Of a stretch of DNA of 64,000 nucleotides, positions 1 through 64,000 are shown piece after piece. Location of the stretch: NCBI GenBank assembly GCA_020062545.1, contig JAGUWD010000028.1:1-64000 (forward strand), written 5' to 3'. Position numbers and translations under genes: made by a program. Position 1 is the stretch's first letter, and the number at the start of each line of letters is the position of its first letter. The DNA is from Thermodesulfovibrionales bacterium. GTDB lineage: Bacteria > Nitrospirota > Thermodesulfovibrionia > Thermodesulfovibrionales > Dissulfurispiraceae. The notes below the pieces were generated by a model. The model did not search any database. It was not told the origin of the DNA and worked only from the letters and a program-made list of their open reading frames with translations.

Positions 1-6
1 CATTGC

Positions 7-94
7 TGTCATTGCGAGGAGCAAAAGCGACGAAGCAATCTATAACGCATTGATTTTTATAAAGCGAGATTGCTTCGCTCTGCTCGCAATGACA
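7..94. repeat. REP-like imperfect palindrome
   Basis: Two arms of about 30 bases face each other: the left begins TGTCATTGCGAG and runs to GAAGCAATCT (7-41), and the right is its imperfect reverse complement (about 68-94), separated by an AT-rich spacer. The arms differ by small indels. No reading frame is present. The word TGTCATTGCGAG...GAAGCAATCT is one I know as a common dispersed intergenic repeat in many bacteria; that part is recollection, not a search. Only one copy is in this window. Confidence 0.7.
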
Positions 95-135
95 CTTTTC
101 AGGAGTCTCAAATTATGCGATTCAAATCTAAAAAT

Positions 136-188
136 TATATGTCAGGTGCTGCAAAAAGAGGAAGTCTTTGAGCAGTGCCTGACATATA
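136..188. repeat. Hairpin-forming inverted repeat
   Basis: An almost perfect inverted repeat pairs TATATGTCAGGTGCTGC (from 136) with GCAGTGCCTGACATATA (ending 188), with one mismatch in about 17 pairs around an 18-base spacer. It lies between the REP-like palindrome and the terminator of the khpA operon. It has no following T-tract in either direction, so it is unlikely to be an intrinsic terminator. A related string (TCTAAAAATATATGTCAG) recurs near 41270, between the RND permease and emrA genes. Confidence 0.6.
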
Positions 189-204
189 AAATCGCTCAAC
201 TTAG

Positions 205-236
205 GTAAAAAATAAAGGGCGTTCCGAAAAACGCCC
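205..236 (-). terminator. Rho-independent terminator of the trxA-ffh-rpsP-khpA operon
   Basis: Read on the minus strand, GGGCGTT (236-230) pairs perfectly with AACGCCC (223-217) around a six-base loop. A T-rich run (TTTATTTTTTACC) follows at once. It sits about 30 bases after the khpA stop codon, which places the operon end here. Confidence 0.85.
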
Positions 237-263
237 CCTCGAAAATTTTTATTTTGCCTGCTT

Positions 264-494
264 CTATTCCAATATCTCAAGTACACAGCGCTTGCCAACC
301 TTTGTGCCTGCAGCGCCGAGTATTGTCCTCATTGCACGGGCAGTCTTTCCCTGCTTGCCGATAACCTTTCCGAGATCGCCCTGAGATACCCTGAGTTCGT
401 AAACCGTTGTCCTCTCCCCTTCAACCTCGGTAACCTTCACATCATCAGGCCTATCAACAAGTGACTTAGCCATCGCCTCGATCAATGTCTTCAT
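264..494 (-). CDS. khpA: KH-domain RNA-binding protein KhpA (YlqC family)
   Basis: A 76-residue single KH-domain protein. The KH signature [12 protein letters not shown] lies at residues 42-53 with the GxxG loop (GKQG) at 46-49. Family members bind RNA and, in Firmicutes, act with KhpB (Jag) in post-transcriptional control of cell elongation. Here it is the last gene of a trxA-ffh-rpsP-khpA operon, the usual rpsP-khpA linkage. rimM, trmD and rplS, which commonly follow, are absent; a terminator comes directly after. The ATG is preceded by a GGTGG-type ribosome-binding site. Confidence 0.93.
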
Positions 495-512
495 CTTTCC
501 ACCTCCATAAGT

Positions 513-560
513 AGATTTCAGATTTCAGATTTAATCATCAATCTGCAATCACAAATCATA
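513..560. repeat. Inverted-arm heptamer tract (unit GATTTCA)
   Basis: The left arm has three units of GATTTCA/GATTTAA. The right arm has imperfect units read in the opposite sense (AATCTGC, AATCACA, AATCATA). The tract fills the whole khpA-rpsP gap and its right end touches the rpsP stop codon. Confidence 0.55.
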
Positions 561-798
561 ATTGCATCTCTGCCTTTTGCAGAAGCTTCTTAACAGTGTC
601 TGTAGGCTGCGCACCACGCTCAATCCAGTATTTTGCCCTTTCTGAATCGACCTTTATCTCAGATGGTTCCTTCTTGGGGTCGTATGTTCCTATAATTTCT
701 ATGAACGGGCCATCCCTCCGTGTCCGCGAATCCGCCACAATAATCCTGTAAAACGGCTTCTTGTGAGCGCCCATTCGTGTCAATCTAATCTTTACCAA
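556..798 (-). CDS. rpsP: 30S ribosomal protein S16
   Basis: An 80-residue S16 protein of normal length, beginning [18 protein letters not shown] after the start residue. S16 is an assembly protein of the 30S body. I place the start at the TTG at 798-796 because a perfect GGAGGTGA Shine-Dalgarno (810-803) sits just before it and family members begin at this point. A longer in-frame extension to 825 would bury that Shine-Dalgarno inside the gene. It is the third gene of the trxA-ffh-rpsP-khpA operon. Confidence 0.95.
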
Positions 799-871
799 AC
801 AATCACCTCCTACGATAAATTCCAAAAGAGTTAAATTTTAATATATTTTACCGGAATAATGCAATTACCTT

Positions 872-930
872 GTAGCTCATGGCTCATAGCTGATAGCTTA
901 TAAAAAACTATGAACTACGAGCTATAAGCT
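872..930. repeat. Inverted-arm heptamer tract (unit TAGCTCA)
   Basis: The left arm is four imperfect 7-base units (TAGCTCA, TGGCTCA, TAGCTGA, TAGCTTA). After a short A-rich spacer, a right arm (CTATGAA, CTACGAG, CTATAAG) reads the same units in reverse complement. It occupies the rpsP-ffh gap inside one operon and ends just before the ffh stop codon. The transcript could fold it into a long hairpin, but there is no T-tract, so I do not call it a terminator. Confidence 0.65.
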
Positions 931-2257
931 AAAAACCAAATTTTGGAAGCCTGAGCCCCTTCTTGCCCATTCCGCCCTTAAACATCTTCATCATCTTCTT
1001 CATTTCCAGATACTGCTTAATAAGCCTGTTCACATCGGTTACCGTTGTACCGCTCCCAATAGCGATCCTCTTACGTCTACTGCCGTTTATTATGTTGTGG
1101 TTCCCTCTCTCGCCTTTTGTCATCGAGCTGATAATAGCCTCTATCTTCACAAACTCCTTCTCATCCACCTTTATGTCTTTCATTGCCTTGCCCATTCCAG
1201 GTATCATGCCGAGAAGATTTTCGAGAGGTCCCATACTTCTGAGCTTCTTCAACTGATCCCTTAGGTCCTCGAAGGTAAAGCTCTCCTCCATTATCCTCTT
1301 ATGGAGCTTTTCCGCCTCTTTTTGGTCAAAGGACTTCTGCGCCTGCTCGATTAATGTGAGAACATCGCCCATGCCCAGTATCCTGTTGGCAATCCTGTCG
1401 GGATAGAAGGGCTCCAGCATGTCTATTTTTTCGCCGATTCCTATGAATTTTATGGGCTTGCCTGTAACATCCCTTATTGAAAGGGCAGCGCCGCCCCTTG
1501 CATCTCCGTCCATCTTTGTGAGGATAATACCGTCAAGACCTATCTGCTCATTAAAGCTTTTTGCCATATTAACCGCATCCTGACCTGTCATGGCATCGGC
1601 AACGAGCAGGACTTCCCTGGGATTTACCTTTGTTCTTACAGCCAGAAGCTCATTCATCAGTTCTTCGTCAATATGGAGTCTTCCAGCGGTATCGATAATT
1701 ACTATGTCCCTGCCTTCCATCCTTGCCTGCTTCACAGCACTCTCGCAGAGTGCAACAGGGTCTTGCGTCTCTTTTGAATAAAAAACAGGTATGTCTATCT
1801 GTTTGCCGAGGGTTATGAGCTGGTCGATTGCAGCAGGTCTTTTGAGGTCTGCTGCCACGAGCATCGGCCTTCTGCCCTCTTTTTTGAAAAATCTTGCCAG
1901 CTTTGAAGATGTGGTGGTCTTGCCCGATCCCTGAAGACCGACCATCATTATGACTGTGGGAGGATTAGGCGAAAGCTGTATCCTCTGGTTTGTAGTGCCA
2001 AGAAGTTCGCACAGCTCATCATGCACTATTTTTACAACCTGCTGTCCCGGGGAAAGGCTCTCCAGAACTTCTTTGCCCACTGCTCTTCCCCTGACACGCT
2101 GGACAAAGTCCTTCACAACCTTGAAGTTTACGTCAGCCTCGAGGAGGGCAAGCTTTATCTCCTTAAGGGCAACATCCACATCATCTTCCTTAAGCAGTCC
2201 TCTGCCCTTTAATTTTTTAAATATTGAATCCAGTTTATCGCTTAAACTCTCAAACAT
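929..2257 (-). CDS. ffh: Signal recognition particle GTPase Ffh (SRP54)
   Basis: A 442-residue complete Ffh, which with 4.5S RNA targets signal-sequence-bearing nascent chains to FtsY at the membrane. The N-domain helical bundle covers about residues 1-95. The GTPase G domain has its P-loop (GLQGSGKTT) near 107, DTAGR at 189-193 and [10 protein letters not shown] from 247. The methionine-rich M domain, from about 300, binds RNA and signal peptide and ends in [16 protein letters not shown]. It lies 8 bases downstream of trxA and upstream of rpsP, so the four genes are probably co-transcribed. Confidence 0.98.
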
Positions 2258-2265
2258 AAAAACAC

Positions 2266-2598
2266 TTAACTTCCGAGAAGCGCATCTATTTTTGCCTTGA
2301 GCTGGGGCTTTGGAACCGCTCCGACAATCTGGTCCACTTTCTGCCCGTCTTTAAAGAACATAATGGTCGGGATTCCCATTATCTTGTATTTGCTTGCAAC
2401 ATCGGGATTTTCGTCCGTATTCAGCTTTCCGACCTTTACCTTTCCCGCATACTCCTTTGCCAGTTCTTCAACTGTCGGTGCAATCATTTTGCAGGGTCCG
2501 CACCATACTGCCCAGAAGTCTACCATAACCAGACCATTGGCCTGTAAAACCTCCTTGTCCCATGCAGCAGTAGTAAGCTCAACAATGCCTTCTGCCAT
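2266..2598 (-). CDS. trxA: Thioredoxin
   Basis: A 110-residue thioredoxin with the active site WCGPC at 32-36 and the cis-proline in GIPT near 77. It is a cytoplasmic dithiol reductase serving ribonucleotide reductase, peroxiredoxins and other acceptors. It is the first gene of the trxA-ffh-rpsP-khpA operon, which is an unusual leader for ffh. The GAGGAGG Shine-Dalgarno lies a few bases before the ATG. A consensus promoter about 100 bases upstream and a repeat-rich leader are described separately. Confidence 0.96.
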
Positions 2599-2613
2599 AA
2601 AATCCTCCTCTTT

Positions 2614-2685
2614 TAGTTAATGAGTAAATGAGTGCATGAGTTACTCATTTACCCATCCACTCATTTACTTATTCACCCATGTATT
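2614..2685. repeat. Inverted-arm octamer tract in the trxA leader
   Basis: Units of 8 bases (GAGTAAAT, GAGTGCAT, then ACTCATTT, ACCCATCC, ACTCATTT, ACTTATTC) form two inverted arms with almost no spacer. The whole tract lies between the predicted trxA transcription start (about 2687) and the trxA Shine-Dalgarno, so it would form a hairpin in the 5' untranslated region. It differs from the other tracts in this window in having period 8 rather than 7. Confidence 0.65.
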
Positions 2686-2693
2686 ATTCACCA

Positions 2694-2723
2694 ATTATAT
2701 TTTCTATGTGAATATTTTGTCAA
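2694..2723 (-). promoter_or_regulatory. Consensus sigma-70 type promoter for trxA-ffh-rpsP-khpA
   Basis: On the minus strand TTGACA (2723-2718) is followed after 18 bases by TATAAT (2699-2694), both perfect consensus hexamers. The start of transcription would be near 2687, giving a leader of about 90 bases made largely of the octamer repeat. Confidence 0.8.
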
Positions 2724-2731
2724 TTTAGGTG

Positions 2732-2760
2732 TTGAAAAAATCCACACTTACAGATATATT
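2732..2760 (+). promoter_or_regulatory. Possible promoter of the response-regulator operon
   Basis: TTGAAA (2732-2737), a 17-base spacer and TATATT (2755-2760) precede the response regulator. Transcription would begin at about 2766-2768, essentially on the ATG, and no Shine-Dalgarno is visible. The messenger could therefore be leaderless, or the true promoter lies further left inside the divergent trxA control region. Confidence 0.45.
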
Positions 2761-2765
2761 TAAAC

Positions 2766-3290
2766 ATGGCCATATCGTGCAAATACAAAGTCCTTATAGT
2801 CGATGACGAGCCCATGACAAGAGACCTCATCTCTTCCATACTATCTTCTAAGGGTCATACATGTGTAACTGCATCAGATGGAGTCGAAGCACTGGATAAA
2901 GCCAACGAAGGCACTTTTGATGCAGTCGTTACCGACATTGTCATGCCCAATATGGACGGCATCACCCTTACAAAAGAACTATTAAAACGAAACCCTTCCA
3001 TTCCCGTAATGGTAATAACAGGATTTACGGATGAGCATTATTATGAGGAGTCCATAAATGCAGGCGCCACCGATTTTATAAACAAACCCTTTTCCATTGC
3101 CGAATTTTTAGCCCGTTTTCACAGGATGATGCGCGACCATGAAACAATCTGTGAAATAAAAAAACGGGAACAGGAAATAGAAAAAATAGGCGCTGAAATG
3201 ATAGCAGGCATACAGCATGACTCTACTGCAAGGATTGAAGCCCTCAAAAAAGAGATAGAAGAGCTTAAAAAAGGATTGAAGACTTCATAA
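2766..3290 (+). CDS. Response regulator: receiver domain with C-terminal coiled coil
   Basis: A 174-residue protein. The receiver domain (about 8-125) has the acidic pair in VDDEP (D13-D14), the phosphoacceptor Asp in TDIVMP (D57), the switch Thr in ITGF (T85) and the conserved Lys in NKPF (K107). There is no DNA-binding or enzymatic output domain; residues 130-174 are charged and heptad-like, so output is probably by protein contact. It lies 6 bases before a histidine kinase gene and is its likely partner. No Shine-Dalgarno is obvious before the ATG. Confidence 0.9.
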   Translation: MAISCKYKVLIVDDEPMTRDLISSILSSKGHTCVTASDGVEALDKANEGTFDAVVTDIVMPNMDGITLTKELLKRNPSIPVMVITGFTDEHYYEESINAGATDFINKPFSIAEFLARFHRMMRDHETICEIKKREQEIEKIGAEMIAGIQHDSTARIEALKKEIEELKKGLKTS

Positions 3291-3296
3291 TCAAAA

Positions 3297-5192
3297 ATGC
3301 AGAATATTAAATTCGGCCTTGCATACAAGATCAGCCTTCTCGTAACTATAGGCATTGTCTTTACAGGCATAGCCCTCAATATCATATTCAGAAATTATTA
3401 CATACATGATGAAATAAAGCATATCGAAGATCAGGTTATGACAATATCAAGACTGACATCCCAGCAATTTGCCCCGCATATCCTCAAAAAAGAATCTAAG
3501 GCACTGCATGAAAATATCGTGGGAAACATAGCCACTATCAAACACATCTCTGACATGCAAGTATATGACAGGGATGGTTATCTCATTTGCGATAAACACG
3601 GCATACAAAAAAAGCAGCCTACGGATAAATTAATACAAAAGGGAATTGAATTAACATCCATGCTGCACAGGTGGGAAGGCTATAAATTCAAGCATTTCGA
3701 ACCTATCATCGAAAAAGGAGGGGCGATGGGCTTCCTGTATATCGAATACAATGCCGATTTCCTTCCCAAATACATAGCAAACCGGAGGAACTTTTTCGCA
3801 ACCCTGACAGGAATTTTAACACTGGTTTTCATAGGGATAGCGATCATTATTTCGAGAAAGATCACAAGGCCGTTAGAGGTGATTACAAACGCATCAAAAA
3901 GAGTTGCAGACGGCGATCTCTCCGTGTCTGTGCCTGTGAAATCAAAAGATGAATTGGGAATTTTTGCCGAGAACTTTAATTACATGGTAGAAAGCCTTAA
4001 ATCAGCAAAATCAGAATTGGAAAATTACACAAAAAACCTCGAACATGTCATAAGCCTCAGGACAGAAAGACTGAACAATGCCCTTAAAGAACTGCAACAG
4101 GAAAAAGAGTTCATAGAGAAACTCCTGTCTACCATTGGAGCAACCATAGCCGTGCTCGACCGTGAAGGAAAGATAATAAAGGTCAACAGGGCATGGGAAG
4201 ACCTGAGGGGATTCGCAGAATGGGAGGTCAAGGGGAAATATATATGGGAACTCATGCCACCGGGTTCTGCCAGTATGGCGGAAATGATGCTGGAGGAGAT
4301 GCTCGTATATAAAGCTCCAATAACCTTTAAAATTAAAGTACTGACAAAAGGCGGGGAAGAGAAGATCTTGCTTGCAAACAATGCAGTCATTATCGATGAA
4401 AACAATGAGGTAAAATATATCATAGCCACAGGCATCGATATCACAGAAAAAGAATTCCTCGAAGAGCATCTCATGGAGTCGCAGAAACTCCAGTCAATAG
4501 CCACCCTCATAACAGGACTCTCCCATAACTTCAACAATATCCTCGTTGGTGTTGTAGGATATGCAGGGCTGCTGAGGCTAAAGCTATCCTCCATAGACCA
4601 TAAGGATATAAACGAATTATTAAAATATGTGGACACTATCGAAGACTCTGCAAACAAGGCATCTGAACTCATAATACACCTTACCGCATTCTCGAAAAAA
4701 GCAGAATTCAGGACAGAAGAGATAAGCATGAATGACGTTGTCATGGATGTCATAAATATGATCGAACCTACATTCCCAAAATTCATTTCTATAGAGTCGC
4801 ATCTTCAGGACAACCTCTATAAGATAACTGCGGACAGGAACAAAATTCATCAGGCCATCCTGAATATCTGCCTCAATGCGCGTGATGCCATGCCCGAAGG
4901 TGGCACGTTGAAAATAGAAACATTTAATAAGGATATTGTGAAGCCGGAGCACGTATTACAGCATCCAGGCAAATATGTTGTGACCAGGATAAGCGACACA
5001 GGGCAGGGAATGGATGAGGAGACAAAGAACAGGATATTCGAGCCATTCTTTACGACAAAGGGACTTCTCCATCACACAGGTCTTGGACTTTCCATAGCAT
5101 ACAACACCATTAAAAACCACAGCGGCTATATTACTGTAGAAAGCGAAGTCGGCAAAGGGACTGCATTTACAATATTCCTGCCGGTGAAATAA
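3297..5192 (+). CDS. Membrane sensor histidine kinase (HAMP-PAS-HisKA-HATPase)
   Basis: A 631-residue kinase. TM1 is at about 10-31, a periplasmic sensing region of about 130 residues follows, then TM2 (about 167-186), HAMP (187-240), a coiled linker and one PAS domain (about 275-390). The phosphoacceptor is H410 in GLSHNFNNIL, the NtrB/AtoS-like H-box. The catalytic domain has the N box (NICLNARDAMPEGG), DTGQGMDEE and TGLGLSIAYN. The ligand is unknown. Its close coupling to the upstream receiver protein suggests a two-gene phosphorelay. A 64-residue membrane protein follows 8 bases after the stop. Confidence 0.93.
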   Translation: MQNIKFGLAYKISLLVTIGIVFTGIALNIIFRNYYIHDEIKHIEDQVMTISRLTSQQFAPHILKKESKALHENIVGNIATIKHISDMQVYDRDGYLICDKHGIQKKQPTDKLIQKGIELTSMLHRWEGYKFKHFEPIIEKGGAMGFLYIEYNADFLPKYIANRRNFFATLTGILTLVFIGIAIIISRKITRPLEVITNASKRVADGDLSVSVPVKSKDELGIFAENFNYMVESLKSAKSELENYTKNLEHVISLRTERLNNALKELQQEKEFIEKLLSTIGATIAVLDREGKIIKVNRAWEDLRGFAEWEVKGKYIWELMPPGSASMAEMMLEEMLVYKAPITFKIKVLTKGGEEKILLANNAVIIDENNEVKYIIATGIDITEKEFLEEHLMESQKLQSIATLITGLSHNFNNILVGVVGYAGLLRLKLSSIDHKDINELLKYVDTIEDSANKASELIIHLTAFSKKAEFRTEEISMNDVVMDVINMIEPTFPKFISIESHLQDNLYKITADRNKIHQAILNICLNARDAMPEGGTLKIETFNKDIVKPEHVLQHPGKYVVTRISDTGQGMDEETKNRIFEPFFTTKGLLHHTGLGLSIAYNTIKNHSGYITVESEVGKGTAFTIFLPVK

Positions 5193-5200
5193 AATATTGC

Positions 5201-5395
5201 ATGGTTAGAATCGTTACACAGATACTCATGGGGCTGATGCTTTTGTTCGGCGTGGTCACCCTCACACCTAAAATGTTATTTCACTTCAGGAACAAAAATA
5301 TGCCGAGGGCGCTATACTTCCTGCTCATCTGGCTTATTTCCCTATCCTTTTCGGTTGCGGCATTTTATTATGCATATGCAGGATTAACAGAATAA
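5201..5395 (+). CDS. Small membrane protein of unknown function
   Basis: A 64-residue protein with two predicted membrane helices (about 4-24 and 38-60) separated by a short basic loop (KMLFHFRNKNMPR). I do not recognise a family. It is placed 8 bases after the histidine kinase, in the same direction, which suggests co-expression and possibly a role at the kinase's membrane module. The latter is only inference from position. Confidence 0.6.
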   Translation: MVRIVTQILMGLMLLFGVVTLTPKMLFHFRNKNMPRALYFLLIWLISLSFSVAAFYYAYAGLTE

Positions 5396-5421
5396 AATGC
5401 CAAACATCTTCATCGGATTAT

Positions 5422-6279
5422 TTAACCTTGCTGCTGTTGCTGCTGCTGCCTGTATAGAATCATGTATTCCTTTTCGAGGTCCTCGTACTGTTTCTGCATA
5501 TCTTCAAACACTTTGGTCTTTTCCTGTAATTTATCTTCAAACTCCTTTAGCCTTGCGGTTAACTCCTCTTTTTCATGCATTATCTCGCCTAATTTTTCAT
5601 CATACCGGCCTTCGTCTATTATCTCGCTCTTCTCTGCCTCCTCCCATATCTGCTTCAATTCGCCTTCCCATAACCTGAATTTCTCGGCAAGGGTCTCGTT
5701 CTCTTTAGCAAGGATTTCTATATATGAACTCAGTTCATTATTATTATTCTCAAATGTCTCCATGGTCTCTGCAAGCCCTTTGTTTTCCGCAGATTCCCCC
5801 AGCAGTTTAACAAATCTGTCTTTCAACCCCTGATACCCTTCCTGAACAGTATTTAGCTTCCGCTGGGCGCCTTCGAGTATGTCTTTGTAACACATCAGGT
5901 CAATGATCTTGCCCTTCTGGAAATTTATTATGCGCTGCAGCTTATTAATCTTGCCTACCAGAGAACTTTCATCTGAGGTCTCATCCACAGCCGCAGAAGG
6001 CTGCGGCACTTCAAACATCTCTGCTGCAGCAGGCTGTTCTTCAGGCATTTTCAGCGGCACTTCCTTCACTTCTTGTACTTCTTGTGCCGGCTGAGGCACT
6101 GCCTTCTGGATATCCTGTCCTTCCATGCTGCTTCTCATATCCGACAGTTCCTTGAGGGCCTTCTGGTACAGTCTTTTATGCTTCCTGTTTCTTGTAAAGA
6201 GATACACTGCTGTTATCAGCAGTACTAACGAAACCTCGCCGAGCAGCAAAAGATAGAGGACATCGATAGTTATCGTCAT
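5422..6279 (-). CDS. Membrane-anchored coiled-coil protein with polyglutamine tail
   Basis: A 285-residue protein. One N-terminal membrane helix (about 7-29) is followed by a basic stop-transfer patch (RNRKHKR), a Pro/Glu-rich linker (about 55-95) and a long charged coiled coil (about 105-275). It ends in seven consecutive glutamines and a glycine, encoded by mixed CAA/CAG codons. I do not recognise the family. Its ATG overlaps the stop of the VWA gene by four bases (ATGA), so the two are translationally coupled and may work as a pair in the envelope. The CAG/CAA run could vary in length between strains. Confidence 0.75.
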   Translation of the reverse strand: MTITIDVLYLLLLGEVSLVLLITAVYLFTRNRKHKRLYQKALKELSDMRSSMEGQDIQKAVPQPAQEVQEVKEVPLKMPEEQPAAAEMFEVPQPSAAVDETSDESSLVGKINKLQRIINFQKGKIIDLMCYKDILEGAQRKLNTVQEGYQGLKDRFVKLLGESAENKGLAETMETFENNNNELSSYIEILAKENETLAEKFRLWEGELKQIWEEAEKSEIIDEGRYDEKLGEIMHEKEELTARLKEFEDKLQEKTKVFEDMQKQYEDLEKEYMILYRQQQQQQQG

Positions 6280-7757
6280 TTTTTAGTTCCTTTCTTTTTC
6301 ACTCCCGTCCTGGATTTTACAGCTATCTTTTTTATAAGGAGAATTATAGCAACTGCACTTGCCAGTGACAAATTTATAATACCGAATTTCATAAGCACAG
6401 AATTCCAATCAGCCTTTTTTGTTCCATCCTTCTTTGCAGATGCTTTTTTCTCGATATTCTGCAGAGTGGCTTCCGCTGCCTTGAATTGCAAAACCCTCTC
6501 CCTCTTGAATGTCTTGCCTTCTGCAACTATTTTGATGCTATACTCGCCGGCAGTATTGACTGCAAATATAGCGGAGTATTTACCATCTCCCTGCTTGTCA
6601 TCACCGGACTTCCCGCTATCCAGAAGGTCGAGTTTTGTAACCTTGCCGTCAGGGGCAGTGGCTTCGGCAGAGAATAACACCTGCTCAAGGAAATCCTTTT
6701 CTGTTATTATATCCCCCTCCCTTTGTAGCCATGCATCAATCTTTATGGAGTCGCCTTTATTTACAAAGTTCCTATCAAAGGATGTCTTAAGACCGAGGTC
6801 CGTTATGACAAATACCTTATTGCCTTCCTTTGTGCTCAGCTTTACCTTCCATTTGCCCACAGCAGGCTCTTTAATGGTAATCATATCGAATGCCTTAGTC
6901 TCATACCACTGGATGTTCTTACCGTACTTCGTCGGCGTATGTTTCACCTTTGTCGGATCTATGAGTGTAGTAGATGTGCCCGGCTGCTTGGTGATGAGCA
7001 GAATTGCCTCACTTATGTCCTTGTCGATATTGAAGGCATCGTCTTCCAATGGTATCGTATCCGGGGACTTAATCTTCTCGAATATTGATGCAAAAATAAC
7101 ATGGAGGTCTTTATCGGCTTTTGCAAGCCTGAAAAAGCCTCCTGTTGCCTTTGCCATGTCTTCAAGGAGCTTCATGTCAGACATCTCTGTAAAGGCTATG
7201 GAATAAAGCCTTATGCCGGACTTTGCCACTTCGGGCAGAAGTTTTGATAATTCTGCAAGGGCTGCTTCGTCCCTTTCCTTTGATCCCAGAGCGAGCTTTC
7301 CGTCGGACATGAGAATAAGAATCCTGTTCTTCCTGCCGGATGCTTTAAGCTCATCGAATCCCTTCTTTACAGCATCAGTGATGTTTGTAGAAAATTCCTT
7401 TGATGTTATTTTGTTGATGGCGCCGAAAAGGCTTTCACGGCTCTTCTTTGTATTTTCGGTAAGAGGAGCCAATACCTTCGCAGAATCTCCAAATCCTATA
7501 ATTCCTATGCGGTCATCCTTTCCGAGGAGGGATATAAAAAGTCTCGCCGCCGGCTTCCTGTAACTTTCCGGGTCTGTTTTTTTCATGCTCCCGGAGCAGT
7601 CCATCAAAACAATGATATCAAAACCTTCTTTATTTGGGTTCTGTTCAGAAATCTTCCGGGGCTCTTTCTTATCGGGAAAGGCATTATCAGCAGCAAACAC
7701 CATAGATGACAGGAATGCAAAAATAAAGGCACATATGAGCGCACTTGATTTTTTCAT
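6276..7757 (-). CDS. Exported VWA-domain protein with C-terminal membrane anchor
   Basis: A 493-residue protein. A signal peptide (about 1-22, ending VFAA) precedes a von Willebrand factor A domain (about 45-230). Its metal-ion adhesion motif DCSGS (53-57) is intact, and the supporting Thr (NITDA) and Asp (SDGK) are present. A region of about 200 residues resembling beta-sandwich repeats follows, then one membrane helix near 455-477 and a basic tail. VWA domains typically bind protein partners through a metal ion. It is the first gene of a two-gene operon with the coiled-coil protein. Confidence 0.85.
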   Translation of the reverse strand: MKKSSALICAFIFAFLSSMVFAADNAFPDKKEPRKISEQNPNKEGFDIIVLMDCSGSMKKTDPESYRKPAARLFISLLGKDDRIGIIGFGDSAKVLAPLTENTKKSRESLFGAINKITSKEFSTNITDAVKKGFDELKASGRKNRILILMSDGKLALGSKERDEAALAELSKLLPEVAKSGIRLYSIAFTEMSDMKLLEDMAKATGGFFRLAKADKDLHVIFASIFEKIKSPDTIPLEDDAFNIDKDISEAILLITKQPGTSTTLIDPTKVKHTPTKYGKNIQWYETKAFDMITIKEPAVGKWKVKLSTKEGNKVFVITDLGLKTSFDRNFVNKGDSIKIDAWLQREGDIITEKDFLEQVLFSAEATAPDGKVTKLDLLDSGKSGDDKQGDGKYSAIFAVNTAGEYSIKIVAEGKTFKRERVLQFKAAEATLQNIEKKASAKKDGTKKADWNSVLMKFGIINLSLASAVAIILLIKKIAVKSRTGVKKKGTKK

Positions 7758-7800
7758 GGTTATTTTTTTATCGGAATTTTTATATAGAACTATAGCATAA

Positions 7801-7865
7801 ATAGCTCATAGTTCATAGCTAATGGTTCTTTTTTATAAGCATCCATGAGCTATCAGCCATCATCT
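7801..7865. repeat. Inverted-arm heptamer tract (unit TAGCTCA)
   Basis: The left arm is TAGCTCA, TAGTTCA, TAGCTAA; a T-rich spacer follows, then a right arm (CATGAGC, TATCAGC, CATCATC) in the opposite sense. The unit is nearly the one at 872-930. It lies between the VWA gene's 5' end and the 3' end of the tRNA-Ser gene. Confidence 0.6.
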
Positions 7866-7869
7866 AATT

Positions 7870-7959
7870 TGGCGGAGGGGGAGGGATTCGAACCCTCGGT
7901 GGAGTTGCCCCCACAACGATTTTCGAGACCGTCCCATTCAACCACTCTGGCACCCCTCC
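7870..7959 (-). tRNA. tRNA-Ser (anticodon CGA)
   Basis: A 90-base tRNA with an encoded CCA end. The 7-bp acceptor stem GGAGGGG pairs with CCCCTCC. The seven-base anticodon loop CTCGAAA gives anticodon CGA, reading UCG. A long variable arm (GTGGGGGCAACTCCAC) is typical of class II tRNA-Ser, and the T-loop is GGTTCGAATCC. All four arms can be drawn by hand. Confidence 0.95.
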
Positions 7960-8035
7960 AAAAATACATATTAGTTTAAACCAATTCGCTGTAATTAAGG
8001 AATACCGCTTTTGCCATACTATCACTCAGGTTTTT

Positions 8036-8485
8036 TTATCTGCGTCCTTTGAAAAACTTCTTTAAGAGTGCAGCACACTCTTCTTCCAGCATTCCCGAAA
8101 CAACCTCCACCTGATGGTTCAGCCTCTTATCCGAAAGAAGCTGATAAAGACTCTGAACTGCGCCAGCCTTTATATCCCCGCAGCCATACACGAGCCTTCC
8201 CAATCGGGCATTCACCATAGCGCCTGCACACATTATGCAAGGCTCTTTAGTCACATAAATGGTTGCGTCAATTAATCTCCAATTTTTAATCTTCTGTGCA
8301 GCTTCCCTCATGACGATTACTTCTGCATGGGCAGTCGGGTCAAAAGCCGATTCCCTCTTGTTGTGGGCACGTGCAATTATTTCGCCCTTTATGACAAGGA
8401 CAGCACCAACAGGGACTTCATCTTCATTAAATGCCTTTTCTGCCTCCTTCAAGGCAAGCCTCATGAAATCAATATCTGAAGCCAT
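8036..8485 (-). CDS. tadA: tRNA-specific adenosine-34 deaminase
   Basis: A 149-residue CDA-fold deaminase that converts A34 to inosine in tRNA-Arg(ACG). The zinc-binding and catalytic motif HAE is at 53-55 and PCIMC at 82-86. The C-terminal region (MLEEECAALLKKFF) is that of TadA rather than of guanine or cytosine deaminases. It follows hypA closely in the same direction. Its position near a tRNA gene is probably coincidental. Confidence 0.93.
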   Translation of the reverse strand: MASDIDFMRLALKEAEKAFNEDEVPVGAVLVIKGEIIARAHNKRESAFDPTAHAEVIVMREAAQKIKNWRLIDATIYVTKEPCIMCAGAMVNARLGRLVYGCGDIKAGAVQSLYQLLSDKRLNHQVEVVSGMLEEECAALLKKFFKGRR

Positions 8486-8493
8486 TTTGTCAG

Positions 8494-8841
8494 TTAACTC
8501 TCCACTTCCAGTTCTGCCAACTCCACACCATTGCCGGATTTTATTATAACCGAATCACTCCCGCAGCATGGACATTGAAAGATGAAGTCTCTATCCACAC
8601 TGAACTCGCCATTACAGGTCTTACAGCATCCGGTTGTGGGTATTTCTTCGACTATCAGTGATGCTTCGCTTGCAATGCTTCCTATCTTTAGTGCGTCAAA
8701 AACAAAAATTAAGGCCTCGGTTGATACTACCGAGGCCTTTCCAATCTTCACTTTTATATTTTTTATCTGGCCGAAACCGCTATCTCTACATTTCCATATG
8801 GCTGTTTCGAGAATGCTTTCGGCAATGTAAACTTCATGCAT
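8494..8841 (-). CDS. hypA: Hydrogenase nickel-incorporation protein HypA
   Basis: A 115-residue metallochaperone that delivers nickel to the [NiFe]-hydrogenase large subunit with HypB. The nickel-binding N-terminus MHE is exact. The zinc site has two CxxC pairs (C73-C76 and C90-C93). No other hyp or hydrogenase structural gene is in the window, so this copy is detached from its usual cluster. It sits between tadA and a YtxH-family gene on the same strand. Confidence 0.92.
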   Translation of the reverse strand: MHEVYIAESILETAIWKCRDSGFGQIKNIKVKIGKASVVSTEALIFVFDALKIGSIASEASLIVEEIPTTGCCKTCNGEFSVDRDFIFQCPCCGSDSVIIKSGNGVELAELEVES

Positions 8842-8844
8842 TTC

Positions 8845-9147
8845 CTACTTATGCACTTCCTTCTCGTAAGCCTCTTTGCCTGCCTCAAATGCTGCTGTTA
8901 TAGCCGACTTCTTTTCCTCGACGAGATGTTTGCCCTTTTCTACTGTTGACACAACCTTTTCTTTTGCATGCCCCACATAGTCAGATGCCTTTTCTTTAAC
9001 CTCTTCTGTAAGTTCTCGTATCTTCCTCCTTGTTTCAACACCTGATTGTGGTGCAAGAAGCAGTGCTAACCCGGCACCTACCATACCACCAAGAAGAAAT
9101 GATAATAATACAGAACCTGCACTGAAACCGCCTTCTTCATGTCTCAT
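8845..9147 (-). CDS. YtxH-family small membrane protein
   Basis: A 100-residue protein. The N-terminal glycine-rich membrane helix (about 10-30, LLGGMVGAGLALLLAPQSG) followed by a long amphipathic charged helix is the YtxH-like pattern; LLLAPQSGxxTRRKI is its signature. Family members are general-stress-associated envelope proteins of unknown mechanism. The DUF948 protein upstream is its common genomic partner. Confidence 0.85.
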   Translation of the reverse strand: MRHEEGGFSAGSVLLSFLLGGMVGAGLALLLAPQSGVETRRKIRELTEEVKEKASDYVGHAKEKVVSTVEKGKHLVEEKKSAITAAFEAGKEAYEKEVHK

Positions 9148-9166
9148 GTTGTCCTCCTTTTTCTAC

Positions 9167-9571
9167 TCATTTGTTCATTAACTCTTTAATTAGAACATTC
9201 AGGGCTGTTTTAACGCCCGCCTTCACACCCAGAACTCTTAATGATACCCCTTCTCTTACATCATGTACAATACTGCTGAGCGCCCTGAGATTATCTACGA
9301 TTTCATAAAGTGCCCCTGAAAAATTCCTTGCATTCTCTGTAACTGTTGCCACATCATCGCTCACCTTTCTGAGGCTTTTCAGGGTCTGTTCCGTCTCCTC
9401 AAGTACAGGATTAATCCTTTCCTCGGTATTTTTCAGAAATTCTTTGAATGTCTGTGCCGCCTTTCTTATCTCCAGAGAGGCATAGATAAGAAAACCGATG
9501 GCAGCGATAAAGCCGAGTGTCATTATGAAAAAGCCCACACTCAAAATCAATATCCATGACTGGCTGTCCAT
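9167..9571 (-). CDS. DUF948-family membrane protein
   Basis: A 134-residue protein with one N-terminal membrane helix (about 7-30). A long helical region with hydrophobic heptads (about 33-110), reminiscent of a methyl-accepting protein's coiled coil, follows. This fits DUF948 (YtxG-like). It is encoded directly upstream of the YtxH protein with a 19-base gap, the usual arrangement, suggesting the two act together at the membrane. Confidence 0.8.
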   Translation of the reverse strand: MDSQSWILILSVGFFIMTLGFIAAIGFLIYASLEIRKAAQTFKEFLKNTEERINPVLEETEQTLKSLRKVSDDVATVTENARNFSGALYEIVDNLRALSSIVHDVREGVSLRVLGVKAGVKTALNVLIKELMNK

Positions 9572-9604
9572 CCCGCCTCCTTTTTAAGAAAAGTATATCA
9601 TACT

Positions 9605-11173
9605 TTAGCCCTGATTCAATATGTCTACAAATAGTTTCACAAGAGTTGGGTCAAACTGAGTTCCGGCTCCGGATTTCATCTCTTCTATGGCCGCCTCACG
9701 GGTCATTGCACTCCTGTATGGTCTGTCTGCTGTTATAGCATCATACACGTCAGCCACTGCTAAAATACGTGCCTCAAGAGGTATATCATCACCTGCAAGA
9801 CCATCAGGGTATCCTGAGCCGTCATATCGTTCATGGTGATGCTTCATAATCGGTATTATATCCCTGAGGGACTTCAATGGCATTAGAATTTCAGCCCCCT
9901 GGGACGGATGCTTATGGATCAACTCAACTTCTTCCGATGTCAGGTCGCCTGGCTTATCAAGTATTGCCTCGTATGTGCCTATCTTTCCGATATCGTGCAG
10001 TATGGCTGCCAACTGGAGCTTCTCAAGGGCATCCTTATTAAGCCCCACCCTGCTTCCGAGTTTCATGGCATAATCCGCTACCCGCAGGGAATGTCCCTTT
10101 GTCCATCTGGACTTTGCATCGATAGCCGATACCAGGGAAGTAACGGTGCCTAAAAATATTTCTTCGATATTCTCCATTAACCGCGCATTCTCCAGTGCTA
10201 TGCTCACCTGCGTGGCGATCTTTTCCGCAGCCTTTATATGATCGCTGGTAAACCATGCAGGTCTTACGCTGGACAATACAAGCACCCCCAGAAAATTCGA
10301 TTTAAAGATTAAAGGCGCACAAAAATACGAAAAGACGTTTTTCTCCGATGCCCATTCTGTCTGCCCAGGATATGCCTGGAAGTCGAGGGTTATATCATGC
10401 TGATAAAAGGGCTTGCCACTCTTCAAAGACGAATAGAAAGGACTGTCGTCTTTTCCAATCTCTTTTCCTTCATCAATGCCCGTACCCCATGACGTGCTGA
10501 CATGGAAAACATTTCTGTCGCTGTCAAAAAGGGCGACTGTGGCTCCATCGCAGGGAATTATCCTCCTTATCATCTGAACAACCGTTTCTACTATTTCATC
10601 TGTCTTCAGATTAGACAATATTTCCTTGCCTATTTCATACATCAGGTGGAGGGTCTCTATTTCGTGAACCAACCCTACACGACCCTCCAATGCCTCCATA
10701 TACAGCATCTGGTTTTCTGTTCCGATGGAAGCATATCTTGCTATTGCATCTATCAGGCTAACATCAGTATCATCAAAATTATCCGCCTCTGCTATGAAAA
10801 TGCCATTACCCTCACCCTTGTAAATTAAAGGGCATACAATAGCCTTTGCCTGCTCCGATGATACCCCGAGTTCCTTCGGAATGCCGCAGACTGTTACAGT
10901 ATCTTTATTTTTGAGAATTTGCCTGATGAACGATACTCCATCGCCGGTACACCTGACATTCATGGATTCTAAAACCCTGCCCCTTTCCTTTTCGGATATC
11001 CCGGTTATCTTAAATTCACCATGCTCATCTTTCATGATAATGATGCACCTATTAAATCCCTGAAAGGATGTTATCAGATTTGCAATAGCGTTGCATATCT
11101 CGTCCATACCCTTTGAATCGGCAAATATCTCGGACATTCTGAAAAACGCCTCGTGTATTTTGTTATTTCCCAT
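9605..11173 (-). CDS. GAF-domain HD-GYP phosphodiesterase
   Basis: About 522 residues from the start chosen here. Two GAF-like sensory regions (roughly residues 5-150 and 175-335) precede an HD-GYP domain. That domain has the HD pair in LAAILHDIGKIG and the signature HHERYDGSGYPDGLAGDDIP followed by ARILAVADVYDAIT. HD-GYP enzymes hydrolyse cyclic di-GMP. Start choice: an ATG at 11173 has a GGTGGA upstream. Other in-frame starts at 11185 and 11239 would lengthen the overlap with the upstream HDOD gene. Confidence 0.9.
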   Translation of the reverse strand: MGNNKIHEAFFRMSEIFADSKGMDEICNAIANLITSFQGFNRCIIIMKDEHGEFKITGISEKERGRVLESMNVRCTGDGVSFIRQILKNKDTVTVCGIPKELGVSSEQAKAIVCPLIYKGEGNGIFIAEADNFDDTDVSLIDAIARYASIGTENQMLYMEALEGRVGLVHEIETLHLMYEIGKEILSNLKTDEIVETVVQMIRRIIPCDGATVALFDSDRNVFHVSTSWGTGIDEGKEIGKDDSPFYSSLKSGKPFYQHDITLDFQAYPGQTEWASEKNVFSYFCAPLIFKSNFLGVLVLSSVRPAWFTSDHIKAAEKIATQVSIALENARLMENIEEIFLGTVTSLVSAIDAKSRWTKGHSLRVADYAMKLGSRVGLNKDALEKLQLAAILHDIGKIGTYEAILDKPGDLTSEEVELIHKHPSQGAEILMPLKSLRDIIPIMKHHHERYDGSGYPDGLAGDDIPLEARILAVADVYDAITADRPYRSAMTREAAIEEMKSGAGTQFDPTLVKLFVDILNQG

Positions 11174-12041
11174 CTTTTCCACCATATATGTATCTAAAGA
11201 ATGTTTTATCCGCCTGTATGATATCCATAACTTCAACAATTATATCCACAAGGTCGCTCTCCGACAATGAGAGGATATTCCATCCTGCATCATCAAGCGG
11301 ACAGACAAATGGATCTCCATTGTAAAAAATCCCGATGCCCTGTACTATAATGTCTGAAAGATGGACAATGGCTGTCTCCCGTGCATGTCCGCTGCACATG
11401 CCAGGCTTATGATGGTATGCAATAATGTCCCTTATTATTCCCGGGAGGTTCCATGTCTCGGCAAGCCATAATCCCACATCGTCGTGGGTTATATCGATAA
11501 CCATTCTCTCTGCATCCAGACCTGTTATCCCGTTGGATTTTACAGCCTCGTCTATCTTTCTTGACTCCTCCGGCAGTTGTTTTTTTATCAAAACCTTTCC
11601 TATATCATGGAGCAGCGCCCCTGTCATTATTTCCTCGATGGTTATGAGGTTAAATCTCTTTGCAAGAAAACCGGCGACAGTGGAGCAGCAGTACGAATGA
11701 TCCCATAGCCCTGGAAGCGTCTTATCAGCAACATCAAAAAGCGATGTGCTTAATATTATACCCCTGATGAGGTTTGAACCGAGCAGTATTACGGCTCTTC
11801 TAACGGTCGCCACATCGCTGTAAAGCCCGTAAAAGGGAGAGTTGACCAGTTTCAATACCTTGCTGGATAATACCTGATCCTTCTCGATATGTTTGCTCAC
11901 ATCGTCGACAGAGTAGTTGATGTCCTCCATGATTTTCAGTATCCTGCTGTGAATTGCAGGAATTGTAGGCAGGTCTCTTATGTTAAAGAGTCTATTCTTG
12001 ATTGATGAATGTGCGTTAGTCTGCATACTTCCTGTATTCAA
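11163..12041 (-). CDS. HDOD-domain signalling protein
   Basis: A 292-residue protein with an HDOD domain over most of its length (motifs LPTIPAIHSRILKIM, SSKVLKLVNSPFYG, GALLHDIGKVLIKK). HDOD is a divergent HD fold usually lacking phosphodiesterase activity and acting through protein contacts in motility, biofilm or virulence circuits. It is coupled at both ends: its start (TTG overlapping the previous stop as TTGA, or an ATG at 12026) touches the upstream gene, and its stop lies inside the HD-GYP gene. The trio is therefore one operon. Confidence 0.87.
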   Translation of the reverse strand: MNTGSMQTNAHSSIKNRLFNIRDLPTIPAIHSRILKIMEDINYSVDDVSKHIEKDQVLSSKVLKLVNSPFYGLYSDVATVRRAVILLGSNLIRGIILSTSLFDVADKTLPGLWDHSYCCSTVAGFLAKRFNLITIEEIMTGALLHDIGKVLIKKQLPEESRKIDEAVKSNGITGLDAERMVIDITHDDVGLWLAETWNLPGIIRDIIAYHHKPGMCSGHARETAIVHLSDIIVQGIGIFYNGDPFVCPLDDAGWNILSLSESDLVDIIVEVMDIIQADKTFFRYIYGGKDGK

Positions 12042-12328
12042 ATCAGGAGTTCCTTTATGATGTCCCTTATTTTTAAGACCATAGGGTGCGAGCCTGCAGT
12101 ACTGAACCGCCTGTCTATCTCCTTAAAGGAGCCTTCATCCGCACCGGTTTCCCTCTTTACCGGGCATCCTTCAACAACAACCTTCTTTATATCCCTGTTA
12201 TTCAATATGATAATGTGTCTTTCTGTAAGCTCTACACCCTTAAGGAACAGGATATTGCCGTCTTTGTCCTTTACTGTTGCGGCAAGTACCATGGAGGGCT
12301 TTACCTCATCTATATTCAATTTCTGCAT
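12038..12328 (-). CDS. Hypothetical protein heading the HDOD/HD-GYP operon
   Basis: A 96-residue protein. I choose the ATG at 12328 because a GGAAGGG Shine-Dalgarno precedes it; a GTG at 12343 is in frame but overlaps that site. The first 60 residues alternate hydrophobic and charged residues as a small beta-rich domain (KLNIDEVKPSMVLAATV..DGNILFLKG). This resembles the short domain often found before HD-GYP domains, but I cannot name a family with confidence. The last 35 residues look helical. It overlaps the HDOD gene by four bases. Confidence 0.65.
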   Translation of the reverse strand: MQKLNIDEVKPSMVLAATVKDKDGNILFLKGVELTERHIIILNNRDIKKVVVEGCPVKRETGADEGSFKEIDRRFSTAGSHPMVLKIRDIIKELLI

Positions 12329-12428
12329 ACAAGACCCTTCCACAAAAAATAATTATAAATTTTACCATTTCTTAACAAAAAAGCAACAAAAAATATACAG
12401 AACCGTAATCAGCAATGAATAACGATAA

Positions 12429-12600
12429 GATATATGCAGGGTGTGCTGAAAAAGACTTTGCACTTCGGAATATTAGACTGCATCGTCTTGAATCTGTCAT
12501 CTACAATATTGGTCACTATTTGGGTGGAGCACTGTGCATCTTTGAAATGCACAGAGAATAACACTTTGTAAAGACTTTTTCAGCATACTCTGCATATATC
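12429..12600. mobile_element. MITE-like element with 34-bp terminal inverted repeats
   Basis: The left end (from GATATATGCAG at 12429) and the reverse complement of the right end (ending 12600) match at 30 of 34 positions and share the core TGCTGAAAAAG. The 172-bp element has no usable reading frame. An internal perfect inverted repeat pairs CTGTGCAT with ATGCACAG (about 12531-12553). Size, terminal repeats and lack of coding capacity fit a non-autonomous transposon end pair. No clear target duplication is visible, and no transposase is in the window. It fills most of the gap between the 96-aa gene and the phosphatidyltransferase gene. Confidence 0.7.
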
Positions 12601-12626
12601 ATTACGGATTGAGGACAGAAATTCAC

Positions 12627-13199
12627 TTATTTACTAATGCGTGTCATCTTATATACATGGAGGATTCTCTGGATTGCAGTGGCATGGCTAAAGAAAAACA
12701 GCATGACAACTATTGGAAATAACCATCCTGTTATGCATCCAAAGGCCAGAAGCACCACTCTCTCAGGCCTTTCCATAAGCCCGATGGTGCATTCAACCCC
12801 GATGCCCTCTGCCCTTGCCCTCACATAGCTTATGAGCAATGCCCCCACGAGGCTGCCCGCAGTAAATATCACGCCTGCAAGATCGTCCATATCAAAAAAA
12901 TACCACGCAACAGCAATAAAAATAAGGGAATCGGAGTATCTATCGAGGGTTGAGTCTAAGAGCGCACCAAATTTGGTGCTTTTTCCGTTTGTCCGGGCAA
13001 CAATGCCGTCGAGCATGTCAAAAAAGCCGCCGAGGAGTATTAAAAGCCCGCCGGTTAAAAGGTTAAATGGTATACTGACGGCAGCGGCTGCTGTAATCAG
13101 GAAACCGAGTATGGTAAGGATATTGGGACTTATGGATATTTTCTTTGCTATAGGTGCAAGGGGTTTATCGAGAAAATGCCCCAGCTTAGCACTTATCAC
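12627..13199 (-). CDS. CDP-alcohol phosphatidyltransferase, probable phosphatidylinositol-phosphate synthase
   Basis: A 190-residue integral membrane enzyme. The full CDP-alcohol phosphotransferase motif is present: D61, D64-G65, A68-R69, G78, D82 and D86. Several hydrophobic helices follow. It begins with GTG one base after the stop of the inositol-phosphate synthase gene. From that coupling I infer the acceptor is inositol-1-phosphate, giving phosphatidylinositol phosphate as in Actinobacteria. Phosphatidylglycerophosphate synthase is the main alternative, since the motif does not fix the acceptor. Confidence 0.82.
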   Translation of the reverse strand: MISAKLGHFLDKPLAPIAKKISISPNILTILGFLITAAAAVSIPFNLLTGGLLILLGGFFDMLDGIVARTNGKSTKFGALLDSTLDRYSDSLIFIAVAWYFFDMDDLAGVIFTAGSLVGALLISYVRARAEGIGVECTIGLMERPERVVLLAFGCITGWLFPIVVMLFFFSHATAIQRILHVYKMTRISK

Positions 13200-13200
13200 G

Positions 13201-14346
13201 CTATCTCTCCCTCTTACCTGTTATAAATTCCTCCACCATTTCACGTGCTTCTTCATCCGAAAACTGTGTCCTCGGATGCTTCATAAAATATGCCGAGGGG
13301 GAAATGAGGAGACCCCCTACACCCCTGTCCTTTGCGATCTTACAGCACCGTATGGCATCTATCACAACACCTGCACTGTTGGGAGAGTCCTCAACCGATA
13401 ATCTCAACTCCACGTGCATCGGGATACTGCCAAAGCCCTGTCCCTCCATCCTCAAAAAACATACCTTGTTGTCATTCATCCACGGCACATAATCCGAGGG
13501 GCCTATGTGAATATCGTCGTCAGTCAGCCGGTGCACAACCTGCGACTGTACTGCCTCTGTCTTTGATATCTTTTTTGACTTAAGCCTGGTGTGGTTGAGC
13601 ATGTTGAGAAAATCCGTATTGCCTCCAACATTCAACTGATATGTATGGTTTATCTTTACACCCCTGTCCATGAAGAGCTTTGCCAGAGTCCTGTGAATGA
13701 TGGTTGCGCCTATCTGTGATTTTACATCATCTCCGATTATGGGTATGCCCCGTTCCTCAAAACACTTTATCCATCCGTCTTCGGATGCCACAAAAACAGG
13801 GATGCAGTTAATAAAGGCAACACCGGCTTCAAGGCAGGCATTTGCATAATACCTTGTAGCGTTTTCCGACCCTACTGGCAGGTAGTTGATGAGCATATCT
13901 GCGCCGCTGTCCTTCAAAACCTTCACGACATCGCACGGAATTTCGTCAGATGCAATAAACCTCCTGTCATCGGGATAATCGTCCATATGAGGCGATATGC
14001 CATCGAGGACTTCGGCCATCTGAACAGTGACATGGTGATCAGGAAGCGCAGGGAAAAAAGCCTTTGTGCAATTGGGTTTTGCAAAAATAGCCTCCTTCAG
14101 AGGCTTGTTTACCTTTCTGACATCCACATCAAAGGCAGCCACCACTTCTATGTCTCCCGGTAGATATCCGCCGAGATTATAGTGCATCAGTCCATTGGAT
14201 ATTTCGGGAGACCTGTCAGTATTGTCTTCTGTTAATGCCTTGTAATAGGCTATCCCCTGAATCAGGGAGCTTGCACAATTACCTACGCCGGCAATCGCAA
14301 TTCGTATCCTCCCTGCATTTCTTTGACCCGTATTATCTTGTTTCAT
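13201..14346 (-). CDS. ino1: myo-Inositol-1-phosphate synthase
   Basis: A 381-residue NAD-dependent enzyme that isomerises glucose-6-phosphate to L-myo-inositol-1-phosphate. The N-terminal Rossmann motif is IAIAGVGNCASSLIQG. Family blocks LINYLPVGSENATRYYA and GDDVKSQIGATIIHR are complete, as is NVGGNTDFLNM. Length and sequence match the short prokaryotic form. It is followed at once by the phosphatidyltransferase gene, forming a phosphoinositide lipid (or related inositol solute) pathway. Confidence 0.95.
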   Translation of the reverse strand: MKQDNTGQRNAGRIRIAIAGVGNCASSLIQGIAYYKALTEDNTDRSPEISNGLMHYNLGGYLPGDIEVVAAFDVDVRKVNKPLKEAIFAKPNCTKAFFPALPDHHVTVQMAEVLDGISPHMDDYPDDRRFIASDEIPCDVVKVLKDSGADMLINYLPVGSENATRYYANACLEAGVAFINCIPVFVASEDGWIKCFEERGIPIIGDDVKSQIGATIIHRTLAKLFMDRGVKINHTYQLNVGGNTDFLNMLNHTRLKSKKISKTEAVQSQVVHRLTDDDIHIGPSDYVPWMNDNKVCFLRMEGQGFGSIPMHVELRLSVEDSPNSAGVVIDAIRCCKIAKDRGVGGLLISPSAYFMKHPRTQFSDEEAREMVEEFITGKRER

Positions 14347-14365
14347 AGTATTGCAATCTCCTAAA

Positions 14366-14773
14366 TTATTTTATCTCTATATGCCTCGGCAGGTCCTTAA
14401 CCTTCTTGGGAAGGATTATCTTAAGAATGCCGTCATTAAGAACTGCTCTTATACTCTCCTGATCTGCATCCGAAGGCAGGTGGAATAACCTCGAAAATGT
14501 ACCGTAAGCCCGCTCCACCTGATAATAGCTCCTTCCCTCGCAATGAAATTTCCTCTCACCGCTTATTCTGAGGACATTTCCTTCAACCGTGATATTAAGG
14601 CTGGATTCGGAGACTTCAGGCAGTTCTGCCTTTACCACAAACCCTTCCGGTGTTTCATAAATATCGACAACAGGCACCCATGCGGGTGAATCGGTCAGCC
14701 CCTTGCTCGTCTGAGAAAACTCAAAGAGTTTGTTTATCCTTTCCCTTAATGAAAAAGGATCCCATTTTTCCAT
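14366..14773 (-). CDS. Small heat-shock protein (Hsp20 family)
   Basis: A 135-residue alpha-crystallin-type chaperone. The core domain spans about residues 33-130 and ends with the motif around DGILKIILPKK. It forms oligomers that hold unfolding proteins for refolding. It has its own predicted promoter and lies 19 bases before ino1, so stress induction might also raise inositol lipid synthesis; that is inference from spacing. Confidence 0.93.
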   Translation of the reverse strand: MEKWDPFSLRERINKLFEFSQTSKGLTDSPAWVPVVDIYETPEGFVVKAELPEVSESSLNITVEGNVLRISGERKFHCEGRSYYQVERAYGTFSRLFHLPSDADQESIRAVLNDGILKIILPKKVKDLPRHIEIK

Positions 14774-14826
14774 ACCTGTCTAACCTCCCTATCCGGCCCC
14801 CCGACCTGTTAACCATAAACAAATTT

Positions 14827-14855
14827 TTATAAATTAACTCATGCCATTATGTCAA
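14827..14855 (-). promoter_or_regulatory. Predicted promoter of hsp20 (and possibly ino1)
   Basis: On the minus strand TTGACA (14855-14850), 17 bases and TTATAA (14832-14827) lie about 50 bases before the hsp20 ATG. The -35 overlaps the recO stop codon. No CIRCE element is seen. Confidence 0.6.
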
Positions 14856-15601
14856 GGCATATTGCTGAAGCTTGGCAGGAATCTAAAAGATCTCGGTGAA
14901 CCTAAAATATATGCAATATGGGAATTTATGACGTTGTTCACTTCCGAAAGAAAGTATTCAGGAGCCCTTACCCTGTTTATATTCGATAGACTCCATTTAA
15001 GAAGACTTTTGTAAAACTTGAGCGTACCATCTGTCATCCTTATGGAGCCTTCCCTGTCGCCAACACATCTTTCACACATTATGGATCCATGGGAGACGTA
15101 GAAGTGGTGATGCCCGTTTCCGTTCGCACCACATCTGCCGCATGCATCGAACCTCGGCGAATAGCCTGTGATCTCAAGGAATCTTATCTTGTAATAGAGA
15201 TAATACAGCTTATTACTACAATTGGACTCGAGTCTCAGCAGGGTATCAAGGAGCAATTTAAAAGCCTTAAAATTAGGCTCCTTCTCTGGAAGAAACCTGA
15301 TGCTGAGTTCGAGCATCTCGGAAACACCGAGAAAGCATTTCAGATCATCCCTCAGCAGGTGAAATGCCTTTATGATATCCGACTGGGTTAATCTCGGAAG
15401 GTTTGCATCCTCTTTGCCAATGAATGCGATTCTGGAATACGTGAGCGGTTCAAGACTGCTCCCGAACCTGCTCTTTATCTTTCTTGGGCTTTTTGCAAAT
15501 ACCTTTAATAATCCGTAATCGCGTGTGAGATAGGTAACTATGAGGTCAGCCTCTCCAAATACCGAGCTCTTTAGAACAATTCCTTCCGTTCTCTTTAACA
15601 T
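14852..15601 (-). CDS. recO: DNA repair protein RecO
   Basis: A 249-residue recombination mediator that helps load RecA through RecFOR. The N-terminal OB-fold has the typical opening (RTEGIVLKSSVFGEADLIVTY) and the C-terminal helical domain carries a zinc motif (CGRCG and CERC). It starts immediately after the stop of the BFN gene, in the common era-recO order. Confidence 0.93.
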   Translation of the reverse strand: MLKRTEGIVLKSSVFGEADLIVTYLTRDYGLLKVFAKSPRKIKSRFGSSLEPLTYSRIAFIGKEDANLPRLTQSDIIKAFHLLRDDLKCFLGVSEMLELSIRFLPEKEPNFKAFKLLLDTLLRLESNCSNKLYYLYYKIRFLEITGYSPRFDACGRCGANGNGHHHFYVSHGSIMCERCVGDREGSIRMTDGTLKFYKSLLKWSLSNINRVRAPEYFLSEVNNVINSHIAYILGSPRSFRFLPSFSNMP

Positions 15602-16054
15602 CTACATAATATTCCCAAAGTCTTCTGGCTTGAGGTTTTTAAGCCATTCTTCAAGCTCATCTGCCATCTTCACCTCAAGCACACCTTCCTCCACAAAGAT
15701 AGGTGCACCAACCCGTAGTGCCACTGCAACTGCATCAGAAGGTCTTGAATCAATTGTAGCCTCCCTCTTTCCATCAGTTGCATGTATATGGGCATAATAG
15801 GTATTGTCAACTATCTCTGTGATTACTATCCGTGTGACTTTGACATTGAATCCGTCAAAAACATTCTTTATGAGATCATGGGTAAGCGGCCTTGGAGTAA
15901 GCACCTTGCCGAGGGCAAGGGCAATGGCATCCGCCTCTGGCTTGCCTATCCATATGGGAAGCGTCTCGTTGCCGTCTATCTGATGCAAAAGCAGGATATA
16001 CATGCCGCTTCTCGGATCGAACAACAGGCCTTCAACCTTCATCTGTATGAGCAT
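15602..16054 (-). CDS. Bifunctional nuclease (BFN/DUF151) family protein
   Basis: A 150-residue DUF151 protein with the blocks LPIWIGKPEADAIALAL, THDLIKN and DSRPSDAVAVALRVGAPI; related proteins in Thermotoga and plants are described as bifunctional nucleases. A C-terminal acidic helix follows. I start it at the ATG whose A is the last base of the era stop codon (TAATG at 16054), because the family begins about here. An upstream in-frame extension would lie inside era. Confidence 0.87.
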   Translation of the reverse strand: MLIQMKVEGLLFDPRSGMYILLLHQIDGNETLPIWIGKPEADAIALALGKVLTPRPLTHDLIKNVFDGFNVKVTRIVITEIVDNTYYAHIHATDGKREATIDSRPSDAVAVALRVGAPIFVEEGVLEVKMADELEEWLKNLKPEDFGNIM

Positions 16055-16944
16055 TACCGAAACCCCAATTCCTTCAGGATGCGCTCGCTGCTGCGCCAAT
16101 CCCTCTTTATCTTTACCCACAACTCCAGAAAGACCTTTGTCCCGAGGAGTTTTTCTATTTCGAGCCTTGCATTCGTTCCGATGGTTTTCAACCTCGCACC
16201 GCCTTTCCCTATTATAATACCCTTCTGCCCCTCTCTTTCAACATAAATATTCGCTTGTATAAAAACCACTCCGTCCTCTCTCTCAGACCACTGGTTTATA
16301 TCTATGGCAACAGAATAAGGTATCTCATCCTCTGTCTGCTGAATAATCTTTTCCCTGATTATCTCAGAGACCATAAATCTCTCAAGCTGGTCGGTCAGAA
16401 TATCATCCGGGTAATATTTAGGACCCTCAGGCAGGTAATCCACGATAGTCTTAATCAATGTATCGATTCCGTCTCCGGTGAGTGCAGATATTGGCATAAT
16501 TTCTTTAAATGGGTAGAGCTTGCTATATGCCTCAATAACAGGAAGCACCAAAGGTTTTCTCACGGTATCTACCTTATTTATTAACAGGAATACCGGCTTC
16601 CCCATATCCTTCAAAATATCGATTATAAATTTATCTCCGCTGCCAGGCTCTTCAGGCTCGACCATAAAGAGGATGACATCCACTTCCTTCACAGATTCCT
16701 TAGCCTGTTTGACCATAAGCTCTCCGAGCTTATGCTTCGGCTTATGAATGCCTGGCGTGTCTATGAATACTATCTGGGCATCAGGCAATGTCTTTACGCC
16801 GATTATTCTGTTTCTCGTGGTCTGGGGCTTGGGCGAGACAATGGCAACCTTTTCGCCCAAAATAGTGTTGAGCAAGGTAGACTTGCCCACATTAGGCCTT
16901 CCTGTTAAAGAAACATAACCGCTTTTAAATTTTTCTGATTGCAT
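16054..16944 (-). CDS. era: GTPase Era
   Basis: A 296-residue ribosome-assembly GTPase acting on the 16S rRNA 3' end. The G1 motif is GRPNVGKSTLLN, with DTPGIHKP and NKVD also present. The C-terminal KH domain carries GIIIGKGGARLKTIG. The gene borders the accessory island on its upstream side, with a tail-type small ORF ending 24 bases before its ATG, and continues into BFN and recO without a gap. Confidence 0.97.
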   Translation of the reverse strand: MQSEKFKSGYVSLTGRPNVGKSTLLNTILGEKVAIVSPKPQTTRNRIIGVKTLPDAQIVFIDTPGIHKPKHKLGELMVKQAKESVKEVDVILFMVEPEEPGSGDKFIIDILKDMGKPVFLLINKVDTVRKPLVLPVIEAYSKLYPFKEIMPISALTGDGIDTLIKTIVDYLPEGPKYYPDDILTDQLERFMVSEIIREKIIQQTEDEIPYSVAIDINQWSEREDGVVFIQANIYVEREGQKGIIIGKGGARLKTIGTNARLEIEKLLGTKVFLELWVKIKRDWRSSERILKELGFR

Positions 16945-16968
16945 GATTTAATATCTTACCTGTTTTCC

Positions 16969-17160
16969 TTAATATGTTTCTTCATCAATTAGTTGATTCT
17001 TCCCCTCCACAATCGCAATCTTTTCTGGTGTGAGGCCATAAAGTTTATATACCATTTCATCAATCTGCCGCTCAAGGGCAGAGGTGTCAGCCTGCGGGTC
17101 TTTCTTTTTGGCGGCGAGGATTTGGTCAACAAGAGTGATGAAGGGCTGCTGGGCTTTCAA
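16969..17160 (-). CDS. Tail-type small ORF T3 (R-M methyltransferase C-terminus-like)
   Basis: A 63-residue protein beginning at a TTG that overlaps the DUF2283 stop (TTGA). It contains PFITLVDQILAAKKKDP, then ADTSALERQIDEMVYKLYGL and TPEKIAIVEG. I recognise this as the C-terminal tail of Eco57I/TaqI-type adenine methyltransferases of restriction-modification systems, here without the enzyme. Two more copies (17665-17829, 21002-21235) and a short remnant (18503-18524) lie in the same orientation in this island. It may be a relic rather than a functional protein. Confidence 0.6.
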   Translation of the reverse strand: MKAQQPFITLVDQILAAKKKDPQADTSALERQIDEMVYKLYGLTPEKIAIVEGKNQLIDEETY

Positions 17161-17369
17161 GCCACTACTAATTCCACTGGAAGCGGTTTGTTTATGCCAA
17201 CAGTCTTGCTGACATAGAGTTTTTCAATGCCAATGGTCTTTCCATTTTTATCTTTTTTAAGAATAATACCCTCCCCTGCTTCTTCACATGTTACCTCATC
17301 CTCTGGATTGCCGAACCAAATATCCATTGTATCCGACTCATTGTTGTAATAAACCTTTACTTTGTCCAT
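17157..17369 (-). CDS. DUF2283 protein, candidate antitoxin
   Basis: A 70-residue protein with the DUF2283 pattern: YYNNESDTMDIWF near the N-terminus, then EGIILKKDKNGKTIGIEKLYV. It starts 13 bases inside the upstream DUF4258-like gene and its stop overlaps the start of the next small ORF. Pairs of a small basic protein and DUF2283 recur in prokaryotes and have been suggested as toxin-antitoxin modules. The role here is inference. Confidence 0.8.
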   Translation of the reverse strand: MDKVKVYYNNESDTMDIWFGNPEDEVTCEEAGEGIILKKDKNGKTIGIEKLYVSKTVGINKPLPVELVVA

Positions 17370-17668
17370 ACAATCTCTCCCTCTTTTATCTTATCAACAG
17401 GATATGCAGTTATTAAAAAACCTTCCTTTCCTGTATGTTTTACAACCACACAATATAGTCTATCAAATCGTTTGTAATAAAGAAAGACATCTTTATCCAC
17501 TTTGCTTTGTCTTATCTCATCAGGCATTTGCAAAACAGATTTTACAATATCTTCCTTATTTCTCATTACCGGATGTTTGATGGTAGCAAGGTATTCCCAA
17601 TACTGAGCAGTAGTTCTGACTTCAATGCTTAAAGGTGTTTTTATGGAAAAGTATATTTCAGATTTCAT
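17357..17668 (-). CDS. DUF4258-like small basic protein, candidate toxin
   Basis: A 103-residue protein. The C-terminal half (DKDVFLYYKRFDRLYCVVVK, GFLITAYPVDKIKEGEIVW) has the strand pattern and terminal K-x-G-x-x-x-W motif of small BECR-like RNase-fold or DUF4258-type proteins. The assignment is by pattern only. The ATG overlaps the previous small ORF's stop (ATGA), and its 3' end overlaps the DUF2283 gene by 13 bases. This gives the usual toxin-antitoxin coupling. Confidence 0.65.
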   Translation of the reverse strand: MKSEIYFSIKTPLSIEVRTTAQYWEYLATIKHPVMRNKEDIVKSVLQMPDEIRQSKVDKDVFLYYKRFDRLYCVVVKHTGKEGFLITAYPVDKIKEGEIVWTK

Positions 17669-17829
17669 CTTTCTCCCTCCACAATCGCAATTTCCTCCGG
17701 CGTGAGGCCATAGAGGGCATAGACCATTTCGTCGATCTGTTTTTCGAGAGCGGATGTGTCGGCGTTGGGGTCTTGTTTTTTGGCAGTAAGGATTTGGTCA
17801 ACGAGGGTGATAAAGGGCTGTTGGTTCAT
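17665..17829 (-). CDS. Tail-type small ORF T2
   Basis: A 54-residue ORF from the ATG at 17829 to a TGA shared with the next ATG. It encodes MNQQPFITLVDQILTAKKQD followed by PNADTSALEKQIDEMVYALY and GLTPEEIAIVEGER. It is nearly all tail, with only four residues before the conserved PFITLVDQI block. Part of it is base-for-base identical to the copy at 21002-21235 over 57 bp. It sits between the broken hepT gene and the DUF4258-like gene. Confidence 0.6.
   Translation of the reverse strand: MNQQPFITLVDQILTAKKQDPNADTSALEKQIDEMVYALYGLTPEEIAIVEGER
17750..17806. repeat. 57-bp perfect direct repeat, copy A
   Basis: Starts GCGGATGTGTCGGCG and ends GGTCAACGAGG. It is identical to 21087-21143, 3,337 bp away in the same orientation. 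A third copy near 17090-17142 is clearly related but diverged. Confidence 0.9.
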
Positions 17830-17835
17830 GTTTTA

Positions 17836-18182
17836 TTATTTTTTGGTTAAATCTTTTAGGATTTTTTCAATTACAGGCTTTATCTCCGGCAGTTTTTCTT
17901 TTATAACACTCCAGACAATCTCATAATCAATCCCAAAATAGAAATGAGCAATTTTATCCCGTATCCTTGCCATATATTTCCATGGAACTTCCTTATATTT
18001 ATTCCTTATAGATTCGGGAATATTTTTTGTAGCCTCTCCAATGATATGAATCTGCCAAATAACAGCCTTCTGTGTTTTTTTGTCTTTAAGAAATTCCTAT
18101 AATCTATATCTCCTACAAAAATATCTATATCCTTTATCGCATCAACAATATCTTTGATGAACAATTTGTAATCTCTGCTCAT
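17836..18182 (-). pseudogene. hepT: HepT-like HEPN toxin gene with a frameshift
   Basis: From the ATG at 18182 (overlapping the MNT stop as ATGA) the frame gives MSRDYKLFIKDIVDAIKDID... for about 30 residues. A single-base loss near 18090, within a T-run in coding sense, then breaks the frame. In the next frame the rest of HepT continues to the TAA at 17836: a KTQKAVIWQIHIIGEATKNI block and then RIRDKIAHFYFGIDYEIVW. That block contains the HEPN RNase motif R-x(4-6)-H in RIRDKIAH. The toxin is thus probably inactive, or this is a sequencing error in a homopolymer. Confidence 0.75.
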
Positions 18183-18472
18183 ATATAAACCACTTCTTTT
18201 GTGATGACCTTTTCAAGTTCAGGTCTTATAGCCCCTTTTCTAACTAAGTCAACCTTCCTTCTTAAAATTCTTCTAAGATAATCCTCCAGATCAATGAGCA
18301 GAAAAACATCAGGGAGTTCAACAAATTCAACCAATATATCAATATCGCTCCTCTTTCTCTGTTCTCCACGAACAAAAGAGCCGAATATCCCTAATTCGCT
18401 GACGTTATATTTCTCCTGAACTTTTGTCTTATGTTTCTTTAAGATTTGTTCAACCTCTCTAAGTGTTTTCAT
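18179..18472 (-). CDS. mntA: Minimal nucleotidyltransferase MntA-type antitoxin
   Basis: A 97-residue protein. The nucleotidyltransferase signature GSFVRGE followed by SDIDILVEF (two catalytic aspartates) is intact. In HEPN/MNT modules this enzyme inactivates HepT by adding AMP to it. Its stop overlaps the start of the hepT-like pseudogene, the standard arrangement. An AAGGAGAA Shine-Dalgarno precedes the ATG. The antitoxin is intact and the toxin broken, the direction of decay expected if toxin loss is tolerated. Confidence 0.87.
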   Translation of the reverse strand: MKTLREVEQILKKHKTKVQEKYNVSELGIFGSFVRGEQRKRSDIDILVEFVELPDVFLLIDLEDYLRRILRRKVDLVRKGAIRPELEKVITKEVVYI

Positions 18473-18743
18473 GGGCCATTCTCCTTAAGTCTATTTTATA
18501 CTTTACCCCTCCACAATCTCAATCTATGAGACCAAGAAAAATTTCATCAGGTATTTCCCTCTCCCTCGCCTCTATAATAATCGCTTAGCTCCGCCTTTCC
18601 GCCGCTTGTGCGAAGCATCTTGCAAAGCGGAATGCGTGATTTCCAAATATCAATTTCGGTGTCCCCGCTGGCGCGGGTGTTCTGTTAATAAAGAGCAGCG
18701 TCGCAGTTATGTTATGTCCTCCATAAATTGAGTAGCGAGGGAA
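18473..18743 (-). other. Non-coding gap with the last codons of a fourth tail copy (T0)
   Basis: I find no gene in this 271-bp gap. At 18524-18503, read on the minus strand, the bases spell codons for I-E-I-V-E-G followed by TAA, exactly the end of the tail-type ORFs. The upstream part of that copy is gone. The gap also holds a GC-rich hairpin (CCCGC/GCGGG near 18675) without a T-tract. This remnant stands before mntA just as the other tails stand before their modules. Confidence 0.55.
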
Positions 18744-20999
18744 TCAATTTGTTGTAATACTTTCTACCAAAAAATCATAGTGTTTCTTATCCTCATGTTC
18801 CACCAACTCAAGTAAATCATTCAATATATCCGAAGTTTCTCCTAAAATTGTCAGGTCAAAATCCTGCACGCCACTTTCGTACCTTGGATGTGAGTGGGTC
18901 TCAACAAATCTATGAATACGCGCTTTTTTCTTCGAGTCAAAATCTATCTTGCCGAGTCTATAAAATAAAGCTGGTTCTGTTCTTTTATTCCCAAGCGTCG
19001 GAACCCTAAAAGCCAAGAAGCCTTCCAAAAATTTCCGCGCAATATTTGGAAGCGGATACATTTCTTCAAGGTGTTTCTCTTGCTTCTTGGTAAATTTGTA
19101 TAAAACACTGAACAAGAAGTGATACTCTGATTCGTAATCAATAAGCAGTTTATCAATTTTGATTATGGCTGATTTTCTGGTTGAGTTTTCTTCTCTACAT
19201 ATCACCATAAAATACTCGTGGTCATTCCTCCAGTAAGAAAACCAGTTTTTAACCTGTCTAAAGAAATCAAAATGGTGAGTAAGTATAAATATCTGGCCAG
19301 CGCCCTTGATTGATTCTTTAATAAATCCGAATGCTTGGAAAATTGAGATTGAATCAAGACTGGATACAGGATCGTCAATAACGATGACACCGTTTTTTAG
19401 ATCAAATCCTTCCTCTTTTATTTTTGTTAGAAAGTACACGATAGCCAGTGCTGTTTTTTCTCCTTCGCTCAGATCTTTTGCGATTCCTCCATTACGGCTA
19501 ATTTGATAACCTTCTTTTTCGTCGGTGGCGGTAAGTTGAATATCGCTTCTTCCTAAAAATTGCTCAAGGTCTCTGCTGACCTGTTGAGCGGGTATATGGT
19601 GGCTTATGATTTTATCTTTGAGCACGCGGATTTCTTGTTCTCTTTCAGTAATTGTTTTTACCAAACTCAAATGGTCGTTTTCAATCGTTTTAATTTCTCC
19701 AAGCAGTTCGTTGTATGTATCAATAAACTCCGCAATATAATGCATTTCCAGTGCACGCTTATTTTCATCAATCTGACTCTCAAAGTTCTCAGATTTCTTA
19801 TTATGACGGGCAATAATTTGATTAATTTCCTGTATAGGTTTCCCATCAATTAGAGCAAACTCCTCCAAATTAAGTTGTGAAAAGGGATTTTGCTCCTTCC
19901 GTTCAAGAACAGAAATAACAGAATCCAATCTTTTATTAAAAGTCTCTATCAAGTCGTCCGCTTCTTTTTTCTTGTTCAGATACTCGCTTGCCATGTCTTC
20001 ATATAAGTTAGAAGCATCAGGGAAATTAATCGCAACTTTTCTTGTGCTACATTTTTCCTTTAGCCGCCTCACACTTTCAATAAGATTTTGATAATCTTGA
20101 TTGAAATGTTTTTCCAAGTCCGAAAGGCGATTTTGTGGAATAGTTTGGTTACAAAAAGCGCAAATTACCAATTCTCGCTCCTTGTGAATTGCAAGTCCGC
20201 GTTCAACCCATTTACCCAGTATTTCATCTGATTTCAGCACTTCAATGATCTGTGATGTAGTTGTTTTCTGTAAAAGCTCTTTCGCTTCCATCAAAATGCC
20301 GGATATATCAAAATTTGGCATAGATAATGGGTTGATAGCCGGCTTAGTTGTTTGTTGGATAGCCTTTTGAATATCTGCAAGACGACCTTCATCTAACTTG
20401 AAATTGTCGGGAGTTTTAAGCTCCTCAGACTTATTACCGATTGTTCTTTCAAGATTGGGGCGTTCATAATTTCTGTACTTATCCAATCTTGCTGTCGTAA
20501 GCGAATTTTTAATATCTCGGGCTTTTTCCGAAAGAAGCTTGTCCTTGCTTGTTTTTAATTTTTCAAGTAATGCTTTTTTTGAATCTCTGTCCTTCTTTAG
20601 ACCCAGTAACTCGCCCTCTATTTTTGTTATTTTTTCCTTGTCCTCTTTGCTTTCTTTTCCAAGAAAGAAAATCGGCTTGGGGCCGCCAGTGCAAAAAACG
20701 CTATCCTCAATAAAATCTTTATTAAAAACTCGGATGTTTGGAAAAACGGTCAAGTCGTTTTGGTCAATTGAATTTCCGTTTTTGAGCTTAAACTCAAATT
20801 CAGGAAATCTTTGAGGTTGTGTGTAATAGTTTTCGCCTAACTCAAAGGAGCGCAATACACGAGAAAATGATGTTTTGCCTGAACCATTCCATCCGTAGAT
20901 AAGGTTGTATCTCTTAAACTCCGGCAGGTCTGCACTGGGTCTAAAATCTACAAACAATGAGCAATCTTTAATTTTTGTTATGCATGAGATCATGTTCAT
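18744..20999 (-). CDS. AAA_13-type ABC ATPase with zinc-hook-like CxxC (RloC/PrrC-like)
   Basis: A 751-residue protein from the ATG at 20999 (GGAGG upstream; a GTG at 21014 is in frame). Walker A is GWNGSGKTS at 36-44, the ABC signature LSEGEK near 510 and Walker B VIVIDD with the D-loop SSLDS near 538-550. The switch region is LTHH. Between the ATPase halves are two coiled coils around CAFC (280-283), a Rad50/RloC-like hook. The C-terminal 120 residues contain R655-x3-E659 and H696, spaced like the Arg-Glu-His triad of PrrC/RloC anticodon nucleases. Activity is inference; other AAA_13 proteins share parts of this pattern. Confidence 0.8.
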   Translation of the reverse strand: MNMISCITKIKDCSLFVDFRPSADLPEFKRYNLIYGWNGSGKTSFSRVLRSFELGENYYTQPQRFPEFEFKLKNGNSIDQNDLTVFPNIRVFNKDFIEDSVFCTGGPKPIFFLGKESKEDKEKITKIEGELLGLKKDRDSKKALLEKLKTSKDKLLSEKARDIKNSLTTARLDKYRNYERPNLERTIGNKSEELKTPDNFKLDEGRLADIQKAIQQTTKPAINPLSMPNFDISGILMEAKELLQKTTTSQIIEVLKSDEILGKWVERGLAIHKERELVICAFCNQTIPQNRLSDLEKHFNQDYQNLIESVRRLKEKCSTRKVAINFPDASNLYEDMASEYLNKKKEADDLIETFNKRLDSVISVLERKEQNPFSQLNLEEFALIDGKPIQEINQIIARHNKKSENFESQIDENKRALEMHYIAEFIDTYNELLGEIKTIENDHLSLVKTITEREQEIRVLKDKIISHHIPAQQVSRDLEQFLGRSDIQLTATDEKEGYQISRNGGIAKDLSEGEKTALAIVYFLTKIKEEGFDLKNGVIVIDDPVSSLDSISIFQAFGFIKESIKGAGQIFILTHHFDFFRQVKNWFSYWRNDHEYFMVICREENSTRKSAIIKIDKLLIDYESEYHFLFSVLYKFTKKQEKHLEEMYPLPNIARKFLEGFLAFRVPTLGNKRTEPALFYRLGKIDFDSKKKARIHRFVETHSHPRYESGVQDFDLTILGETSDILNDLLELVEHEDKKHYDFLVESITTN

Positions 21000-21001
21000 G
21001 G

Positions 21002-21235
21002 TTATTTCCTCCACTCCACAATCTCAATCTCCTCCTCCGTCAATCCATATAGTTTATATATCATCTTATCAATCTGCCACTCACGGGCGGATGTGTCGGC
21101 GTTGGGGTCTTGTTTTTTGGCAGTAAGGATTTGGTCAACGAGGTAAGATATTTTCTTTTCGTCTTGCAGTGCCGATTTTAAGACAGGCAAGCCTGAGATT
21201 TCGTTGGTTATAAAGGTGAGGTCAATGTTTTTCAT
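21002..21235 (-). CDS. Tail-type small ORF T1 with a different N-terminus
   Basis: A 77-residue ORF. Residues 1-28 (MKNIDLTFITNEISG...) are unrelated to the other tails; the FITNE opening reminds me of restriction-associated helicases, but weakly. Residues 29-77 are the shared tail (YLVDQILTAKKQDPNADTS onwards, ending EEIEIVEWRK). It ends two bases before the ATPase ATG and starts 18 bases after aspC. An in-frame join of an unrelated N-terminus to the tail could be the scar of a large internal deletion. Confidence 0.55.
   Translation of the reverse strand: MKNIDLTFITNEISGLPVLKSALQDEKKISYLVDQILTAKKQDPNADTSAREWQIDKMIYKLYGLTEEEIEIVEWRK
21087..21143. repeat. 57-bp perfect direct repeat, copy B
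   Basis: Identical to 17750-17806 and inside T1. Together the two copies bracket the ATPase, mntA and hepT genes, so recombination between them would delete these as one 3.3 kb block. Confidence 0.9.
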
Positions 21236-21253
21236 GTGAGTCCTGTCTCACTG

Positions 21254-22444
21254 CTATGCAAGTCTTGACAGCGCCTCTCTTATCCTTTCCAATCCCTTTT
21301 TTATATTCTCCATGGATGTGGCATATGAAATCCTGATATAGTTGTCATCTCCGAACGCCTCTCCATGCACAAGCGCTACATTTGCATCCTCAAGCAGATA
21401 CATCGCCATATCGAGGGAAGAGTTTATCTGCCTTGCACCTGTTTTTTTACCATAGAGCTTTGAAACATTAGGAAATGCGTAGAATGCGCCAGTGGGCTTC
21501 AGACATCTCACTCCTTCTATGGAATTAAGCCCATCAACGAGGAACCTTCTCCTCTTGTCGAATTCTGCATGCATCACTGATATGAAATCATGAGGCCCTG
21601 TAAGCGCCGCAACTGCAGCCTTCTGCGCAATGGAAGTAGGATTTGATGTGGACTGACTCTGGATATTTGTCATTGCCTTTATAATATCCTTCGGCCCTGC
21701 TGCATAACCGATCCTCCATCCTGTCATGGCATGGGACTTTGAGAGTCCGTTGACAACTATAGTCCTGTCCTTTATCTCCTTACCCAGCGATGCGATGCTG
21801 ATAAACTCGGTTCCGTCATACACGAGCTTTTCGTATATCTCGTCCGAGATTATATAGAGATGGCGTTTAAGGGCTATTTCTGCAATAGCCTGAAGGGTCT
21901 TCTTATCATAGGTAAGACCCGTAGGATTCGATGGGGAATTGAGTATTATTGCCTTTGTCTTTTTTGTAATTTTTGATTCAAGAATATCCGGCCTCAACAT
22001 AAAACTGTCTTCTTCATAGGTCTTTAAAAACACAGGGGTTGCGTCATTCAGCAATACCTGATCTGGATAAGAGACCCAGTATGGAGAAGGGATTATTACT
22101 TCATCTCCAGGCCCATATAAAGCCTGTGCAATATTATAAAGGCTGTGCTTTGCACCGCAGGATACGAGTATCTCTTCTTTTGTATATTCAAGGTTGTTGT
22201 CCTTCTTGAACTTCTGAACGATGGCTTCCTTAAGCTCGTCTATTCCTCCCACAGGGGTATATTTTGTAAAGCCGTCTCTTATTGCCTTTATTGCAGCCTC
22301 CTTCACATGTTCAGGAGTGTCGAAATCAGGCTCTCCGACGCCAAAATTCACAATGTCCAATCCCTGTGCCTTCAATGCCTTTGCCTTTGCATCCATGGCA
22401 AGGGTCGGTGAAGGCTTAATCTTTTTTACCCTTTCAGCAAGCAT
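21254..22444 (-). CDS. aspC: PLP-dependent aspartate aminotransferase
   Basis: A 396-residue class I aminotransferase. The PLP-binding lysine is K236 in NGLSKSHAMTGWRIGYAAGP; SPSNPTG and the C-terminal arginine region (YIRISYATS) are conserved. It transfers the amino group between aspartate and 2-oxoglutarate; family members may also act on prephenate. It ends the housekeeping block upstream of the accessory island. Confidence 0.95.
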   Translation of the reverse strand: MLAERVKKIKPSPTLAMDAKAKALKAQGLDIVNFGVGEPDFDTPEHVKEAAIKAIRDGFTKYTPVGGIDELKEAIVQKFKKDNNLEYTKEEILVSCGAKHSLYNIAQALYGPGDEVIIPSPYWVSYPDQVLLNDATPVFLKTYEEDSFMLRPDILESKITKKTKAIILNSPSNPTGLTYDKKTLQAIAEIALKRHLYIISDEIYEKLVYDGTEFISIASLGKEIKDRTIVVNGLSKSHAMTGWRIGYAAGPKDIIKAMTNIQSQSTSNPTSIAQKAAVAALTGPHDFISVMHAEFDKRRRFLVDGLNSIEGVRCLKPTGAFYAFPNVSKLYGKKTGARQINSSLDMAMYLLEDANVALVHGEAFGDDNYIRISYATSMENIKKGLERIREALSRLA

Positions 22445-22480
22445 GTAAAAATCCTCCTTGAAAAAATAATAAGTAAAACA

Positions 22481-22990
22481 TTATAGCCCATTTTTAGATT
22501 TTAATTCTCTAATCTTATCGAGGGTATCCTTATAGTTTTCATTTGAAGAGTTCAGCTCCAGAGCCTTCAGCACAAGCATTTCCGCTTCTTTAAGGATTTC
22601 ATTTACACCTTCATCCATTAGCCCTGAGCCTTTAGCCTTATTGTAATAAAGCCATGCAAGGTTGTTATAGGCATCAGCAAGGTCCGGCTGTTTTTTTATC
22701 GCCTTCCTATAATATTTCTCCGCTTCATCGAGATTGCCTTTCTGCATATATGCATTGCCAAGATAAAGATAAGCAACGGGAAGTTTCTTCGATGCCTTTT
22801 TGAATTCCTCAATGGCATTATCAACTTCTCCCTTTTTCTCATACGCAACGCCAAGGTTTATATGCTCTTCAGGGGTCAGCGGGTCGTCAAGAACGATTAT
22901 TCGGGGGAAGGAACAACCAGTAGTCAGTAGCCAGTAGCCAGTAGCCAGTAAAACCAATAAATACAGTTTTTTTATCTTTAACCTATTCAC
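22481..22990 (-). CDS. TPR lipoprotein, detached partner of the PA2778-type peptidase
   Basis: About 169 residues. A short basic N-terminus, a hydrophobic stretch and a lipobox-like LTTGC suggest a lipoprotein. Three to four TPR units follow (EHINLGVAYEKKGEVDNAIEEF, AYLYLGNAYMQKGNLDEAEKYY and so on). The start is uncertain: a GTG at 22990 gives a normal signal peptide, while longer forms to 23053 overlap the peptidase gene. In PA2778-like proteins I know, peptidase and TPR form one chain; here they are separate. The signal peptide residues ATGYWLLTTG are encoded by heptamer repeats. Confidence 0.75.
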   Translation of the reverse strand: MNRLKIKKLYLLVLLATGYWLLTTGCSFPRIIVLDDPLTPEEHINLGVAYEKKGEVDNAIEEFKKASKKLPVAYLYLGNAYMQKGNLDEAEKYYRKAIKKQPDLADAYNNLAWLYYNKAKGSGLMDEGVNEILKEAEMLVLKALELNSSNENYKDTLDKIRELKSKNGL

Positions 22991-23012
22991 TATACACTGT
23001 TTACTAACTATT
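22918..23012. repeat. Inverted-arm heptamer tract (unit CAGTAGC)
   Basis: The left arm has four clean 7-base units (CAGTAGT, then CAGTAGC three times). After about 35 bp, right-arm units (CACTATA, CACTGTT, TACTAAC) run in the opposite sense. The left arm encodes part of the TPR lipoprotein's signal peptide. The right arm covers the junction with the upstream peptidase gene. Confidence 0.7.
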
Positions 23013-23634
23013 GTCTCTTTATGAGCAATGTCCAATAACTCGTCCTTTTCCATGCCTTTAGAAACTTCTCCTTGTCTATAAACATATGCTCTGTCTTGCC
23101 AGAATTAACAACAACACCGTCATCATTATAACCGACAACAACCATAAAATGATTGGCCTGATACACGGAAAAACCATAGTCCACAAGGACAATCAATGGA
23201 TATTTATTGTTTATCTTTTTTTTCAGGTCATCCCAGCTTCCAATGTACTGCAGGGCATAGAGGCCTTTTTTATTAACATATAACAACATATCAATGTTAA
23301 GCGTTCCTCTTGCAGATGCGCTGTATATATCCTTTGCCACATCATCAGGCGTAACACCAATACCCCAGTAATTCAACACACCTGCAAGGGATGCAGGCCC
23401 ACACTGATAGTCGTCCTGAGGATAGAATGGAACTTTATTAATTAGTATGGGTTTTGAATTGAACTGAACATCGACAGTCGAACACGAGCAAAGAAAAAAT
23501 AATATACCCGGCAAAAGGCAAAAGACTATAGGAAACATAAGGCGATAGGCAAGAGGCAAGAGGCGATAGGAGGAAGAATTAAAAATATTATCTATTGCCC
23601 ATCGCCTATAGCCTATTGCCGGTCTTTCGCCCAT
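23008..23634 (-). CDS. PA2778-family C39-like cysteine peptidase, lipoprotein
   Basis: A 208-residue protein. The catalytic Cys is in DDYQCGPASLAGVLNYWG and the His in ANHFMVVVGYNDDGVV, both typical of peptidase family C39. A hydrophobic stretch ending FFLCSC is a lipobox-like signal. The annotated ATG lies inside a heptamer tract; a start around the ATG at 23538 or a nearby TTG would also give an export signal. It is preceded by a PA2779-family gene and followed by the TPR lipoprotein, reproducing the PA2779-PA2778 arrangement. The substrate is unknown. Confidence 0.82.
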   Translation of the reverse strand: MGERPAIGYRRWAIDNIFNSSSYRLLPLAYRLMFPIVFCLLPGILFFLCSCSTVDVQFNSKPILINKVPFYPQDDYQCGPASLAGVLNYWGIGVTPDDVAKDIYSASARGTLNIDMLLYVNKKGLYALQYIGSWDDLKKKINNKYPLIVLVDYGFSVYQANHFMVVVGYNDDGVVVNSGKTEHMFIDKEKFLKAWKRTSYWTLLIKRQ

Positions 23635-23640
23635 AGCCTT
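23538..23640. repeat. Inverted-arm heptamer tract (unit GGCAAGA/GGCGATA)
   Basis: The left arm has four 7-base units (GGCGATA, GGCAAGA, GGCAAGA, GGCGATA). After about 22 bp an inverted right arm follows (CATCGCC, TATAGCC, TATTGCC). It encodes the N-terminal residues of the C39 peptidase, including AIGYRRWAI and YRLLPLAYRL, and includes its ATG. The same unit family recurs at 28273-28372 and 62994-63020. Confidence 0.72.
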
Positions 23641-23645
23641 AAATC

Positions 23646-24044
23646 TTATTTTGTCACCACTACCCTGTGGCCTGTCAACTGCAGTAATATGACAACAAGT
23701 ATCGCTATCACAAGAAGCGCAATAATGATACCGAGACCGTCGTCCTTTCCTACCTTCAGGTCATCAAGCTGAAGGGCAAGCTGGTGTATCTGTTGGTCGC
23801 TGAACTGAGAAAGCCGGTTATTAATCTCATCATGGGTAAAGCCTAATTTTTCAAGCCTTTCCCTGATCATCTTTGTCTCGATCACCTTTTGTATTCTTTC
23901 TAAATCAGCAGCCCTGTCAACATTTGAGAGTGCAATTGCCTCTGATGGAGCAAGACCTGCCTCAACCTTCGGGGCAATACCGATAATAAACATCGCAAAG
24001 ACAAGATACCATGCAACCTCTCTCATGAAAGGAATCCTCATCAT
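23646..24044 (-). CDS. PA2779-family membrane protein
   Basis: A 132-residue protein. A signal sequence or first helix (about 10-28) is followed by a conserved helical region with RERLEKLGFTHDEINNRLSQ, and a C-terminal membrane helix (about 106-124). I recognise the PA2779 family, found beside PA2778-type cysteine peptidases. Function is unknown; the pair may form an envelope processing system. It ends 11 bases before the peptidase ATG. Confidence 0.82.
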   Translation of the reverse strand: MMRIPFMREVAWYLVFAMFIIGIAPKVEAGLAPSEAIALSNVDRAADLERIQKVIETKMIRERLEKLGFTHDEINNRLSQFSDQQIHQLALQLDDLKVGKDDGLGIIIALLVIAILVVILLQLTGHRVVVTK

Positions 24045-24074
24045 TGATCCTTCACCTCCTTTCCATTTTCCATT

Positions 24075-25205
24075 TCAGTTATTATAAACCCTATTAGCCA
24101 TATTTCCAAGTGAGGTTAATATCTCATAGGGAATTGTATCTGCCCTGAAAGCAAGCTCTGCTGCATCGATGGATTCATTCCCCTGTCTTCCGATAATTAC
24201 AACATCATCTCCTTCTTCAACCTGTTCTACATCTGTTAAATCAATCATGGTAAGATCCATACAAACACGGCCTACTACAGGAACCCTTTTGCACCTCACA
24301 AGCAATTCTGCATTATTCGAGAATCTCCTGCTGAATCCATCGGCATAACCAATCGGTATAACACCTATAAGGCTGGCACGTTTTGTAATAAATGTCCTGC
24401 CGTAGCTTATGGGAATACCTGCTGGTAGTCTCCTCAATGCTAATATCTTTGTTTTAACAGTCATTGCAGGAAGGAGTTGAGATTTTGGATCATTAACTCC
24501 TAATTTCTGACTCCTGACTTCTGACTTCTGTATCGGTGGGTATCCATATAACATAATACCCGGCCTCACTGCATCGAAATGGGATTCGGGCAGTGTCATA
24601 ACAGCAGCGCTGTTGGCCATATGAAAAAGCCGTACACTAAGACCAATATTTAACAGTTCTGTCTTAATGGAATTGAATCTCTCGATCTGCATCCTGGCAA
24701 AAGACGCATCCAAGAGGTCTGCTTCGGAGAAATGGCTCATGACGCCGTCAATAGTTATGCCCTTCAGATTCGCTATCTCCGATATCTCATTCGCCGCATC
24801 TCCTGTAAAACCAAGCCTGCCCATGCCTGTATCGATCTTTATATGCACGCTAATGCTCCGGTTGTTCTTTTCAGCCTCCTTTGATAATGCAATGGCTGTC
24901 TTTTTGTCGCGTATTACAGGGATGAGGTTGTACGTGAAAATATCATTTATATCTGGATCAAAGAGCACAAGGATTGGACTGTTTATGCCTGCATTTCTTA
25001 ATTCCCTTGCCTCTTCTGTAAAGGCCACTGCGAGATACTCCACTCCATCATTGACCAGCCTTCTGGAAACATCAATTGCTCCGTGACCATAGGCATCTGC
25101 CTTTACAACAGCTATGACAGGACGGTTATTGGAGAGCTTTTTTATAACTTTGAGATTATCCGAAATAGCATTAAGGTCTATTTCAGCAATGGCACCCCTA
25201 TTCAC
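24075..25205 (-). CDS. alr: Alanine racemase with a short repeat-derived insertion
   Basis: A 376-residue PLP enzyme making D-alanine for peptidoglycan. The PLP lysine is K35 in VVKADAYGHGA and the second catalytic Tyr is in PISYGRTF. It starts with GTG six bases after the tatA stop. Near residues 225-242 the sequence KSEVRSQKLGVNDPKSQ sits at a position where I expect a shorter link. Its codons are a heptamer tract (24495-24531). The frame is kept, so the enzyme is probably active. Confidence 0.95.
   Translation of the reverse strand: MNRGAIAEIDLNAISDNLKVIKKLSNNRPVIAVVKADAYGHGAIDVSRRLVNDGVEYLAVAFTEEARELRNAGINSPILVLFDPDINDIFTYNLIPVIRDKKTAIALSKEAEKNNRSISVHIKIDTGMGRLGFTGDAANEISEIANLKGITIDGVMSHFSEADLLDASFARMQIERFNSIKTELLNIGLSVRLFHMANSAAVMTLPESHFDAVRPGIMLYGYPPIQKSEVRSQKLGVNDPKSQLLPAMTVKTKILALRRLPAGIPISYGRTFITKRASLIGVIPIGYADGFSRRFSNNAELLVRCKRVPVVGRVCMDLTMIDLTDVEQVEEGDDVVIIGRQGNESIDAAELAFRADTIPYEILTSLGNMANRVYNN
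24495..24531. repeat. Heptamer tract inside alr (unit TTCTGAC)
   Basis: Four imperfect 7-base units (TTCTGAC, TCCTGAC, TTCTGAC, TTCTGTA) lie in the alr reading frame. The coding strand yields the peptide SEVRSQK. An opposite arm is not convincing here. Confidence 0.6.
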
Positions 25206-25211
25206 CTTGCT

Positions 25212-25424
25212 TTATGCCTTTTTCTCCCCTTCTGTCTTTTCCTTGCTTTCTGCAACAGGCGGTTTTGGGGTCACATCTATTTCGTCAGGTTCATTCATCC
25301 CTTTTTTAAAGTTTTTAATTGCCTTTCCAATCCCCCCAGCAAGCTCCGGCAACCTCTTTGCTCCAAACAGGATAAGGATTATCACCAATATAATTATCAG
25401 TTCCTGCATTCCAAGACCGAACAT
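25212..25424 (-). CDS. tatA: Sec-independent translocase protein TatA
   Basis: A 70-residue TatA/E protein. One N-terminal membrane helix (about 6-20) is followed by the hinge [20 protein letters not shown] and an amphipathic helix, then a charged tail. TatA oligomers form the pore for folded, often cofactor-bearing, proteins. No tatC is in the window. It lies upstream of alr and downstream of mobA on the same strand; Tat export of molybdoenzymes would link it to mobA. Confidence 0.95.
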
Positions 25425-25438
25425 AAATTACCTCCTCT

Positions 25439-26044
25439 TTAGCTTGTAGCTATTAATTTTTCGTAATCATCAGGCGTATTTATATTAACAAAAGACCTGC
25501 CATCAGGGTCTATTGTCATTATATCAGACTCTCCAATAAAATGAGTGTTAATTTCACTTAACAAACGCCTCATCGAGGTGGTCTTTTCCTTCAACACATA
25601 ATCCACAAGGTGGGCCTCAAGATAGGGCAAAGCCGTCTTACAGTATACACCAAGCAGGGGCTGCGGTTCATTATTATAAATCGGTATCACTGCATCTATC
25701 GCCTGAGAACGCAAATCAGCATGCCTGTCGCAAATAAATGAAATCACCTCTCTCTTTATAAACGGCATATCGCAGGCAACTGCAAAAACACAGTCTCCCT
25801 TCGCATTTATCAATGCCGAATAAATACCGGACATCGGGCCTTGAGAAGGAAGCGCGTCGCCTATCAGCGGCACTCCGAGGTAAAAATATTTTTCAGGCAT
25901 ATTTGTGCTGATAAAAACCTCATCGAACATGCCTTTCATGAGGGAAAGGTTTTTTTCTATTATCGTGGAATCGCCTATCTTTATGAAACCTTTGAGGGTG
26001 GGGAACCTCCTGTTTTCACCGCCTGCAAGAATGACACCGGTCAT
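25439..26044 (-). CDS. mobA: Molybdenum cofactor guanylyltransferase
   Basis: A 201-residue nucleotidyltransferase that links GMP to molybdopterin. The N-terminal motif is VILAGGENRRFPTLKGF, and CDMPF carries the metal-binding Asp. Its ATG overlaps the stop of the MEMO-family gene (ATGA). It implies bis-MGD molybdoenzymes (formate dehydrogenase or nitrate reductase types) elsewhere in the genome. Confidence 0.92.
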   Translation of the reverse strand: MTGVILAGGENRRFPTLKGFIKIGDSTIIEKNLSLMKGMFDEVFISTNMPEKYFYLGVPLIGDALPSQGPMSGIYSALINAKGDCVFAVACDMPFIKREVISFICDRHADLRSQAIDAVIPIYNNEPQPLLGVYCKTALPYLEAHLVDYVLKEKTTSMRRLLSEINTHFIGESDIMTIDPDGRSFVNINTPDDYEKLIATS

Positions 26045-26844
26045 TTCACTATCACTCCTGCGTATCCCACCACATGATCATAATCTCCGCTCACATCACC
26101 TGAAGTGGCATATTTCACAAGCCTTGCCTCTTTCGCGCCCAATGCCTTTGCAGCATAGAGCATTATAGTTACAGGCAGAAAGCCGCACATGGATATCCTT
26201 TCCTTGTGAACGATGTTATATAAGCCTTCAGGATTCAGATTGAGAGCCTCGTTGATGGCAAGCCTGTCGAGTCTTCTCGCAACATCATCAGGCTCATAAT
26301 GGCTCATATCAGAGCTTGCAGCAATCACAACATCGTAATCGACCTCTTTTACAGCATCCGCAATCCCTTCCCCGATCTTTCTGCACTCCTCAAGAGAAGC
26401 TTGCATTACGGTTATAGGAACAATCTTAACACTGTCCGAAAAATAAGCGATAAAAGGCAATTGCACCTCAAGGGAGTGTTCGAATATGTGAGCCTGCATA
26501 TCCTCAGATACATAAGCCACTTTTTGCAATATCTTTTTACTCAGTTCTTCATCTATGGAAAATGTTCCTGTTGGTATCTCCCACTGGCCTGAAGCCATCA
26601 TGGATACATTCGCCCCAAGCCCTGTATGATTCGGGCCTATGAGGATAAAGGTCTTTGGAAATTGTATCGAGGCATATACAGCACCTGCAACATGCCCTGA
26701 ATACATCAAGCCTGCGTGTGGAGATATGAGGCCTATGACCTTTTCTTTTGACGCTCCTTCAAGGATATATTGCTGCACCTGACTTTTTAGTTTCGATGCA
26801 GTGCCATAATAAAACTGTCCTGCTACTGCCGGCTTTCTATGCAT
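26041..26844 (-). CDS. amrB: MEMO1-family protein (AmmeMemoRadiSam system protein B)
   Basis: About 267 residues from the ATG at 26844, which begins MHRKPAVAGQFYYG as the family does; further in-frame codons upstream lie inside dnaB and are not used. Blocks GLISPHAGLMYSGHVAGAVY, IGPNHTG, HSLEVQLPF and SSDMSHY are intact, including the metal-ligand-like histidines. It is usually linked to AMMECR1 and radical SAM proteins, neither of which is here. Biochemical role is not established. Confidence 0.92.
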   Translation of the reverse strand: MHRKPAVAGQFYYGTASKLKSQVQQYILEGASKEKVIGLISPHAGLMYSGHVAGAVYASIQFPKTFILIGPNHTGLGANVSMMASGQWEIPTGTFSIDEELSKKILQKVAYVSEDMQAHIFEHSLEVQLPFIAYFSDSVKIVPITVMQASLEECRKIGEGIADAVKEVDYDVVIAASSDMSHYEPDDVARRLDRLAINEALNLNPEGLYNIVHKERISMCGFLPVTIMLYAAKALGAKEARLVKYATSGDVSGDYDHVVGYAGVIVK

Positions 26845-26848
26845 AGCT

Positions 26849-28255
26849 CTAATATACTTCCTCTTCTGATTCGTAAGACATACCCGCAAAATCAACAAAC
26901 CGTGTGCTGTCTGCAAGATATGTGAGATTGACCGTTCCGGTAGGTCCATTCCTCTGTTTTGCAAGAATGACCTCTGCCTTGCCTTTATTAGATGGATTGT
27001 TTTTATTGTAGATCTCATCCCTGTAAATAAACATAATCACATCTGCATCCTGCTCAATTGCGCCTGATTCCCTGAGGTCTGCAAGCGTAGGCTTCTTCTC
27101 ACCCCTCTGTTCAACCGCCCTGTTTAACTGGCTCAATGCAACAACAGGCACCTTGAGCTCCTTTGCAAGGGCCTTGAGCGATCGTGATATCTCCGATATC
27201 TCCTGCTCCCTTCGCTCAAAATTGCCCCTGCTCCTCATGAGCTGGAGATAGTCAACCACAACGAGGCTTAATCCTCCATGCTCCATCTTCAATCTCCTCG
27301 CCTTGGCACGAACCTCCAGCACTGTAATGGCAGAGGAATCGTCTATGAATATGGGTGCATCGGCAAGCCTTCCTGCTGCATTTGTCAGTTTGGGCCAGTC
27401 CTGTTTGCTTATAAACCCCTTTCTCACATGGGAAGCGTTCACCATGCTCTCGGAGCAGAGCATTCTCATCGCAAGCTGCTCCTTCGACATCTCAAGGCTG
27501 AATACTGCCACAGGCTCTTTCAAATCAATGGCCACATGCTGGGCTATATTAAGCGCAAAAGCGGTCTTCCCCATGCCGGGCCTTCCGCCTATGATTATCA
27601 AATCTCCTGGCTGGAACCCGGATGTGAGTTCGTCTATGTCCTTAAAGCCAGAAGGAACACCTGTAATGGCCTCCTTTTTGTCATAGAGGTGCTCTATCAT
27701 CTTGAAGGTATCTTTGATAACATCCTTCAGGCTCGCAAAAGAGGTCTTTGTCCTTTTGTCCGCAATGTCAAATATCATCCTCTCTGCATAATCCACCATC
27801 TCATCTGCATCGAGACTGTCCTCATAAACCCTCGAAGTAATGTGCGTGGCTGTCTGTATCAGTGACCTCAAAAGGGCTTTCTCGCGGACTATCTTTGCGT
27901 GATACCGTATGTTTGCAGATGTTGGAACACTGTTTGCAAGAAGCGAAAGATACGAAATACCGCCCACCGCCTCAAGCTCGTCAGTCCTTCTCAGATAATC
28001 CGTCAGGGTTACGATGTCTATCGGCTCATTCTTTTCGAAAAGTCCACACATGGCATTGTATAAACGCCTGTGGGTTTCCTTGTAGAAGTCGTCGGAACTC
28101 AATATTTCGAGGGCCTTTGGCAGTGCTTCGTTATCGAATATAATAGCGCCGAGGACAGACTGCTCTGCTTCTATGTTCTGTGGAGGCAGTTTGTCTATCA
28201 TATCGCTTGGCATATCTCTTGGCATACCCTTCTGGTCTAAATTGATCTCTCTCAA
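26849..28255 (-). CDS. dnaB: Replicative DNA helicase DnaB
   Basis: A 468-residue hexameric helicase. The N-terminal DnaB domain covers about 20-125 and the RecA-like domain carries Walker A GGRPGMGKTA and the DnaB blocks FSLEMSKEQL and VVDYLQLM. It has no intein. The start is a TTG at 28255 with GGAGG five bases before it. It lies downstream of rplI on the same strand, the common rplI-dnaB order. Confidence 0.96.
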   Translation of the reverse strand: MREINLDQKGMPRDMPSDMIDKLPPQNIEAEQSVLGAIIFDNEALPKALEILSSDDFYKETHRRLYNAMCGLFEKNEPIDIVTLTDYLRRTDELEAVGGISYLSLLANSVPTSANIRYHAKIVREKALLRSLIQTATHITSRVYEDSLDADEMVDYAERMIFDIADKRTKTSFASLKDVIKDTFKMIEHLYDKKEAITGVPSGFKDIDELTSGFQPGDLIIIGGRPGMGKTAFALNIAQHVAIDLKEPVAVFSLEMSKEQLAMRMLCSESMVNASHVRKGFISKQDWPKLTNAAGRLADAPIFIDDSSAITVLEVRAKARRLKMEHGGLSLVVVDYLQLMRSRGNFERREQEISEISRSLKALAKELKVPVVALSQLNRAVEQRGEKKPTLADLRESGAIEQDADVIMFIYRDEIYNKNNPSNKGKAEVILAKQRNGPTGTVNLTYLADSTRFVDFAGMSYESEEEVY

Positions 28256-28272
28256 TGTTGCCTCCAGAACTA

Positions 28273-28372
28273 ACAGGCTATAGGCATTAGGCTATAGAAT
28301 ATATTTTCCAACATTTATCTACAATCACATCTTCCCTATTGCCCATCGCCTATCGCCTCTTGCCTATTCGGA
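28273..28372. repeat. Inverted-arm heptamer tract (unit AGGCTAT/TCGCCTA)
   Basis: The left arm is AGGCTAT, AGGCATT, AGGCTAT. After about 35 bp the right arm is TTGCCCA, TCGCCTA, TCGCCTC, TTGCCTA in the opposite sense. It fills the rplI-dnaB gap, and the rplI stop codon lies inside the right arm. Units are nearly those at 23538-23640. Confidence 0.7.
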
Positions 28373-28807
28373 AACTACCTGAACATTGAGCTGTGCTGTA
28401 ACATCAGAATGGATCTTCACATTAACCGTATAACTTCCAAGCCTCTTTATGGGCTCATCCAGTACGATCTTCTTTTTGTCAATGTCTATGCCTTCCTTTT
28501 TCAATGCATCGGCAATGTCCATGGCCGTAACAGAACCGAATAGCTTATCCTCTTCTCCTGTCTTGGCCTTTATTGTGACAGATGTTCCAGAAATCCTGGC
28601 CGCCAGTTCCTCTGCAGATGCCTTTACCTTCTTTGCAAGCTCGTGGATCTTTCTTTTTTCGTGCTCCAGCGCCTTGATATTCTTAGGGTTTGCCTCGACT
28701 GCAAGCCCCTTAGGTATAAGAAAATTCCTTGCATATCCGTCCTTGACATTGACCACATCACCAATGTGGCCTAAATCCTTAACATTCTCTTTAAGAATAA
28801 TCTGCAT
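28364..28807 (-). CDS. rplI: 50S ribosomal protein L9
   Basis: A 147-residue L9. The N-terminal RNA-binding domain MQIILKENVKDLGHIGDVV is followed by the long central helix and a C-terminal domain ending LNVQVVSE. I start at the ATG at 28807 with a GGAGAG site. Its stop is within a heptamer tract. Confidence 0.96.
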   Translation of the reverse strand: MQIILKENVKDLGHIGDVVNVKDGYARNFLIPKGLAVEANPKNIKALEHEKRKIHELAKKVKASAEELAARISGTSVTIKAKTGEEDKLFGSVTAMDIADALKKEGIDIDKKKIVLDEPIKRLGSYTVNVKIHSDVTAQLNVQVVSE

Positions 28808-28896
28808 ACAAAACTCTCCTTTCAATCCTATTGTTAGTATAGATTAGTATAACCAATTACATGAAAAAATGTTAATCAGACCTTGACTACTGTTGC

Positions 28897-29166
28897 TTAA
28901 TAAACCTCATCATGACCGCCAATATCTATTAATAAAACCTCATTTTTATCTAAGAACTTAAATATTACACGACAATCATAGGTAACACTAAAAGCCCAGA
29001 GCCCTTCAAGTTTTCCGGTTAGTTTGTGTGTCCTCAGTCGGGGGTTAAAAGGATTCTTAGAAAACATATCCATAACATCCCAGAATCTTTTTTTGAGGTT
29101 GTTATCGGGTTTTATTTCCTTTCTATAAACCCTTTTAAAACCCTGATCCCATGTTATTTTAATCAC
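28897..29166 (-). CDS. RelE/YafQ-like toxin
   Basis: An 89-residue protein of RelE-fold size. It has TWDQGFKRVYRKEIK, then HKLTGKLEGLWAFSVTYDCRVIF and a terminal IGGHDEVY, the pattern of YafQ/RelE toxins whose C-terminal His and Tyr serve in ribosome-dependent mRNA cleavage. It begins with GTG overlapping the antitoxin stop region by eight bases. Regulation is expected through binding of the antitoxin complex to the promoter upstream of 29374. Confidence 0.85.
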   Translation of the reverse strand: MIKITWDQGFKRVYRKEIKPDNNLKKRFWDVMDMFSKNPFNPRLRTHKLTGKLEGLWAFSVTYDCRVIFKFLDKNEVLLIDIGGHDEVY

Positions 29167-29374
29167 TCTCCAGGTCCTTATATAATTCCTTTACTGTTCC
29201 TCTTTTAATCATCCCCTTTTTCAGATTTGCCATTGCCTCCTTAGCCCTTCTGGCAATAGCTTCTCTTTTAGCTTCTGCAAGCTGTTTCTTTATAATATCA
29301 ATCGCATATTCTTTATCATCCAGCGGCAACTGTTTGAAATCGTCTATTAATTTGTCTAAGGTCGTGCTGCTCAT
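29159..29374 (-). CDS. Antitoxin of the RelE/YafQ-like pair
   Basis: A 71-residue, largely helical, charged protein (LIDDFKQLPLDDKEYAIDII...). Size and position directly before a RelE-like toxin identify it as the cognate antitoxin. I do not see a clear DNA-binding fold, and the C-terminal half (KGTVKELYKDLESD) likely wraps the toxin. A good GGGAGG Shine-Dalgarno precedes the ATG. Confidence 0.75.
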   Translation of the reverse strand: MSSTTLDKLIDDFKQLPLDDKEYAIDIIKKQLAEAKREAIARRAKEAMANLKKGMIKRGTVKELYKDLESD

Positions 29375-29483
29375 ATTTCTAACCTCCCTTATTTCATTTA
29401 GATTAATTTTAACATAATCTAAGAAGATAAGATGTTTTAAAGATAGACTTTATGGTTTAAATGTACCTGTCCTTTTTCTCTGC

Positions 29484-30290
29484 TCAAATTCGCAGTCTCT
29501 GCCTTACAACCTCATACAGACATACAGATGCAGCCATGGCAACATTCAGGCTCTCTGCCTTTCCTACAATTGGGATTTTTAAACCCTTTGCCCTTTTGAG
29601 CAATACCTTGCTGACGCCATGGGCCTCATTTCCAAAGGCAATGGCAACAGGTTGTTTAAAATTAAATTCATAAATAGGTGTCTGTGCATGAACATCTGCT
29701 GCATATAATGTAATATTTTTAAGATCAAGATAATTAAAAAAGCCTTCTTGCTCAGAATAAACAATCGGGATATTGAATAAACTTCCTGCAGTCGCCCTTA
29801 TCGCCTTTGACATGAAGGCATCGCATGTCCCTGGAAGGATTACTACCACATCAGCACCTGCTGCATCGGATGCCCTGATAATCGTGCCGAGGTTTCCGGG
29901 ATCCTGAATGCCGTCGCAGACAACAAGAAAGGGGGTTCCTTTAAAGCTGAGTTTATCCAAATCCGCTATTTTACAGGATACAATAGCCACAATCCCTTGC
30001 GGTGTCTCGGTATCCGTGAGTTTTGAGAGGATATGTCCTGATGTTTCTACTAACTGGACTTCTTTTTTAGAAAGCTGTCTTAAAAGCCTCTGCCCTTCCT
30101 TGTTAGCTGAAAATTTCTCTGTAAAAAACACCCTTTTTATCTCCACATCAGGAGATGCCGCTGCCATTTCCATCAGATGCGGGCCTTCTATCAAAAACGC
30201 CTCATACCTGTACCTGGCGTGCTTTTCCTTTATCTTCAAGGCTTCTTTGATTATGGGATTTGCAGAACTTGTTATCTCGATGAATTTCAT
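29484..30290 (-). CDS. SpoU/TrmH-family RNA 2'-O-methyltransferase
   Basis: A 268-residue protein. An N-terminal L30e-like RNA-binding domain (RYRYEAFLIEGPHLMEMA) leads to the SPOUT methylase domain with knot motifs QDPGNLGTIIRASDAAG, IAFGNEAHGVS and PIVGKAESLNVAMAASVCLYE. It resembles RlmB/TsnR-type 23S rRNA enzymes; the target nucleotide cannot be fixed from sequence. Its ATG shares a base with the protease stop codon. Confidence 0.9.
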   Translation of the reverse strand: MKFIEITSSANPIIKEALKIKEKHARYRYEAFLIEGPHLMEMAAASPDVEIKRVFFTEKFSANKEGQRLLRQLSKKEVQLVETSGHILSKLTDTETPQGIVAIVSCKIADLDKLSFKGTPFLVVCDGIQDPGNLGTIIRASDAAGADVVVILPGTCDAFMSKAIRATAGSLFNIPIVYSEQEGFFNYLDLKNITLYAADVHAQTPIYEFNFKQPVAIAFGNEAHGVSKVLLKRAKGLKIPIVGKAESLNVAMAASVCLYEVVRQRLRI

Positions 30291-31123
30291 TACAGCAGTT
30301 TAAACGGCGACGGTATGAATGTGATGATGAATATTATAAATGTGAATATTCCAATAAATCTTCTCTTCGGGTCGAGCGGGACTTCCCAGTAAAGCACAGG
30401 CGGGTGCTTAATCCCGAGGATAAGCATCAATACAGCCCACAATGCCCATCCCTCCCAGTAAAAAATACCCAGTACGCCAAGGATTGCAACAAGAACTATA
30501 GATATATATTTATGCCTTTCGCCTAAGATTGCGAATGCGATGTGGCCTCCGTCGAGCTGACCTATGGGAATCAGGTTCAGCGATGTAACAAAGAGACCAA
30601 TCCATCCTGCAAAGGCAACAGGATGAAGGAGAATATCGTAATGGTCAGGGGCAGTTTCTAATATCACTCTGGATAAAAAAGAAAACAAAATGGAATCTCC
30701 AAGGCTCAATGCTCCTTCAGCACTTGACACCGAAACAATCTCCGACATGCTGAGGCCGACAATGCAGGCTATAACAGAAACAATAAAACCTGATATAGGA
30801 CCTGATGCGCCTATGTCTATGAGCGCCTTTCTCGTGATTATGGGCGATTTCATTTTTATGAATGCGCCGAATGTGCCTATTATTGATGGAGCAGGGATGA
30901 AGTACGGTAGTGTTGCCTTTGTGTGATGTTTTTTCGATGCAATGTAATGCGATAGCTCATGGCACAGAAGAATTGTCATCAATGTGCCGGCAAAAGGCAA
31001 ACCTTCTATTATCCTGCCCGGCTCTTTGAATAAATTCACGCCCTTCTGCAATGCACCGGCAGCAAGGGTTGTCAGAAAAGTGACTATAAACAGTGCTATA
31101 TGAAGATATGGAATTTTTCTCAT
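30290..31123 (-). CDS. Site-2 protease-family M50 membrane metalloprotease
   Basis: A 277-residue polytopic protein. The zinc motif HELSH is at 55-59 and the second ligand motif LNLIPIGQLDGGH is in a later helix. There is no PDZ domain, so it belongs to the compact S2P branch rather than RseP. It follows RNase J directly, with adjacent stop and start codons. Its substrate is unknown. Confidence 0.92.
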   Translation of the reverse strand: MRKIPYLHIALFIVTFLTTLAAGALQKGVNLFKEPGRIIEGLPFAGTLMTILLCHELSHYIASKKHHTKATLPYFIPAPSIIGTFGAFIKMKSPIITRKALIDIGASGPISGFIVSVIACIVGLSMSEIVSVSSAEGALSLGDSILFSFLSRVILETAPDHYDILLHPVAFAGWIGLFVTSLNLIPIGQLDGGHIAFAILGERHKYISIVLVAILGVLGIFYWEGWALWAVLMLILGIKHPPVLYWEVPLDPKRRFIGIFTFIIFIITFIPSPFKLL

Positions 31124-32782
31124 TCATACTTCCATTATTATCGGCATTATCATGGGTTTTCTGTCCATTGTGTTTCTCAGATATTTTTTTAACGTTGACC
31201 TCAATTTTGCCTGAATAAGGCCGGTATCAGAAATTATATCATCTTCAAGACCAGTAAGCGTATTCGTCATCAAATCCTTGACCTCATTTATTATATCCTG
31301 AGACGCATCCTCAAAAATAAATCCCCTCGATATTATCTCGGGCCCCGATACAATTTTCTTTGTGAGCTTCTCTATTCCCACAAGCACAATAACTATTCCA
31401 TCGTGCGCAAGCCTCTTTCTGTCCCTGAGAACCATGTCTTCCACACCGCCTATGCCCTTGCCGTCAATGAATATCCTTCCAGAATTTATCTTTCCGTTCT
31501 TTGATGCGCCTGCCTCTGTTATCTCAAGGATTTCTCCGTCTTCCATAACGAATATATTTTCATGAGGTATGCCCGATTTCTCTGCCAATTTTGCATGGTA
31601 TTTGAGATGCCTGTATTCTCCATGTACAGGCATGAAATATTTCGGTCTTACGAGATTGATCATGAGCTTCAGTTCTTCCTTAGAAGCATGCCCTGATACA
31701 TGTATCTCCGAGACCTTTTCGTATATGACATCCGCACCCCTTCTCATAAGATGGTTTATGATCCTTCCTATAGACCGCTCATTGCCGGGGATCATCTTTG
31801 CAGAAAGTATGACTGTATCTCCTTCCTTTATCTTTATGTGCTTATGCTCGTCTATGGCTATCCGTGAAAGGACACTCATAGGTTCGCCCTGGCTGCCTGT
31901 GGTTATTATTACTACCTTATCGTCAGGCAGGTCTTTCAGGTTTTCGAGCCTCACCCATATGTTTTCCGGCATCTTCAGATAGCCGAGGTCAAGGGCAATC
32001 TGTGAATTGGCTACCATGCTTTTGCCGCACATTATTATACGTCTTCCATACTGCAACGCCACATCGATCACCTGCTGTATTCTGTGTATATTCGAGGCAA
32101 AGGTTGCAATGATTATCCTTCCCTTTGTCTTTGAGAATACGTCCTCAAATGCACGTCGCACCTCTTTTTCCGAAAACGTGAATCCTCCCTTTTCTGCATT
32201 GGTGCTGTCAGACAGCATAAGCAGCGTCCCTTTTTCCCCGTATTCCGAGAATTTATGAAAGTCCATCAACTCCCCGTCAACAGGTGTCGGGTCGAGTTTG
32301 AAATCGCCTGTATGGATAATATTTCCAAGTGGTGTTTTAATTCCCAATCCCACACCATCGACAATGCTGTGGGTAACCCTCATAAATTCTATATCAAATA
32401 CACCAAGGCTGATGGTATCCCTCGGCTTTATGGGAACAAGGGGAATGTCTGTTATATTGTGTTCCCTCAATTTCTCTTTAACAAGCGCAAGGGTCAGTGG
32501 AGTGCCGTAAACAGGCACATTGATCTCCTTTAGAAGAAACGGCAGTGCGCCTGTATGATCTTCGTGACCATGGGTGAGGATTATACCCTTTACCTTTTCC
32601 CTGTTTTCGAGGATGTAGGAAAAGTCAGGTATGACAAAGTCCACACCGAGCATATCTTCTTCCGGGAACATCAGGCCTGCGTCAACTATGATGAGGTCGT
32701 CTGAGCACTGAAATACGGTCATATTCAGACCGATCTCTTCGAGACCTCCGAGGGGGATTACGAGAAGGGAATTTACCGCCAC
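31124..32782 (-). CDS. rnj: Ribonuclease J
   Basis: A 552-residue metallo-beta-lactamase/beta-CASP RNase with the zinc motif HGHEDH at 71-76. Later ligands are in THSI and GDFKLDPTP, the beta-CASP region carries SDSTNAEKGG, and a C-terminal domain is present. It combines endonuclease and 5'-3' exonuclease activity in mRNA decay. It starts at a GTG overlapping the end of the upstream response-regulator gene by 10 bases. Confidence 0.95.
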   Translation of the reverse strand: MAVNSLLVIPLGGLEEIGLNMTVFQCSDDLIIVDAGLMFPEEDMLGVDFVIPDFSYILENREKVKGIILTHGHEDHTGALPFLLKEINVPVYGTPLTLALVKEKLREHNITDIPLVPIKPRDTISLGVFDIEFMRVTHSIVDGVGLGIKTPLGNIIHTGDFKLDPTPVDGELMDFHKFSEYGEKGTLLMLSDSTNAEKGGFTFSEKEVRRAFEDVFSKTKGRIIIATFASNIHRIQQVIDVALQYGRRIIMCGKSMVANSQIALDLGYLKMPENIWVRLENLKDLPDDKVVIITTGSQGEPMSVLSRIAIDEHKHIKIKEGDTVILSAKMIPGNERSIGRIINHLMRRGADVIYEKVSEIHVSGHASKEELKLMINLVRPKYFMPVHGEYRHLKYHAKLAEKSGIPHENIFVMEDGEILEITEAGASKNGKINSGRIFIDGKGIGGVEDMVLRDRKRLAHDGIVIVLVGIEKLTKKIVSGPEIISRGFIFEDASQDIINEVKDLMTNTLTGLEDDIISDTGLIQAKLRSTLKKYLRNTMDRKPMIMPIIMEV

Positions 32783-33891
32783 CGCTCCACTAACTCTTCA
32801 ATGCTGACATCGCCGTCGATAATCTGCTGGACTATAGGTTTGACAGTGGACGCATCAGCCTTTGACTTTTTGATTTGTATTATATTGTCTACCACATTAA
32901 AGAATGCATCAACAATATCCGGGTCAAACTGTTTCCCTCTCTGCTCTTTTATATAGTCCAGCGCCTTTTCGATAGGCCATGCGGCCTTGTATATCCTGTC
33001 AGATGTGAGGGCATCGAATACGTCAGTAACAGTAACTATCCTTCCGGATATAGGGATATCCTTTCCTTTTAAGCCGAGGGGGTAGCCGTTGCCGTCCCAT
33101 CGCTCATGGTGAGTCAATGCAATCTCTCTGGCAAGTTCAAGGAGGGGAAGGGTTGTACCGCTGAGGATCTTTCCGCCTATGACTGTGTGCAGTTTTATTA
33201 TCTTGAATTCGTCATCTGTCAATTTCCCAGGCTTGAGAAGCACACCATCTGGAATGCCTATCTTTCCCACATCGTGCATGGGTGATGCATACCTCATCAT
33301 CATGCTCTGTTCGTGGTTCATGCCGATCTCCTCGGCTATAAGATTCACATAATCCGATATCCTTTCGATATGCCTTCCTGTCTCGTCGTCCCTGAACTCC
33401 GATGCCTTACCAAGCCTTATTATGATCTCAAGCTGGGTGTGCTCCAGCATCTGGAGTTTTTCGAGGAGGTTCGATTCCATAACATCGAGGGAGGTATTTA
33501 AGAATTCGTCCCTCTCCTTAAGCTTCAGCATGTTATAAACTCTGGCCTTAAGCTCTTCCACAAAAAATGGCTTTGTCACATAATCGTCTGCTCCCAGGTT
33601 CAGGGCATTTATAATGCTCTGCCTATCGGTAAGCGCAGACAGGACAATTATAGGAAAGTAGTTTTTTTCTCTGGCATCCTTTAATTTTTTAAGGACATCG
33701 AAACCATCCATCACCGGCATCATAAGGTCGAGGACTATTAAATCAGGAAGTCCGTCCTTTTGTATTGAGTCAAGAAGCTCCTTTCCATCCCCTGCCTTTT
33801 TGATGACAATATTGGAGTCGTTTCTGAAAACAGCCTCAACCAGTTCTATATTTGTCGGAACATCATCAGCCACATAAACCGTTCTCTGCAT
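32773..33891 (-). CDS. Response regulator with HD-GYP output domain
   Basis: A 372-residue protein. The receiver domain (1-120) has DDVP, phosphoacceptor Asp in LDLMMP and Lys in VTKPF. The HD-GYP domain has the HD pair after RYASPMHDVGKIGIPDG and the signature HHERWDGNGYPLGLKGKDIP. It should be an RpfG-like cyclic di-GMP phosphodiesterase under phosphorylation control. No partner kinase is adjacent; instead it is coupled to RNase J, whose start lies inside its last codons. Confidence 0.92.
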   Translation of the reverse strand: MQRTVYVADDVPTNIELVEAVFRNDSNIVIKKAGDGKELLDSIQKDGLPDLIVLDLMMPVMDGFDVLKKLKDAREKNYFPIIVLSALTDRQSIINALNLGADDYVTKPFFVEELKARVYNMLKLKERDEFLNTSLDVMESNLLEKLQMLEHTQLEIIIRLGKASEFRDDETGRHIERISDYVNLIAEEIGMNHEQSMMMRYASPMHDVGKIGIPDGVLLKPGKLTDDEFKIIKLHTVIGGKILSGTTLPLLELAREIALTHHERWDGNGYPLGLKGKDIPISGRIVTVTDVFDALTSDRIYKAAWPIEKALDYIKEQRGKQFDPDIVDAFFNVVDNIIQIKKSKADASTVKPIVQQIIDGDVSIEELVERWR

Positions 33892-33916
33892 TAATACGAT
33901 TCCCTCCTATATTCGT

Positions 33917-33952
33917 TGTGCGTCAAGTGTCAAGCGTTGTGCGCTTGGTGCT
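33917..33952. repeat. Short heptamer tract (unit GTGTCAA)
   Basis: Imperfect 7-base units (GCGTCAA, GTGTCAA, GCGTTGT) run into a small palindrome (CAAGCG/CGCTTG) between the HD-GYP regulator and copA. The repeat pattern is weaker than at other sites. Confidence 0.45.
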
Positions 33953-36401
33953 ATAACGTTTTACTCCTCAGTCTCAAAGAATTACTCACAACAGAAACAG
34001 AACTAAATGCCATCGCTGCTGAAGCAATCATCGGATTTAGCAGCGGACCTCCAAATGGATAAAGGAGACCTGCCGCAACCGGGATTCCCACTACATTATA
34101 AAAAAATGCCCAGAATAAATTCTGCTTAATTGTTTTTATTGTCAGCTTACTTAATTTAATAGCATCGACAACACTTTTTAAATTACCTTTAATTAAGGTT
34201 ACATCCGATGCCTCGATGGCTATGTCAGTGCCGGTGCCTATAGCAATCCCCACATCTGCTTCTGTAAGGGCCGGTGCATCATTAATACCGTCACCAACCA
34301 TAGCCGTTATCTTGCCTTCTGATTTTATCTTCCTCACAGCCTCTACCTTCTTGTCTGGCATGACCTCGGCAAAGAACCTGTTGATCCCGACCTCTCTTGC
34401 AATCGCCTGTGCAGTATTCTGGTGGTCACCCGTAAGCATCACAACCTCTATGCCCATGGATTTAAGCGATTCTATAGCCTCCACAGAGCCTTCCTTTATT
34501 GTATCGGCGATGGAGAAGACCGCTTTAATCTCGTTGTTTATAGCCATAAAAACAGGGGTTCTCCCGTTAGATGATATTTTATCAGACAATGCCTTTACAG
34601 TCGAGACATTTATACCCTCCCTTTGCATCATGCCTTCGTTGCCTATAAAAACCTCTAAATAGAGTTCAGAGTTAGGGGTTCGGAGTTCCCTGATTTTCGC
34701 TTTTATTCCTCCTCCGGGTATTGCAGAGAATTCAGACGGCTCTGTAATATGCACATTATTTCCCTTTGCCTTCCTTACTATTGCCTGTCCGAGGGGATGT
34801 TCCGAAAGTTTTTCTGCCGATGCTGCAATCTGAAGAATGGCATCAGGGGATGTGCCATTAACCCCCGTAATATCAACAACCTCGGGCTCGCCTTTAGTTA
34901 TTGTTCCTGTTTTGTCCAATACCACGGCCTCGATCTTGTGAGATAGTTCCAGAGCCTCTGCATCTCTTATAAGTATCCCCTTCTCAGCACCCTTGCCTGT
35001 ACCGACCATTATTGCTGTAGGTGTTGCGAGACCCAATGCACAGGGGCAGGCTATGATCAGAACTGCAATGAAATTCATCAATGCAAGGGTAAATGATGGC
35101 TTAGGACCAAAGACGAACCATGCAAAGAAAGTAACGATTGCAATCCCTATTACGGTCGGAACGAATATAGAGGCGACCTTATCGGCAAGCCTCTGAATAG
35201 GCGCCTTGCTTCCCTGAGCCTCCTCCACAAGCCTTATTATCTGCGCAAGGGCTGTCTCTTTGCCAATCCTCAATGCCCTGAGTTTAAAGCTGCCCGCCTT
35301 ATTTACAGTACCACCGAATATCTTATCGCCGGATGATTTTTCCACAGGCAGACTTTCACCGGTAAGCATGGATTCATCCACTGTCGAATATCCTTCGACA
35401 ACCTCGCCATCAACAGGGATTCTCTCTCCGGGTCTGACAATCACGATGTCTCCTGCTGTCACCTCTTCTACAGGTATTTCCTTTTCAATGCCATCTCTTA
35501 AAACAGTGGCTCTCTTTGCCTGAAGCCCCATGAGTTTCCTTATGGCCTCTGATGTCTTTCCCTTTGCACGTGCCTCGAGCATTCTGCCAAGAAGGATAAG
35601 GGTTATTATGGTTGCCGAGGTGTCGAAATATACATGCGGTGTTACACCGCCTTTAAAAAATAACTGCGGCATGAATGTGGCAGCGAGACTATAAACATAT
35701 GCAGATGTAGTTCCAACGCTTATAAGCGTATTCATATTTGTTGCGCGGTGTCTGAGGGCTGAAAAAGCAGCCTTGTGAAATCTCATGCCGCTCCAGAATT
35801 GCACAGGCGTTGCAAGGAGAAATAGTATATACCAGTTCGACAGTACAGGAATTGTAAGCATGCTCCCGATGATAATAGGTGCTGCAAGCACAGCACTGAC
35901 AATGAATTGTCTCTTTAATGCCTGAAACTCCCTCTCCCTCTGCTCTCGCTCTCTATCAACAAACTCTTCTGTTATCTGTAGAGCAGTATAGCCTGCCTCT
36001 GCCACCACCTTTCTGAAATCCTCGAAACCGACTATTGTGGGTATATACTCGACAGTAGCTTTTTCTGCTGCAAGATTGACCGTAACATCGATAACCCCGT
36101 AAAGCCCCTTCAATGCCCTCTCTACTGCTCCGACACATGCAGCACAGGTCATGCCCTCTACTGCAAAATCCATTTTAACAGTTGATACACCATAGCCTTC
36201 GCCTTTGATGCCCTCGATAATGGTTTGCAAGGGAACGGGATTTTCAGGGTCAGCAAATTCTACAGTTGCCCTCTCAGCAGGGAAATTAACTACAGTGCTC
36301 TTTATTCCATCTATTTTTGGCAATACCCTTTCGATGGCAGCAGCGCATGCAGCACATGTCATTCCTGTGACAGGTATGTCTATTTTATTCGGCATCGACA
36401 T
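33951..36401 (-). CDS. copA: Copper-exporting P1B-type ATPase
   Basis: An 816-residue pump with two N-terminal heavy-metal-associated domains (MTCAAC motifs near 14 and 85) and eight membrane helices. The intramembrane site is CPC (in IACPCALG), the phosphorylation motif DKTGT and the hinge [11 protein letters not shown] with paired CAAC domains points to Cu(I) export. A short stretch, [13 protein letters not shown], in the ATP-binding domain is encoded by heptamer repeats (34670-34690) and looks like an in-frame insertion. No copper regulator gene is adjacent. Confidence 0.95.
34670..34690. repeat. Heptamer tract inside copA (unit AGAGTTC)
   Basis: Three to four imperfect 7-base units (AGAGTTC, AGAGTTA, GGGGTTC, GGAGTTC) lie in the reading frame of copA and produce the peptide ELRTPNSEL on the coding strand. 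I know similar peptides from unrelated proteins in environmental genomes; this is recollection. Confidence 0.55.
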
Positions 36402-36420
36402 ATAAAATCGTTCGACTTAT

Positions 36421-36996
36421 TTAAAATTTTACCTTCGGCGCTTCCTTCTCAGCAGCAGGGATCTCATAATATGCAGCCTCGCCAACACCTGCTATTGCAG
36501 AAAAGATCCTTCCGAATACAGTCCTTCTGTATGTATTCAGTGTCTGCACAGCCTCGTTGTACCTCTTCCTCTCAACAGAAATCCTGTTCTCTGTTCCCTC
36601 AAGGCTGTCCTGCAGTTTCAAAAAGTTTTCATTTGCCTTCAACTGTGGATAGGTTTCTCTTAATACAAGAAGCCTTGACAATACGCCTTCAAGTTCATTG
36701 GATGCCTGAATCTTGTCCTTTGTGGTCTTTGCCTGAAAATACTTAGTCCTCGCCTCAGCGATGTTTTCGAATATCTCTTTCTCGTGTTTTGCATATCCTT
36801 TTACTGTCTCTACCAGATTGGGAATCAAGTCGTATCTTCTCTTTAATTGATTTTCAACCTGCGCCCACTGCGATTTTACCTGCTCATCCATTGCTACAAC
36901 CCTGTTGTACTGCCCTATTCCCCATCCAACAATAATAATGCCGATTAATACAATTGTTCCAACAACTGCTAATGTAATCTTCAGTCCGTTACTCAT
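36421..36996 (-). CDS. lemA: LemA-family protein
   Basis: A 191-residue protein. One N-terminal membrane helix (about 7-27) is followed by a helical bundle with the LemA blocks YNRVVAMDEQVKSQWAQVENQLKRRYDLIPNLVETVKGYA and later ENRISVERKRYNEAVQTLN (shown here in part). LemA proteins expose the bundle outside the membrane; function is unclear. It sits beside a TPM-domain gene, the usual LemA-TPM pairing. Confidence 0.93.
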   Translation of the reverse strand: MSNGLKITLAVVGTIVLIGIIIVGWGIGQYNRVVAMDEQVKSQWAQVENQLKRRYDLIPNLVETVKGYAKHEKEIFENIAEARTKYFQAKTTKDKIQASNELEGVLSRLLVLRETYPQLKANENFLKLQDSLEGTENRISVERKRYNEAVQTLNTYRRTVFGRIFSAIAGVGEAAYYEIPAAEKEAPKVKF

Positions 36997-37031
36997 TAGA
37001 AACCTCCTCCTTTATTTTCATATTTTAAATT

Positions 37032-37871
37032 TTACCATTCTCCTGACGCACCGCCGCCTCCGAATCCTCCTCCGCCGCCACCGCCGAATCCACCAAAACC
37101 GCCTCCACCAAAGCCTCCGCCTCCTGACCATCCGCCCCTTCTGCCTCCCATGGAAGAACTCAGCATGAGCAGAAGCAGAAGTCGGGGATGTCTTATAAAT
37201 AGAAAAATAAATACTGCAAAAACAGCAAAAACTATTATAGCATCAAAAAGCCCGATTCCCTTTACCCTTTTGCCTTTTACCTTTATTTCAGGCATCCCTG
37301 TTATCTCAACGCCTTCATTGGCAGCGATTATCCTGGTTGCAGCAATGGTAGCATAAAATATACCTGTGCTGTAATCGCCCTTTTTGAAATACGGGACAAG
37401 GTATTGCCTTCCTATGGAGCCTACAAGGCTGTCGGGCAATATTCCTTCAAGTCCATATCCTGTCTCAAAACGGTATTTTCTATCTTGAAAGGCTATAGTT
37501 ATAAGCAAGCCATTATCCTTCCCTTTCTGACCAAGCTTCCATTTTTCAGCCATCCTAAGGGAAAAGCCTGCTATATCTTCTCCGTCAAGGCTTTGGACTG
37601 TAAGAATAACAACCTGTGCCGTTGTCTTTTGCTCAAGCTCCTTGAGATATGAGTTTAGTTGTGCCTCTGCATCGTCTTTGATAATTCCTGCAAGGTCAAC
37701 AACATAATTGGGCGGTGTGGAAGGAGGCTCAGGGGTGGCAGCAAAAGAAACAGAAGATAAGAAGATGAGAAGATAAGAGGTTAAGAAAAAAAATAATAAA
37801 GACAGGGAATTTTCATCCTCTAAACCCCTCAACCTCTTAACTTCTGTCCTTGGCTTAAAGTTGGTGCTCAT
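37032..37871 (-). CDS. TPM-domain membrane protein (YgcG family)
   Basis: About 279 residues. A signal sequence (about 27-46, ending SFAA) leads to a TPM domain (about 55-185, with DLAGIIKDDAEAQLN and YRFETGYGLEGILPD). One membrane helix (about 210-228) follows, and the tail is extremely glycine-rich (FGGGG repeats), as is typical. The start is uncertain: the ATG at 37871 lies in the upstream gene's last codons, and a TTG further in is possible. The N-terminal residues RTEVKRLRGLE and SYLLIFLSS are encoded by heptamer or octamer repeats. Confidence 0.87.
   Translation of the reverse strand: MSTNFKPRTEVKRLRGLEDENSLSLLFFFLTSYLLIFLSSVSFAATPEPPSTPPNYVVDLAGIIKDDAEAQLNSYLKELEQKTTAQVVILTVQSLDGEDIAGFSLRMAEKWKLGQKGKDNGLLITIAFQDRKYRFETGYGLEGILPDSLVGSIGRQYLVPYFKKGDYSTGIFYATIAATRIIAANEGVEITGMPEIKVKGKRVKGIGLFDAIIVFAVFAVFIFLFIRHPRLLLLLMLSSSMGGRRGGWSGGGGFGGGGFGGFGGGGGGGFGGGGASGEW
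37751..37848. repeat. Inverted-arm repeat tract (unit AGAAGAT)
   Basis: The left arm holds imperfect units such as AGAAGAT, AAGATGA and GAAGATA. After about 30 bp the right arm (TAAACCCC, TCAACCTC, TTAACTTC) reads as its reverse complement. Spacing alternates between 7 and 8. The whole tract is coding, forming the N-terminus and signal peptide of the TPM protein. Confidence 0.6.
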
Positions 37872-38601
37872 CAATGAACTTGCCTATGCGTTCCAAAACC
37901 GAATAATACTGCTCGAAGATGTGATGGATCTCTTCTCCTGAAGGCTTGATAGCATTAGCTCTTATGGCGAGTATCTTTTCAAGGATATCAGCTTCTATGG
38001 AGGTCAACTCATGAAATCTCCTGACTGCATCATGCCTTTTTATGGGCGGCTCCTGTCCGAGCAAATAGATAATAGACCTTATAACCGGCATGCAGCCGAT
38101 GATGGACTGTGAGAGCATATCCGAGAGGTATTTTTTGTCGCCGAGGGACGATATATAGTTCTGTCTAATGCCAACGAGTCTTGCCTTTATCTCCCGCTCG
38201 CATTGAAGCCTTAGATTACTTTTATTGATTTTCAAACTGTCTAATATATCTTCACCTACAACAGTTCTGTGAATCAGGCGGAAGTCGTGAAACTCCATGG
38301 GAAAGACATCAAGGGAGTCCTCTATATAATCAGGCGTCATAATAAGGGGAGCGGCAATCCCCCTATTTTTATACTTCTTCCCCAGAGAAGCAATGAACTT
38401 TATAAATCCAAAGTCCATTTTATTGAGAATAATTACAGAATGGATAACAGAACTCTTCCCTTTAAAATCAGGGGTTACGGCACTGCCTACAATGTGAATG
38501 GAATGTATGTTTTCAGCATACCCCTTGAGAATGTCATTGAGGAAAGGTCCTATTCTATCAGCAACAACAGGATTTAATCCTTCAAGATTTACCGTTTTCA
38601 T
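37855..38601 (-). CDS. Nucleotidyltransferase-like protein of unknown function
   Basis: A 248-residue soluble protein. Residues 35-60 (HIVGSAVTPDFKGKSSVIHSVIIL) resemble the GS-x(n)-D-x-D strand-turn of polymerase-beta-type nucleotidyltransferases. The expected acidic pair is not clear, as H-S-V stands where D-x-D would be. The C-terminal 100 residues are helical, possibly HEPN-like. It starts the operon that continues into the TPM and lemA genes, and its stop lies 14 bases inside the TPM gene. Confidence 0.65.
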   Translation of the reverse strand: MKTVNLEGLNPVVADRIGPFLNDILKGYAENIHSIHIVGSAVTPDFKGKSSVIHSVIILNKMDFGFIKFIASLGKKYKNRGIAAPLIMTPDYIEDSLDVFPMEFHDFRLIHRTVVGEDILDSLKINKSNLRLQCEREIKARLVGIRQNYISSLGDKKYLSDMLSQSIIGCMPVIRSIIYLLGQEPPIKRHDAVRRFHELTSIEADILEKILAIRANAIKPSGEEIHHIFEQYYSVLERIGKFIDEHQL

Positions 38602-38619
38602 AAGAATGATTATAGCATA

Positions 38620-40149
38620 TTAATGCATTCCGGATGGTGCACCACCCCTGCCCTTTTTCATTAAAAGAACAAGTGGCAAGATGCACACCATTATAATACT
38701 TGTCAGATAAAAGACATCGTTGAACGACATCATTGACGCCTGCCTCATTAATTGCCTGTAAATCGTGGCAAGACTACCATACTCTGACAGAGAGCCTTCA
38801 AATCCCCGATACTGCAATACCTGCGCACTCTGATGGGATGCCATCTGGTAAGCTGTATCAAACGGAGTCAGATATTCTACAAGACGGAACTGATGAAACT
38901 GGGCGCGCCTTGATAGCATTGTGGTCACAAAGGCAACGCCAAAGCTCCCTCCCAGGTTCCTCAGGAGATTAAATATGGCAGTGGCATTCCCCATATCCTC
39001 TTTTTTAATGCCTGACATGGTCAATGTTGTAAGGGGAATAAAGAAAAACCCCATGCCGACTCCGAGGACAATCCTCGGCCATAACACAGTATAAAAATCG
39101 GCGTAAAGATTAAACTGCGACATGAGGTATGTTGCATAGGCACAGACGATAATTCCAAAGGCCAGAATTCCTTTGGGATTGACTTTGTTTATCAGTCTGC
39201 CTGCAATAATAAGGGTTACCATTGTTGCAATGCCGCCCGGGCCAAGCACCAGTCCTGCAAGGGTTGCGGTATATCCCATAAGTGTCTGGAGGTATATGGG
39301 AAGCAGGACAATGCTTGCAAAGAGATTGAAGAATCCAAAAAACATTACGATATTTCCTGTGCTGAACGAGATGCTTTTAAATGCCTTAAGATTTACAATT
39401 GGATGCTCTGCAAACATCTCAACAATAATAAAAAATATCAATGAGGTTGCGGATATTATGCCCAGCGTCACAATGAATCCTGATTGAAACCAGTCTTCCC
39501 TTTCGCCCTTGTCAAGGACTATCTGTAAACATCCGAGGCCGATAGCGAGAAATGCAAGCCCCCAGTAATCTATCTTCATCTTCATCCTCTTCATGTAGGG
39601 GGGGTCTGTTATAAAGAACATGGTCATGAGTATAGAGATTATGCCTATAGGGACATTGATATAGAATATCCAGTGCCATGACCAGTTGTCTGTGATCCAG
39701 CCTCCAAGTAGAGGACCGATGATGGGCCCGAACATTATCCCGACTCCAAAAATAGCCATTGCCATACCATGCTGACGGGGCAGAAATGTCTCAAGGAGTA
39801 TTGATTGCGAAAGGGGCTGAAGCGCTCCGCCTCCGATTCCCTGTAGAATCCTGAAAAAAACCAGACTCTGAAGATTCCATGCAGAGCCACATAAAAATGA
39901 GCTTACGGTAAAAAGCATTATAGAAAAAATAAGATACCTCTTTCTTCCGAACACCCTGCTCAGCCAGCCTGTCATAGGAATTATGATTGCGTTGGACACG
40001 AGATAGGAGGTGATTGTCCATGTAGATTCATCTATGCCTGAAGAGAGGCTTCCCCTGATATGGTCGAGGGCAACATTGACAACAGAAGTGTCCACTATCT
40101 CGATGAGAGTGGGCAGCATTACGGTTAATGCAACGATCCACTTGTTCAC
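38620..40149 (-). CDS. emrB: EmrB/QacA-type MFS drug transporter (DHA2, 14 TM)
   Basis: A 509-residue transporter with about 14 membrane helices. DHA2 motifs include LDHIRGSL near helix 1, GWLSRVFGRKRY (motif A) and GVGIMFGPIIGPLLGGWI (motif C). It begins with GTG overlapping the emrA stop (GTGA). With EmrA and an outer-membrane TolC it would pump drugs across both membranes using the proton gradient. It is the last gene of the six-gene efflux operon starting at tetR. Confidence 0.93.
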   Translation of the reverse strand: MNKWIVALTVMLPTLIEIVDTSVVNVALDHIRGSLSSGIDESTWTITSYLVSNAIIIPMTGWLSRVFGRKRYLIFSIMLFTVSSFLCGSAWNLQSLVFFRILQGIGGGALQPLSQSILLETFLPRQHGMAMAIFGVGIMFGPIIGPLLGGWITDNWSWHWIFYINVPIGIISILMTMFFITDPPYMKRMKMKIDYWGLAFLAIGLGCLQIVLDKGEREDWFQSGFIVTLGIISATSLIFFIIVEMFAEHPIVNLKAFKSISFSTGNIVMFFGFFNLFASIVLLPIYLQTLMGYTATLAGLVLGPGGIATMVTLIIAGRLINKVNPKGILAFGIIVCAYATYLMSQFNLYADFYTVLWPRIVLGVGMGFFFIPLTTLTMSGIKKEDMGNATAIFNLLRNLGGSFGVAFVTTMLSRRAQFHQFRLVEYLTPFDTAYQMASHQSAQVLQYRGFEGSLSEYGSLATIYRQLMRQASMMSFNDVFYLTSIIMVCILPLVLLMKKGRGGAPSGMH

Positions 40150-41240
40150 TTTTCCACAATCACTGTCGGCGCTACGGACATTCCGACCCGCAATATATGT
40201 TTGGTGTCCGTATCCTTATCGAGCAATATCTTTACAGGAATCCTCTGTACCACCTTCACATAATTTCCTGTGGCATTCTCAGGCGGGAAAAGGGAGAATG
40301 ACGCACCCGTACCTGCCATTATGCTCTCGACTTTTCCCATGAATGTCTTTCCGGGATATGTGTCAACTTCTATCTTAACCTTCTGACCCGGCTTTATCTT
40401 TTCAAGCTGAGTCTCTTTATAATTCGCAACAACATAAACATCACCAAGCGGAACCACTGCCATTAAAGGCTGCCCTGCCTGTATCTGATTGCCTGTCTCT
40501 ACAGATTTTTTTGTGACATAGCCGTCTGATGGCGCATATATCTTTGTATAACTGTAATTAAGCTCTGCCTCCTTTAATAATGCCTCTTTCTGTTTTACAA
40601 CTGAAAGTTGTGATGTCCTTGCCGCCTCTGCCTGTTTGACAACCGCCTTTTGCGTCTGAATCGCCATCTCTGCCTGTCTCATTTGCTCTTTTGCAGCCTT
40701 TACCTGCGCAATGGCAACCTTATATGCAGTCATCGTTCTTTCATATCTCTCCTTCGGTATTATCTCTTCCCTGTATAGACTCTCTGCCCTCTGCATGTCG
40801 GTCTCTGCCTGTTTAAGAGTCGCATCCTGAAGTTCAAGGTTTGCCTTTGCTGCCTCTACTGCTGCCCTTAACTCCGATAACTGCTTTTTTGAAGCATCTA
40901 TCCGGGCATCAACTTCTGAAAGCCTTGCCTTTTCTGCATTAAGCCCTGATAATGCCTCTTTTAGCCTCACATCGTAATCAACAGGGTCTATTTCAAGGAG
41001 CAGGTCTCCTTTTTTCACAGGCTGATTATCATTTACATAGACCGCCTTAACTGTCCCTCTTATCTTTGACGCAATGGTATGAATCCTTCCCTCCACAAAG
41101 GCATCGTCTGTTGTAATGTGTGTAGCCTTATAGCTTAGATAAAAATACAGGGTTGCCGCACCTATCAGAACAATGGCGCTGAAAACAATAATAGCGATTT
41201 TTTTCCTCTTGTTGTTGCTGTTTATCTTCACTTCATCCAT
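40146..41240 (-). CDS. emrA: EmrA-type HlyD-family membrane fusion protein
   Basis: A 364-residue adaptor. One N-terminal membrane anchor (about 15-33) is followed by the biotinyl-lipoyl half-motif (ASKIRGTVKAVYVNDNQPVKKGDLL), a long alpha-hairpin (about 85-215) and the second lipoyl half (YTKIYAPSDGYVTKKSVETGN). It bridges EmrB to the outer-membrane channel. It lies 53 bases after the RND permease and overlaps emrB by four bases. Confidence 0.93.
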   Translation of the reverse strand: MDEVKINSNNKRKKIAIIVFSAIVLIGAATLYFYLSYKATHITTDDAFVEGRIHTIASKIRGTVKAVYVNDNQPVKKGDLLLEIDPVDYDVRLKEALSGLNAEKARLSEVDARIDASKKQLSELRAAVEAAKANLELQDATLKQAETDMQRAESLYREEIIPKERYERTMTAYKVAIAQVKAAKEQMRQAEMAIQTQKAVVKQAEAARTSQLSVVKQKEALLKEAELNYSYTKIYAPSDGYVTKKSVETGNQIQAGQPLMAVVPLGDVYVVANYKETQLEKIKPGQKVKIEVDTYPGKTFMGKVESIMAGTGASFSLFPPENATGNYVKVVQRIPVKILLDKDTDTKHILRVGMSVAPTVIVEK

Positions 41241-41293
41241 AAATGCCTCCGGAATATATCACTTCTAATCTAAAAATATATGTCAGATTCATA

Positions 41294-44200
41294 TCATCCT
41301 CCCTGATTCGCGCCCTTTGACTTTTTCATAAACCTCTGCTGCAATCTATCCATATACACATAAACAACAGGGGTAACATAAAGTGTGAGCATCTGCGAGA
41401 ACAATAGTCCTCCGACAACTGCAAGCCCCATGGGCCGACGGGCCTCTGCGCCTGCGCCAAAACCGATGGCGATCGGCAATGCGCCGAGGAGCGCTGCCAT
41501 GGTTGTCATCATGATAGGTCTGAATCTTATGATACATGCCTCATAAATGGCATCGATTGCATTTTTATTCCTTTCCCTCTGAGCATCCAGTGCAAAATCG
41601 ATCATCATTATTCCATTCTTTTTAACAAGTCCTATAAGCAGTATAATTCCAACAAAGGAGTAGATATTCAAATCAACCCCGAAGAGCATTAATGCTACAA
41701 GGGCGCCAAAACCGGCAAATGGAAGGGCTGAAAGTATTGTTACAGGATGGATAAAGCTTTCATAGAGTATTCCAAGCACCATGTATATTACAAATACAGC
41801 CATAATCAGCAAAAGACCCAATCCCTTGAGAGAGGACTGAAATGCCTGGGCAGCCCCCTGAAAACTCGTTGTTATCGAGCCGGGCAGTGTAGAACGCGAA
41901 AGCTTATCTATTGCCGAGACAGCATCACCGAGAGATACGCCCGGCTTTAAATTAAAGGAGATGGTTACAGAAGGCAGTTGCCCTGAGTGATTGACTGTCA
42001 TGGGGCCAAGCCCCTGACTTAACCGTGCTACTGCATTGATCGGAACCAACTGCCCTTTCGAAGAGCGAACATACAGCATCGAAAGCGCAGAAGGGTCCAT
42101 CTGATACTCCGGCTTTACTTCAATGATAACCTGATACTGATTGTTAGGCGCATAAATCGTAGATATCCACCTTGAACCATAGGCATTCCAGAGTGCATTT
42201 TCTATCTGTTCTGCGGTGACGCCTGATGACTCTGCCCTGTCCCTGTCGATCTCTATATTCAATTGCGGGTTTTTTATCTGAAGGTCGCTTGTTACATCCT
42301 GAAGCATCGGCAGTGCGCGCATCCTGTCTTCAAGCATCTGGGAGTAATGATAAAGCTCCCTGGTATCGGAGCCTTTCAGGGTAAACTGATAAAGGCTCTT
42401 TGTAAGCTGTCCTCCTATACGAATTGTCGGCGGATTTTGAAGAAATGCCCTTATTCCGGGCACCGATGCCAATTTTGGTCTTAAATGCTCTATAAATTCA
42501 TCCACGCTCATGTCACGCTCAGAACGGGGTTTAAGGTGCATAAACATCCGTCCATTGTTGGTGCTTGGAGAGCCCGGTCCTGGCCCGACTGCCGACATGA
42601 ATCCTTCCACATAAGGCTCTTTTTGCACAATCCCTGCAAGCGCCTTCTGGTGCCTCACCATATCGTCAAAAGAAACGCCCTGCGCAGCCTCTGTAACTAC
42701 AAAAACCATCCCCTTATCCTCATCTGGCAAAAATCCCTTTGGCATCCTTATAAATAGAAAGATGGTCAAAATCATTACTATGATAGAGACTGCAATTATC
42801 GACAAACGATGCCTCAGCGCCCATGATAGAGTTACTTTATAGAGATTAAGCATCCATTCAAAAAACCTCTCCGATGTTAGATAAAGGCGATTGTGTTTAA
42901 CCTCTGCAGCAGGTCTTACAAAACGGCTGCTCATCATGGGTGTGAGCGTAAGAGAGACAATCCCCGATATTAAAATAGCAGCGCTGATAGTTACGGAAAA
43001 CTCGTGAAAAAGCCGTCCTATTATGCCTCCCATAAAAAGCACAGGGATAAAAACTGCAACAAGAGAGATTGTCATGGACAGTATCGTAAAACCGATTTCC
43101 TTTGAGCCTTTAAATGCCGCTTCCATCGGTCTTTCTCCCTTTTCCATATGCCTGACGATATTTTCGAGCATGACAATGGCATCGTCAACTAAAAAGCCCA
43201 CAGAGAGGGTTAATGCCATAAGGGAAAGATTGTCGAGGCTGTAGCCCATAAGATACATTACTGCAAAGGTTCCAACGATTGAAAAAGGCAGGGCCATTGC
43301 CGGTATGAGCGTAGCCGACAGATTGCGCAAAAACAGGAATATAACGAGAACAACTAAAAAGACCGTCAGCATCAGGGTGAATTTGACATCGTTCACCGAA
43401 TCACGAATGGATACAGAGCGATCGTAAAGTATCTGCATCGAAACAGAGGCCGGAAGCTGTTTTTTCATGGTAGATATGAGATCTTTGACTGCTGTTGCCA
43501 CCTCCACCGTGTTGGTGCCCGGCTGTTTCTGTATTGCGAGGACTATCGCTCTCTGTAAAACATTATTGGTGCCGTACCACGCAGCCACCTTGTTGTTTTC
43601 GACTCCATCGGCAACTGCTGCTATATCCTGAAGCCTCACCGGAGAGCCGTTGCGATAGGCAACTATAAGCGGCCCGTATTGAGCAGCAGTGGTTAACTGG
43701 CCTGTTGCCTGAACCGTATACAATCTGTGAGTCCCGTAAAGTGTGCCTGTGGGCAGATTGACATTACCGCTTCTTATTGCCTTTTCTACATCATCTATCC
43801 CGATTTTCCTGCTCGCAATAGCCTTTGGATCAACCTGAACCCTCACAGCGTATTTCTGAGGTCCGAATATCTGCACCTGAGCCACTCCACTGACCATCGA
43901 GACGCGCTGTGCAATCAATGTATCCGCATACTCATTAAGGCTGTAAAGCGGCAGAGTCGGAGATGTGAGGGCAAAATAAAGTATAGGCTGGTCTGCCGGA
44001 TTTACCTTCTGGTATATCGGCGGACTCGGCATTCCTGCCGGAAGCTGTGATGCTGCCTTTGCTATCATTGCCTGAACATCCTGGGCTGCTGCGTCTATAT
44101 TTCTGCTCAGGTCAAACTGAAGTGTAATCTGTGTTATTCCAAGCGCATTAACCGATGTCATGGAATCGAGACCTGCTATTGTGGAGAATTGTTTTTCCAG

Positions 44201-44398
44201 GGGCGTTGCTACAGCAGATGCCATTGTTTCAGGACTTGCGCCGGGGAGACTGGCTGTGACAAGCAGTGTCGGGAAATCCACATTGGGCAAATCGCTCACA
44301 GGCAGGTTGCGATAGCCCATGATGCCGAAGACGAGTATCCCCAGCATGATAAGAGTTGTTGTAACAGGCCGTTTTATGAAGGTATCGGATATGTTCAT
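41294..44398 (-). CDS. RND multidrug efflux permease (AcrB/MdtBC type)
   Basis: A 1034-residue inner-membrane pump of full length with twelve membrane helices and two large periplasmic loops. The proton-relay pair DD is in LSVGFLVDDAIVMLENI (helix 4). Other blocks are PVSDLPNVDFPTLLVTASLPGASPET at the N-terminus and IGLVKKNGIMMIDFALDAQR in the second half. Sequence flavour is MdtB/MdtC-like rather than AcrB. Its ATG overlaps the adaptor stop (ATGA). Confidence 0.95.
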   Translation of the reverse strand: MNISDTFIKRPVTTTLIMLGILVFGIMGYRNLPVSDLPNVDFPTLLVTASLPGASPETMASAVATPLEKQFSTIAGLDSMTSVNALGITQITLQFDLSRNIDAAAQDVQAMIAKAASQLPAGMPSPPIYQKVNPADQPILYFALTSPTLPLYSLNEYADTLIAQRVSMVSGVAQVQIFGPQKYAVRVQVDPKAIASRKIGIDDVEKAIRSGNVNLPTGTLYGTHRLYTVQATGQLTTAAQYGPLIVAYRNGSPVRLQDIAAVADGVENNKVAAWYGTNNVLQRAIVLAIQKQPGTNTVEVATAVKDLISTMKKQLPASVSMQILYDRSVSIRDSVNDVKFTLMLTVFLVVLVIFLFLRNLSATLIPAMALPFSIVGTFAVMYLMGYSLDNLSLMALTLSVGFLVDDAIVMLENIVRHMEKGERPMEAAFKGSKEIGFTILSMTISLVAVFIPVLFMGGIIGRLFHEFSVTISAAILISGIVSLTLTPMMSSRFVRPAAEVKHNRLYLTSERFFEWMLNLYKVTLSWALRHRLSIIAVSIIVMILTIFLFIRMPKGFLPDEDKGMVFVVTEAAQGVSFDDMVRHQKALAGIVQKEPYVEGFMSAVGPGPGSPSTNNGRMFMHLKPRSERDMSVDEFIEHLRPKLASVPGIRAFLQNPPTIRIGGQLTKSLYQFTLKGSDTRELYHYSQMLEDRMRALPMLQDVTSDLQIKNPQLNIEIDRDRAESSGVTAEQIENALWNAYGSRWISTIYAPNNQYQVIIEVKPEYQMDPSALSMLYVRSSKGQLVPINAVARLSQGLGPMTVNHSGQLPSVTISFNLKPGVSLGDAVSAIDKLSRSTLPGSITTSFQGAAQAFQSSLKGLGLLLIMAVFVIYMVLGILYESFIHPVTILSALPFAGFGALVALMLFGVDLNIYSFVGIILLIGLVKKNGIMMIDFALDAQRERNKNAIDAIYEACIIRFRPIMMTTMAALLGALPIAIGFGAGAEARRPMGLAVVGGLLFSQMLTLYVTPVVYVYMDRLQQRFMKKSKGANQGG

Positions 44399-45510
44399 CT
44401 GTCTTTTTTTATCTCTACTTTGGCCCCTGCAATGAGTCTGAGTTGACCGTCGGTGACAACAACCTCTCCGGGCTGAAGTCCCTTTTCAACCGTAATTTCC
44501 TGATCGCGTCTGATGCCTGTAACAACAGGTCTTAACTCTACTGTGTTGTCAGCCTTTACGACAAATACATACTGCCCTTCCTGCCCTGTCTGGACAGCCT
44601 GATGCGGAATAATAACTGCATTGTGCTGAATGCCGAGTGTAAGCGATACATTGACAAACTGTCCGGGCCACAATATTTTATCTTTATTCAAAAAAGTTGC
44701 TTTAAGCATTATGGTTCCGGTTGCCGGGTCAACAGCATTGTTTATAAAAGTGAGTTCTCCGATAGCAGAGTAAGTTTCCGGTCCCTGAATAATCGCCTCT
44801 GTTTTCAATTTTTTGGCAGACATGGCCTTTTTAATCCTCGTCAGTTCCTGTTCAGGTACAGAGAAGCTCACATATATAGGACTGATCTGATTAATAACAG
44901 CCATAACAGTATCATTAGCCTTTATCATATTGCCCTGATTGACAAGGATGCTTCCTATCCGTCCATTGATAGGAGAGCGCAGGTAGCAGTATTGCAGTTG
45001 CAATTTGGCATTTTCAAGTGCTGCCCTGTCAGCCTTCACTATTGCCTTAAGCGCTTCTTGGTTGGTTTTTACCTTGTCGTACTGCTGTTTCGAGACTAAT
45101 TCTTCTTTAAAGAGCTCGGCATAGCGCTGTGCATCGATCCCGGCATTGTCTGCCTGAACAACATCCCTCGCAAGGTTTGCCTCTGCCTGTCTTACTGCCT
45201 CTTCAAACGGACGGGGGTCTATTAAAAACAGGAGTTCACCTTTTTTTACATCCCTGCCTTCCTGAAAATAAACTGCGGAAAGCTGCCCATCCACACGGGA
45301 TTTTAACGATACAGTGGAATAAGCCTCGACATTGCCGATGGCGCGCAGATCTACAGGAACATCTCTCTGAACTGCTGTACTTACACTTACAGGCACGGCA
45401 GGAGCAGATTTTAGTTTTTTAGAAGATGAATCTCTGCCATGACATGCTGTAAGAAATAAAAAAAGAGTGCAAAAAAGCAGAAGGGTTGCAGATGAGAAAA
45501 ACTTTCGCAT
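44395..45510 (-). CDS. RND efflux periplasmic adaptor lipoprotein
   Basis: A 371-residue HlyD/MdtA-type protein. The lipobox LTAC is near residue 23, so it is probably lipid-anchored in the inner membrane. Lipoyl halves are LKSRVDGQLSAVYFQEGRDVKKGE and LRSPINGRIGSILVNQGN (given in part), with a beta-barrel and membrane-proximal domain after them. It shares one base with the end of the tolC-like gene and overlaps the permease by four. Confidence 0.94.
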   Translation of the reverse strand: MRKFFSSATLLLFCTLFLFLTACHGRDSSSKKLKSAPAVPVSVSTAVQRDVPVDLRAIGNVEAYSTVSLKSRVDGQLSAVYFQEGRDVKKGELLFLIDPRPFEEAVRQAEANLARDVVQADNAGIDAQRYAELFKEELVSKQQYDKVKTNQEALKAIVKADRAALENAKLQLQYCYLRSPINGRIGSILVNQGNMIKANDTVMAVINQISPIYVSFSVPEQELTRIKKAMSAKKLKTEAIIQGPETYSAIGELTFINNAVDPATGTIMLKATFLNKDKILWPGQFVNVSLTLGIQHNAVIIPHQAVQTGQEGQYVFVVKADNTVELRPVVTGIRRDQEITVEKGLQPGEVVVTDGQLRLIAGAKVEIKKDR

Positions 45511-46835
45511 TAATGTTGTCCTCCTTGAGCCTTCGCTGCCGATGTTTTTAACATTTGCCCTGTAACACGCTGAAGCCTGATCAGGGCAAGCTGATAGTTA
45601 TAAGCCGCATCCGCCAACTGCCTTTCCGCTGTGATAAGCAATGTGTTTGCATCGATGACATCTATGCTGTTGGCAAGTCCAAACTGGTATTGCCTTGAGA
45701 CAGAATTGTAATTATCCCTTGCGAATGCCATCCGGTCTTCAAGGGATTTCAGAACTCCCTTCTGTGTTTGAAAATCGAGATAGGCATTTTCAACTTCGAT
45801 GCCTATCGTCTTTTTCAAGTCATCATAGATGAGTTCGGACTGTCTCCTTTTTGCTTCTGCCTCTGCCACTTCAGCCTTTCTCAGACCTCCTTCAAAGAAA
45901 GGGAAGTTCAGCTTGATACCCCCGTATATGCTTTCCTTATTCAGAAATGTAGAGGCAGGATTCTCATCTTTCTTTGTATATACGCCTTCTATGGAAACCG
46001 TCGGCCAGTAAGCGCCTTTAGAATATCTGACCTGTTGTCCTGCTATCTTCCTCTGTAGTTCTACACCCTTTAATTCTGCTCTTTCCGCAAAGGCTGTCTG
46101 CTTAAGGGAATCAAGGTTATCTGCCGTATCCTGTTTGTTACCCGTTGCTTCCTTAATATCAAAATCTCCGATTATCCCCGCAACCCTTGCAAGAATTGCC
46201 TTTGTCAGCTTGAGATTATTTTCAGATTTCACAAGTTCCGCACGGGCGCCAGACAACTCTGCCTCTGCCCTGAGCAGGTCTGTTTTTGTTACCTCACCGA
46301 CCTTGAGTCTTATTGCTGCTGCATCCCTGTGCTTTGCAAGCCGATCAAAATTGGTCTTTGCAATCTCAACGGCCTTCTTTGCCCGCAGGACATCATAATA
46401 GGCTGACGCAACATTGAAAAGGTACGCCTCCCTAACTGCACGGAGGTCGTATCTGCTCTTTTCAATGCTTTCCTTTGATATATTGAAGGCAGTTATTTCC
46501 CTTCCGCTTACTGACAATGATTGGTCAAGCCTTAGTCCCCACAATGTGGAATCATCCGGCTGAATAACAGAGCCTGTGGATGATCGTTTGTCTTCGCTGT
46601 ACTTCGTATAACTGCCGAAGGCAGAAAGTTTTGGAAACAGCACCGAGACGGCCTTGTCTTTGCCCCTTTCAGCAATATACAGGTCTTCTTCCGATATCTT
46701 TATCTTTTCGGAGCGGTCAAGGGCTATTCCGTAAAGGTCTTCGAGGGAATACTCCTGCGCGGGTAAGATGCCGGCAGGAAGCATAACTGCTATTAAGACT
46801 ACACAAATAAAAAAAATAACTCTTGAAATAATCAT
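45510..46835 (-). CDS. tolC: TolC-family outer-membrane efflux protein
   Basis: A 441-residue protein with a signal peptide (about 1-26) and two outer-membrane efflux repeats that form half of the helical-barrel pattern (RLKVGEVTKTDLLRAEAELSGAR and RQYQFGLANSIDVIDANTLL). It is the only outer-membrane channel in the operon and could serve both the RND and the MFS pump. It overlaps tetR by four bases. Confidence 0.93.
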   Translation of the reverse strand: MIISRVIFFICVVLIAVMLPAGILPAQEYSLEDLYGIALDRSEKIKISEEDLYIAERGKDKAVSVLFPKLSAFGSYTKYSEDKRSSTGSVIQPDDSTLWGLRLDQSLSVSGREITAFNISKESIEKSRYDLRAVREAYLFNVASAYYDVLRAKKAVEIAKTNFDRLAKHRDAAAIRLKVGEVTKTDLLRAEAELSGARAELVKSENNLKLTKAILARVAGIIGDFDIKEATGNKQDTADNLDSLKQTAFAERAELKGVELQRKIAGQQVRYSKGAYWPTVSIEGVYTKKDENPASTFLNKESIYGGIKLNFPFFEGGLRKAEVAEAEAKRRQSELIYDDLKKTIGIEVENAYLDFQTQKGVLKSLEDRMAFARDNYNSVSRQYQFGLANSIDVIDANTLLITAERQLADAAYNYQLALIRLQRVTGQMLKTSAAKAQGGQH

Positions 46836-47458
46836 GGCGTCTTCTCCTGTCTGCTCACTGCTTTTAATGTTCCATTTACAAAAATCTTCACAAATTCCTT
46901 TATCGTTGTATCTTTATCCATATGCCTATATTTTTTATGCATCATCATTTCATGGACATTAAAATACGAAAAAAACATGCCTAAAAATGCCCTTGCACCG
47001 AACTCTGTATCAAAGTCTTTAAGAATCTTTCTTTTCTGCATCTCGTCAAAATAAGATGCAAGAATCTTAAATATCTCATCGATAAATGCATGATAGATCT
47101 TATGGATTTTCTCGGGATACCTTTTCATTTCCGAATGCATTATCTGTATCAGGTCCTTTCTTGATGAAAGCGTTTCTAAAAATCTTTTTGCAATTACAGT
47201 TAGTGCCTTTTCATATGACATCATTGCTATTTCAGGCATCAGTTCTTTTAAGGCAGGCAGGAATGAATATGTGTTTATCATCTCTTCAAAGAGTTTTTCC
47301 TTTGAGGGGAAGTGCCTGAACAGCGTTACCTCGGCTATCCCCGCCTCCTTTGCAATCTCCTTTGTGGTAGCGCCGAGATAGCCATTTTTGGAAAATAGCC
47401 TTAATGCTGTTTCGAGAATCTTATCCCTCGTGGGTTGTGTGCCTTTTGACCTGCTCAT
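46832..47458 (-). CDS. TetR/AcrR-family transcriptional repressor
   Basis: A 208-residue regulator. The N-terminal helix-turn-helix (about 12-58) has GYLGATTKEIAKEAGIAEVTLFRHFPSKEKL. The C-terminal ligand domain is helical, with a typical dimer region. It is the first gene of the efflux operon and has a perfect palindrome over its own promoter, so autorepression relieved by drug binding is the likely control. Confidence 0.94.
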   Translation of the reverse strand: MSRSKGTQPTRDKILETALRLFSKNGYLGATTKEIAKEAGIAEVTLFRHFPSKEKLFEEMINTYSFLPALKELMPEIAMMSYEKALTVIAKRFLETLSSRKDLIQIMHSEMKRYPEKIHKIYHAFIDEIFKILASYFDEMQKRKILKDFDTEFGARAFLGMFFSYFNVHEMMMHKKYRHMDKDTTIKEFVKIFVNGTLKAVSRQEKTP

Positions 47459-47478
47459 TAAAACTCCCTATTCATAGG

Positions 47479-47498
47479 ATGTAAGTACTAACTTACAT
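47479..47498. promoter_or_regulatory. Probable TetR operator
   Basis: A perfect inverted repeat, ATGTAAGT and ACTTACAT around ACTA, lies 21 bases before the tetR ATG and touches the -10 box. Size and sequence match AcrR/TetR-type operators. Confidence 0.85.
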
Positions 47499-47525
47499 GA
47501 TAGATGAAACACACGTGGTTGTCAA
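47497..47525 (-). promoter_or_regulatory. Promoter of the tetR-tolC-RND-emrAB operon
   Basis: On the minus strand TTGACA (47525-47520), 17 bases, TATCAT (47502-47497). The -10 overlaps the end of the palindromic operator, so repressor binding would block RNA polymerase. Confidence 0.85.
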
Positions 47526-47602
47526 GAGAAAATATAGACAAAATAACAAATAACCTTCGAGGCTGACAGGGCATGGTATTAGAGCGGTTTCAGCAGCTCT
47601 TT

Positions 47603-48697
47603 TTACTCGTAGAGTCTGATCTTCGAATAGAAAAACGGCTTGAGGGTCTTGAGTGCCAATACAGAAACTACAGGCTTTAAAAGCCATGATGTCCTTGATT
47701 TGCTTCCGAGACACCGCTTGCAGTAAGGATGAACAACCCTGAACTTCTTGAACCCCTCGATTATTTTTCTTAGTTCCTCTGATGAAAGTATCTCCCTCAA
47801 AGATGCCTCTTTAAGATTCCCTATTTTTGTGCGGCCGTCAAAGTCAACGCAGCAGAGGGTAACATCTCCATTATGCAGTATGCTGAAGTGGTCACGCATG
47901 CCGAAACAATAGCCAGCCCATGCATTATATATCTTTTCGTCATCGAAGGCATGGCCCCAATCTTCAAGCACATATGTCTCGAAAAATATATTGGGATATA
48001 TTTCCACCACATTCCATTTATACGAGACAAGCTTATTTATTTTCTTCAGTGCAGCGTCCCTTTTACCTTTATCAACACCGAGCATCTCATAGATGCGTCC
48101 CGCCCAATATCCGAATATGTTTCTCAATTCCCCGGTTGACGAGATGACCTGTACAGGGCCTGTCCTTTTTTCCATATCCCTTTTGCGGAATCTCGTGTTC
48201 AAAAAACGGAACTTGAAAATCGTATCTTTATGTCTTGAGTTATAAGAAGAGAAGAAATCGAGAATGCCGTTAAGATAGACATCGTATGTCAGCGCCCTCG
48301 CCTTCCTGAGCACAAAGGATTTCTCGTCGGGCGTCTGCAGAGAAATATCAACCTGATAGAGGTCGTAGTTTAAAAGTTTTTTTCCTGCCTCGCTGCCGAG
48401 TCCTCCTCCATTGGTTGTCAGTCCTATCTTGATTCCTGTATTACTGGCATAGGAGAGAATGTCAAAAAAGTCCGGATGTAGTGTCGGCTCACCCATCACA
48501 TGGAAGGTGATCTTTTCACATATGTTGTTTTCATGGAGTTCAGAAATTATACGTCTGGCAAGGCCGGCATCCATATAACCGTACTTCCTTTTCATCTCTG
48601 ACTTGGGGCAGAATACGCAGTTGAAATCGCATACATTGGTAAGTTCTATATGAACTCTCTGGAGCGGAATTTCTATATGGCCGAAGCGCTGCGACAT
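47603..48697 (-). CDS. Radical SAM/SPASM-domain protein
   Basis: A 364-residue iron-sulfur protein. The radical SAM motif CDFNCVFC (C-x3-C-x2-C) is near residue 24. A C-terminal SPASM-like region has CFGM, CCVDF and CKRC cysteines for an auxiliary cluster. Such enzymes modify peptides, sugars or lipids, but the substrate cannot be read from sequence; no peptide precursor is adjacent. It has its own transcription unit, divergent from the FliD-like gene. Confidence 0.9.
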   Translation of the reverse strand: MSQRFGHIEIPLQRVHIELTNVCDFNCVFCPKSEMKRKYGYMDAGLARRIISELHENNICEKITFHVMGEPTLHPDFFDILSYASNTGIKIGLTTNGGGLGSEAGKKLLNYDLYQVDISLQTPDEKSFVLRKARALTYDVYLNGILDFFSSYNSRHKDTIFKFRFLNTRFRKRDMEKRTGPVQVISSTGELRNIFGYWAGRIYEMLGVDKGKRDAALKKINKLVSYKWNVVEIYPNIFFETYVLEDWGHAFDDEKIYNAWAGYCFGMRDHFSILHNGDVTLCCVDFDGRTKIGNLKEASLREILSSEELRKIIEGFKKFRVVHPYCKRCLGSKSRTSWLLKPVVSVLALKTLKPFFYSKIRLYE

Positions 48698-48816
48698 CTT
48701 TTAACGCTAACAAAAGCTTTTACTGGATGTCAACGAAGGCTCATAAAAATATTGCACTATTTTTTAAATAATGCTAATTTTAATACTGAGAAAGGATCTG
48801 ACAAAGGATTTGATAG

Positions 48817-50046
48817 ATGAACTCTATTGTTGATACATCTTTTTTAAATTTCAGTTTCACCAATTCCGTCTCCGGCAAATACACACAGGTTCAAAGGAAC
48901 AGCTATATAAAGTCCATCCAATCCCGGGAAGACGCAGCAAATACTAAAATAAGCGCACTTGGTAAGCTCCTGAATTCCCTCGAAGAACTGAAAACGAGCC
49001 TTGAAGGCATAAAAACAGAATCCCTCAAAATAATGAAAGCCGAGGTCTCTGACGAAGGGATTTTAACGGCCACGGCATCTTCATCGGCAACGGAAGGTTT
49101 ATATTCGGTGAAGGTCGATAGAACTGCGAAATCGCATACCCTCTATTCAAAGATATATCCTGCTGAAAATTCAGATGTTGGTACAGGCATACTGACCATA
49201 AGGATAGGAGACAATATAGGAGTCGATTTAAATATAACGGAATCGAGAAAGACACTCTCCAGAATAAAAGATGCCCTGAATGCGTCTGATGCTGATGTAA
49301 AGGCATCGCTGGCAAAAGAGGCTTCAGGCTACAGGCTTGTGATTTCTGCTAAAAACAGTGGTGACGGAAATAAAATAAACATAATCGTATCAGATGACGA
49401 TCTGAATAATACCGATTCAAACGGACTTTCCGCTCTCTCATACGACACAAATACCGCAAAAAATATGACGGAGTATACCCCTCCTTACAATGCTGTTTTG
49501 TTTGCAGACAGCAGCTTCTTTGAAAAGACCGAAAATGAAATAACGGATGCAATAACAGGCGTAACTATGAAACTCTTAAAGGAAAACGACAAGTTTCCAG
49601 TGTACATTACAGTATCGGAAGATCAGAGTTCCCTGATATTCGAAAAACTCGATTCCTTTGTCGGGGCATATAATAATGTTATCAAATTGGTGGACGAGCT
49701 TCAGGGTACAAGCAGAATCATGAAAAGGGACTCCTCTGTGGGCTATTTGAGAAACTCCCTCACAGACATTCAGACAAAGACTTATAACAATTTGACCCTT
49801 AAGTCCCTCGGTTTTAAATTCGACACAAAGGACATCATGTCCCTCGACATCGGGAAAATTGACAGTGCAATGATTTCAAACCTGAGCAATGTAACCGCTG
49901 CTCTAAATTCCCTCGCAGGTGAACTGGAAACAACGCTCAACAGCTATATCGATTCGATCATCCCAGGCCAACAGGATACCTACAGAACACTGATAAACGA
50001 ATACATCAAGGCTGAAAAAACAACCTACAAGTCATTCAACAGATGA
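48817..50046 (+). CDS. FliD-like flagellar hook-associated protein, short form
   Basis: A 409-residue protein. The N-terminal region has TKISALGKLLNSLEELKTSLEGI, then SATEGLYSVKVDRTAKSHTL, matching FliD_N. The middle has ASGYRLVISAKNSGDGNKI and the C-terminal region resembles FliD_C (VGAYNNVIKLVDEL, LKSLGFKFDTKDIMSLDIGKI). No other flagellar gene is near. It overlaps the sua5 gene by four bases. It may be the filament cap or a FliD-derived secreted protein. A weak AAAGGA site precedes the ATG. Confidence 0.8.
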   Translation: MNSIVDTSFLNFSFTNSVSGKYTQVQRNSYIKSIQSREDAANTKISALGKLLNSLEELKTSLEGIKTESLKIMKAEVSDEGILTATASSSATEGLYSVKVDRTAKSHTLYSKIYPAENSDVGTGILTIRIGDNIGVDLNITESRKTLSRIKDALNASDADVKASLAKEASGYRLVISAKNSGDGNKINIIVSDDDLNNTDSNGLSALSYDTNTAKNMTEYTPPYNAVLFADSSFFEKTENEITDAITGVTMKLLKENDKFPVYITVSEDQSSLIFEKLDSFVGAYNNVIKLVDELQGTSRIMKRDSSVGYLRNSLTDIQTKTYNNLTLKSLGFKFDTKDIMSLDIGKIDSAMISNLSNVTAALNSLAGELETTLNSYIDSIIPGQQDTYRTLINEYIKAEKTTYKSFNR

Positions 50047-50639
50047 TAATAAAACTCACCGATGAAAACCTCGGCGAAACAATAAATAAAGCCATTGCTG
50101 TTCTCAAAAGTGGAGGAATTGTCGCATATCCCACAGAGACCTTTTACGGTCTCGGGGCAAAATATGATATTGATTCAGCCCTCAAAAGGCTTTATGAAAT
50201 AAAAAATAGGCCCCAAGAAAAGGCAATGCCTCTGATTATAGGCAGCAGAGAAGAACTGTTCCTTATCACCGATTCGGTAAATAAATCGGCAATGGATCTC
50301 ATGGATAGATTCTGGCCCGGGCCATTAACCATCCTCTTTCGCGCCCGCCCCGGCCTTTCAGAATATATCTCATCAGAAAATAAGGTGGCGGTAAGAATTC
50401 CCGGGGAATCATTCGCCCTCAGACTCGCAATAGCAGCAGGGTTTCCCATAACCTCCACCAGCGCAAATATATCAGGCATGCCTCCTGCTGACAATGCATC
50501 GATGGTCTCCGATTATTTTGGAGAAGTGATTGACTTAATAATTGACGGCGGCAAAACAAATGGCGGATTGCCTTCTACAATTGTTGACGTAACAGGCGAC
50601 ATGCCAAAAATCATCAGGCATGGATTGATAGATATTTAG
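50043..50639 (+). CDS. tsaC: L-threonylcarbamoyladenylate synthase (Sua5/YciO/YrdC)
   Basis: A 198-residue protein of the YrdC type. Blocks are GIVAYPTETFYGLGA, IKNRPQEKAMPLIIG and the C-terminal TSANISGMPP and PSTIVDV. It makes threonylcarbamoyl-AMP for t6A37 of ANN-decoding tRNAs. Its start overlaps the FliD-like gene. Confidence 0.93.
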   Translation: MIIKLTDENLGETINKAIAVLKSGGIVAYPTETFYGLGAKYDIDSALKRLYEIKNRPQEKAMPLIIGSREELFLITDSVNKSAMDLMDRFWPGPLTILFRARPGLSEYISSENKVAVRIPGESFALRLAIAAGFPITSTSANISGMPPADNASMVSDYFGEVIDLIIDGGKTNGGLPSTIVDVTGDMPKIIRHGLIDI

Positions 50640-50768
50640 TCCTTGCAGTCCCTTTATGCAAGCCACTTCTAAGACCACGATATAGATAAATCTAATTCTT
50701 GAACAATCGTTACCCAAAATAGAATGTTCTATAAAAAACAACTTTCGTTTTAAAAATTAATTTTTTTG

Positions 50769-50806
50769 TTGACAAAAGGGAAATTATGGTGTATAGTTTT
50801 CCATAA
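50769..50806 (+). promoter_or_regulatory. Strong promoter with overlapping inverted repeat
   Basis: TTGACA (50769-50774), a 17-base spacer and TATAGT (50792-50797) lie just before the HTH gene. A perfect inverted repeat TTATGG (50784-50789) and CCATAA (50801-50806) straddles the -10 box. It could be an operator for the HTH protein encoded directly downstream (AGGAG at 50808, ATG at 50818). Confidence 0.75.
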
Positions 50807-50817
50807 AAGGAGAAAGG

Positions 50818-51363
50818 ATGCTTAAAAGCTTATTCTCATCATCCATACGAGCCGATGTTCTGGCGCTGTTATTGAACAGCCCTGAAGAAAAATTCTACGT
50901 AAGAGAGATCGCAAGGCTCTTAAGAAAAAACCCTTCGGGAGTAAAAAGGGAACTCGACAAACTGGAAGAGATGGGACTCGTAATAAGCGAAAAGGTTGCA
51001 AACCTCAAATACTTTCATGCAGACAAGAATTCCCCCCTGTTTTCGGAATTAAAAGACCTCATAGCAAAATCACTCGGACTTCCCGGCGCCTTGAAGAGCC
51101 TTTTAAGGGCGAATGATATAAAGTCAGCATTTATCTACGGTCCGTATGCCGAAGGAGAAGAAACCCCAACCGTTAACCTGATAGTAATCGGCTCGTTCAC
51201 CCCTGCGCTCCTGGTTGGTTTACACGACATCGAAAAAAAATTCGGCAAAAGGATAAATTGCACCGTAATCGAAGAGGCAGAATATAAGCACAAAAAGCAG
51301 AAGGATGCCGCCTTAAAACGTATCCTTGCAGAAAAAAGGATTACTCTGCTGGGAAGAGTTTAA
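50818..51363 (+). CDS. Winged-helix protein fused to a degenerate nucleotidyltransferase domain
   Basis: A 181-residue protein. The N-terminal winged helix (about 8-65) has REIARLLRKNPSGVKRELDKLEEMGLV. The C-terminal domain (about 95-180) aligns by eye with MNT-type nucleotidyltransferases, but the signature is lost: GPYAEGE replaces GS-x3-GE, and VNLIVIG replaces the D-x-D strand. The domain therefore probably binds rather than transfers. Likely autoregulation through the promoter palindrome. Two lysine-rich microproteins follow before the terminator. Confidence 0.8.
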   Translation: MLKSLFSSSIRADVLALLLNSPEEKFYVREIARLLRKNPSGVKRELDKLEEMGLVISEKVANLKYFHADKNSPLFSELKDLIAKSLGLPGALKSLLRANDIKSAFIYGPYAEGEETPTVNLIVIGSFTPALLVGLHDIEKKFGKRINCTVIEEAEYKHKKQKDAALKRILAEKRITLLGRV

Positions 51364-51432
51364 CCTTTTAAAAAGTTCCCTTGGAGATATTTCTTTTAAG
51401 GTCTTCGAGGGACGGGAAAGGAGGTGAACTTA

Positions 51433-51498
51433 ATGGCAACAGCAAAGAAGGCAGCAGCAAAGAAGGCTCCGGCAAAAAAGGCAGCAAAGAAGAAATAA
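51433..51498 (+). CDS. Lysine/alanine-rich microprotein 1 (histone H1-tail-like)
   Basis: A 21-residue ORF, MATAKKAAAKKAPAKKAAKKK-like: alternating Ala and Lys-Lys with one Pro. A perfect AAAGGAGGTGA Shine-Dalgarno lies six bases before the ATG, so strong translation is likely. The composition matches the tails of histone H1-like proteins, suggesting nucleic-acid binding. It sits 69 bases after the HTH gene and 44 bases before its near-copy. Confidence 0.7.
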   Translation: MATAKKAAAKKAPAKKAAKKK

Positions 51499-51542
51499 CA
51501 ACGGTTTTAAAGGTATTTTAAGACCGAAAGGAGGTGAACTTA

Positions 51543-51623
51543 ATGGCAACAGCAAAGAAGGCAGCAGCAAAGAAGGCTCCGGCAAAAAAGACTGCAGCAA
51601 AGAAGACTGCAAAGAAGAAATAA
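51543..51623 (+). CDS. Lysine/alanine-rich microprotein 2
   Basis: A 26-residue near-duplicate of the previous gene, with the same first 16 residues and then TAAKKTAKKK. A 65-bp stretch from the Shine-Dalgarno to codon 16 is identical in both copies (51416-51480 and 51526-51590, offset 110 bp), so this is a recent tandem duplication. A strong terminator follows 29 bases after the stop. Confidence 0.7.
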   Translation: MATAKKAAAKKAPAKKTAAKKTAKKK

Positions 51624-51651
51624 CAACTGTTTGCAGAGGAAGTAAGAAATT

Positions 51652-51719
51652 AGGGAATACCCAAAAGACAATTTTGTATTCGAGGAAACTGACTTTTTGG
51701 GTATTCCCTCTTTTTTTTT
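51652..51719 (+). terminator. Strong intrinsic terminator
   Basis: A 15-bp perfect stem (AGGGAATACCCAAAA at 51652-51666 pairing with 51695-51709), with a 28-base loop and then nine T residues at 51711-51719. It closes the HTH-microprotein unit and separates it from convergent lpxC. Confidence 0.9.
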
Positions 51720-51721
51720 GG

Positions 51722-52621
51722 TTAGCTATAGTTTAAAACATGGTGAGGCAAATGGTCAACTTCCGATGAGATAAGGCTGTAGGAGTCAATAGACGTTATC
51801 AGCTTCTTCAAGAAATTTATGTTAGCTGTATGGCCTGCCTTTTCAAGCATGATATGCCCCTGTATCGGGAACCCAATTAATGATAAATCTCCAATAGAAT
51901 CAAGCACTTTGTGCCTTACAAACTCATCCTCGAACCTTAAACCTGTAGCATTCAAAATACCGTCATCGCCTACAATCACGGCATTGTCGAGGGAGCCGCC
52001 CTTTGCAAGGCCGTTTGCTCTTAATTTCTCCACATCGCTCAGAAATCCGAAGGTTCTGGCAGGGGCTATCTCCTGTACAAAGGTTTTTTCATCGATGTTT
52101 ACAGTAAGTTCCTGCTGTCCCAGCATATGGTGTCCGAAATTTATACAGTAAGATATACGCATGCCATCATACGGCAGGGCTACAATCCTTGAGTGGGCAT
52201 CCTCATAAACAACAGGTTTGGTAATCTTTATAAAGGGCATCTTTTTACCCTGCTTTGCTATGCCTGCCTCAAGTATAATTCCGACCAGCTTTGTAGAACT
52301 CCCATCCAGTATGGGGATTTCAGGGCCGTCAACCTCTATAATAAGGTTGTCGATTCCGAGACCGGCTGCAGCAGCAAGCAGGTGCTCCACTGTCTTTACC
52401 TTCACCACATCCAAACCATTGACAAAGCCGATTGTGGTGGCAAAGGCCGTGTCAACAACAGAGGTAATATTTGCCCGTATTATTGCACCCCTGTCTACAC
52501 GGTAAAAGACTATACCTGTATCCCTGGAGGCAGGTTTTAGCTTCACCATTGCATACTTACCTGTATGCAGGCCGATACCGTGGAAGGTGATCTCTTTTTT
52601 AATTGTTCTCTGTAACCTCAT
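51722..52621 (-). CDS. lpxC: UDP-3-O-acyl-N-acetylglucosamine deacetylase
   Basis: A 299-residue zinc enzyme committing UDP-GlcNAc to lipid A. Zinc ligands are in TVEHLLAAAAGLGID and RHKVLDSIGDL (H, D). I start at the ATG at 52621, giving MRLQRTIKKEITFHGIGLH as in the family; an 18-residue upstream extension is not conserved. Presence of lpxC supports a lipopolysaccharide-bearing outer membrane. Confidence 0.95.
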   Translation of the reverse strand: MRLQRTIKKEITFHGIGLHTGKYAMVKLKPASRDTGIVFYRVDRGAIIRANITSVVDTAFATTIGFVNGLDVVKVKTVEHLLAAAAGLGIDNLIIEVDGPEIPILDGSSTKLVGIILEAGIAKQGKKMPFIKITKPVVYEDAHSRIVALPYDGMRISYCINFGHHMLGQQELTVNIDEKTFVQEIAPARTFGFLSDVEKLRANGLAKGGSLDNAVIVGDDGILNATGLRFEDEFVRHKVLDSIGDLSLIGFPIQGHIMLEKAGHTANINFLKKLITSIDSYSLISSEVDHLPHHVLNYS

Positions 52622-52734
52622 CGAGTTTTGAATATAAGCAAATAATGTGCCACCATAAAAACAGATATAAAACAAGTGGATATAAAATCAGGAGTGTTGA
52701 TTAATTTCGCTCGTGTGTAATATTTACCACACCT

Positions 52735-54120
52735 CTAACCGACTTCTCCGCCCACTACCATCTCGGGGATTCTAAGAGTAGGCATGGCATCAGATACAGG
52801 CACCCCCTGTCCATCCTTCCCGCATGTGCCTACAGAAAATCCAAGGTCTGATGCCACCATATCTATGGACTTTAAGACCTCTGGGCCGTTGCCAATAAGG
52901 GTTGCGCCTCTCACAGGCTCGCCAATCATACCGTTTTCTATGACATACCCCTCCTGAACCTCGAATACAAAATCACCTGTCACTGTATTTACCTGCCCTC
53001 CTCCCATCTTTTTGACTATCAGCCCTTTGTCTACTGACCTGATAACTTCATCCTGAGAAAGGCTGCCCGGGGCTATAAAGGTATTGGTCATTCTCGGCAC
53101 AGGCTTATGCTCGTAGGACTCACGCCTGCCGTTTCCTGTCGATGAAGTCCTGTCCACCATGGCAGTGTACCTGTCGTACATATAACCCTGCAGGATTCCG
53201 TCTTTCACCAGGACATTTCTTTTAGATGAAGTTCCTTCATCATCAAAGGAGAATGACCCTCTCTTGTTGGGAAGGGTTGCATCATCTATAACAGTAATGG
53301 CCGTAGAAGCTACCTGTTGTCCAATCTTTTTTGAATAAACAGACAGCCCCTGCTGTGCGAGGTCTGCCTCAAGCCCGTGACCTATTGCCTCATGGATCAT
53401 TGTACCGCCAGCCTCTGACGAGATAACAACAGGCATCCTTCCGCCCTGCGCCCTTTTTGCCTTGAGCATCATCACGGCCCTCTGTGCAGCCTTTAAAGCG
53501 ACCCTATCCATAGGGTTTTCATCAAAGAGTTCATAACCTATCAACCCGCTGACAGGTTCATATCCTGTTTGGATCACCTCTCCATCTATAGCGATTACCT
53601 GAACTACTCCCAATGTGTAAACCCTCTCATCCTCTGACACAAGGCCCTCTGATGTATAAATCTTAACCCTCTGGCAAGAGTCCCTGTACATTACATTGAC
53701 CTGTTTGATCCTCTGGTCGAACTTCCTTGCGGCATCGTTTCCAAGTTTAACAAGGGCAATTTTTTCGGACATAGGGATCGTTCCCGGGTATTTTTTTATG
53801 AGAAAGGTGACTTCTGGAGATTTTCTCTTCATGTCAATAATGATATCCCTTTCAGCACCTGCTGCTGCCTTGCTAACCGTGTCGGCGAGATCCATGAGTA
53901 CATTTTCAGAAAAGTCATTACTGTATGCATAGGCAGTCTTGCCGCTGTATATAAGCCTGATGCCAACACCTGCGGTGGCGCCTGCAATAACCTTCTCTAT
54001 CTTGTCATCCTCAAGCTGAACAGCCGTAGATTTCCTGTGCTCGATGAATATATCCGCATACTCACCGCCATTGGAAAGGACCCTTTTTATGAGTTTCTGC
54101 AGAATCGCATCATCTATCAT
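52735..54120 (-). CDS. tldD: Metalloprotease TldD
   Basis: A 461-residue member of the TldD/PmbA family with the zinc motif HEAIGH (in GGTMIHEAIGHGLEADLAQ). TldD pairs with TldE (PmbA) to degrade or process peptides and unfolded proteins. No tldE is in the window. The ATG at 54120 has a GGAGG upstream; one codon earlier is a TTG that I do not use. Confidence 0.94.
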   Translation of the reverse strand: MIDDAILQKLIKRVLSNGGEYADIFIEHRKSTAVQLEDDKIEKVIAGATAGVGIRLIYSGKTAYAYSNDFSENVLMDLADTVSKAAAGAERDIIIDMKRKSPEVTFLIKKYPGTIPMSEKIALVKLGNDAARKFDQRIKQVNVMYRDSCQRVKIYTSEGLVSEDERVYTLGVVQVIAIDGEVIQTGYEPVSGLIGYELFDENPMDRVALKAAQRAVMMLKAKRAQGGRMPVVISSEAGGTMIHEAIGHGLEADLAQQGLSVYSKKIGQQVASTAITVIDDATLPNKRGSFSFDDEGTSSKRNVLVKDGILQGYMYDRYTAMVDRTSSTGNGRRESYEHKPVPRMTNTFIAPGSLSQDEVIRSVDKGLIVKKMGGGQVNTVTGDFVFEVQEGYVIENGMIGEPVRGATLIGNGPEVLKSIDMVASDLGFSVGTCGKDGQGVPVSDAMPTLRIPEMVVGGEVG

Positions 54121-54246
54121 CAAAATCCTCCATAAAATTCAATACAGGTATTTTAACATAAAGGGCTTTACAGCAGAGGAAACATGGAGGTCTTGCTTTT
54201 AAAAATTACCGCTCAAGCCGTATGGAGTGATTTGTTAATGATTTAT

Positions 54247-54627
54247 TCACTTTCGTTCATTTGTTTTCGGTGTAAAATCAGCATCAACGCTTCTGCCGAT
54301 ATATTTGCTTATAGTTTTTGAAATAGAAGCAAGCATGACAGTACTAAAACCAGCTATTGCTGAAATAAAGGATAATTTTGTCTCTGACAGTGTGCCTTGC
54401 TCAAAATTATCTATAAACCAGAGAGCAATAATAAAGCCAGAAATAGCACCAAACACAACTCGCAAAATTAAAAAGTAGAGGCGTTGTTTCTTCATTTCTT
54501 CGGATTGCGAAGGCGATTTTGTTGGTAGAGTTTTGAAACCGCCATAAGCCATATGAAGATACGAAGCAATTCCGCCTAAGGCACCGCTCAACAGTGAAAG
54601 TACTACGACCTCTTGAACTCTGTTCAT
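54247..54627 (-). CDS. Hypothetical membrane protein
   Basis: A 126-residue protein from the ATG at 54627 (AAAGGA upstream). Three likely membrane helices lie at about 5-25, 50-72 and 80-105; the tail is charged (DADFTPKTNERK). Not recognised. It stands alone between tldD and a TA pair on the same strand and may belong to an accessory segment with that pair. Confidence 0.6.
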   Translation of the reverse strand: MNRVQEVVVLSLLSGALGGIASYLHMAYGGFKTLPTKSPSQSEEMKKQRLYFLILRVVFGAISGFIIALWFIDNFEQGTLSETKLSFISAIAGFSTVMLASISKTISKYIGRSVDADFTPKTNERK

Positions 54628-54732
54628 CAATAGATATCCTTTTCGATAATATTTACATATGACTTCCTGCTTTCCCCTGAAACATATTTTAAAATATAGC
54701 ACAAATGGGAAAAAGATACCGCTTAGGCTTCA

Positions 54733-55011
54733 TTACCTTCTTACAGATCGATAATCTTTCCCCCTGTGCTCAATATCATAAATCTTTATATGTTTCTCAT
54801 CATTATAAACCCAATATATTATGCGATAATCCCCTACCCTTATCCTGCATAAACCTCTCAGGTCATCTGGCATAGATTTGAGCGGATGGTGAATTACCTT
54901 ATCGGCATTTTCTGCAAGCCAATCAATCTTTTCAGCAATTCTTCTCTGTATAGTTTTATCCAGATTTTTAAAAGATTCTTCAGCATCGGGCAGGAATGTT
55001 ACTTTATACAT
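54733..55011 (-). CDS. RelE/ParE-family toxin
   Basis: A 92-residue protein. It has FLPDAEESFKNLDKTIQRRIAEKIDWL, then LKSMPDDLRGLCRIRVGDYRIIYWV and a terminal IEHRGKDYR, the classic RelE pattern including the final HR..Y residues. It overlaps the antitoxin gene by 13 bases. Probably a ribosome-dependent mRNA endonuclease. Confidence 0.92.
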   Translation of the reverse strand: MYKVTFLPDAEESFKNLDKTIQRRIAEKIDWLAENADKVIHHPLKSMPDDLRGLCRIRVGDYRIIYWVYNDEKHIKIYDIEHRGKDYRSVRR

Positions 55012-55202
55012 AGTTCTTTTTTAATCGCCTCCCAACCTTTACCCTTACCTTCAATATCATCTTTTCTTGCCTTTCTCATCTTCTTTAGAAACTCAGGATT
55101 TTGGGATAAAAGCCAATCTTCAAGATCCTCCTTGGTATCAGCGGTTTCAAAAACGCTGACTGGGAAGGCAATAACCTCTGATTTTCTTTTTGTTGTTAAC
55201 AT
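54999..55202 (-). CDS. Antitoxin of the RelE/ParE pair
   Basis: A 67-residue protein from the ATG at 55202, with GAGGTGG just before it. The first 25 residues (TKRKSEVIAFPVSVFETADT) may form a short binding strand. The rest is helical and charged (LLSQNPEFLKKMRKARKDD), as in antitoxins that cover a RelE toxin. Assignment rests mainly on overlap with the toxin gene. Confidence 0.8.
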   Translation of the reverse strand: MLTTKRKSEVIAFPVSVFETADTKEDLEDWLLSQNPEFLKKMRKARKDDIEGKGKGWEAIKKELCIK

Positions 55203-55250
55203 TTGCCACCTCACAACTAATTATTAGGGTTACTTCATATTTCTATAAAA

Positions 55251-55256
55251 ATTATA
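55251..55256 (-). promoter_or_regulatory. Extended -10 element of the TA operon
   Basis: On the minus strand TATGCTATAAT contains the extended -10 TG-N-TATAAT about 50 bases before the antitoxin ATG. No good -35 is seen, as is usual with extended -10 promoters. The palindromic quality of the surrounding A/T sequence could serve antitoxin binding. Confidence 0.5.
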
Positions 55257-55318
55257 GCATAAAGTTTAATCGCCATTTTCCCTTGCACTAAAAATCCTCG
55301 ATGCCATAAAATATCCTC

Positions 55319-56116
55319 ATGAGAATCGGCTTGATAGGCGGAAGCGGGCTTTATGAGATTGAAGGGCTGGAGATAACAAAAGAGGTCTTCATATCCACAC
55401 CATACGGCGACCCATCTTCTGTTTACAAAATAGGAACAATCAGTGCCAAAGAAGATGAAAAACAAATAGTCTTCCTTCCAAGGCACGGGATACCACATTC
55501 AATACCGCCCCACAGAGTAAATTACAGGGCAAACATATGGGGATTTAAGTCGCTTGGCGTTGACAGAATCATCGCTGTAAATGCTGTGGGCGGAATAAAC
55601 AAAGACCTCTCTGCCGGCGACATTGTCCTCCTCGACCAGATAATAGACATGACATATGGAGCGAGAGAATCCACATTTTACGACAAAGACAGGGTAATTC
55701 ATATTGACTTCACTAACCCATACTGCCCTGAAATGAGGGATCTTATTATTAAAGCCTCTCAGAATATCGGGCTTCCGATAAAAACAGTGGGAACATATAT
55801 CTGCGTCAATGGCCCAAGGCTCGAAACAGCAAAGGAGATACAATTCTTCTCCATGATAGGCGCCGATGTCGTTGGCATGACTGCAATGCCAGAGGCATCC
55901 CTTGCACGGGAGCTTGAGATATGTATTTCTGGCATATCAGTTGTAACAAACTATGCTGCAGGAACCTCTGAAAAGAAACTCACAACCACAGAGGTTGTCG
56001 AGACAATGAAAAACTCCACAGACCGCATAAAATCTTTAATCAAAGAAATCATCATGCATGTTCCAATTGCCCGTGCATGTCAATGCAAAGATGCATTAAA
56101 GGATGCAGAATTGTAG
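55319..56116 (+). CDS. mtnP: S-methyl-5'-thioadenosine phosphorylase
   Basis: A 265-residue PNP/MTAP family 2 enzyme. Phosphate and base pocket blocks are GGSGLY, FLPRHG (with HSIPPHRVNYRANIWG) and GMTAMPEASLARE. It cleaves 5'-methylthioadenosine to adenine and methylthioribose-1-phosphate in methionine salvage. No further salvage gene is adjacent. Confidence 0.93.
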   Translation: MRIGLIGGSGLYEIEGLEITKEVFISTPYGDPSSVYKIGTISAKEDEKQIVFLPRHGIPHSIPPHRVNYRANIWGFKSLGVDRIIAVNAVGGINKDLSAGDIVLLDQIIDMTYGARESTFYDKDRVIHIDFTNPYCPEMRDLIIKASQNIGLPIKTVGTYICVNGPRLETAKEIQFFSMIGADVVGMTAMPEASLARELEICISGISVVTNYAAGTSEKKLTTTEVVETMKNSTDRIKSLIKEIIMHVPIARACQCKDALKDAEL

Positions 56117-56194
56117 CCTTACCTTTTAACTCCTTGACAGTATTGCTTTAATCCTATTATCATAAAACGTTCTAAAAATTGCTGGAGGTTCCAT

Positions 56195-56944
56195 ATGGCA
56201 GGCCATTCCAAATGGGCTCAGATAAAGCATAAAAAGGCCCATACCGATGCAAAGAGGGGCAAGGTATTCACAAAGATTGTCAAAGAGATCTCTGTTGCAG
56301 CAAGGCTCGGAGGCGGAGACCCGGAAGGAAATCCAAGGTTGAGAAGCGCCATAGAAAAGGCCAAGGAAGTAAACATGCCCTCTGAAAACATAAAAAGGGC
56401 AATAATGAAAGGCACCGGAGAACTTCCCGGAACAACATACGAAGAGGTTATCTACGAAGGATATGGTCCTGGAGGAGTGGCAATCCTCATAGAGACTCTT
56501 ACAGACAACAAAAACAGGACTGTTTCAGAAATAAGACATATATTATCAAAAAATGGCGGGAACATGGGAGAGGCTGGATGCGTCTCATGGATATTTGAAA
56601 AGAAAGGCTACATTCTCGTAGAAAAAACAAAAGTGGATGAAGACACATTAATGTCCATTGTCCTCGATGCAGGCGCAGAAGATATGAAAAACGACCCCAA
56701 AGAAGACAATTATGAAATCATAACGTCTCCGGAGAACCTCAATGCAGTAAAAGAGGCAATAGAAAAACAGAACATACCTGTCTCATTGTCAGAAATAACC
56801 ATGCTACCCAAGAGCTATGTGCCAATAGATGGCAGCGCAGCCGATCAGATGGTAAGATTGATAGATGCCCTCGAAGACAATGACGATGTCCAGAACGTAT
56901 ATGCCAACTTTGATATACCCGAAGAAGCAATGGCATTAAAGTAA
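56195..56944 (+). CDS. yebC: YebC/PmpR-family protein (TACO1-like)
   Basis: A 249-residue protein with the invariant N-terminus [23 protein letters not shown] and block [21 protein letters not shown]. Members act as translation factors relieving stalls at proline-rich stretches or as transcription regulators. It starts the yebC-DUF502-glmU-glmS transcription unit with GGAGG before the ATG. Confidence 0.95.
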
Positions 56945-57553
56945 ATGGTCGAATCTATACATATTACCTTCAAGAGAAAATTTCTGGCAGGACTGATAGT
57001 CACTATCCCGGCAGTCATAACAATCTTTGTCCTGGTCGGTATATTCAGGTTTGTTGATGGCATATTGGGCCCGTTCTTCGATTTCTTCCTCGGCGAACAC
57101 ATAGCTGGATTGGGCTTTATCTCAGCCATTGTCATTGTATTTCTGATCGGAATAGTTTCGACGAATGTGTTCGGCAAAAAAATCCTTAACATTGTAGAAA
57201 GAATTTTTCTAAATATCCCTGTTTTCAAAAGTATTTACACAGCCATAAAACAGCTTGTCGATGCTTTTTCTCCTGAAAATAAAAGCTCTTTTAAGAAATT
57301 CGTTATAGCCGAATATCCAAGACCCGGCGCCTATGCCTTCGGCTTTCTTACAAAGGAATGCGTAGTCGAATCCAATGAGAAAGAAACCCCCTTGAAGGCT
57401 GTATATATACCCACAAATAACCTTTATCTCGGAGAGATCGTGCTCCTCGATGACAGGAGCATAACTTATACAGACATATCAATAGAGGATGGTATTAAAA
57501 TTATTCTCTCTGGAGGAATAGCCGCTCCCTCTAAGATATCGGAAACAAAGTGA
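56945..57553 (+). CDS. DUF502-family membrane protein
   Basis: A 202-residue protein. Two N-terminal membrane helices (about 15-37 and 52-75) precede a soluble domain with IVERIFLNIPVFKSIYTAIKQLV and VYIPTNNLYLGEIVLLD. These are DUF502 signatures. Function is unknown. It starts immediately after the yebC stop and its stop overlaps the glmU GTG. Confidence 0.9.
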   Translation: MVESIHITFKRKFLAGLIVTIPAVITIFVLVGIFRFVDGILGPFFDFFLGEHIAGLGFISAIVIVFLIGIVSTNVFGKKILNIVERIFLNIPVFKSIYTAIKQLVDAFSPENKSSFKKFVIAEYPRPGAYAFGFLTKECVVESNEKETPLKAVYIPTNNLYLGEIVLLDDRSITYTDISIEDGIKIILSGGIAAPSKISETK

Positions 57554-58968
57554 ATGCATCATCAATGAAATCATCGTATTCTTTGGCGACAATCATCCTT
57601 GCTGCAGGTCTCGGCACAAGAATGAAGTCTTCGATCCCGAAGGTACTGCACATGATACATGGCAAACCGATAATTCACTATGTTGTCGACTCGATAAAGC
57701 AACTGAAGTCAGAGAACAACATAGTGGTCATAGGTCCCAAAGGCGATGAGATAAAAAATGCCATTGCTAACTACCATGAAGGACATCCGGTTACATTTGC
57801 GGTTCAAAAAGAACCTAAAGGCACAGGTGATGCCATGAAAACGGCTGTCCAGAAACTCAAGGGATTTAGCGGCACTGTACTGGTATTAAGCGGTGATACT
57901 CCCCTTATAAGTACATCTACCCTGCAAAAATTCCTGAAACTCCACAAGCAGAACAAAGAGGACATATCCATAATCTCGTTCATTGCAGAAGGCACACATT
58001 CTTACGGGAGGATCATAAGAGAAGGTGATCGAGTAAGGGCGATAATAGAGGACAGAGACGCCAACGAAGTACAGAAAAAGATAAAGGAAGTAAACAGCGG
58101 TATATATGCAATAAAATCCCATGCATTAAAACTTTTAAAAGAAATAACAATAAATAAGGCAAAAGGAGAGTATTATCTCACCGATATCGTAGATATTGCT
58201 GTAAAAAAGGGCTATAAAGTCGGCGCGCATATCCTCGGCAGCGAAACAGAGTTGACAGGCATAAACACACGTGAAGACCTCCATAATGCATGCCATTACC
58301 TCAAAGACAGGATTTTATCCGAATGGATGGAAAATGGTGTTTCGTTCATAGATACGTCATCAGTCTTCATACATCCTGATGCAAAAATAGGCATGGATAC
58401 CGTTATATATCCGAATGTTCATATCGAAGGCAAAACTATTATCGGCAAAGGATGTACAATCTATCCAAATGTAAGAATAGCAGACAGCACAGTCGGAAAT
58501 TATGTGACTATAAAGGATTCAACAGTAATCGAATCATCGACTATAAATAAAAATGCAACCGTAGGCCCATTCGCACATCTTAGGCCTGGCTCAATAATCG
58601 GCCCATCATCAAAGATCGGCAACTTTGTAGAGATAAAAAAATCCGTAATCGGCGAAGGAACAAAGGCATCGCACCTCAGTTATCTTGGAGATGCAGAGAT
58701 AGGCAAAAATGTAAATATTGGAGCTGGTACAATAACCTGCAACTACGATGGAAAAGAAAAACACAAAACCATAATAGAGGATGATGTATTTGTGGGAAGC
58801 GATACGCAGCTCATTGCGCCGGTGAGAGTTGGCAAGGGTGCATACATTGGTGCAGGTTCAACTATCACAAGGAATGTGCCGCCCCTTTCCCTTGCAGTGA
58901 GCAGGGCAGACCAAAAACATATAGAGAAATGGGCGTTTAAAAAACAGTCGAAAGGAAAGAGAAAGTAA
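57550..58968 (+). CDS. glmU: Bifunctional GlmU (uridyltransferase/acetyltransferase)
   Basis: A 472-residue enzyme making UDP-N-acetylglucosamine. The N-terminal pyrophosphorylase domain has ILAAGLGTRMKSSIPKVLH and QKEPKGTGDA. The C-terminal left-handed beta-helix has hexapeptide repeats and the acetyl-CoA block GAGTITCNYDGKEKHKT. The start is a GTG overlapping the previous TGA, or an ATG five codons on. It supplies lpxC and peptidoglycan synthesis. Confidence 0.95.
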   Translation: MNASSMKSSYSLATIILAAGLGTRMKSSIPKVLHMIHGKPIIHYVVDSIKQLKSENNIVVIGPKGDEIKNAIANYHEGHPVTFAVQKEPKGTGDAMKTAVQKLKGFSGTVLVLSGDTPLISTSTLQKFLKLHKQNKEDISIISFIAEGTHSYGRIIREGDRVRAIIEDRDANEVQKKIKEVNSGIYAIKSHALKLLKEITINKAKGEYYLTDIVDIAVKKGYKVGAHILGSETELTGINTREDLHNACHYLKDRILSEWMENGVSFIDTSSVFIHPDAKIGMDTVIYPNVHIEGKTIIGKGCTIYPNVRIADSTVGNYVTIKDSTVIESSTINKNATVGPFAHLRPGSIIGPSSKIGNFVEIKKSVIGEGTKASHLSYLGDAEIGKNVNIGAGTITCNYDGKEKHKTIIEDDVFVGSDTQLIAPVRVGKGAYIGAGSTITRNVPPLSLAVSRADQKHIEKWAFKKQSKGKRK

Positions 58969-58969
58969 C

Positions 58970-60796
58970 GTGTGCGGAATAATAGGATATATAGGCAATA
59001 AAAATGCCATACCTGTAGTGATGGACGGGCTGAAGCGGCTCGAATACAGGGGCTATGATTCTGCAGGCATCGCATATTTCACTGATAAAAAAATAGAGGT
59101 CAAAAGGTGCAAGGGCAAAATCCATGACCTTGAGAACATAGTCAATAAATACAACATCTCGAGCACTCTTGCAATTGGCCACACGCGATGGGCAACCCAC
59201 GGCAGACCATCCGATGAGAATGCCCATCCCCACAGGTCGGATGGGATAGTCATTGTCCACAATGGAATAATAGAAAACTATGTGGAGTTGAGACACAGAC
59301 TTCAGGAAGATGGATTCATATTCGCATCAGAGACGGATACAGAAGTCTTGTGCCATCTGATAAACAAGTATTCTAAAAACAACCCTCTCGAAGAAGCAGT
59401 ACGAATAGCACTGAAAGAAGTTAAAGGCGCCTATGCATTTGCCGTCATCAATGAAAAGGAGCCCGATAAGATAGTGGCAGTAAGAAAGGAAAGTCCCCTT
59501 GTAATAGGGCTTGGAGAAGGGGAATACTTTCTTGCATCCGATGTCCCTGCCTTTCTGAGCCACTCTAAGGAGGTCATATTCCTCGAAAATAATGAAATGG
59601 CAGTAATGCACAGGGACGGTGTAATCATAACTGACTTCGAGGGAATCCTTTTAAATAAAAATGTAGTTACCATATCATGGAGCCCTTCGATGGCTGAAAA
59701 GGGCGGTTACCGCCACTTCATGCTGAAAGAGATATACGAGCAGCCTCGGGCAATAGCAGATACCATCAGGGGAAGGGTTATGCCGGAAAATGGAGAGGTA
59801 GCCCTTGAGGAATTCGGCCTCGGTGCAGAAGACATCAAAGCCATAGACAAGGTATTCATTGTTGCATGCGGCACATCGTACCATGCAGGTATTGTGGGCA
59901 AATACATGATAGAAGAGATGTCGAGGATACCTGTTGAGGTTGATATAGCCTCGGAATTTAGATACAGAGATCCAATAATAATCGGCAACACTCTTTTCAT
60001 AGCAATAACACAATCAGGAGAGACAGCAGACACCCTTGCAGCAATAAGAGAGGCCAAAGCGCTTGGTGCAAAGGTACTGACCATATGCAATGTAATAGGC
60101 AGCACTGCATCCCGCGAATCCGACTTTGTATTTTATACACATTCGGGACCCGAAATAGGAGTGGCATCCACAAAGGCATTCACTACACAGATTGTAGCCT
60201 TGTATCTTCTGGCAATAGCACTTGGCAAGGTCAGGGGAATTTTATCCGATGAATCCTCATCCATGCTTATAGAGGAACTCCTCCACCTTCCTGCAGGCGT
60301 AGAACATGCACTGGAACTCGATGGCGAAATAAATGCTATAGCAAAGGAGCTTTTCAAGGCAAAGGATTTCCTGTATCTCGGCAGGGGAATAAATTATCCT
60401 ATAGCGCTGGAGGGCGCATTAAAATTAAAGGAGATATCATACATCCACGCAGAAGGCTATCCGGCAGGCGAGATGAAGCACGGCCCCATTGCACTCATTG
60501 ATGAAGAGGTGCCTGTTGTTGTCCTTGCCCCTTCAGGAAAGCTGTATGAAAAGGTTTTATCCAACATGGAAGAGGTAAAGAGCCGGGGGGGCACTATAAT
60601 AGCCGTTACTTCAAAAGATGGCGAGGCTGCAAAGAAACTTTCCAGATACTCCATTTCCATAAATGGAAGCAACAATTATTTAAATACGGTGCTGCTCACA
60701 ATTCCCCTTCAGATCCTTGCGTATCATGTTGCTGTTTTAAGGGGTTGTGATGTGGATCAGCCGAGGAATCTGGCTAAAAGCGTAACGGTAGAGTAG
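58970..60796 (+). CDS. glmS: Glutamine-fructose-6-phosphate aminotransferase
   Basis: A 608-residue enzyme starting with GTG, so Cys2 is the N-terminal nucleophile (M-CGIIGYIG). The glutaminase domain has RGYDSAGIA and GHTRWATHG; two SIS domains have CGTSYHAG and GRGINYPIALEGALKLKEISY. The C-terminus is the expected PRNLAKSVTVE. It starts one base after the glmU stop, giving an amino-sugar operon. I find no glmS ribozyme upstream. Confidence 0.97.
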   Translation: MCGIIGYIGNKNAIPVVMDGLKRLEYRGYDSAGIAYFTDKKIEVKRCKGKIHDLENIVNKYNISSTLAIGHTRWATHGRPSDENAHPHRSDGIVIVHNGIIENYVELRHRLQEDGFIFASETDTEVLCHLINKYSKNNPLEEAVRIALKEVKGAYAFAVINEKEPDKIVAVRKESPLVIGLGEGEYFLASDVPAFLSHSKEVIFLENNEMAVMHRDGVIITDFEGILLNKNVVTISWSPSMAEKGGYRHFMLKEIYEQPRAIADTIRGRVMPENGEVALEEFGLGAEDIKAIDKVFIVACGTSYHAGIVGKYMIEEMSRIPVEVDIASEFRYRDPIIIGNTLFIAITQSGETADTLAAIREAKALGAKVLTICNVIGSTASRESDFVFYTHSGPEIGVASTKAFTTQIVALYLLAIALGKVRGILSDESSSMLIEELLHLPAGVEHALELDGEINAIAKELFKAKDFLYLGRGINYPIALEGALKLKEISYIHAEGYPAGEMKHGPIALIDEEVPVVVLAPSGKLYEKVLSNMEEVKSRGGTIIAVTSKDGEAAKKLSRYSISINGSNNYLNTVLLTIPLQILAYHVAVLRGCDVDQPRNLAKSVTVE

Positions 60797-60843
60797 TTAA
60801 TAGTTTATTATTCATAGATTTTAAAGCTATAAACTAATAACTA
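60796..60843. repeat. Inverted-arm heptamer tract (unit TAGTTAA/TAGTTTA)
   Basis: The left arm AGTTAATAGTTTAT and right arm ATAAACTAATAACT are inverted with 13 of 14 matches around a 20-bp spacer, and both show 7-base periodicity. It directly follows the glmS stop. Confidence 0.6.
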
Positions 60844-60899
60844 TGATAATCAACCATGAACAATGAACCTATTAATATGCTATAATAAAGGAGAGCAAA

Positions 60900-63002
60900 A
60901 TGGCAAAAGATGTCTTATTAGAAGAACTCAATCCCCAACAAAAAGAGGCCATACTGTATTCAAAAGGACCTCTTCTCGTACTTGCAGGGGCAGGCAGCGG
61001 TAAGACAAGGGTAATAACCCATAAGTTTGCCTATCTCTCTAAGAAGAAGAAATACCGTCCATCATCCATCTTCACGGTCACCTTTACCAATAAGGCTGCA
61101 AATGAAATGAGAGAAAGGATCTCCCGCTTTGTTGAGCATGATATGAAGCAGTCATGGATAGGGACATTCCATTCACAGTGCAATAAGATACTCAGAAGAG
61201 AGATAAAGGCACTGGGATATAAATCTGACTTCTCCATATATGACGATGACGACCAGTGCAATCTAATAAGGCACATACTAAAAGAATTAAAAATATACGA
61301 GGCACTTTACAAAGGCGTTGCCTCACGGATAAGCATACTTAAATCATCATTAGTTTCTCCAGAAGAATTCCTGTCTCAGGGAGACGGCTTCAGCTTCGAC
61401 GAGAAACTCGGAAGGGTATACCTGAAATATCAGGATGAACTGAAGAGATGCAATGCACTCGATTTCGATGACCTGATAATGCTCACCGTGAGATTATTCG
61501 AGGAGAATCCAAAGATACTTGCCAAATACAATGACATGTTTCCATACATCCTCGTGGATGAATTTCAGGATACAAACCATGCGCAGTACAGGCTCCTGCA
61601 GTTAATGGCAGGGCATAAGAATATCTGTGCAGTTGGTGACGACGACCAGAGCATATACAAGTTCAGAGGTGCCGATGTAAGCAACATCCTGAATTTTGAA
61701 AAAGACTTCCCTGATGCAACGATTATCAAGCTTGAACAAAATTACAGGTCAACACAGAATATCCTCGATGTCTCGGGTGCGGTAATATCCAGAAATCCCC
61801 AGAGAAAACCGAAAAAACTCTGGACAGAAAAAGGCTGCGGAGAAAAGGTCTTCTACTGCAGGCTCAACTCAGAGGAAGAAGAGGCAAGATACGTTGCACG
61901 CACCATAAAAGACCTCTACCTGAAGGGCAACTTTGAATACAGCCACTTTGCAATCCTTTACAGGATAAACCTCCAGGCAAGGGCAATAGAAGACGCCTTG
62001 AGAGAAGAAAATATCCCTTACCATGTGATAAGCGGCGTGAGCTTCTATCACAGGCGTGAGATAAAGGATATTATCTCGTACATGAAAATAGCCCTTAACA
62101 ACGATGACAATGTAAGCCTGAGAAGGATAATAAACAGCCCTCCTCGAGGCATAGGGGCATCCACCATATCGAAGATAGAGCAGGAGGCAAAGAAAAATTC
62201 TGTCAGCCTCTTCGTTGCCATAAAACTGATGCTAAAGTCCAATAGCGTGGCATCGTCCATTAAAGACAAGTTGAGCGAGTTCGTGAAAATCATGGAAGGC
62301 ATATCATCGACCCATCACAAAACCGCCGCCGATATGCTCAAAGATATTGTGGAAAAAACAGGCTATATAGAAGACATCGAGGAGGAAAGGCTGCAGAACA
62401 TACTGGAACTGGTATCCTCGGCAGAGAATATATCTGTCAAGGACTTTGCAGACAGGGTATCCCTCGTATCAACAACTGACGACACCTCTAAAAAGATGTC
62501 TGTATCTCTCATGACGCTTCATAGCGCAAAAGGGCTCGAATTCCCTGTGGTCTTTGTCACAGGCATCGAAGAAGGCATCCTCCCCTATTTCAAGGCAATC
62601 GATGACGTCTCTGAAATGCAGGAAGAAAGAAGGCTATTCTATGTTGGCATGACAAGGGCAAAAGATATCCTTTGTCTTACAGCCGCAAAGAGAAGGAGAC
62701 TCTATTCAAAAGTCCAGGAACAGGAGCCTTCAAGATTCTTGCAGGATATTCCAAAGGACTGCTGCCACTGGATAGAAAAGGTCCAGCAAAAAGCAGAAAC
62801 AGCGCCTGAGCCTGTAAAACTGTCGCCTAAAAGGCCTGCTGCTGCATATGTTGTCGGATGCAGGGTAAAACATCCGTCATGGGGAGTTGGCGTGGTCAGG
62901 GACTGCTGTGAAGAAGGAAATGATACAAAATTGACTGTAAACTTCCCTGGTATCGGAATTAAGCGTCTTGCTGCAAAATACGCAAATTTAGAAAGGCTAT
63001 AG
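60900..63002 (+). CDS. pcrA: UvrD/PcrA/Rep-family DNA helicase
   Basis: A 700-residue SF1A 3'-5' helicase. Motif I is AGAGSGKTR near 30-37, followed by TFTNKAANEMR, VDEFQDTN, DDDQSIYKFRGA, QNYRST, and MTLHSAKGLEFPVVF and YVGMTRAK. The C-terminal PcrA/UvrD-type domain (RVKHPSWGVGVVRD) is present. It acts in repair, replication restart or plasmid replication. GGAG precedes the ATG. The stop lies in a heptamer tract. Confidence 0.95.
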   Translation: MAKDVLLEELNPQQKEAILYSKGPLLVLAGAGSGKTRVITHKFAYLSKKKKYRPSSIFTVTFTNKAANEMRERISRFVEHDMKQSWIGTFHSQCNKILRREIKALGYKSDFSIYDDDDQCNLIRHILKELKIYEALYKGVASRISILKSSLVSPEEFLSQGDGFSFDEKLGRVYLKYQDELKRCNALDFDDLIMLTVRLFEENPKILAKYNDMFPYILVDEFQDTNHAQYRLLQLMAGHKNICAVGDDDQSIYKFRGADVSNILNFEKDFPDATIIKLEQNYRSTQNILDVSGAVISRNPQRKPKKLWTEKGCGEKVFYCRLNSEEEEARYVARTIKDLYLKGNFEYSHFAILYRINLQARAIEDALREENIPYHVISGVSFYHRREIKDIISYMKIALNNDDNVSLRRIINSPPRGIGASTISKIEQEAKKNSVSLFVAIKLMLKSNSVASSIKDKLSEFVKIMEGISSTHHKTAADMLKDIVEKTGYIEDIEEERLQNILELVSSAENISVKDFADRVSLVSTTDDTSKKMSVSLMTLHSAKGLEFPVVFVTGIEEGILPYFKAIDDVSEMQEERRLFYVGMTRAKDILCLTAAKRRRLYSKVQEQEPSRFLQDIPKDCCHWIEKVQQKAETAPEPVKLSPKRPAAAYVVGCRVKHPSWGVGVVRDCCEEGNDTKLTVNFPGIGIKRLAAKYANLERL

Positions 63003-63020
63003 GCAAGAGGCGACAAAAGG
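62994..63020. repeat. Heptamer tract at the pcrA stop (unit AGGCAAG)
   Basis: Three 7-base units (AGGCTAT, AGGCAAG, AGGCGAC) overlap the pcrA stop codon. The unit matches those at 23538-23640 and 28273-28372. Only one arm is seen. Confidence 0.5.
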
Positions 63021-63030
63021 AAGATAAAAA

Positions 63031-63318
63031 ATGAGAATAACAAGTGAAGATGTTAAACACATTGCCAGCCTTTCACGGCTCTCCATGTCGGATAATGAGA
63101 TAGATATCTTCAGCGGACAGTTGAGCTCGATAATAGAGTATGTGGAACAGCTAAACAGCCTCGATACCGGTAATATAGAGCCAACATCCCATATAATACC
63201 GTTGAATAACGTCATGAGGGATGATATCCCTGCAGCCTCCCTGCCTGTGGAAGATGCACTGAAGAATGCGCCTGATTCCACGGAAAAATTCTACAGGGTC
63301 CCGAAGATAATAGAATAA
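63031..63318 (+). CDS. gatC: Asp-tRNA(Asn)/Glu-tRNA(Gln) amidotransferase subunit C
   Basis: A 95-residue GatC with the N-terminal block TSEDVKHIASLSRLSMSDNEI and C-terminal MRDDIPAASLPVEDALKNAPDSTEKFYRVPKIIE (in part). It stabilises GatAB, which amidates misacylated tRNAs. gatA does not follow; panD does, so the Gat genes are dispersed. Confidence 0.94.
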   Translation: MRITSEDVKHIASLSRLSMSDNEIDIFSGQLSSIIEYVEQLNSLDTGNIEPTSHIIPLNNVMRDDIPAASLPVEDALKNAPDSTEKFYRVPKIIE

Positions 63319-63322
63319 TAAT

Positions 63323-63673
63323 ATGTTTAGATGTTTCTTGAGATCAAAGATACATATGGCAACTGTTACCGAGTCAAACCTTGCCTATGAAGGAAGTATT
63401 ACCATTGATAAGGAATTGATGGATATAGCGGATATACTCCCTTACGAGCAGGTTATGATAAGCAACCTTAACAACGGCGAAAGGTTTGAGACCTATGTTA
63501 TCCCGGGAAAGCCTGGTTCACGGGAATTCTGCCTGAATGGTCCTACAGCAAGAAAGGGCGTAGTCGGCGACAAGATAATCATCTTCGCTTACTGCTATAT
63601 GGCTGATGCAGAGATAAAAGACTTCAAGCCGATTATAGTCAAACTCGACAACAAAAATAATCCTTTAAAATAG
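63323..63673 (+). CDS. panD: Aspartate 1-decarboxylase
   Basis: A 116-residue pyruvoyl enzyme making beta-alanine for coenzyme A. The self-cleavage site is G24-S25 in YEGSIT, with conserved K9 and Y58-region residues and the C-terminal blocks NGPTARKGVVGDKIIIFAY. It begins four bases after gatC. Its last 9 bases overlap the convergent bioD end. Confidence 0.93.
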   Translation: MFRCFLRSKIHMATVTESNLAYEGSITIDKELMDIADILPYEQVMISNLNNGERFETYVIPGKPGSREFCLNGPTARKGVVGDKIIIFAYCYMADAEIKDFKPIIVKLDNKNNPLK

Positions 63674-64000
63674 GACCCTTACATCAAGATGTTTAATCGC
63701 GGCATCCTCGATATTCTTTTTTGTAATATCCTTTATATATGGTAGCATTCCGATTATCGGCACCGGACATAATTCTTTCAACACTTTCGGATTTGTCTTC
63801 TCAGCAAGATTGTTTTCTGGAGGATTATTGAAATTAATAATAACTCCGAGGACATTAATACCTTCCCTCAATGCATAGTTGACTGTCAGTAGTGTGTGAT
63901 TTATCGTTCCGAGTATCGGTCTTGCCACAACAATTACAGGAAGTTTTAAGTCCCTTATCAGGTCTGATACGAAATAGGCTGAAGGCTCTTTAAACTGCCG
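63665..64000 (-). CDS. bioD: Dethiobiotin synthetase, C-terminal part (runs off the window)
   Basis: The last 111 residues of a BioD-type P-loop protein; the reading frame is open to the window edge. Visible blocks are LPVIVVARPILGTINHTLLTV and GVIINFNN followed by CPVPIIGMLPYI, matching the C-terminal half of BioD. The Walker A region lies outside. BioD closes the ureido ring in biotin synthesis. A GTG at 63928 is not the true start. Confidence 0.85.
   Translation of the reverse strand, partial: RQFKEPSAYFVSDLIRDLKLPVIVVARPILGTINHTLLTVNYALREGINVLGVIINFNNPPENNLAEKTNPKVLKELCPVPIIGMLPYIKDITKKNIEDAAIKHLDVRVLF

What the first reader, a model, noticed from the sequence alone, without database searches (positions are those of the whole stretch)
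51416..51623. Tandem 21- and 26-residue Ala/Lys microproteins with perfect ribosome-binding sites
Two tiny ORFs, identical over 65 bp including AAAGGAGGTGA, encode AAKK-type peptides like histone H1 tails and lie before a strong terminator. They share a transcript with an HTH regulator driven by a near-consensus promoter. Such short genes are missed by standard annotation. High expression and a nucleoid or RNA-binding role are plausible.
Basis: partly seen in the sequence, partly recalled or inferred. Interest (0 to 1): 0.62.

Follow-up and report, generated by a model that had tools for sequence, protein, structure and literature searches.

The report
Lysine-alanine microproteins paired with winged-helix genes
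Two tiny, unannotated bacterial genes encode almost nothing but lysine and alanine, like the tail of a linker histone, and nearly every sampled bacterium of the phylum Nitrospirota that has one of two unrelated DNA-binding 'winged-helix' genes carries such a microprotein gene right behind it, so they are real conserved genes that probably help handle DNA.

Summary
Two ORFs of 21 and 26 aa (51433-51498, 51543-51623), identical over 65 bp, lie behind perfect 12-nt Shine-Dalgarno sequences, between a winged-helix gene and a terminator. The genome is a Nitrospirota (Thermodesulfovibrionales). They are real genes. Every HTH homologue examined with enough downstream DNA (170 loci, 144 distinct ones passing a strict filter) is followed by a Lys/Ala/Thr/Pro ORF of 13-127 aa, nearly always with a strong SD. 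GC3 of these ORFs follows the neighbouring gene (r=0.69), while Lys+Arg content does not (r=-0.10), so selection acts on the peptide. In other Nitrospirota lineages the same kind of ORF (from 12 aa) follows an unrelated winged-helix gene (HARE-HTH): 70 of 70 loci, often also convergent with lpxC. The two wHTH families never co-occur in one genome (153 vs 135 genomes, overlap 0). In some lineages a HEPN gene sits between HTH and microprotein. Best explanation: a free-standing, highly translated H1-tail-like polycation that binds nucleic acid together with a co-transcribed winged-helix protein. The conservation is shown; DNA binding and partnership are inferred. The 65-bp identity reflects recent gene conversion. 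No curated family or paper found describes them.

The parts
50769..50797 (+). sigma-70-like promoter, TTGACA-17-TATAGT, in front of the operon
   Evidence: 11 of 12 consensus matches; consensus match only
50818..51363 (+). winged-helix (ArsR-type) protein with degenerate MNT-like nucleotidyltransferase domain, 181 aa, net basic
   Evidence: Pfam HTH_5 27.8 bits vs cut-off 22; PADLOC PDC-M05A 4e-39; AF2 pLDDT 84, Foldseek SqrR and HEPN-MNT complex; pI 9.5
51375..51413 (+). predicted RNA hairpin just before the first SD
   Evidence: z -1.65; weak on its own
51416..51427 (+). Shine-Dalgarno GAAAGGAGGTGA of microprotein 1
   Evidence: one of 11 in the genome
51433..51498 (+). microprotein 1, MATAKKAAAKKAPAKKAAKKK, 21 aa, net charge +9
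   Evidence: conserved in relatives
51502..51526 (+). predicted RNA hairpin just before the second SD
   Evidence: z -3.66, 0 of 200 shuffles as stable
51526..51537 (+). Shine-Dalgarno GAAAGGAGGTGA of microprotein 2
51543..51623 (+). microprotein 2, MATAKKAAAKKAPAKKTAAKKTAKKK, 26 aa, net charge +11
   Evidence: 96% identical in G003, 88% in G002
51653..51720 (+). probable intrinsic terminator of the operon: GGGAATACCCAAAA / TTTTGGGTATTCCC stem, then T-tract
   Evidence: pair I1; fold z -3.2
51722..52675 (-). lpxC, convergent neighbour (synteny marker, not part of the operon)
   Evidence: Pfam LpxC 341 bits; convergent in 102 of 120 HTH loci and 49 of 67 HARE loci

Best explanation
The two ORFs are members of a family of ultra-short, presumably disordered polycations spread across much of Nitrospirota, made almost only of Lys, Ala, Thr and Pro in AAKK(A/P/T)-type units. 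They are the last cistrons of an operon headed by a winged-helix DNA-binding protein and have exceptionally strong SDs, so that many small peptides are probably made per winged-helix protein. Most likely they work as free-standing histone-H1-tail-like peptides: they bind the nucleic-acid backbone (most likely DNA) non-specifically, neutralise charge and compact or bridge it, while the co-expressed basic winged-helix protein supplies a structured DNA-binding module. Shown: gene reality, frame conservation, composition constraint, operon linkage with two unrelated wHTH families. Inferred: translation level, DNA binding, cooperation with the wHTH protein.
For: All 170 testable HTH loci carry the ORF. 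Composition K 46, A 33, T 12, P 4, V 2 percent and one acidic residue in 4720, held over GC3 0.21-0.97. An unrelated HARE-HTH gene occupies the same slot in 135 genomes with no overlap with the 153 HTH-NT genomes, and 70 of 70 such loci have the ORF (67 complete, 3 cut by N or contig end). SD pattern plus start in 121 of 390 genomes against 2 genomes with the reversed pattern. Both wHTH proteins are basic. The longest members resemble Hc2 (46.7 bits vs cut-off 40). Similar Lys/Ala/Pro tails bind DNA: AlgP KPAA peptides (PMC9239181) and Hc2 (PMC2848022).
Against: No expression, binding or phenotype data. A 12-21-aa polycation would bind any polyanion, so DNA specificity is not implied. No fusion of the microprotein with either wHTH protein was seen. 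A few genomes (G214, G369) have the ORF without a detected wHTH gene. Operon transcription rests on gene order and a consensus promoter.
Confidence: 0.55

Rival explanations
1. The peptide is a polycation for another polyanion (rRNA or ribosome, mRNA, or polyphosphate granules) rather than a DNA partner of the winged-helix protein.
For: Charge alone fits any polyanion; the H1-like AlgP sits on polyphosphate granules (PMC9239181) and Hc2 binds RNA (PMC2848022).
Against: Consistent linkage to two unrelated DNA-binding-type genes, not to polyphosphate or ribosome genes.
Confidence: 0.22
2. The operon is a defence or toxin-antitoxin module (HTH-NT with HEPN, PDC-M05-like) and the cationic microprotein is its toxin or effector.
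For: HTH protein matches PDC-M05A; a HEPN gene lies between HTH and microprotein in several lineages; PDC-M05 is described as nucleotidyltransferase plus HEPN (PMC12988326).
Against: Conserved chromosomal place next to lpxC over many families, unlike patchy mobile modules; HEPN lost in most loci while the microprotein stays; the microprotein also follows HARE-HTH genes with no NT or HEPN; NT motif degenerate.
Confidence: 0.08
3. The conserved thing is the RNA (hairpin, perfect SD and A/G-rich coding stretch) and the peptide is a by-product.
For: Hairpins often abut the SD: mean z -1.27 against -0.54 upstream of the HTH gene; a hairpin of at least 7 pairs next to the SD in 65% of loci against 49% of shuffles.
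Against: Third positions drift with genome GC while residues do not; length varies from 12 to 127 codons with frame and composition kept; nothing downstream to regulate, only a terminator and a convergent gene.
Confidence: 0.05

Closest known systems
Hc2-type histone H1-like proteins (PF07382; Chlamydia Hc2, Bordetella BpH1)
   Same: Lys/Ala/Thr/Pro pentamer-like units with two basic residues each, evenly spread charge, length variation by repeat number
   Different: Hc2 is 165-237 aa (PMC2848022); here mostly 12-30 aa, free-standing, in an operon with a winged-helix gene; the short forms do not reach the Pfam cut-off and the resemblance is compositional
AlgP/PhaF C-terminal KPAA tails of Pseudomonas
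   Same: H1-tail-like composition; peptides of this kind bind DNA (PMC9239181)
   Different: There the tail is fused to a helical domain; here it is a separate gene
Eukaryotic linker histone H1
   Same: Pairing of a winged-helix module with a Lys/Ala/Pro-rich tail
   Different: Two separate genes, unrelated winged-helix families, no evidence of homology; functional analogy only (H1 architecture from general knowledge)
PDC-M05 / HEPN-MNT systems
   Same: HTH-NT protein matches PDC-M05A; HEPN gene present in some lineages
   Different: No HEPN in the window or in most Thermodesulfovibrionia loci; degenerate nucleotidyltransferase motif; additional Lys/Ala microprotein

Membership tests
PF07382 HC2 histone H1-like | Pfam gathering score of 40 bits, window peptides | tested here: not met
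   21 aa: no match; 26 aa: 13.4 bits
PF07382 HC2 histone H1-like | Pfam gathering score of 40 bits, longest relatives | tested here: inconclusive
   108 aa 46.7 bits passes; 87 aa 37.6 and 59 aa 26.5 do not; 90 aa no match; low-complexity matches do not prove descent
PF07382 HC2 histone H1-like | binds DNA or RNA | not testable with these tools
   needs a binding assay
Linker histone H1 | winged-helix module and Lys-rich tail in one chain | tested here: not met
   separate ORFs; HTH-NT proteins are at most 190 aa without such a tail; every HARE locus examined has a separate ORF
PDC-M05 / HEPN-MNT | HTH-NT (M05A) protein | tested here: met
   PDLC04368 4.1e-39 over residues 3-180
PDC-M05 / HEPN-MNT | HEPN partner gene next to it | tested here: not met
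   next gene in the window is the microprotein; HEPN present only in other lineages
PDC-M05 / HEPN-MNT | active-site GS...DxD of the nucleotidyltransferase | tested here: not met
   YGPYAEGEETPTVNLIVIG in the window; degenerate across relatives, by reading the alignment
ArsR-type winged helix (upstream gene) | Pfam HTH_5 cut-off and wHTH fold | tested here: met
   27.8 bits vs 22; AF2 model matches SqrR

The most novel reading that the evidence does not exclude
A bacterial 'split linker histone': in much of Nitrospirota a winged-helix DNA-binding protein (two unrelated families used interchangeably) and a separately encoded, high-copy Lys/Ala tail peptide as short as 12 aa act together as the chromatin-compacting unit that eukaryotes build as one H1 protein.
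Probability: 0.25. Interest if true: 0.85.

Novelty: new variant of a known kind. Interest (0 to 1): 0.68.

Why it matters
It shows a conserved gene family spread across much of a phylum that standard annotation is likely to miss: most members are 12-30 codons and low complexity, and tryptic proteomics would shred them. The linkage to two unrelated winged-helix genes in the same slot gives a direct, testable handle on what minimal H1-tail-like peptides do in bacteria, and on whether a linker-histone-like activity can be split into separately encoded parts.

Tried and rejected
1) Chance or low-complexity artefact: rejected by conservation, the GC3 test and the specificity control. 2) Identical copies as evidence of function: rejected, G003 copy 1 differs; gene conversion. 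3) Leader peptide: rejected, nothing downstream on that strand but a terminator. 4) Known RNA element: only a tRNA at 7873-7959 reaches an Rfam gathering score in the window. 5) Pure toxin-antitoxin: see rivals. 6) Charge-neutralising partner of an acidic HTH protein: rejected, both wHTH proteins are basic. 7) Hairpin before the SD as a strong conserved element: only moderate against shuffles. 8) Papers: string searches found only unrelated Lys/Ala proteins or nothing; no paper on such microproteins in Nitrospirota surfaced.

Full report
Observation. The two ORFs are exactly as described. Microprotein 1 (51433-51498) is MATAKKAAAKKAPAKKAAKKK; microprotein 2 (51543-51623) is MATAKKAAAKKAPAKKTAAKKTAKKK. 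Each starts 5 nt after GAAAGGAGGTGA, a 12-nt match to the canonical anti-SD (general knowledge) that occurs 11 times in the 2.62-Mb genome and never in the reversed control. They are identical from the SD over 65 nt. A sigma-70-like promoter (11/12) precedes the HTH gene 50818-51363, no + strand promoter-like site lies between it and the microproteins, and a strong hairpin with a T-tract follows. A common transcript is therefore likely but not shown. lpxC lies convergent beyond it.

Host. HTH relatives in GTDB contigs carry Nitrospirota names or are unnamed uncultured records, and the genome's relatives share the locus. The window is from a Nitrospirota genome, order Thermodesulfovibrionales judging by those titles. 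Family labels f1, f2 and so on below are the tool's anonymous ones.

Conservation behind the HTH gene. All 56 GTDB loci of the HTH gene have a Lys/Ala-rich ORF (14-112 aa) shortly downstream, nearly all with a strong SD. HTH homologues occur in 153 of 395 Nitrospirota genomes sampled. Further loci agree. Of 171 loci examined (some are the same contig held twice), 163 pass a strict filter. The other eight are six that reach the end of the contig or of the fetched DNA (five of them showing a Lys-rich ORF beginning, one ending inside the HTH gene), one Lys-rich ORF with a GTG start (L130) and one with some Glu (L137). So no testable locus lacks it.

Peptide-level selection. In 144 distinct loci (4720 residues) composition is 46% K, 33% A, 12% T, 4% P, 2% V with one acidic residue; the filter helped to select this, but only two complete loci failed it. 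GC3 of the ORF ranges from 0.21 to 0.97 and correlates with GC3 of the HTH gene (r 0.69), while the Lys+Arg fraction does not (r -0.10). Both Lys codons and all four Ala codons are used. Length varies from 13 to 127 codons with frame kept. This is what selection on a repetitive basic peptide gives, not an RNA element. The same filter finds nothing else in the window, nor in 337 kb of related loci on both strands apart from second copies.

The partner is swapped. In genomes without the HTH gene I looked at the DNA convergent to lpxC. In f28, f29, f33, f34, f36, f38, f39, f41 and f43 a Lys/Ala ORF is there too, in most cases directly behind a different gene: a coiled coil plus HARE-HTH winged helix (Pfam 47 bits against a cut-off of 25.9). 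This gene occurs in 135 of 385 genomes, none of which is among the 153 with the HTH-NT gene (lists compared by eye). All 70 HARE loci examined have the Lys/Ala ORF downstream: 67 complete, three cut by N or contig end. Some are only 12 aa, many use TTG starts, and L341 has two tandem 12-aa copies. lpxC is the convergent neighbour in 102 of 120 HTH loci and 49 of 67 HARE loci with enough DNA. In f18, f23, f25, f26 and f31 a HEPN-like gene lies between HTH-NT and microprotein. Exceptions: G214 and G369 have the ORF next to lpxC without a detected wHTH gene. The sampled genomes of f3, f10, f22, f24, f27, f30 and f37 show no Lys/Ala ORF by the SD pattern or next to lpxC; one f3 genome (G335) has a weak HTH hit. 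The SD pattern would miss TTG starts and weaker SDs.

Tandem copies. In sister genome G003 copy 1 is MAAKKKAAAKKAPAKKATKKK with a different spacer, like copy 1 of L038 and L040, and its copy 2 resembles that of the window. The window's copy 1 has thus most likely been overwritten at its 5' part by copy 2: gene conversion. Two copies recur elsewhere (L112-L114, L324, L325, L341, L352).

The HTH protein. Pfam HTH_5 passes its cut-off; the AF2 model (pLDDT 84, pTM 0.55) shows an ArsR-like winged helix followed by an MNT-like domain. It matches PADLOC PDC-M05A at 4e-39, described as a nucleotidyltransferase paired with a HEPN protein (PMC12988326). The usual GS...DxD motif is degenerate. In the window this looks like a retired member of such a module kept as a basic DNA-binding protein; that reading is inference.

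Mechanism. The peptides are polycations (+9, +11) with H1-tail-like composition. Related tails bind DNA (AlgP KPAA peptides, PMC9239181; Hc2, PMC2848022). Retained linkage to two unrelated winged-helix proteins, both basic, with very strong SDs, suggests many tail peptides per winged-helix protein acting on nucleic acid. DNA binding, cooperation and abundance are inferred. Rivals (RNA or polyphosphate target, defence module, RNA element) are weighed in their own section.

Novelty. H1-like Lys/Ala proteins are known in bacteria. What is new, as far as the tools show, is a minimal free-standing form, conserved across much of a phylum in an operon with interchangeable winged-helix genes, with no passing Pfam or NCBIfam model for the short forms and no paper found. 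The paper library is partial, so absence there is weak evidence. Other phyla were not surveyed.

Noticed in passing
L149:2431-2610 (G000:C14:5430-5609): The same genome has a further, longer Lys/Ala protein (MAVAKKATAKKTAAKK..., 59 aa from the second Met) with SD AAGGAGGA, about 200 nt from a predicted tRNA-SeC gene on the other strand. HC2 score 26.5, below cut-off.
   Followed up: partly
L154:about 1500 (G000:C3:183508-183519): Another perfect GAAAGGAGGTGA precedes a 38-aa ORF MSDTKKDEKIGTLGNVVREIKTSGCGCGCGCAPEIKKK, a possible Cys-rich microprotein.
   Followed up: no
L112-L134: HTH-NT, HEPN-like and Lys/Ala microprotein genes in one cassette in other Nitrospirota lineages, with degenerate catalytic motifs in the nucleotidyltransferase.
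   Followed up: partly
L165, L189: The SD pattern search also returned an ORF that looks like gas-vesicle GvpA (MAVEK.[25 protein letters not shown]...) in G083 and G041; named by eye only.
   Followed up: no
L202 (G080, f14): Downstream of the HTH homologue an extended Lys/Ala/Pro protein begins MEEKKKKCGGKGMKKCGCSTETPEVKKPAEKK..., with a Cys-containing N-terminus.
   Followed up: no
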